From a virus: a DNA stretch of 21,935 nucleotides. The stretch covers positions 1 through 21,935 of IMG/VR virus record IMGVR_UViG_3300025316_000074, one strand, 5' to 3'. Each line of letters opens with the position of its first letter. The stretch's first letter is position 1. Shown here one piece after another: positions 1 through 21,935 of the stretch. Position numbers and translations under genes: made by a program. The notes under the pieces are model-generated. The model was not told the DNA's origin, did no database searches, and saw nothing but the letters and a program-made list of their open reading frames with translations.

Positions 1-1
1 C

Positions 2-1174
2 CCAGTATCTGACCCTAACATATTCTCCGAATCACAACGTGTTGCGCAGAACCAGGCACTCTTACAGATGGCCTCTTCCGCGCCTCCGGGGATGTTTGAT
101 ATCCGTGCCGTGTACCGCCGCGTACTACACCAGCTAAAGATTCCATCAGTAGAGGAAGTACTGCCAAATCCGTTAGGTGCCTCTGAGTCTAACCCAGCGC
201 TTGAGAATGTCTCCATGACAATGGGACGACCAGCCGCGGCCTACCCAGACCAAGACCACATCTCGCACATTAAGGTCCACCTAGAGTATGCAGAAAATCC
301 AGCGTATGGTGGAAGCCCAGTCATTGGGCCAGTATTTGCTCCACATGCACTTGACCATATCAAGCAGCATTTAACACTGCACTACCTCCAGTCAATGCGA
401 TCATACGTAGCACAAGCATCAGGCGGTAAAGATACACTTAATCTACATCAAGAAAACGCCCTAGACATAGAGTCACAACAGGCCTTAGCATTGGCGTCGC
501 ACATGGTAGATCAGGATGCTAAAGAAAATATGTCTGAATTTTCACAAAGAATTTCAGCCCTGGCCCAAAAAGTTCAACAGGCCCAACAGGCTCAGCAACA
601 ACAAGCCGCTAATTCAGACCCAACAGCACAGGTTATTCTTAAGACTCAAATGGCTGAGACCCAGCGCAAGACACAAGAGTCACAGGCTAAGATGCAGCTG
701 GAGATGCAACAGGACCAACAGAACTACCAGCTTGAGGTTGCAAGACTTCAACAACAGGTTCAAGAGTTGCAGGCTAAGTACTCCACACAGACAAACATTG
801 ATAACCAACGCAACGCCACAGATATTGCAATGGCAAACATCAATAACGCCGCAAAAGAGCGTATTGCTATGATCTCAGCCGGTTCTCAGATGGATCAACA
901 ACAGGCCCAACTAGACCATGAGCAAAACCAATCCGCAATGCAGGCCATTGCTGCATCGGATCAGGACATACGCCAGCATGGACTAACAGTACAGCAGCAG
1001 GCATTTGAGGTACAGGCAAACCAAGTAAAACAACAGGCCGATGCTCAGCAAAAAGCAGCGTTGGCAGCGCAACAACACGGTCAACAGTTACAACAAAATG
1101 ACCAGCAACATCAGCAGGCACTAGAGCAACAAGCAGCAGCACCACAACCCACAACCCCAACACCAGGAGCATAA
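2..1174 (+). CDS. Portal protein, C-terminal part (cut by window edge)
   Basis: The reading frame is already open at base 2 and closes at 1172-1174, so about 390 C-terminal residues of a larger protein are visible. The first residues (SDPNIFSESQRVAQ, then ALLQMA and VYRRVLHQLKIP) match the end of the clip/stem region of large phage portal proteins as I know that family. The portal is the dodecameric ring at the capsid vertex through which DNA enters and leaves. The last roughly 200 residues are extraordinarily Gln-rich and strongly helix/coiled-coil forming, as expected for a portal barrel. The ATG at 68 is only an internal Met. The downstream small gene starts two bases after the stop. Head genes follow in the expected order. 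The family call rests on remembered similarity and context; the N-terminal portion needed to confirm it is outside the window. Confidence 0.8.
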   Translation, partial: PVSDPNIFSESQRVAQNQALLQMASSAPPGMFDIRAVYRRVLHQLKIPSVEEVLPNPLGASESNPALENVSMTMGRPAAAYPDQDHISHIKVHLEYAENPAYGGSPVIGPVFAPHALDHIKQHLTLHYLQSMRSYVAQASGGKDTLNLHQENALDIESQQALALASHMVDQDAKENMSEFSQRISALAQKVQQAQQAQQQQAANSDPTAQVILKTQMAETQRKTQESQAKMQLEMQQDQQNYQLEVARLQQQVQELQAKYSTQTNIDNQRNATDIAMANINNAAKERIAMISAGSQMDQQQAQLDHEQNQSAMQAIAASDQDIRQHGLTVQQQAFEVQANQVKQQADAQQKAALAAQQHGQQLQQNDQQHQQALEQQAAAPQPTTPTPGA

Positions 1175-1175
1175 T

Positions 1176-1379
1176 ATGGCCGATCAAAAAGGCTTTCGTC
1201 AAACGTACCAAGAAACTGGCAAACTGTCCACAGGCGGTGGCCCAGATGCTAAAGTAGAAAAAGGAGCCTCCGGTTCTAAGCGCGCAAGCAACGCGGATCT
1301 AAAAGCACGCCCAGCACGTTCATCTAAAGTTGGACCAGATAAAAACCTAAAAGAAGTTAAAACAGGTAACTTTTATTAA
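1176..1379 (+). CDS. Small basic hypothetical protein (67 aa)
   Basis: A 67-residue Lys/Arg/Gly/Ser-rich protein with no membrane segment and no domain I recognise. The ATG lies one base after the portal stop codon and is preceded by AGGAG at 1165-1169 with six bases of spacing, so translation is well supported and coupled to the portal gene. The low-complexity basic middle (GASGSKR to PARSSKVGP) suggests a disordered protein that could bind nucleic acid or pack inside the head, but this is inference from composition only. The last codons overlap an AT-rich hairpin (stem 1352-1359 with 1367-1374). Confidence 0.75.
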   Translation: MADQKGFRQTYQETGKLSTGGGPDAKVEKGASGSKRASNADLKARPARSSKVGPDKNLKEVKTGNFY

Positions 1380-1406
1380 TTCAATTTGGGGCGGAATACT
1401 GCTCTA

Positions 1407-1424
1407 TTTGCATTAATATGTATA
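1407..1424 (+). promoter_or_regulatory. Promoter-like motif, copy 1 of 5
   Basis: Contains the invariant core TTTGCATTAATAT at 1407-1419. Upstream, GGGCGGAATA ends at 1398, placing AATA 15 bases before TAATAT (1414-1419). The A five bases after the core (1424) is the predicted transcription start and is also the first base of an in-frame ATG of the following gene. The copy stands between the portal/67-aa genes and the small gene that leads the groES-scaffold-capsid block. Confidence 0.6.
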
Positions 1425-1615
1425 TGAAAGACTTTTTATCAGAAATTATCTCTCGTACGAGAGACGAACAAAAGAAAATAGCGGAAGCCGTCACCGCTGG
1501 AAATAATGTAAACTCCTTTGAGGATTACCAACGCCTAGTTGGAAGACATGAAGGTTTTTCAGAGATACTGAACATTATTAACGAGATTTTGACGGAAGAC
1601 GAAGACGACCTGTAA
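1418..1615 (+). CDS. Small acidic conserved phage protein (65 aa)
   Basis: A 65-residue protein ending in an acidic tail (LTEDEDDL), predicted mostly helical. The central YQRLVGRHEGF segment is one I recall from small uncharacterised phage proteins near portal genes; I know no assigned function. Two ATGs are in frame, at 1418 and 1424. Neither has a Shine-Dalgarno sequence: the upstream bases are the promoter-like motif itself. If transcription starts at 1424, the message is leaderless and the protein is 63 aa. It is followed by the strongly ribosome-bound groES-like gene 20 bases downstream. Confidence 0.75.
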   Translation: MYMKDFLSEIISRTRDEQKKIAEAVTAGNNVNSFEDYQRLVGRHEGFSEILNIINEILTEDEDDL

Positions 1616-1635
1616 AGGTTATAGGAGGCAGCCGA

Positions 1636-2079
1636 ATGGCAGCATTTGATGTTAGAGCAAAAGAAGAACCAGATACTAGATCCGAAGAAGAATGTTTCCC
1701 GGTTGTAGAGCATGGAACTGAAGTAGCTGGAGATAGAGTTTTAGTTCAACTAAGACGCCCTAAGACAGCAAGTAAAGGCGGGATCATCTTTGTAGATGAG
1801 ACCACACAAACGATTAAATTTAATGAGACTGTAGCTAAGGTTGTCCAGGTTGGACCTTTGGCATACCGAAACCTAGACGACTTAACCCCATGGATTGAAG
1901 GTCCTTGGTGTAAAGAAGGCGACTTGGTACGTACAATTAAGTACGGCGGCGACCGATTTGTGGTTGACGCAGGAGATGAGGGAGCACCCGTGGTGTTCAT
2001 TACCTTACAGGCCCGTGAAATTATCTCGCGCATTACGTCTTTCGAGGCTGCGCAACGGATGAAAGCGTTTGTGGACTAA
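1636..2079 (+). CDS. GroES-like co-chaperonin (Cpn10 fold)
   Basis: A 147-residue protein whose middle matches the Cpn10 barrel: GDRVLVQLRRP (about 32-42), a Gly-Gly mobile-loop segment SKGGIIFVDE (46-55), the VAKVVQVG strand (66-73), and EGDLVRTIKYGG (94-105). In GroES the hydrophobic tripeptide after Gly-Gly contacts GroEL; here it would be Ile-Ile-Phe at 50-52. Bacterial GroES is about 97 residues, so this one carries an acidic N-terminal extension of about 27 residues, an insert around PWIEGPWC, and a longer helical C-terminus. Phage T4 Gp31 is the known precedent for a phage co-chaperonin that adapts host GroEL to fold capsid protein, and this gene sits in the capsid block. A perfect AGGAGG at 1623-1628 fixes the start. 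Its 3' end is duplicated beyond the next gene. Confidence 0.85.
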   Translation: MAAFDVRAKEEPDTRSEEECFPVVEHGTEVAGDRVLVQLRRPKTASKGGIIFVDETTQTIKFNETVAKVVQVGPLAYRNLDDLTPWIEGPWCKEGDLVRTIKYGGDRFVVDAGDEGAPVVFITLQAREIISRITSFEAAQRMKAFVD

Positions 2080-2080
2080 C
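2062..2080 (+). repeat. Direct repeat A: 3' end of groES-like gene
   Basis: AAAGCGTTTGTGGACTAAC encodes the last five residues (KAFVD) and stop of the groES-like gene and ends directly before the ATG of the HNH gene. It matches the repeat at 2433-2451 at 17 of 19 positions. Confidence 0.75.
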
Positions 2081-2446
2081 ATGGCTTCAAATTTAGAAAC
2101 TCAACAAAAATACCGAAGTAAAACACCTAGGTATAGTATGTATCAAACGTTGAATCACGCTAAAAAAAGAGCTGAAGTAACAATTACAATTCAAGATTTA
2201 ATGGATATTTTTGAAAAGCAAAAAGGACTTTGTGCTTTAAGCAAAATAAAAATGACATGGCATCAAGGAAAAATTCTTCCAACATCAATATCAATTGATA
2301 GGATAGATAATAGTAAAGGTTACATTGAAAATAATGTTAGACTTGTTTGTGTAGTAATTAACGCTTTTAAAAGCACCCAAACTGATGCTGAACTTTATGA
2401 GTTTGCAAAAAGTTTAGTTGAAAATATGTCAAAAAGCGTTTGTTGA
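2081..2446 (+). CDS. HNH endonuclease (free-standing homing type)
   Basis: From the ATG at 2081 the protein has 121 residues. It carries a compact HNH core of the SIDRID type (residues 71-76: the first His position is Asp-Arg-x-Asp), followed by KGYIENNVRLVC (79-90) and a later Asn94, as in many free-standing phage HNH enzymes that nick or cut DNA near their own insertion site. A TTG at 2069 would extend it by four residues but overlaps the groES stop and has no ribosome site, so the ATG is preferred. The gene is visibly more AT-rich than its neighbours, interrupts a capsid-assembly block, and is bounded by a 19-base direct repeat, all consistent with lateral gain. Confidence 0.85.
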   Translation: MASNLETQQKYRSKTPRYSMYQTLNHAKKRAEVTITIQDLMDIFEKQKGLCALSKIKMTWHQGKILPTSISIDRIDNSKGYIENNVRLVCVVINAFKSTQTDAELYEFAKSLVENMSKSVC

Positions 2447-2451
2447 TTAAC
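2433..2451 (+). repeat. Direct repeat B: displaced groES 3' end
   Basis: AAAGCGTTTGTTGATTAAC overlaps the last codons of the HNH gene in another frame. Read in the groES frame it gives the same KAFVD plus stop as repeat A. The two differences are both third codon positions (GTG/GTT, GAC/GAT). Confidence 0.75.
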
Positions 2452-2473
2452 TTTTGTAAAAAAGAAAGTATGT

Positions 2474-3460
2474 ATGGCAGAAAATGAAAAAGATGTTCCT
2501 ATTAAGGAACGCGAGGATGGTTCATTCCTTGCAAAGGTAGATTTTCCTGAAGAAATTGAGGACGAAGAAGCCAAAAAACCAAAAAAAGAAGAAGAAGAGC
2601 ATGACGAAGATGCTCAGGATAACGCAGAAGAAGATGCAAATGACGACGAAGATGCCGAATCTGATGAAGAACGCGAAAAAATCCGTGAGGCACGTCGTGA
2701 AGAGCGCAGACTTAAGAAAGATTTAAAGAGACAGCGCGATCTTACCTCTAAAAACAAGATTACAACGCTTGAACGCCGAAATGAAGAGCTTGCTCGACGT
2801 TTGGCTGCTGTAGAGAGCACCGCGGCATCATATCAGTTCGCACAAATCGACAAACAGGTGGAAGATGAAGCCACCCGCGTTGAATATGCCAAGATGAAGA
2901 TGTTGCAGGCGGCTCAAAACGGCGACGCGGCAGGTCAGGTAGAGTACTTGGAGCAGTTAACAGATGCCAAACAGCGTCTACAACAAGTACAGTACTACAA
3001 AAAACAACAACTCGAGCAGGCAAAGACACCTAAACAAAATGTGCCTAACGAGATCAGTACAGAGGTTCAAGCCAATGCAACAAAGTGGCTTAAAAAGAAC
3101 AACTGGTACGATCCGCAAGCTCGAGATACAGATAGTAGAATTGCCAAGGTAATAGATCAAGAACTCGCCACAGACGGATGGGATCCAAGTGACCCTGAGT
3201 ACTGGGATGAGTTAGATAGTCGTTTATCCGCACGTTTACCACACCGCTATACATCGCAAGGTGGAAAGCAAGCAAAGCGCTCAGCGGGCCCAACAGCCTC
3301 CAGCCGAGTAGCAAATGAATCAAGCGTTAAGCCAGGAACAATCACACTAAGCCGTGAGCGTGTACAGGCCATTAAAGACGCTGGTTCGTGGGACGATGTA
3401 ACTAAACGAAATAAAATGATCCGCGCATACGCCACGTATGACCGCGCTAATAAGGAATAA
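2474..3460 (+). CDS. Capsid scaffolding protein
   Basis: A 328-residue protein with a very acidic N-terminal third (long Glu/Asp runs around residues 25-70), then a charged helical coiled-coil zone (about 70-190) and a C-terminal part with WDPSDPEYWDELDSRL followed by a basic tail. This layout, together with the position between portal and major capsid genes, is characteristic of phage scaffold proteins, which guide coat assembly and then leave or are degraded. No protease domain is visible. The ATG at 2474 has only a weak purine-rich upstream stretch (AAAGAAAG); the original ribosome site may have been altered by the HNH insertion just upstream. The call rests on composition and gene order. 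Confidence 0.75.
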   Translation: MAENEKDVPIKEREDGSFLAKVDFPEEIEDEEAKKPKKEEEEHDEDAQDNAEEDANDDEDAESDEEREKIREARREERRLKKDLKRQRDLTSKNKITTLERRNEELARRLAAVESTAASYQFAQIDKQVEDEATRVEYAKMKMLQAAQNGDAAGQVEYLEQLTDAKQRLQQVQYYKKQQLEQAKTPKQNVPNEISTEVQANATKWLKKNNWYDPQARDTDSRIAKVIDQELATDGWDPSDPEYWDELDSRLSARLPHRYTSQGGKQAKRSAGPTASSRVANESSVKPGTITLSRERVQAIKDAGSWDDVTKRNKMIRAYATYDRANKE

Positions 3461-3465
3461 TTATC

Positions 3466-4023
3466 ATGGCAAATACAAGAATTAAACGTGACTTAGACGA
3501 CCGCATGGCTGACAGAGCACAAGAAGTAACCGAGCGCGCTACAACGGCCGCTCCTGATGACATTGCACGTCGTGAACGCCTTGATGCGTTTAGAGACAAG
3601 TGGGCAAATAGTGCGTTGCCAGATCTTCCAGGTGGCGTTATCCCTGGAATGCACTTATGTTGGTTGTCAACAACCAATACTTACGACAGTATCGACAAAC
3701 GTATGGCGTTGGGTTATGAGCCAGTTAAAGCCTCCGATCTCGGAAAAGGCTTTGAAGGACTAGGCAAAATGAGCTCCGGCAAGTTTGAAGGCTGTGTTAG
3801 TTGTAACGAAATGGTACTTTTTAAGTTACCAGAGGATATCTATCAAGAAGTAATGCGGATGCTCCATTTGGAAGATCCGCTTGAACATCAACGCAATATT
3901 ACAGCGCAGGTTCGCGACACAGCGCAAGGTAATAAAGGTGGACGTTCAGTTCTCGAGGGTGGTCTTTTGGAGATGGAAAAAGATACCGCAAAAGCGAATA
4001 ACAAAAACATTCGTTTCCAATAA
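3466..4023 (+). CDS. Conserved head-module protein of unknown function (185 aa)
   Basis: A soluble protein of 185 residues with a charged helical N-terminus (to about residue 45), a central part with PGMHLCWLSTTN, GYEPVKASDL and SCNEMVLFKLP, and a Gly/Lys-rich tail. I recognise this segment pattern from uncharacterised phage proteins encoded between scaffold and capsid genes, but no function is assigned. An AAGGAA ribosome site lies inside the end of the scaffold gene, five bases before whose stop-to-start gap this gene begins. A minor head or capsid-completion role is inferred from position. Confidence 0.7.
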   Translation: MANTRIKRDLDDRMADRAQEVTERATTAAPDDIARRERLDAFRDKWANSALPDLPGGVIPGMHLCWLSTTNTYDSIDKRMALGYEPVKASDLGKGFEGLGKMSSGKFEGCVSCNEMVLFKLPEDIYQEVMRMLHLEDPLEHQRNITAQVRDTAQGNKGGRSVLEGGLLEMEKDTAKANNKNIRFQ

Positions 4024-4056
4024 CATTCTTCAAAAATAACAAAGGAAATAACATAA

Positions 4057-4731
4057 ATGTCCACAACATTTAATCCCTTTGGTCTGAAGCCAGTGTATCA
4101 TCCTAGCGGTCTTGATCGTGCAGTGCCATTCGTTGGCACCAACACATACAATCCCGGTACGACTTACACAGCTCCCTACTCGTTGTCTGGCGCGCAAGTT
4201 GCGTTTTACCAGTACACACCAGTGGCATTGACAGCTTCAGGTCAATTAACTGTAGCAGCACAAGCAGCATCTACAACTTCAATCAGCCGTGTTTATGGTG
4301 TGTTTGATGGCGTAGAGTACACAAACTCCGATGGTCGTCGTTCAGTAGCTAAGTATGCAACTAAGACAACTTTGGATGCGTCTACACAGATCATCTTCTG
4401 GATCTTTGCTGATCCTCAGTTGGTTTATGAAATCCAGTGCAATGGCTCAGTAACAACTGCAGCTATCGGTACACAATACAACTTTGACACAACTGCTGGC
4501 TCACTGGTAACTTCCGGTACAGCTATCGGTGTAGGTGGCGCAGGCTTCTCTACTACAGCTCTATTGGCAACTCCTGTTGCTGCTGGTGCACAAGGTCAAG
4601 TACGTGTTGTTGGATTAGGCCGTGAAGTAGCATACCCAGCAGGCAGCAACAATGCTTGGGGTGATACATACACGATTGTTCAAGTACAGATCGCAAACAA
4701 CATGTTTGCAGCCGCTTCGGTCTCGATCTAA
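4057..4731 (+). CDS. Capsid-associated structural protein, possible decoration protein
   Basis: A 224-residue Ser/Thr/Ala/Gly-rich, probably beta-rich protein beginning NPFGLKPVYHPSG and containing VYGVFDGVEYTNSDGRRSV and IIFWIFADPQLVYEIQ. Proteins with this beginning occur directly before major capsid genes in related phages as I recall them and are usually listed as virion structural. AAAGGAA lies upstream of the ATG and the gene ends 20 bases before the capsid start, so co-transcription is clear. A decoration or capsid-stabilising role is inferred; a minor coat protein is the alternative. Confidence 0.65.
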   Translation: MSTTFNPFGLKPVYHPSGLDRAVPFVGTNTYNPGTTYTAPYSLSGAQVAFYQYTPVALTASGQLTVAAQAASTTSISRVYGVFDGVEYTNSDGRRSVAKYATKTTLDASTQIIFWIFADPQLVYEIQCNGSVTTAAIGTQYNFDTTAGSLVTSGTAIGVGGAGFSTTALLATPVAAGAQGQVRVVGLGREVAYPAGSNNAWGDTYTIVQVQIANNMFAAASVSI

Positions 4732-4751
4732 TTAACGAAAGGAAATAGCAA

Positions 4752-5669
4752 ATGGCAACCCCAATGCGTAGTACCGACTTTCGTGCGGTAGTCGAACCGA
4801 TTATCAACGAAGTCTTTGATGGTGTGTATGAACAACGCGCCGACGAGTGGAAAGGATTTGTAGAACAGATCCAAGGTATTCCACGTAACTATCACGAAGA
4901 AGTAATGCTCTTCGGTATGAATGCTGCACCTGCCATGCCTGACGGTACTCCTGTCAGCTATGACCAAGGTGGTACATTGTACATCACCCGTTTCATCTAC
5001 CAAATCTATGGCTTGGCTTATGCCTTGACCAAAGTATTGATGGAAGACGGCGATCACATCCGTATCGGTAGCACCTTCGCTAAACACTTGGCTCAGTCTA
5101 TGATTGAAACCAAAGAAACCCTCTGTGCTAACTTGTTGAACTTTGCGTTCACAACTGGCTACGTTGGTGGCGATGGCGTTACATTGATCAATACAGCTCA
5201 CCCTGTAGCTAACGGTTTGACATACTCAAACCAGTTATCCACAGCAGCTTCATTGTCACAAACTTCTGTTGAACAGATGTTGATTCAAATCCGCGGCGCT
5301 ATTGACAACAATGGTAAGCGTATTCGTCTCAAGGCTGAACAATTAGTTGTTCCACCAGCACTCGAGTTCCAGGCTGAGGTTATCCTCAAATCTGTACTCC
5401 GTTCTGGTACAGCTGACAACGATTTGAACCCTATCAAATCAACAGGCATGTTGCCTAAAGGCACACACGTGGTTACACGTCTGTCCTCTAGCAAAGCCTG
5501 GTGGGTTCAGACCGACGCTGAAAATGGTCTCATGCTCGTTAATCGCCGTAACCTAGAGAAATCGATGGAGGGCGACTTTGAGACTGACTCCATGCGTTAC
5601 AAAGCCACTGAGCGTTACGCGACCGGGTGGCACGATGCACGTAACATCTTCGGTACAGCAGGTCTATAA
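4752..5669 (+). CDS. Major capsid protein (HK97 fold, Mu gpT-like)
   Basis: A 305-residue protein of usual size for a Mu gpT-like major head subunit. Supporting segments are the N-terminal DFRAVVEPIINEVFDGVY helix, YITRFIYQIYGLAYALTKVL, the LINTAHPVANGLTY motif near residue 155, LKAEQLVVPPALEFQAEVIL, and the C-terminal TDSMRYKATERYATGWHDAR, which corresponds to the conserved end of this family. Upstream AAAGGAAA provides the ribosome site. It follows portal, scaffold and decoration-like genes, and its transcript is closed by an intrinsic terminator 31 bases after the stop. It is a probable client of the GroES-like protein, by analogy with T4 Gp31. Confidence 0.85.
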   Translation: MATPMRSTDFRAVVEPIINEVFDGVYEQRADEWKGFVEQIQGIPRNYHEEVMLFGMNAAPAMPDGTPVSYDQGGTLYITRFIYQIYGLAYALTKVLMEDGDHIRIGSTFAKHLAQSMIETKETLCANLLNFAFTTGYVGGDGVTLINTAHPVANGLTYSNQLSTAASLSQTSVEQMLIQIRGAIDNNGKRIRLKAEQLVVPPALEFQAEVILKSVLRSGTADNDLNPIKSTGMLPKGTHVVTRLSSSKAWWVQTDAENGLMLVNRRNLEKSMEGDFETDSMRYKATERYATGWHDARNIFGTAGL

Positions 5670-5700
5670 TCAGCTTTAAAATAAAGTTGTAAAAAAGCAA

Positions 5701-5729
5701 AAAACCCGGCCCAAAAAGCTGGGTTTTTT
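5701..5729 (+). terminator. Intrinsic (Rho-independent) terminator after capsid gene
   Basis: AAAACCCGGC (5701-5710) pairs with GCTGGGTTTT (5718-5727), ten pairs with one G-T wobble and a seven-base CCAAAAA loop, followed by an uninterrupted T run to 5729. The run of T merges into the next promoter-like motif, so termination of the head block and re-initiation are superposed. Confidence 0.85.
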
Positions 5730-5751
5730 GCATTAATATATGTATGAAGAT
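5726..5751 (+). repeat. 26-base direct repeat, left copy flanking second HNH gene
   Basis: Matches 6232-6257 at 23 of 26 positions, running beyond the promoter-like core to the shared GAAGAT. The two copies are 506 bp apart and bracket the HNH gene. This copy lacks the GGGCGGAATA element seen upstream of the right copy. Confidence 0.6.
5727..5744 (+). promoter_or_regulatory. Promoter-like motif, copy 2 of 5
   Basis: Core TTTGCATTAATAT at 5727-5739, with TAATAT at 5734-5739 and the conserved downstream A at 5744. That A is the first base of the HNH start codon. It is the only copy without AATA upstream; the terminator hairpin occupies that place. Confidence 0.55.
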
Positions 5752-6214
5752 AGTTTCCAGACAACAAGCGATTGAAAAAAAATTAACCAGATATTTTACT
5801 GGTGAGCCCTGTAAACACGACCATGTTGCTGAACGTCTTTTAAGCAACAGAACTTGTATTGAATGTCAGCTTCCCCGAAAAAGAAACTGGAATAACAAAC
5901 CTGGAGTAAAAGAACAATCTATTGCCAGAGCGAACGCCCACAACAAAGCCCATCCAGAAATGCACTTAGCTCGTACACGTAAGCGTCAAGCTGCATTATT
6001 ACAAAGAGTTCCTAAATGGGACCCACACGCACACCTAATCATTGCCAAATATCAACTGGCCGCCATGCTCACTAAAGCCTCTGGCATCGTTCACCACATA
6101 GACCACATTATCCCACTTCAAGGCCGTAAAGTATCGGGCTTGCATGTCTTTTCTAACCTTAGGGTAATCCCGGGCTCAGATAACGTTAAAAAATCCAATA
6201 AGTTCTTAGTTTAG
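5744..6214 (+). CDS. HNH endonuclease with N-terminal zinc-ribbon-like Cys pairs (homing type)
   Basis: A 156-residue protein. The N-terminal RYFTGEPCKHDHVAER (16-31) followed by CIEC (38-41) gives a probable metal-binding ribbon. The C-terminal half has the HNH core: HHIDHIIPLQG (117-127), SGLHVFSNLRVI (131-142) and a final Asn147 with KKSN. This architecture is familiar from free-standing phage HNH endonucleases. The start has no Shine-Dalgarno sequence: the ATG directly follows the promoter-like motif, so translation is either leaderless or depends on read-through RNA. It is a lone gene between the capsid terminator and the next transcription unit, and is bracketed by direct repeats, which suggests mobility. 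Confidence 0.85.
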   Translation: MKIVSRQQAIEKKLTRYFTGEPCKHDHVAERLLSNRTCIECQLPRKRNWNNKPGVKEQSIARANAHNKAHPEMHLARTRKRQAALLQRVPKWDPHAHLIIAKYQLAAMLTKASGIVHHIDHIIPLQGRKVSGLHVFSNLRVIPGSDNVKKSNKFLV

Positions 6215-6231
6215 GGCGGAATATCCTTTTA

Positions 6232-6257
6232 TTTTGCATTAATATGTATAGGAAGAT
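6232..6257 (+). repeat. 26-base direct repeat, right copy flanking second HNH gene
   Basis: Right-hand partner of 5726-5751. It includes the full promoter-like arrangement with GGGCGGAATA at 6214-6223 and continues into the structured leader. Confidence 0.6.
6233..6250 (+). promoter_or_regulatory. Promoter-like motif, copy 3 of 5
   Basis: Core TTTGCATTAATAT at 6233-6245. GGGCGGAATA (6214-6223) is shared with copy 1, putting AATA 16 bases before TAATAT (6240-6245). The predicted start A is 6250, which would give an RNA beginning AGGAAGAUUAAUCC. It heads the long structural-fibre block. Confidence 0.6.
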
Positions 6258-6338
6258 TAATCCCATTCTGACTGCCGAAACTTCCCGGTGAGACGCCTCA
6301 GAGACAGCTTGGGATACCCACTGAGATAAGGAAACACC
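6250..6338 (+). promoter_or_regulatory. Structured 5' leader with two alternative folds
   Basis: An 89-base leader before the ATG at 6339. Fold 1 pairs ATCCCA (6260-6265) with TGGGAT (6310-6315), CTG (6268-6270) with CAG (6305-6307), and TGAG (6289-6292) with CTCA (6297-6300). Fold 2 pairs CTCAG (6297-6301) with CTGAG (6321-6325) and TGGG (6310-6313) with CCCA (6317-6320). The folds share bases and exclude each other, and fold 2 ends three bases before the AAGGAAA ribosome site. I recognise no known riboswitch class. Switching is inference. Confidence 0.4.
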
Positions 6339-6908
6339 ATGTCATCAACTTTTACATCCCCCATTCGCATTTTCAAGCGTAACAACCCAACTAACGACGG
6401 CACAATCTTCCCAGATAACACTGGCGCAGCAGCAGCCACTCAACAAAGCTACATCACCAACCCAATCGTTGGCACAACTTCTGGTGCAACTGTTTTAACA
6501 ACGGCTGACGTAGGCTCAACAAGCGTAACACCAGTTGTGCTACCAGCTGGCTCATTAATCAGCAACGTACGTTTATTTCAAACTACTGTTCCAACTGGCT
6601 TAACTGGTGGTGTTATCACTGTAGCTATCGTTCAGACTAGCCCAACAGACGGATCTTTAACTACCACTACTTTGGGCACAATTACCCCAACAGCAGCCGG
6701 TGGTGTTATTTCTATCTCTTTTACAGCCTCTGCAGCCGTGGCAGCTATCCTTAACAACATTGGTACACTGGATGCTACACTGACATTCTCTGCAGCCACT
6801 GTATCCGCTAATACTGGTACTTTAGGCGGAACATTTGATATCTCTTACACCCCACGTAACTACGACGGCTCTACTGGTGCCTACGGCGCTGGTCTCTCTA
6901 ACAGCTAA
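6339..6908 (+). CDS. Virion structural protein of unknown function (189 aa)
   Basis: A 189-residue Thr/Ser/Gly/Ala-rich protein with alternating hydrophobic strands and no charged clusters beyond the N-terminal IRIFKRNNP. Segments such as VVLPAGSLISNVRLFQTTVP suggest a beta-sandwich on the virion surface. AAGGAAA lies upstream of the ATG, at the end of the structured leader. It is the first gene after the capsid terminator in the long fibre block. I do not recognise a named family; decoration or head-fibre roles are both possible. Confidence 0.65.
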   Translation: MSSTFTSPIRIFKRNNPTNDGTIFPDNTGAAAATQQSYITNPIVGTTSGATVLTTADVGSTSVTPVVLPAGSLISNVRLFQTTVPTGLTGGVITVAIVQTSPTDGSLTTTTLGTITPTAAGGVISISFTASAAVAAILNNIGTLDATLTFSAATVSANTGTLGGTFDISYTPRNYDGSTGAYGAGLSNS

Positions 6909-6915
6909 TACAGAC

Positions 6916-6931
6916 GGCGGGGCGACCCGCC
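6916..6931 (+). promoter_or_regulatory. GC-rich hairpin with GCGA (GNRA) tetraloop
   Basis: GGCGGG (6916-6921) pairs perfectly with CCCGCC (6926-6931) around the loop GCGA. It lies in the 47-base gap between two structural genes, 14 bases before the AGGAGA ribosome site. Without a proper T run it looks more like an mRNA-stability or processing element than a terminator. Confidence 0.5.
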
Positions 6932-6955
6932 TCCTTTAACTTTTAGGAGAAACCT

Positions 6956-7741
6956 ATGGCTAACGCCTACAATCCGTATACATCCCCACCCCATTCCGTA
7001 ACCGTTCAGGGCGCCTATGAGCCCTTTGACTTGCAAGTTGCTCGTTCCCAAATTATGGGTCACAGCATTCTTAGTATTTTTGGATATCAAGCTGCTGTAA
7101 CAACCACACCTATTGCTGTTTGGGAAAATGCTGCCGCTTATGTATACCCAACAGTTGCTGGTCAAATGACTGTAGTTAGCACATCAGCCTCTGATGATAC
7201 TCTTGCAAAGATATTAATTTCTGGTTTAGATGCAAACTTTGCACCTATATCTGAAGTTATTGCTTTAAACGGTACCACTGGCGTAACAACTGTTAATAGC
7301 TATTTACGCATTAATAGCATGGTTCTAACATCCGCCGGTACAAGCCAAAATACTAACGTCGGCACCATCACTGCTAAACAATCTAGCAATACTGTTGCAC
7401 AGATTAATATCGGTATTGGCAAATCACAAAGCACCGTGTACACTGTTCCAGCGGGATATACTTTTTACTTAGATCAGGTTGAAGTTAATTCATCAAACAG
7501 CTATACTAGCGCAACAATTTTAACTTACAAAGTACAAACAATTAACAACACTAACGGTGTTAAAATTGTAGCACTACAACAACCATTTGTTGCTATTTAT
7601 ACAATTACTAGACCAACGGATCCATTTGCTTACGCTGAAAAAACTGACATTCAATGGCAGCTATCAACTAGCACAGGTTCTGTTGCAGTAGGTATTATTG
7701 TAGCTGGTAAGTTAATTAAAAACGATAGCCAGTCGGCTTAA
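6956..7741 (+). CDS. Conserved virion structural protein (261 aa)
   Basis: A 261-residue beta-rich protein. It has an order of segments I recognise from a widespread uncharacterised virion protein of aquatic phages: SILSIFGYQAAV, then PIAVWENAAAYVYP, then a damage-free ISGLDANFAPISEVIALNG, GTTGVTTVNSYLRI, and VYTVPAGYTFYLDQVEV near residue 165. Such proteins are found among purified-particle proteins in cultured marine phages, to my knowledge without a defined role. AGGAGA at 6945-6950 fixes the ATG. The composition is somewhat AT-richer than the fibre genes downstream. Confidence 0.75.
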   Translation: MANAYNPYTSPPHSVTVQGAYEPFDLQVARSQIMGHSILSIFGYQAAVTTTPIAVWENAAAYVYPTVAGQMTVVSTSASDDTLAKILISGLDANFAPISEVIALNGTTGVTTVNSYLRINSMVLTSAGTSQNTNVGTITAKQSSNTVAQINIGIGKSQSTVYTVPAGYTFYLDQVEVNSSNSYTSATILTYKVQTINNTNGVKIVALQQPFVAIYTITRPTDPFAYAEKTDIQWQLSTSTGSVAVGIIVAGKLIKNDSQSA

Positions 7742-7749
7742 GGCACTAG

Positions 7750-8367
7750 ATGCCTGTCTACATTGACACTCGAGGAAACTCGGTACTTTCTGTTGCACTG
7801 TGTGATCGGTGCAGCAGAAAGTTCGCCTATGTAGACCTGATGCCCGATCCCAACTTTCCAGGGATGCGGGTATGCAAGGAAGATTTAGATAACTTTGATC
7901 CGTGGCGCCTACCCGCCCGTCAGACTGAAAACATTGCACTACGCTTTCCGCGCCCCGATGTGTCCGTCGCTACAGGCCCAATCGGTGGTAACCAGATTAT
8001 GACCGAGAACGGGTTCACTAATCAAAACGCTTTATTTATTGAGGGTTCACCAGCCGCAAATACTCAGGGTGACTTGAACACCATGAGCAACGTGGTGCCG
8101 TCACCAATGACCCTGGCGCCAAAGGTTGGATCAATATCACCAGCAGCTGGTACTAAGTCCGGCGGCACCCATGTAACAATCTATGGTAGTAACTTTACTG
8201 ATGTCGCGACTGTCCGCTTTGGCGGCACAGTAGCAGTATTTAGTCTGGTTGACTCCACCACTATCACCGCAGTAACGCCAGCCTATGCCGTCACTGGTAT
8301 CGTCAACGTCGAGGTATTCTCTCCGTTCGGTAACAGCACAGCGTATGGTGCGTTTACCTATACCTAA
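7750..8367 (+). CDS. Cys-motif protein with C-terminal IPT/TIG Ig-like domain
   Basis: A 205-residue protein with two clear parts. Residues 1-60 contain CDRC (18-21) and a further Cys42 in GMRVCKEDLDNFDPWR, a small probable metal-binding module recognisable from phage structural proteins. Residues about 123-205 form an IPT/TIG domain: VGSISPAAGTKSGGTHVTI, YGSNFTDVATVRFGG, STTITAVTPA and VNVEVFSPFGNS follow that immunoglobulin-like fold strand by strand. IPT domains on virions are generally accessory carbohydrate-binding or spacer modules. The gene starts nine bases after its neighbour's stop and is followed three bases later by the large fibre gene. Only three Cys are obvious, so zinc binding would need a fourth ligand. 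Confidence 0.75.
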   Translation: MPVYIDTRGNSVLSVALCDRCSRKFAYVDLMPDPNFPGMRVCKEDLDNFDPWRLPARQTENIALRFPRPDVSVATGPIGGNQIMTENGFTNQNALFIEGSPAANTQGDLNTMSNVVPSPMTLAPKVGSISPAAGTKSGGTHVTIYGSNFTDVATVRFGGTVAVFSLVDSTTITAVTPAYAVTGIVNVEVFSPFGNSTAYGAFTYT

Positions 8368-8370
8368 TAC

Positions 8371-11046
8371 ATGGCCGATCAAAGCATAACCCAACTACCC
8401 GTCGCCATATCCCTAACAGGGGATGAGCAGACGGTAATCGTGCAGCGCGGAGTTACCAAACAGGTACAAGTAAGCCTGATTGCTAACGCCGTATCGCCGG
8501 GTAAGCTGATCACTAATGTAGTACTCGACGCACAGAACTACTTGGTGTTTTATTACAGTGATGGTACGACATCACAGACCGGCCCAATACCTGGCTACAT
8601 ATCAGCAACAATTAATGGCTCTGGCCATTTAATTTTAACACTCACAACGGGCGGCACAGTTGACTGTGGCAATGTGGTCGGTCCGCAAGGACCCACAGGG
8701 CCCACTGGCCCCACAGGACCACAGGGCCCCGCTGGAGCCCCAGGCCAGGGTGTAGCAGCGGGTGGTACCGCAGGTCAAATTCTGTATAAGATTGATGGCA
8801 CAGACTACAACACTGGATGGGAAAACCCTCCAGCATCTGGTGTAGCATCCGTCTCCGGTACAGCGGGAAGAATCTCATCTACTGGTGGATCAACACCAGT
8901 CATTGATATGGTAGCGACAGCAGTCACTGCGGGTAGCTACACAAACACAAACTTAACGGTCGATGCCTACGGCCGCATCACACTAGCATCTAGTGGCGCC
9001 GCGGGTGGTGTGACAACCTTCCAGACATCACTATCCGGATTAACGCCCTCTACGGCCACTACAGGCGCGGTAACCCTCGCAGGCACCCTAGGGGTACCAA
9101 GCGGAGGAACAGGCTCTGTGAGCCTCACAGGCTACGTGAAGGGCACTGGTACCGCGGCACTGACGGCATCAAGCACAGTCCCAACGACAGACCTCTCAGG
9201 CACCGTCACAAATGCCCAGTTAGCTAACTCAGCGATCACTATCAACGGTACGGCTACGAGCCTTGGTGGCACTATTAACGTAGGTACCGTGACATCTGTG
9301 GCCGCCACTGCGGGGACAGGAATTAGTGTATCGGGAAGTCCAATCACTTCTAGCGGTACGTTGACCATTACCAATACGGCCCCAGACCAGACAGTAGCGT
9401 TTACCAACGGCACAGGCATTAGTGTTACGGGTACTTACCCTAACTTTACAGTAACTAATACAGCGCCATCAAGTGGCGGAACGGTGACCAGCGTCACAGG
9501 CACGGCCCCCGTAGTTAGTAGTGGGGGCAATACACCAGCGATTAGTATGGCCGCGGCGACAACGTCAGTGAGCGGGTATTTAACATCTACCGACTGGAAC
9601 ACATTTAACAGTAAGCAACCAGCGGGTACCTATGTAACCAGTATTACCTCCAGCACCTTAACAATCGCTGGAACAGGCACTATACCAACAATTAACCTTT
9701 CGTCTGGTATTGTTACAGCAGGAACAACTGGCTCGGCAACACTGATCCCAGTTGTTACTGTTGATACTTATGGTCGTGTTACTAACATCACGACTGCATC
9801 AAACCCACAGGGTACAGTAACATCAGTTAGCGGTACTGGCACAGTAAACGGCATAACACTTACTGGCACAGTGACAAGTTCTGGTAGCCTGACACTCGGT
9901 GGCACACTGGGCAGTATTGCTAACAGTCAGCTGACAAACAGCTCACTAACTGTCGGTACAACAAATATTGCGCTAGGTGCGACGAGCCTAACACTAGGTG
10001 GTTTGACAAGCGTTGCGGTAACACAAGACCCAGTGTCGGCACTGCAACTTGCTACAAAGCAATACGTAGATAATATTGCCCAAGGTTTAAACACAAAAGC
10101 CCCGGTGTTAGTTGCGACTACAGCAAACATCACGCTCTCTGGTGAGCAAACGATTGATGGTTTTACTACATCATCCAGCCGCGTATTGGTTAAGAATCAG
10201 ACACTGCCGGCAAACAACGGCATCTACCTGTCTAACCCAGCGGCTTGGACAAGGGCACTAGACGCAGACACATGGAACGAATTAGTATCTGCCTATGTAT
10301 TTGTTGAAGAGGGTACAATCAACGGTGACACTGGTTGGGTATGTACATCAGATCCGGGTGGCACACTGGGAGTTACAGCAGTTACTTGGGTTCAATTCTC
10401 AGGCGCGGGCACATACACAGCCGGTACAGGTTTAACCCTCACCGGCACACAATTTAGTATTACCAATACGGCTGCTACAGCTGGAACATACGGTAACGCA
10501 GCGAGAACAATCACGCAGACTGTAAATGCTCAGGGCCAGATCACTAATATTTTTGATCAGCCAATCAGCATTGCTCCGAGCCAAATCAACGCCACAATTC
10601 CTAATAGTGGGTTGACAAACAGCTCAGTAACATACAATGGTGTCACGGTTGCACTGGGTGCCAGCGGCACAATTACAGCCAATACAACAAATACATTAAC
10701 TATTGGAACAGGTTTATCTGGAACTAGCTTTAACGGTAGCGCTCCGGTAACTATTGCAATTAGCAACACTGGCGTAACTGCAGCAGCTTATGGTGCTGCA
10801 AGTAAGACGTTAACTGCAACAGTTAACGCACAAGGTCAACTGACCGTATTGGCAGATACACCAATTGCAATTGCCAACACACAAGTTAGTGGCCTTGGCA
10901 CAATGTCAACACAAAATGCCAACGCAGTAGCAGTCACTGGCGGTACAATTAATGGAACAACAATCGGTACCTCGACAGCAGCTGCTATCACAGGCACAAC
11001 TATAACAGCAACAACATACGTCGGTATATCCGGAGGAACATTTTAA
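8371..11046 (+). CDS. Large tail-fibre-like protein with collagen-like repeat
   Basis: An 891-residue Thr/Ser/Gly-rich fibre protein. The N-terminal 100 residues (starting ADQSITQLPVA) are a probable virion-attachment domain. Residues 104-127 are eight consecutive Gly-X-Y triplets, a short collagen-like trimeric stalk. Long runs of repetitive beta-strand sequence follow, including the module VTTFQTSLSGLTPSTATTG. At about 545-700 there is a conserved phage fibre domain: ATKQYVDNIAQGLNTKAPV, SSRVLVKNQTLPANNGIYL, AWTRALDADTWNELVSAYVF. The end (MSTQNANAVAVTGGTINGTT) is also a common fibre repeat. No chaperone or peptidase domain is visible at the C-terminus. The next fibre gene starts at the base after the stop. 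Confidence 0.8.
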   Translation: MADQSITQLPVAISLTGDEQTVIVQRGVTKQVQVSLIANAVSPGKLITNVVLDAQNYLVFYYSDGTTSQTGPIPGYISATINGSGHLILTLTTGGTVDCGNVVGPQGPTGPTGPTGPQGPAGAPGQGVAAGGTAGQILYKIDGTDYNTGWENPPASGVASVSGTAGRISSTGGSTPVIDMVATAVTAGSYTNTNLTVDAYGRITLASSGAAGGVTTFQTSLSGLTPSTATTGAVTLAGTLGVPSGGTGSVSLTGYVKGTGTAALTASSTVPTTDLSGTVTNAQLANSAITINGTATSLGGTINVGTVTSVAATAGTGISVSGSPITSSGTLTITNTAPDQTVAFTNGTGISVTGTYPNFTVTNTAPSSGGTVTSVTGTAPVVSSGGNTPAISMAAATTSVSGYLTSTDWNTFNSKQPAGTYVTSITSSTLTIAGTGTIPTINLSSGIVTAGTTGSATLIPVVTVDTYGRVTNITTASNPQGTVTSVSGTGTVNGITLTGTVTSSGSLTLGGTLGSIANSQLTNSSLTVGTTNIALGATSLTLGGLTSVAVTQDPVSALQLATKQYVDNIAQGLNTKAPVLVATTANITLSGEQTIDGFTTSSSRVLVKNQTLPANNGIYLSNPAAWTRALDADTWNELVSAYVFVEEGTINGDTGWVCTSDPGGTLGVTAVTWVQFSGAGTYTAGTGLTLTGTQFSITNTAATAGTYGNAARTITQTVNAQGQITNIFDQPISIAPSQINATIPNSGLTNSSVTYNGVTVALGASGTITANTTNTLTIGTGLSGTSFNGSAPVTIAISNTGVTAAAYGAASKTLTATVNAQGQLTVLADTPIAIANTQVSGLGTMSTQNANAVAVTGGTINGTTIGTSTAAAITGTTITATTYVGISGGTF
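8680..8751 (+). repeat. Collagen-like Gly-X-Y coding repeat
   Basis: Eight in-frame Gly-X-Y triplets, mostly GPT or GPQ, built from an imperfect nine-base C/G-rich repeat that is much more GC-rich than the flanks. Such tracts in phage fibres are known to trimerise and commonly vary in copy number. Confidence 0.85.
9010..9114 (+). repeat. 35-residue fibre module, copy 1
   Basis: Encodes VTTFQTSLSGLTPSTATTG and the GTLGVPSGGTG ending. Two further copies occur in the next gene (11227-11331 and 11470-11574). Protein similarity exceeds DNA similarity, so the copies are old. Confidence 0.7.
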
Positions 11047-12162
11047 ATGGCACAAAGCGGCTACACACCAATTAGTATCTACTACAGCTCTACGGCTACT
11101 AACGTACCGACAGCTGGCAACCTCGTCAATGGTGAGCTGGCGATCAACATTACCGACGGAAAGTTGTACTACAAAGACAACGCCGGTGTGGTTAAACTAT
11201 TGGCAAGCAACGGGGCAAGCACTCCGGTTACTTCTTTTCAGACATCACTAGGTGGTTTAACTCCGTCTACAGCAACAACCGGTGTTGTAACCCTTGCTGG
11301 TACACTCAATACTAGCTCTGGCGGTACAGGATTAACAACTTACACAGCCGGCGATTTGCCTTATTATGCCTCCGGCACAGCATTGAGCAAACTGGCTATT
11401 GGTACTACCGGTCAGATCTTGACATCAACCGGCACTGGTTTACAATGGACATCGTTGTCCTCTGTTGGTGTAACAACCATCAGCTTTGGTTCAACTGGCT
11501 TGACACCGGCTACAGCGACATCGGGCGCGGTAACAGTTGCAGGTACATTGGTAGTATCAAACGGCGGTACAGGACTCACTAGCTTAACTTCTGGCTATAT
11601 TCCTTACGGTAACGGAACATCAGCATTTAGCAACTCTGCTAACCTTTATTTCTCTGGCTCTAAGTTCGGTGTCAATACAGCAACTCCCGCGGTTACTGCG
11701 GTGTTTGTTGGTACAGACGCGTTGCAGATCCCCGTTGGTAGCGCTGCACAGCAGCCGGGCCAATCAGGTCAACCTACACCTGCAGCTGGTATGTTGCGCT
11801 TTAATAATGGCACGACACAGTTTGAAGGCTATAACGGAACAGTATGGGCCTCTGTTGGTGGCGCTGCAATCAGCAACGACACAACTACTGCAACTAACGA
11901 GTATCCACTGTTTGCTAGTGCAACATCTGGCACAGCGCTCACAATTTACACAAGTAACGCTAAATACCTTTACAAACCATCTACTGGTGATTTACAATCA
12001 TCACAAGTTGTTGCGGGTAACGGCTTCTTTGTAAACCCAACTACTTTGGTTAATAGTTACACATTGCCTGCAAGTTTTAACGCAAGCACTACAGGCCCAT
12101 TCACAATCCCTAGCGGCTTGTCCGTTACAGTTTCCAGCGGCTCACGCTGGGTAGTACTATAA
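11047..12162 (+). CDS. Tail-fibre-like protein (371 aa)
   Basis: A 371-residue Thr/Ser/Gly-rich protein starting with a module common to phage fibre proteins: YTPISIYYSSTATNVPTAG, then LAINITDGKLYYKDNAG, thought to be a short particle-binding or trimer-seeding region. Two copies of the 35-residue module follow, then a FGVNTATPAV beta-roll-like segment and GMLRFNNGTTQFEGYNGTVW, another common fibre motif. The C-terminus (SYTLPASFNASTTGPFTIP to SGSRWVVL) may be the distal tip. GGAGG at 11032-11036, inside the end of the previous gene, is its ribosome site, and the stop and start are adjacent, so the two fibres are translationally coupled. Confidence 0.75.
   Translation: MAQSGYTPISIYYSSTATNVPTAGNLVNGELAINITDGKLYYKDNAGVVKLLASNGASTPVTSFQTSLGGLTPSTATTGVVTLAGTLNTSSGGTGLTTYTAGDLPYYASGTALSKLAIGTTGQILTSTGTGLQWTSLSSVGVTTISFGSTGLTPATATSGAVTVAGTLVVSNGGTGLTSLTSGYIPYGNGTSAFSNSANLYFSGSKFGVNTATPAVTAVFVGTDALQIPVGSAAQQPGQSGQPTPAAGMLRFNNGTTQFEGYNGTVWASVGGAAISNDTTTATNEYPLFASATSGTALTIYTSNAKYLYKPSTGDLQSSQVVAGNGFFVNPTTLVNSYTLPASFNASTTGPFTIPSGLSVTVSSGSRWVVL
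11227..11331 (+). repeat. 35-residue fibre module, copy 2
   Basis: Encodes VTSFQTSLGGLTPSTATTG through SSGGTG. It is the closest copy to the one at 9010-9114, differing at only a few residues but at many synonymous sites. Confidence 0.7.
11470..11574 (+). repeat. 35-residue fibre module, copy 3
   Basis: Encodes VTTISFGSTGLTPATATSG through SNGGTG. It is more diverged but the same length and spacing of conserved residues as copies 1 and 2. Confidence 0.65.
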
Positions 12163-12171
12163 GGAAATAAT

Positions 12172-12756
12172 ATGAGTTCAGTCGTAATCGCTGGCGATAC
12201 ATCGGGTTCAGTAACCCTCCAAGCACCTGCCACGGCAGGTAGCGTTGTTGTCACCTTGCCAAGCGCAAATGGTACCATGTTGACAAATAACAGCACAATT
12301 ACACCTTCTGCGGGTTCTGTAAACCAAGCAGCTATTGCTACTGGTGTAGCTGGTACAGGCCCAGCGTTTAGTGCTTATACAGCTTCTGCACAAGCAATAT
12401 CTACAAATACGCTTACAAAAGTTTTGTTTGGAACTGAAGAATTTGATACAAACAATAACTTTGCATCAAGCACATTTACACCAACTGTCGCTGGTTATTA
12501 TCAAATATCTGCATCAATAGGAGTTGCCTCAACAAATTGTCAAGGTCAATTACGATTATTTAAAAACGGAGCAAGCTATAAATTTTTACAATCTATTGTT
12601 GCTAATGCAGTAGATATTATTACTGGCTCCACTTTGGTGTATTGCAATGGAACTACCGATTATTTAGAAATTTATACCTTTCTTTCAGTTGGACAAAATC
12701 TTTCTAATTCATCTACAGCAGTATATTTTAATGGTGTTTTAGTGAGGTCTGCATAA
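12172..12756 (+). CDS. Fibre-tip protein with C1q-like C-terminal domain
   Basis: A 194-residue protein. Residues 1-45 are a fibre N-module (GDTSGSVTLQAPATAGSV, then TLPSANGTMLT). From about residue 65 it matches the C1q/TNF-like jelly roll: AFSAYTASAQAISTNTLTKV, FGTEEFDTNNNFASSTFTPT, VAGYYQISASIGV, RLFKNGASY, and YFNGVLVRSA at the end. C1q-like domains form trimers and occur at phage fibre tips, where receptor binding is the likely role. AAGGAA lies just upstream of the ATG. The DNA switches from moderately GC-rich in the N-module to clearly AT-rich in the C1q part, suggesting a swapped module. The stop overlaps the next ATG. Confidence 0.75.
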   Translation: MSSVVIAGDTSGSVTLQAPATAGSVVVTLPSANGTMLTNNSTITPSAGSVNQAAIATGVAGTGPAFSAYTASAQAISTNTLTKVLFGTEEFDTNNNFASSTFTPTVAGYYQISASIGVASTNCQGQLRLFKNGASYKFLQSIVANAVDIITGSTLVYCNGTTDYLEIYTFLSVGQNLSNSSTAVYFNGVLVRSA

Positions 12757-12911
12757 TGTACAAAAAAATCATGGCTCTATATCCTAGCCTTACACAACAG
12801 GATTTCTTGACTGTAATCACACTACAAAACGATTCAGATGGTAAAGGCGATTACATTGCTAAATGGGAACACCCTACACTAGCTAAACCAACAGATGAGG
12901 AACTTAAATAA
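12756..12911 (+). CDS. Small XkdW-like protein (51 aa)
   Basis: A 51-residue protein whose start overlaps the preceding stop (TAATG) and whose stop overlaps the next start in the same way. The pattern MYKKIMALYPSLTQQDF, LQNDSDGKGDYIAKW and PTDEEL matches my memory of the XkdW family: YP near the start, DF, an N-D-G turn, YI-x-x-W, and a terminal PT-x-E-E-L. XkdW was first named in the B. subtilis defective phage PBSX and is found beside tail-fibre genes; its function is not established, though a tail-assembly or fibre-attachment role is often supposed. It is short and easily missed by length cutoffs. Confidence 0.7.
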   Translation: MYKKIMALYPSLTQQDFLTVITLQNDSDGKGDYIAKWEHPTLAKPTDEELK

Positions 12912-13486
12912 TGGCAGGGGTTTACTGGATTGGCCTAGAAAACCATACTGACATTTTTAGTCAGGGTTATGTAGGCATATCCAGAGACCCAGAGATGCGT
13001 TGGAAGTATCACAGCAAGCGTAAAGAAAACTTTAATGTCCGCTATGCCATCCATAAGTTTGGCTGGGACAAGCTAGTTAAAAAGGTAATCATTGAGGCAG
13101 ATATTGATTACTGTTTAGAGATGGAAGCAAAGTTAAGACCAACGGAAAACATTGGTTGGAACATAGCAAAAGGCGGTGGTAAGCCACCAAACGTGCCTTG
13201 GAACAAAGGAGTACCCGCAGATCCAGCGCACATTAAAAGAATGAATAAAATCAGACTTAGCAAACCAAACCATCGTATTGGTGTGGTGCTATCTAACGAA
13301 ACAAAAGCAAAAATCGGTTTAGCTAACAGTGGTCGTAAGCACACCGCTGAGCATATAGAAAAATGCCGTATTGCCAAAATTGGTAAGAAACAAACCCTAT
13401 CAACTTGTCCGCATTGTAACAAAGTGGGCGGTTCACAGACCATGCCACGTTGGCATTTTGATAATTGTAAACAAAAAGGAATTTAA
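12911..13486 (+). CDS. GIY-YIG homing endonuclease with NUMOD3 and zinc finger
   Basis: A 191-residue protein with the order of domains of free-standing phage GIY-YIG enzymes (Seg/I-TevI type). The catalytic domain shows GVYWIGL (3-9) for GIY, GYVGIS (19-24) for YIG, Arg30 on the following helix, Glu72 as the metal-binding acid in EMEAKLRP, and GWNIAKGG (82-89). A NUMOD3-like DNA-binding stretch follows: LSNETKAKIGLANSGRKHT (127-145) and its helix-ending IGKK. The C-terminus has CPHC (166-169) with WHFDNC (181-186), a probable zinc finger. All key catalytic residues appear intact. It sits between an XkdW-like gene and a fibre gene, overlapping the former by one base, and is somewhat AT-rich. 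Confidence 0.88.
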   Translation: MAGVYWIGLENHTDIFSQGYVGISRDPEMRWKYHSKRKENFNVRYAIHKFGWDKLVKKVIIEADIDYCLEMEAKLRPTENIGWNIAKGGGKPPNVPWNKGVPADPAHIKRMNKIRLSKPNHRIGVVLSNETKAKIGLANSGRKHTAEHIEKCRIAKIGKKQTLSTCPHCNKVGGSQTMPRWHFDNCKQKGI

Positions 13487-13488
13487 CT

Positions 13489-14841
13489 ATGGCTTCTGTC
13501 ATAAGTGCGGGCACATCGGCCGGCACAGCACTAAACCTCACCGGCGACACCTCCGGCATCCTCCAGCTCGCTTCCAATAACGGCACTGTGGGCTTGACCA
13601 TGGACACCTCACAGAATGTAGGTATTGGTACTGCTCCTAGCGCATGGAGTGGATTTAATGCCTTAGATGTTGGTAGCGGTGGATTAGGATTTTATCTTGG
13701 TGGCGTACAACAAAATGCTTATTACAATGGTTCAAGTTGGGTTTATAAAACAACAAATCCTGCAACTCAGTATTTAATGAGTGGCGGTTTGCACCGTTGG
13801 GGCTATGCCACATCAGGCACAGCAAATGCTACTTTTTCATTTACTGAAGCAATGCGTATTGACTCTAGTGGTAATGTAGGAATTGGTACTAGTAGTCCTG
13901 CAACTAAATTAGATGTAGTTGGGACAATAAGAGCAAGTCAATCCTTAGCTTTTGGTACAAATGGAACTTCAGGTGTAGGTACTATTTATTCTGATTCAAA
14001 TTGGGGATGCCTTATTACTGCAAAACAAGCGTCTCCAGCTTTAGCAGATTTTATGTGGCAAAACGGTTCATCTGTAGAACGTATGCGTATTGACTCTAGT
14101 GGTAATTTGTTGGTTGGTACTACAACAGCTATCGGAAAATTAACTGTTGCTGGTTTAGCAAGTGCACAAACTCTTCAAGTAAAAGGTAGCTCTAGTGGTT
14201 CGTTTAGTGCTGATGCTATGTTTTTGCAAAATGAGGGCCCAAGTCTTTTTAGGTCTTATGCTTGCGGTACAAATGGCTCAACTTATGGTCAATGGGTACA
14301 TTATGCAGTAACATCAACTGGAAGCCCTGTCTCAGTATTTACTGCGTCAAATGGAAGTTTTGCAGTACCAGGTGCTTTGTCAAAAGGTTCTGGCTCTTTC
14401 CGCATCGACCACCCGCTTCCAGAACTAGAAGAAACACATCAATTAGTACACTCCTTTATTGAGGGACCACAGGCTGACTTGATTTACCGTGGTCGTGTAT
14501 CACTGGTAAACGGTAAAGCAACAGTAAATATTGACGAAGCCGCAACAATGACTGAAGGAACTTTTGTTGTTCTTTGCCGTGATGTTCAGTGCTTTACAAC
14601 CAACGAGTCTGATTGGACTCCTGTCCGTGGTTCTGTGTCAGGAAATATTATTACTATTGAATCTCAGGACGATAAAGCAACATCAAACATTAGCTGGATG
14701 GTAATTGGTGAACGTCAAGACAAACACATGATGGAAACAAACTGGACTGACGAAAGTGGTAAAGTTATTGTTGAGCCGTTAAAAGTTGCCCCGCCTTTAA
14801 TTATGGCTGGTGTAAATACAGAAACAGAAGGAGCTAAATAA
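13489..14841 (+). CDS. Tail-fibre protein with conserved C-terminal domain (450 aa)
   Basis: A 450-residue fibre. It opens with the shared N-module (GTALNLTGDTSGILQLASNN, then DTSQNVGIGT). The middle contains two RIDSSGN segments (VGIGTSS and LLVGTTT), repeats typical of beta-helical phage shafts. The last 150 residues form a domain I recognise from other phage fibres: GSGSFRIDHPLPELEETHQL, VHSFIEGPQADLIYRG, VQCFTTNES, ISWMVIGERQD. Its exact role is not known to me; structural capping or host binding are candidates. A GGA-rich ribosome site (AAAAGGA) is in the end of the endonuclease gene. The first 120 bases are far richer in GC than the rest, marking a module boundary. Confidence 0.8.
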   Translation: MASVISAGTSAGTALNLTGDTSGILQLASNNGTVGLTMDTSQNVGIGTAPSAWSGFNALDVGSGGLGFYLGGVQQNAYYNGSSWVYKTTNPATQYLMSGGLHRWGYATSGTANATFSFTEAMRIDSSGNVGIGTSSPATKLDVVGTIRASQSLAFGTNGTSGVGTIYSDSNWGCLITAKQASPALADFMWQNGSSVERMRIDSSGNLLVGTTTAIGKLTVAGLASAQTLQVKGSSSGSFSADAMFLQNEGPSLFRSYACGTNGSTYGQWVHYAVTSTGSPVSVFTASNGSFAVPGALSKGSGSFRIDHPLPELEETHQLVHSFIEGPQADLIYRGRVSLVNGKATVNIDEAATMTEGTFVVLCRDVQCFTTNESDWTPVRGSVSGNIITIESQDDKATSNISWMVIGERQDKHMMETNWTDESGKVIVEPLKVAPPLIMAGVNTETEGAK

Positions 14842-15779
14842 TGTCCATCATCCTCGACGGCACATCTGGAATAACATCCCCTGGCGGCGATACGGCAACC
14901 GTATCCGTTGCCACACCCATTGTCAAGAGCCCAAGCTCACTGACATTACAGACCAATGGCTCAACCACTGCGGTTACTATTGATACTGCACAGAACGTGA
15001 GTATTGGTGGTTCAGTTAACGGCAATACAAAAGTTATTATTGAAAAGTCAAGTTCGTTAACATTAAACCCATTTGGAAACGCGGGGGTTTCGACGCTATC
15101 TCTTAAAAATACAAGCTCAACAGCAAACGCCGGAACATATATTACAAACTTTAATGCTGCGGGAGTTTTAAATTCATATATTGGATTTATAAACGAAGAT
15201 ACATCTTACGCAAGTGATATTGTTTTTGGAACTGTATCTGCAAGTGCCACAACTTATGGCGAACGTCTGCGCATTAATTCAACTGGTGCTATAGTTCTTT
15301 CTGGAGGCAATACTTCAGCTAATGGCGTAGGCATCTCCTTCCCAGCAACCCAATCCGCTTCATCTGATGCTAATACACTAGATGATTATGAAGAAGGTAC
15401 TTGGACACCAACTTTAAACTTTGGCGGTGCATCAGGAGTAACAACTTATGGTCAAAGAAATGGAACATATACTAAAGTTGGAAATGTTGTAACTGTTAGG
15501 GCTTATATTCAGATAACAACCAAAAGTGCTGCAACTGGAACCGCAACATTAGATGGGCTTCCTTTCACTACAAATGGTGCAAGTGTGAATTATGCTTCTA
15601 GTTTTGGATATTTTAGTGGTCAATTAATTACAGGTTCTTTTATGTGTTACATAGCTGGCGGAGCAACAGGTATACAATTAGGTCAAACAAATGGCACTAC
15701 TGGATTTGCAAGCCTCACAAATACCAACTTTGTAAATGCAGGTGATGTTATTTTTCAAACAACTTATATTGCAGTTTAA
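14841..15779 (+). CDS. Tail-fibre/receptor-binding-like protein (312 aa)
   Basis: A 312-residue fibre protein coupled to the previous one by a TAATG overlap, with AGGAG at 14829-14833. The N-module resembles those of the two genes upstream (LDGTSGITSPGGDTATV, TAQNVSIGG). A beta-rich middle with ERLRINSTGAIVLSGG follows. The C-terminal part begins at DANTLDDYEEGTWTPTL and continues GTYTKVGNVVTVRAYIQIT and ATLDGLPF, a distal domain common to many fibres of environmental phages and probably a receptor-binding head. GC falls from the N-module to the C-terminal domain. No S74 autoprotease is present despite the similar context. Confidence 0.75.
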   Translation: MSIILDGTSGITSPGGDTATVSVATPIVKSPSSLTLQTNGSTTAVTIDTAQNVSIGGSVNGNTKVIIEKSSSLTLNPFGNAGVSTLSLKNTSSTANAGTYITNFNAAGVLNSYIGFINEDTSYASDIVFGTVSASATTYGERLRINSTGAIVLSGGNTSANGVGISFPATQSASSDANTLDDYEEGTWTPTLNFGGASGVTTYGQRNGTYTKVGNVVTVRAYIQITTKSAATGTATLDGLPFTTNGASVNYASSFGYFSGQLITGSFMCYIAGGATGIQLGQTNGTTGFASLTNTNFVNAGDVIFQTTYIAV

Positions 15780-15827
15780 TTAACTAACATAGATTTGTTA
15801 GTCGGACACTTAACAGGAGAATTAAAA

Positions 15828-16082
15828 ATGGCATTAACTAAAGAAACAGCAGTAGACCAAATTACAGTAACAGAAAACGGAATTGTATTGGTTCGTGAAG
15901 CTACACGCATCATGGAAGACGGAGTACAACTCTCTCAAACCTACCACCGCACCAGCCTCGTCCCAGCTCAAGACGTAAGCAACGAGCCGGCTAATGTTGT
16001 AGCTATCTGCAATGTAGCTTGGACACCTGAAGTTATTGCTGCTTACAAAGCACAGCAAGAAGCCAACAAACCAGCCCTCTAA
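15828..16082 (+). CDS. Small conserved fibre-linked protein (84 aa)
   Basis: An 84-residue soluble protein. The ATG at 15828 is preceded by AGGAG at 15815-15819; an upstream TTG would give an 11-residue extension but has no ribosome site. The segments QITVTENGIVLVREATRI, LSQTYHRTSLVPAQD and WTPEVIAAYKAQQ follow a pattern I recall from small proteins encoded just after phage fibre genes: a beta-hairpin ending in a short helix. No function is known to me. It sits between the last fibre gene and the holin-like genes. Confidence 0.7.
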   Translation: MALTKETAVDQITVTENGIVLVREATRIMEDGVQLSQTYHRTSLVPAQDVSNEPANVVAICNVAWTPEVIAAYKAQQEANKPAL

Positions 16083-16094
16083 GAAAGAGTCGTA

Positions 16095-16325
16095 ATGGAC
16101 TTGCAAACCCTCATCAACACAGTGCTACCCCTTATCTGCGTAGCCATTGGCTGGTTCTGTAAAGAGCTCTGGAACGCTGTTCAGGATCTGAAAGACGACC
16201 TGACAGATATTCGTACCCACCTAGCTGACAACTACGTCAAAAAGGACGACTTTGCGTCTCGCTGGGATGAGGTCCTTAAAGCAATCCACCGCATTGAGGA
16301 TAAACTCGATGATATCCGCAAATGA
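16095..16325 (+). CDS. Holin-like membrane protein with coiled coil (76 aa)
   Basis: A 76-residue protein with one N-terminal membrane segment (about 5-22, LINTVLPLICVAIGWFC) followed by a charged amphipathic helix rich in heptad-spaced hydrophobics up to the C-terminus (HRIEDKLDDIRK). This topology is seen in BhlA/XhlA-type lysis accessory proteins and small holins. Its stop overlaps the ATG of the next small membrane protein (ATGA), and lysis genes follow, so a role in the lysis cassette is likely. Which of the two small membrane proteins is the pore former cannot be decided from sequence. Confidence 0.6.
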   Translation: MDLQTLINTVLPLICVAIGWFCKELWNAVQDLKDDLTDIRTHLADNYVKKDDFASRWDEVLKAIHRIEDKLDDIRK

Positions 16326-16543
16326 AAGAAATAGTAAGACAACTACTTACTGGCAAAGATGGTGTCACTTATGATATTGCTAGAGTTACTTGGCTACTTG
16401 GTACCATCACTGTTATTGCTCTGGCTGCTTTCGAAGTGTCCACAGCGCAAATCAGCCTTCGCGAGTTGGCGGAATCGCTTGGTATTATTTCTGCAGCGGG
16501 TGGCGCGTCGACCATGATGAAAAAAGACACCGAGCCACAATGA
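16322..16543 (+). CDS. Putative holin-like small membrane protein (73 aa)
   Basis: A 73-residue protein with a single clear membrane segment (about 23-41, VTWLLGTITVIALAAFEVS), a possible weaker second hydrophobic stretch (ESLGIISAAGGAS), and a polar KKDTEPQ end. The beginning (LLTGKDGVTYDIARVTWLLG) and the K-x-D-T-E-P ending recall a family of small phage membrane proteins next to endolysin genes, often listed as holins. Both ends overlap neighbours by four bases (ATGA), indicating strict translational coupling across the lysis operon. Confidence 0.6.
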   Translation: MKEIVRQLLTGKDGVTYDIARVTWLLGTITVIALAAFEVSTAQISLRELAESLGIISAAGGASTMMKKDTEPQ

Positions 16544-17079
16544 TCTATCTGCTGCTTGTACCAATCAGCTTGCTCGTCACGCTACTAGCCATTCTGTTGT
16601 CCCCCATCCTGCCACTCTTTGCCACAAGCCAAGACGGCTGGCTTGACAACCATTCAAGCTGGGGCAAAGGCCCCCGCCTGCCAGTGTGGCTGAATTGGTT
16701 TATGACACCGGACAACTCACTGGATGGCGACGCTACGTTTGAGGCTTTAAATGGAACTGGATACTTTAGTAAAGTTAAGTGGCTCTGCCGTAATCCTGCT
16801 TATTCTTTTGCGCTTAGATACCTCTTTGCACCTTACCAGGTTGTTGTTAGGGGCGATATATCAATCAAGGATAACGATAACGCAAAAGCTGGCTGGTGTT
16901 ATGTTACTGCTAACGGTTTATTTCAGTTTCGTTGGGTACAACCAATCGGATTTTCTCGGTGTCTGTATTGCAACTTTGGCCATAATATTTTTGTTTTAGC
17001 GGACCCTAACGTAAACCCTAAGCCAAATCTATGTCAGGCAACCTTTGTGTTTTCACCTCGTATTTCGGGGTTTAGATAA
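16540..17079 (+). CDS. Membrane-anchored conserved phage protein (DUF7338-like, 179 aa)
   Basis: A 179-residue protein starting at the ATGA overlap at 16540; an in-frame upstream ATG exists but overlaps the previous gene entirely. It has a strong N-terminal membrane segment (3-27, ending SPILPLFA), then LPVWLNWFMTPDNSLDGD, WLCRNPAYSF and a probably extracytoplasmic Cys- and aromatic-rich part. The WF-x-TPDNSLDGD signature is one I recall from a widespread uncharacterised phage family; the DUF number is from memory. It recurs near lysis genes, but no function is known to me. Confidence 0.7.
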   Translation: MIYLLLVPISLLVTLLAILLSPILPLFATSQDGWLDNHSSWGKGPRLPVWLNWFMTPDNSLDGDATFEALNGTGYFSKVKWLCRNPAYSFALRYLFAPYQVVVRGDISIKDNDNAKAGWCYVTANGLFQFRWVQPIGFSRCLYCNFGHNIFVLADPNVNPKPNLCQATFVFSPRISGFR

Positions 17080-17489
17080 TGTTTCCATTAGGAATACTGA
17101 CCTATGTCAAAATTGGACTTTTTGCTTTATCTTTATGCGTGGCTGGCTATCTTGGCTACGCTGTGGAAAGTAGTCGATTCAATTCGTACAAACAAGCGCA
17201 ACAAGCTGCCACCCAAGCGCTCCAAGAGCAGCACCAAGCAGCCGCCGACCAAATAAGGAAAGAAAAAGATGCGCAAATCGCTTCTATTAATACTCAGCTT
17301 GCTGATGCTCTTGTCAAGCTGCGTGAGCGTCCCAGTCGTACCCAAGCCTCCAGCAATGGACAAGGTGGAACTGGGCTGTCCCTTTCTGCCGAGGACGCTT
17401 CTTTTCTTACAAGGGAAGCTGCTAGAGCAGACATCTTGCGAACAGCCCTCTCAGCCTGCTACGACCAGTACGACGCGCTAAATAAATAA
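17079..17489 (+). CDS. Rz: Rz-like inner-membrane spanin
   Basis: A 136-residue protein with an N-terminal signal anchor (about 8-27, YVKIGLFALSLCVAGYLGYA) and a long Gln/Ala/Lys-rich coiled coil (about 30-85), the layout of an i-spanin. In phage lambda the Rz protein spans the periplasm and, with the outer-membrane lipoprotein Rz1, fuses inner and outer membranes in the last step of lysis. The identification is strengthened by a lipoprotein gene lying wholly inside this one in the +1 frame, exactly the lambda arrangement. Its ATG overlaps the previous stop (TAATG). Position before the endolysin rather than after it differs from lambda order. Confidence 0.8.
   Translation: MFPLGILTYVKIGLFALSLCVAGYLGYAVESSRFNSYKQAQQAATQALQEQHQAAADQIRKEKDAQIASINTQLADALVKLRERPSRTQASSNGQGGTGLSLSAEDASFLTREAARADILRTALSACYDQYDALNK
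17255..17262 (+). promoter_or_regulatory. Internal ribosome site for nested Rz1
   Basis: AAGGAAAG, six bases before the ATG at 17269, inside the Rz coding sequence. It gives the nested Rz1 frame its own initiation signal. Confidence 0.65.
17269..17481 (+). CDS. Rz1: Rz1-like outer-membrane spanin lipoprotein, nested in Rz
   Basis: A 70-residue product encoded entirely within Rz in the +1 frame. It starts MRKSLLLILSLLMLLSSC: a basic end, a hydrophobic stretch and a lipobox (Leu-Ser-Ser-Cys, Cys18), so it is a predicted lipoprotein cleaved before Cys18. The mature start VSVPVVPKPPA is proline-rich, the hallmark of Rz1 proteins. The ribosome site at 17255-17262 supports real translation. The function is to anchor in the outer membrane and bind the Rz coiled coil across the periplasm. 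That a random overlapping frame would produce signal, lipobox, Pro-rich segment and ribosome site together is very unlikely. Confidence 0.82.
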   Translation: MRKSLLLILSLLMLLSSCVSVPVVPKPPAMDKVELGCPFLPRTLLFLQGKLLEQTSCEQPSQPATTSTTR

Positions 17490-17499
17490 TAAACCCCAA

Positions 17500-17517
17500 T
17501 TTGCATTAATATATGCA
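17500..17517 (+). promoter_or_regulatory. Promoter-like motif, copy 4 of 5
   Basis: Core TTTGCATTAATAT at 17500-17512, AATA at 17488-17491 exactly 15 bases before TAATAT, and the conserved A at 17517. It lies in the short gap between the spanin genes and the lysozyme gene, giving lysozyme its own predicted start with an AAGGAG ribosome site 5 bases into the RNA. Confidence 0.58.
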
Positions 17518-17532
17518 GAGTAAGGAGCATGA

Positions 17533-18051
17533 ATGAAAAAGCTATTAGTAGTACTGTTGTGGGTAGTTGGCATATTTGCAGCGATCCACTTCACAGACAG
17601 GTATACCCAGATTGAAGAGAACATCATGGCCATCGCTAAATCCACACTAGACTTCATCACCAAGGAGGAAGGTGCCCGTAACAAGGCATACAAGGACTCT
17701 AAGGGTCTGTGGACGATTGGCGTGGGCCACCTCATCAAGTCCGACGAGCAGCACCTCATCACCGCGACCCTAACAGATAAACAGGTACAAGAGCTTCTGA
17801 GAAGCGATTTAAGGTGGTGTAGCGAGGCCGTAGAGAGATCGGTGAGGATCAGCCTTACCCAGGGTCAATTCGACGCCCTGTACAGCCTATGCTTTAATAT
17901 CGGCGAGACAAATTTTAAGAAATCCACAGTGGTCAAGAAGATCAACGAAAATGACCTACAGGGTGCAGCTGATGCCATACTGATGTGGAACAAACCAGAT
18001 GTGCTTATAAATCGTAGAAAGCGCGAAAGAGCGCTATTCTTAGGGGCGTAA
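17533..18051 (+). CDS. GH24 lysozyme (endolysin) with N-terminal membrane anchor
   Basis: A 172-residue glycoside hydrolase 24 lysozyme that cuts the MurNAc-GlcNAc bond of peptidoglycan. By alignment with T4 lysozyme, the triad is Glu46 (in KEEG, T4 Glu11), Asp55 (YKD, T4 Asp20) and Thr61 (WTIGVGH, T4 Thr26). The C-terminus has the expected NRRKRERALFL. T4 lysozyme has no export signal, but here residues 3-20 are a hydrophobic segment (KLLVVLLWVVGIFAAIHF), so it is exported and tethered, as in signal-anchor-release endolysins, or simply membrane-anchored. AAGGAG at 17522-17527 supports the start. An internal Met32 directly before the catalytic domain could give a cytoplasmic short form. Its 3' end carries an AGCGC/GCGCT hairpin (18020-18035). 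Confidence 0.87.
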   Translation: MKKLLVVLLWVVGIFAAIHFTDRYTQIEENIMAIAKSTLDFITKEEGARNKAYKDSKGLWTIGVGHLIKSDEQHLITATLTDKQVQELLRSDLRWCSEAVERSVRISLTQGQFDALYSLCFNIGETNFKKSTVVKKINENDLQGAADAILMWNKPDVLINRRKRERALFLGA

Positions 18052-18062
18052 ATAGCCTGTTT

Positions 18063-18080
18063 TTTGCATTAATATAAGTA
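18063..18080 (+). promoter_or_regulatory. Promoter-like motif, copy 5 of 5
   Basis: Core TTTGCATTAATAT at 18063-18075, AATA at 18051-18054 fifteen bases before TAATAT, and the conserved A at 18080 followed by GG. The upstream GGGGCGTAAATA resembles GGGCGGAATA of copies 1 and 3, though it overlaps the lysozyme stop. It heads the tail-completion block. Confidence 0.58.
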
Positions 18081-18112
18081 GGACTACTCAACCAATCACT
18101 CAAGGAATTACC

Positions 18113-18907
18113 ATGGACGGCTTTAAAACATTACCAAGATACAAAGCTGGTGGACTAGTCAAGACACCAGTAACCGGCGACAAAAAGGCTGCAGCACCAT
18201 CTAAGGCCGTAGCAAAGCCAGCCTTTAAGGGCAGCGACGTAGCTAAAGAAAAAAGCAAGCCCGCAGGTCATAAAGATTCGTACATCAAGTCTAAAGAGTC
18301 AGGTAAAACCGCAGACTTTCCAAGTGCCGCTGTAAAGGGCCGTAAGGCAAAAGCCACTGGCACCGTGAGCAAATTCAAGTGTGGTGGTAAGATCGTTAAA
18401 AAAGCTGATGGTGGCATCATGGACGCTATCGGTGGTGTTGGTACACAGCTTAAGAACAACGTTATGGGCACACCAGAGCAGAATCGTATCGCTCAGGCCC
18501 GTATGGACATGATTGCACGTAAAAAAGCACAACAGGCAGCACTTCTCCAGGGTCAAGCACCCGCGGCAGCACTGCAGCAAGGTGCCCTTGCAGGTGCATT
18601 GGGTGGTCAAGGCGCAATTAGTGACACTGAAAGACAGGCTATGTCACCAGCACCAGCAATGCAAGCTCCGGGTGGTGTAAGCCCAGCCGGCCCAGTACCC
18701 ACCCAGAAAAAGGGCGGCAAAGTAAAAGGCAAGTCTAATATGCCAGTTAAGTCGGAGCAACAAATGAAGGCTATGTACGCCGCGGCTGCTGGCAAATCAA
18801 CCCTTGGCATCCCTAAGAAGGTTGCCAAGGAGTTTATTAAATCTGGACCCGCATCAAACAAATTACCAAACAAAGTAACTAAACGGGCCGCAGGCCGAGG
18901 TCGATAA
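18113..18907 (+). CDS. Basic Lys/Gly/Ala-rich virion-associated protein (264 aa), unknown
   Basis: A 264-residue strongly basic, mostly disordered-looking protein with Gln/Ala-rich helical patches (about 140-170). Notable segments are the N-terminal MDGFKTLPRYKAGG, a KCGGKIVKKADGG box (about 89-101), KKGGKVKGK, and a C-terminal unit MPVKSEQQMKAMYAAAAGKS with TLGIPKKVAKEFI, which I recall from other uncharacterised phage proteins. It shares its N-terminus and GGK box with the next gene, so the two look paralogous. Composition suggests DNA contact, for example an internal head or ejected protein, but this is inference. AAGGAA stands before the ATG. Confidence 0.7.
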   Translation: MDGFKTLPRYKAGGLVKTPVTGDKKAAAPSKAVAKPAFKGSDVAKEKSKPAGHKDSYIKSKESGKTADFPSAAVKGRKAKATGTVSKFKCGGKIVKKADGGIMDAIGGVGTQLKNNVMGTPEQNRIAQARMDMIARKKAQQAALLQGQAPAAALQQGALAGALGGQGAISDTERQAMSPAPAMQAPGGVSPAGPVPTQKKGGKVKGKSNMPVKSEQQMKAMYAAAAGKSTLGIPKKVAKEFIKSGPASNKLPNKVTKRAAGRGR

Positions 18908-19240
18908 ATGAAAGATTTCAAACAAACACCTAAGATGAATGCTGAAGGCAGCCATTATTGCAAAGGTGGCAAAGTTAAAAAAATGGCCGAAGGTGGTTCT
19001 TCTAGTGATATGGACTGGAGTAAAGCAAAACCAGTAGAAATGCCAGGAGCGCGTGGTGATGGTGGTACTAATGTTCCAGGTTTTGGAAAAGTAAAACCAG
19101 TATCAATGCCTGAAGGACGTGGTGGTGATGGTATTAATATTCCAGGGTTAGGAAAAGTAAAATCAGTACCAATGCCTTCCAATGGCAGGTCACAATTACT
19201 TAAAACTGGCGGAAAAGTAAAACGCGGAAATAAAAAATAA
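18908..19240 (+). CDS. Basic repeat protein related to its upstream neighbour (110 aa)
   Basis: A 110-residue basic protein beginning one base after the previous stop. The N-terminus MKDFKQTPKMNAEG resembles MDGFKTLPRYKAGG upstream, and CKGGKVKKMAEGG (18-30) resembles the neighbour's GGK box. Residues 41-84 are two tandem 22-residue units of the form KPV-x-MP-x-x-RG...PG-x-GKV, with a partial third unit to residue 90, and the end is again GGKVKRGNKK. No function is recognised. Its stop overlaps the next start (TAATG), placing it in the tail-completion operon. Confidence 0.7.
   Translation: MKDFKQTPKMNAEGSHYCKGGKVKKMAEGGSSSDMDWSKAKPVEMPGARGDGGTNVPGFGKVKPVSMPEGRGGDGINIPGLGKVKSVPMPSNGRSQLLKTGGKVKRGNKK
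19028..19177 (+). repeat. 66-bp in-frame tandem repeat (two units plus partial third)
   Basis: Units at 19028-19093 and 19094-19159, with a partial third unit at 19160-19177. Each starts AAACCAGTA or AAATCAGTA and ends GGAAAAGTA. The period is a whole number of codons, so unit gain or loss keeps the frame. Confidence 0.8.
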
Positions 19241-20307
19241 TGGCCTACTCAGGTACCACAGGAAATACTGTTGTGACTGTTGACCAACTAATTGCGTATG
19301 CTTTTAGAGATGCTGGACACACTGCTGAAGAAGCAACACCTGAATTAATTGGTGCAGCCAAGCAGGCACTGTTTTATAACTTGCAAAATCTGTCCAACAT
19401 GGGTGTTAATTTATGGCTCCTGGAGAACATGCTTGTCGGCGCAGTGACAGCTCAGCAGCAGTTAGTACTTCCTAAGACAGTCATCGACGTACGTGAGAGC
19501 AACTGGGTATATATTATTAACCAGGCAGCCTCTGAGTACTTGCCAATTAGCAACCCAGACTCACCGGCAGTGTTTGATCAAAATCTATCGCTGGTGTCTA
19601 CCTCCACCATTGGTGCAAATTACTTTGGTCTTCAGTATCAATCAGCGCAGCCAGTGTACTACGTTGGATTCAATGGCTACGCTGTAGGTACAGGTACGAC
19701 AACGTACAACTTTGCCTACGAGACCAGTGAGGATGGAATCACTTGGACAACTGTCAAGCAGTTACCAACCACCACACTGTCTGATAAAGAGTGGGCGTAC
19801 TTTAATATTAGCACGACACCGACACACCTATACTATCGCCTGCGCGAGACCGTTGCAACCACGTTCTCTATACGCCAGATCGTATTCTCTACGAGCCAGC
19901 AAGTTATTCCATTGGCGCGCCTAAACCGCGACGACTACTGGAACCTCCCAAACAAACAATTTCCTAGTCAACGCTCCTTGCAATATTGGTTTGATAGAAC
20001 CATTGAGCCCTCGATGTATATCTGGCCAGTTCCTAATAACGACTTTCAGATGTTTCAGCTCATTGTAGAAGTTCAAATGCAAGACGTTGGATCATTGACA
20101 GATCAAATTTATGTTCCAGATCGCTGGATTAGTTGCGTTCAAAAGCAACTGTCGCACTCTATGTCACTGCAATTACCGGGTGTTGACATTACACGTATCC
20201 AGTACTTAGAAGGACAGGCAGCAAAAGCATTCCTACAAGCCAGTGAGGAAGATCGTGACAAATCGCCGATATATTTTCAACCTAACATAAGCTACTACAC
20301 ACGATGA
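19240..20307 (+). CDS. P22 gp4-like tail accessory factor with inserted beta domain
   Basis: A 355-residue protein. Residues 11-65 (TVDQLIAYAFRDAGHTAEEA through LSNMGVNLWLLE) and the C-terminal half (PLARLNRDDYWNLPNKQFPS, YWFDRTIEPSMYIWPVPNND, VPDRWISCVQKQLSHSMSLQ) match the P22 gp4-like family, which seals the portal and bridges it to the tail. Between them, about residues 105-220, is an extra domain with YVGFNGYAVGTGTTTYNFAY, ETSEDGITWTTVKQLP and YYRLRETVATTFSIRQIVF, which resembles an F5/8 (discoidin) type jelly roll. The core family is usually shorter and lacks this. A surface-exposed carbohydrate-binding insert in the neck is the inference. The following adaptor gene overlaps by four bases. 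Confidence 0.75.
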   Translation: MAYSGTTGNTVVTVDQLIAYAFRDAGHTAEEATPELIGAAKQALFYNLQNLSNMGVNLWLLENMLVGAVTAQQQLVLPKTVIDVRESNWVYIINQAASEYLPISNPDSPAVFDQNLSLVSTSTIGANYFGLQYQSAQPVYYVGFNGYAVGTGTTTYNFAYETSEDGITWTTVKQLPTTTLSDKEWAYFNISTTPTHLYYRLRETVATTFSIRQIVFSTSQQVIPLARLNRDDYWNLPNKQFPSQRSLQYWFDRTIEPSMYIWPVPNNDFQMFQLIVEVQMQDVGSLTDQIYVPDRWISCVQKQLSHSMSLQLPGVDITRIQYLEGQAAKAFLQASEEDRDKSPIYFQPNISYYTR

Positions 20308-20918
20308 GCGTTATAATGTCGTACGACAGCCTTGTGCTGAATATCCAGCAGTACATGGAACGAAATGACCCGGACTTCATTGCACAGATACCTAACCTGA
20401 TTGCGCTGGCCGAGTCATCAATTGCTGCAGAGCTTAAGACCTACCTACAACTTATTGTGGTAGAGACCAATCTTGCACAGAACCAAACTGTTCTGAACAA
20501 GCCAGCACGTTGGAGAAAAACTGTCTCTATGAAGGTCAACGGGCAGCCAGTCTTACTACGCAGCCAGGACTATGTGGCACAGTACTTATCTGAGTCATCG
20601 GCAGGCAAGCCAGTATACTACGCGGACTATGACTACAGCAACTGGAACTTTGCCCCACAGCCAGATACAAGCTATCCTGTAGAAATTATTTACTACGCAG
20701 AGGTTCAACCATTAGATTCTTCTAATCAACAAAACCTATGGACAGCTATCGCACCACAGGCGATGTTATACGGTGCCTTGTTGCAAGCACAGGGTTACTT
20801 AAAGGCTATTGACAAGCTACCCGTGTGGAAACAATTCTACACAGACGCCGTTGGCGCACTGAAAAAAGAAGACAATTCACGTCGCATAGACCGCAACACA
20901 ACCATTCAAGAGCCTTAA
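20304..20918 (+). CDS. SU10-type head-tail adaptor
   Basis: A 204-residue protein starting at an ATGA overlap; a second ATG at 20316 (SYDSLVL) is an equally good start without the extra four residues. The order YDSLVLNIQQYMERND, IPNLIALAESSIAAELK, then LNKPARWRKTVSM, GKPVYYADYDYSNWNF and ALLQAQGYLKAIDKL follows the adaptor family named for E. coli podovirus phiSU10, which docks under the portal. Proximity to the gp4-like gene and the portal family fits a neck role. Family assignment is by remembered pattern. Confidence 0.7.
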   Translation: MSVIMSYDSLVLNIQQYMERNDPDFIAQIPNLIALAESSIAAELKTYLQLIVVETNLAQNQTVLNKPARWRKTVSMKVNGQPVLLRSQDYVAQYLSESSAGKPVYYADYDYSNWNFAPQPDTSYPVEIIYYAEVQPLDSSNQQNLWTAIAPQAMLYGALLQAQGYLKAIDKLPVWKQFYTDAVGALKKEDNSRRIDRNTTIQEP

Positions 20919-20921
20919 TAT

Positions 20922-21935
20922 ATGACCACTCCGGTATACGTCTCGCCGTTCACAGGGACAGTTGTAACACCAACTGATGTCTCATACCTCGCGCTGCCTT
21001 TTAGCACAAACCAGACACTAAACTGGCCATCAACTGTCAATGGCGCCGAGGTTGTTGCTGCTCGTATTATTGACTGTACAGCGTCAACATCTGGCCTATC
21101 CATTGCGTTGCCACAAGGCAATCAGGGAACACTGGGCTCAGACATCCTATTCCGCAACTTAGGCGCTTTTTCTTTCTTAGTTACAGACTACACCAGTGGT
21201 GCGTCATTTACTGTCCCCGTCGGTATCTCTAAGTATGTGTACCTCGTAGATAACACAACAGCCGCTGGTGTATGGAACAACGTTACCTTCGCGGCTGGTA
21301 CCTCTGTCGCTGACGCCGCGTCATTGGCCGGCGCTGGACTAACAACAGTCAGTGGGCAACTAGCCACCACTCAAAACCTAGTAGATGTTACATCTTCTCC
21401 AGTCATTAATGATCTTAGCCGCGCTGCTACGTTTGTATGGAATGGCGGCGCTGGAACATTTAATTTACCAATATTTTCCAGTCTATCTGCCGGCTGGTTC
21501 ATTGGATTTAGAAATAATGGCTCTGGCTCACTCACAATTAGCCCAGTATCCCCATCATTAATCAATGGTCAGTCATCCATCATTGCAAACCCTGGTGACT
21601 CTGGGTTTATCATGTATGACTCCGCAAGCAATGGTTTTGTTACTGTCGGCTTCCTTACTGCCCCAAACGTAACCTTCACAGCGGCATCCTACGATGTGGA
21701 TACCATTGTCGGTAACACACTGAACCTAGTATCTTTTGCGCCAGTAATTCAGACATACATTGCACAGTCTGGCACACGCACTCAGACACTAGCTGTTACT
21801 CTGCCAGCGATTACCCAGATCTATATCTTGGTAAACAACACTAATCAAACTGGCTACAACATTACATTCCAGAACCAAGGAACAAGCCAGCCACCGTTCG
21901 TATTGGCGGCGGGTAGTATTGTTACAATGTTAAGC
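20922..21935 (+). CDS. Virion/fibre-like protein, N-terminal part (runs off window)
   Basis: From the ATG at 20922 the frame stays open to the last base, giving 338 residues so far. The sequence is Ser/Thr/Gly/Ala-rich with regular short beta strands (TFNLPIFSSLSAGWFIGFRN, GYNITFQNQGTS) and no membrane segment, consistent with a trimeric tail or fibre protein. It follows the adaptor by three bases and continues the tail block. The N-terminus (TTPVYVSPFTGTVVTPTDVS) probably attaches to the particle. The true length and distal domains lie outside the window, so a specific function cannot be given. Confidence 0.75.
   Translation, partial: MTTPVYVSPFTGTVVTPTDVSYLALPFSTNQTLNWPSTVNGAEVVAARIIDCTASTSGLSIALPQGNQGTLGSDILFRNLGAFSFLVTDYTSGASFTVPVGISKYVYLVDNTTAAGVWNNVTFAAGTSVADAASLAGAGLTTVSGQLATTQNLVDVTSSPVINDLSRAATFVWNGGAGTFNLPIFSSLSAGWFIGFRNNGSGSLTISPVSPSLINGQSSIIANPGDSGFIMYDSASNGFVTVGFLTAPNVTFTAASYDVDTIVGNTLNLVSFAPVIQTYIAQSGTRTQTLAVTLPAITQIYILVNNTNQTGYNITFQNQGTSQPPFVLAAGSIVTMLS

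Follow-up and report, generated by a model that had tools for sequence, protein, structure and literature searches.

The window, a 21,935-nucleotide stretch of viral DNA, carries an HNH endonuclease gene directly behind groES. We propose, with a probability of roughly 0.78, that this gene is of the free-standing homing type and resides at the very 3′ end of phage groES, where its target very probably lies as well. The gene stands between two near-identical copies of that end. The duplication itself is an atypical side effect of a single insertion; of more general relevance is the pairing of a phage homing gene with a groES end in recoded form. The features concerned are listed below.

1636–2079, + strand: groES-like co-chaperonin, 147 aa, host gene of the insertion (Pfam Cpn10, E = 2.5e-5; PHROG co-chaperonin GroES, E = 2.7e-7)
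2022–2079, + strand: foreign, putatively co-converted groES 3′ tract of 58 bases, delimited by the divergence profile against relatives
2062–2080, + strand: copy A, the groES end that by our reading came with the HNH gene, encoding KAFVD-stop (repeat comparison, relatives)
2081–2446, + strand: HNH endonuclease gene, 121 aa, with a PacI-like core, candidate free-standing homing gene (PHROG endonuclease, E = 2e-22)
2291–2362, + strand: HNH catalytic core, residues 71–94, SIDRIDNSKGY...NVRLVC...N (invariant residues, PacI profile)
2431–2435, + strand: right junction, an A-run marking the switch from HNH sequence to the resident groES end, with a 3-base overlap AAA at 2433–2435
2433–2451, + strand: copy B, the displaced resident groES end, identical to that of relatives L002, L004 and L008, which supplies the last codons and stop of the HNH gene
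2452–2473, + strand: resident intergenic sequence, directly following groES in relatives without the HNH gene
2474–3460, + strand: downstream gene, 328 aa, assigned to a PHROG without known function, the right-flank marker in all lineages

The HNH protein matches the PacI profile (E = 2e-4), and Pfam returned no family for it. Residues D73, R74, D76, Y81, N85 and N94 are invariant across 20 HNH relatives, forming the core DR-D...GY...N...N. A structure model was weak (mean pLDDT 64) and gave no Foldseek match at E ≤ 0.001. Judging by dN/dS values of 0.09–0.21, the gene is under purifying selection. The position of the downstream gene (2474–3460) suggests a scaffold-like head gene.

Copy A (AAAGCGTTTGTGGACTAAC) and copy B (AAAGCGTTTGTTGATTAAC) are identical at 17 of 19 bases. 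Read in the groES frame, both spell AAA GCG TTT GTN GAY TAA (KAFVD-stop), and both mismatches occupy third codon positions, where they are silent. A first-pass annotation of the sequence had described this repeat, and it was confirmed by direct comparison and by a pattern search: the combined A/B pattern with up to three mismatches occurs twice in the window, against a chance mean of 0.04, and none of 100 shuffles reached two matches. This rarity, together with the homology seen in relatives, rules out a chance repeat. A chimeric assembly is unlikely, since a second IMG/VR contig near-identical to the window (L162) also has both junctions; the two contigs differ at three positions in the first ~7,750 bases, all within 3637–3645, and the remaining differences lie at the contig end. 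A search of IMG/VR for other double-ended alleles with the same codons and spacing returned only L162 and an unrelated non-coding repeat (L163). The HNH reading frame runs into copy B in a different frame and takes its final codons (..SVC) and TGA stop (2444–2446) from within the copy, so the earlier remark that the HNH gene could not need copy B was wrong. The window contains no tRNA gene, and hence nothing points to att-type integration.

Relatives of the groES gene were sought in IMG/VR, giving 80 loci. The ten nearest ones lacking the HNH gene (L002–L011) carry ATGAARGCGTTTGTTGATTAACTTTTGTAAAAAAGAAAGTATGTATGG, which corresponds to copy B joined to the sequence that follows position 2451 in the window. 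All ten agree with copy B at both differing sites, exactly as had been predicted for uninterrupted relatives; L012, slightly more distant, has GTA GAT at the corresponding place. The agreement of the ten identifies copy B as the old resident groES end. From 2433 onwards the window is identical to L002 for 76 bases, and the right flank shows a single mismatch in 120 bases from copy B, with no tract of change. The left side is altered abruptly. In comparison with L003 and L009, the window's groES has 4 differences in 385 positions as far as 2020 and 20 in the 59 from 2022 to the stop (Fisher p = 9e-16); against L002 the corresponding counts are 11/385 and 18/59 (p = 2e-10). The change is thus one-sided, with an abrupt left tract at 2022–2079 and a clean right flank. 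Judged by these comparisons, the converted 58-base tract, copy A included, arrived together with the HNH gene. When a donor of this tract was sought in IMG/VR, only the sister contig L162 was returned.

The two near-identical flanking copies would also be expected if the groES end had been duplicated in tandem within one genome and the HNH gene had inserted between the copies. This scenario is refuted by the asymmetry of the copies, copy A lying in a lineage-foreign tract of 58 bases and copy B being equal to the near relatives; in addition, none of the empty relatives compared carries two groES ends, and we assign the scenario almost no probability. As a separate observation, the 34.9-kb contig L013 stops inside groES at its position 4382 (window 2016–2017), just before the tract start at 2022, possibly because empty and occupied alleles coexist in the sampled population.

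Occupation of this site recurs across phage lineages. In clade 1, the HNH gene is present in 9 of 65 groES clusters and absent from the other 56, and it always lies between the groES stop and the next gene. Further loci were found by HNH-based searches. An additional carrier at the groES site, L390, lies in an environmental beta-proteobacterium bin, and a distant clade (L167, L168, L169 and L310/L384), whose groES is ~45% identical, is also occupied by an HNH gene at the groES end. The site is occupied in at least ten phage lineages plus the distant clade, in a scattered pattern. One candidate, L381, was rejected as a second carrier of the L167 HNH gene, being an identical stretch in another contig from the same sample. 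Mapping occupancy onto the groES tree takes eight changes for nine occupied rows, whose clustering does not exceed that of shuffled labels (176/500). Distances between HNH genes are often smaller than those between the neighbouring groES genes (2% vs. 11% for L164/L165; 15% vs. 28% for L040/L087). Presence or absence between conserved genes, recurrent gain and co-conversion of the flank (tract 2022–2079) are features of intronless homing, and all three are found here. Regarding gene ends in the distant phages, the groES stop overlaps the next start codon (GTATGA) in L167, L168, L169 and L384; in those with an HNH gene, groES ends in GTGTAATGG or similar, and the HNH gene's own end in L167, L168 and L384 is GTATGA.

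Codon choice in occupied groES genes is no less typical than in empty ones, apart from the last six codons (0 of 2000 shuffles reached the observed value). The mean difference in surprise between occupied and empty alleles amounts to 1.81 bits for codons −8 to −3 and is near zero upstream. Empty tails are nearly fixed (AAA/AAG 56/56, TTT 56/56, TAA 56/56, GCG 41/56), whereas occupied tails use CGA/CGG, GCA/GCT, TTC and GTG. Alanine is encoded by GCA/GCT in 8/9 occupied vs. 3/56 empty alleles and valine by GTG in 7/9 vs. 4/56; lysine is replaced by arginine in 4/9 vs. 0/56, and TTC is used in 3/9 vs. 0/56 (Fisher p from 2e-3 to 3e-7, the counts being partly dependent because the occupied alleles share HNH ancestry). 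This contrast supports a putative mobile unit consisting of the recoded groES end and the HNH nuclease, and we infer that the recoding would alter the nuclease target. Copy A is the least recoded tail of the family. Its Lys, Ala and Phe codons are unchanged from the consensus, which makes it doubtful that the two silent changes confer protection, unless cutting also depends on upstream bases. Its GTG GAC TAA and the following ATGGCTTC are common to L082 and L390, the closest HNH relatives.

The same codon data bear on a passive alternative, in which the HNH enzyme cuts elsewhere or the gene spread by ordinary phage recombination, and the groES end is linked donor sequence with no protective role. 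There is much sequence exchange in these phages, for example 17–30% divergence from near relatives at 1101–1400. The target could also lie elsewhere, since the free-standing seg/mob enzymes of phage T4 mostly cut far from their own gene, often hundreds of bases or more away (PMC2988022). However, plain linkage would reach further upstream than the last six codons, to which the atypical codons are confined across independent lineages. Moreover, the groES tails do not track HNH relatedness (Spearman 0.19, on alignments), and exactly the same site is occupied in very distant phages. We therefore consider passive hitch-hiking improbable and retain homing to the groES end as the preferred reading.

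At the right junction, the HNH gene of the window agrees with its sisters through ATG(G/T)CAAAAA and then changes to the resident end, with an overlap of three A. Elsewhere in clade 1, occupied alleles encode an HNH protein terminating in MAK..PN, and resident sequence picks up again at the groES stop, leaving a single groES end; the displaced old end present in the window is absent from them. The earlier proposal, insertion of an element supplying a recoded end, is upheld as to insertion at the groES end, the foreign origin of copy A and the recoding of the last six codons. The duplicated end, which it had taken for a general strategy, does not hold as a rule of the family, the window junction being atypical. 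On the right side of the HNH gene in clade-2 phage L167, TTTGTATGAGC remains from the resident end, a possible second, shorter case of a displaced end, although part of this stretch is also required for the start codon of the following gene.

It could be argued that the double end was primary in every insertion, upstream of KAFVD, and that in single-ended alleles the old tail decayed into the HNH codons K-T-L-P-N-stop. Consistent with such decay, the HNH stop of single-ended alleles sits at the groES stop position of empty ones, the tail of L083/L165 (AAAACGCTTCCAAAT) matches the groES tail at 10/15 positions, equalled by only 1–2 of 351 gene windows, and the right end retained by L167 resembles that of its empty relatives. 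Other sister tails, however, match the groES tail at just 6–9 of 15 positions, and sister elements of different lineages have the PN-stop ending in common. No coding remnant is left in L040, L050 and L165, where the resident flank begins at or inside the groES stop codon. On balance, a primary double end appears unlikely, and we favor closure at the groES stop as the usual outcome of homing.

Under the homing model, a mixed infection would expose an empty phage to the nuclease, which would cut its conserved groES tail, ATGAARGCGTTTGTAGATTAA. Double-strand-break repair would then proceed at the left end by homologous recombination with the groES of an occupied donor, converting the tract seen at 2022–2079, so that the protein ending is kept and its wording changed, and the HNH gene would be copied in. 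The right end would normally close at the groES stop, with loss of the old tail. In the window, a one-sided closure at the A-run, 18 bases earlier, may have left the old tail behind as copy B. The recoded or split target would presumably no longer be cut.

Other nuclease genes were also observed in the window and its relatives. An endonuclease VII-like HNH gene (5744–6214, 156 aa) lies behind the major capsid gene; it is absent in L002 and L011, and other relatives have different versions. It is flanked by TTTGCATTAATAT.. at 5727 and 6233, present as a single copy in the empty L002. A promoter-like motif, TTTGCATTAATATGTATA (+ strand), occurs at 1407, 5727, 6233, 17500 and 18063, mostly just ahead of genes (five matches with up to three mismatches in the window vs. 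0.06 expected). A GIY-YIG nuclease gene (12911–13486, 191 aa; PHROG homing endonuclease, E = 3e-18) is located between structural genes. Upstream of groES in relatives, small ORFs matching window 1176–1379 and 1418–1615 enclose an HNH-like gene of 141 aa with a HEVDHIVPL..-type motif (3329–3754 in both L011 and L013; 2004–2250 in L002, where it is broken). The window interval 1101–1400, with 17–30 differences per 100 bases from relatives otherwise 97–99% identical, surrounds the small ORF 1176–1379. An in-frame tandem repeat of 66 bases (19022–19177; 2.4 copies, 83% matches) is found in ORF 18908–19240.

The closest parallel is offered by the WHO elements of yeasts (Torulaspora/Lachancea), in which a nuclease gene is accompanied by an upstream, resistance-conferring 3′ end of FBA1; this end is replaced at each integration and the old end is pushed downstream, and both cleavage and allele-specific resistance have been demonstrated (Coughlan et al. 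2020, PMC7282813). As in WHO elements, a nuclease gene appears to travel with an upstream host-gene 3′ end in a differently worded allele, leaving the host protein intact, as the recoding of the last six codons and the foreign tract of the window indicate. The window also shares the displacement of the old end downstream of the nuclease gene, a trait normally absent in the phage family. WHO nucleases are HO-like LAGLIDADG enzymes residing at a yeast nuclear gene and replacing hundreds of bases, whereas the phage element, with its predicted cleavage and protection, encodes a PacI-like HNH enzyme assigned to HNH/endonuclease PHROGs and has a very short recoded end.

Mobile ORFs of fungal mitochondria, described for Allomyces atp6 and for Glomus atp6, atp9, cox2 and nad3 (PMC3630166), likewise combine a foreign C-terminus, an endonuclease ORF and a displaced native C-terminus in agreement with close relatives, and show silent differences; unlike the phage element, they involve LAGLIDADG or GIY-YIG enzymes, mitochondrial genes and much longer termini. 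The intronless homing of T4 seg/mob genes resembles the present case in that a free-standing phage nuclease gene occupies a gap between conserved genes and the flank is co-converted. Those enzymes, however, typically cut away from their own gene, and PMC2988022 describes no reworded neighbour end with a displaced old end. Homing of the T4 td intron with limited homology involves one-sided illegitimate repair with microhomology junctions (1999 work reviewed in PMC2988022). By this analogy, with homology on one side and a microhomology junction on the other, the window junction is as would be expected from one-sided, microhomology-closed repair, although td is a laboratory intron system and the window holds a natural allele of a free-standing gene. 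The open-licence literature searched yielded no phage example of a replaced and displaced gene end.

We lean towards the view that phages carry their own WHO-like class of homing elements, in which an HNH nuclease is coupled to the end of an important head-module gene in recoded, cleavage-resistant form, that end being rewritten at each jump and the old one occasionally stranded. If true, phages would have evolved host-gene end replacement on their own, using an unrelated nuclease and exchanging a very short end, and a link would exist between phage intronless homing, the WHO elements of yeast and the mobile ORFs of fungal mitochondria. It would provide a case from natural populations in which a selfish nuclease gene targets the coding sequence of an important gene and synonymous replacement avoids destroying that gene. 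The window itself represents an apparently recent one-sided insertion whose junction is readable to the base. The codon contrast between occupied and empty alleles points to ATGAARGCGTTTGTAGATTAA as the likely recognition sequence at codon resolution, making both cutting and protection directly testable.
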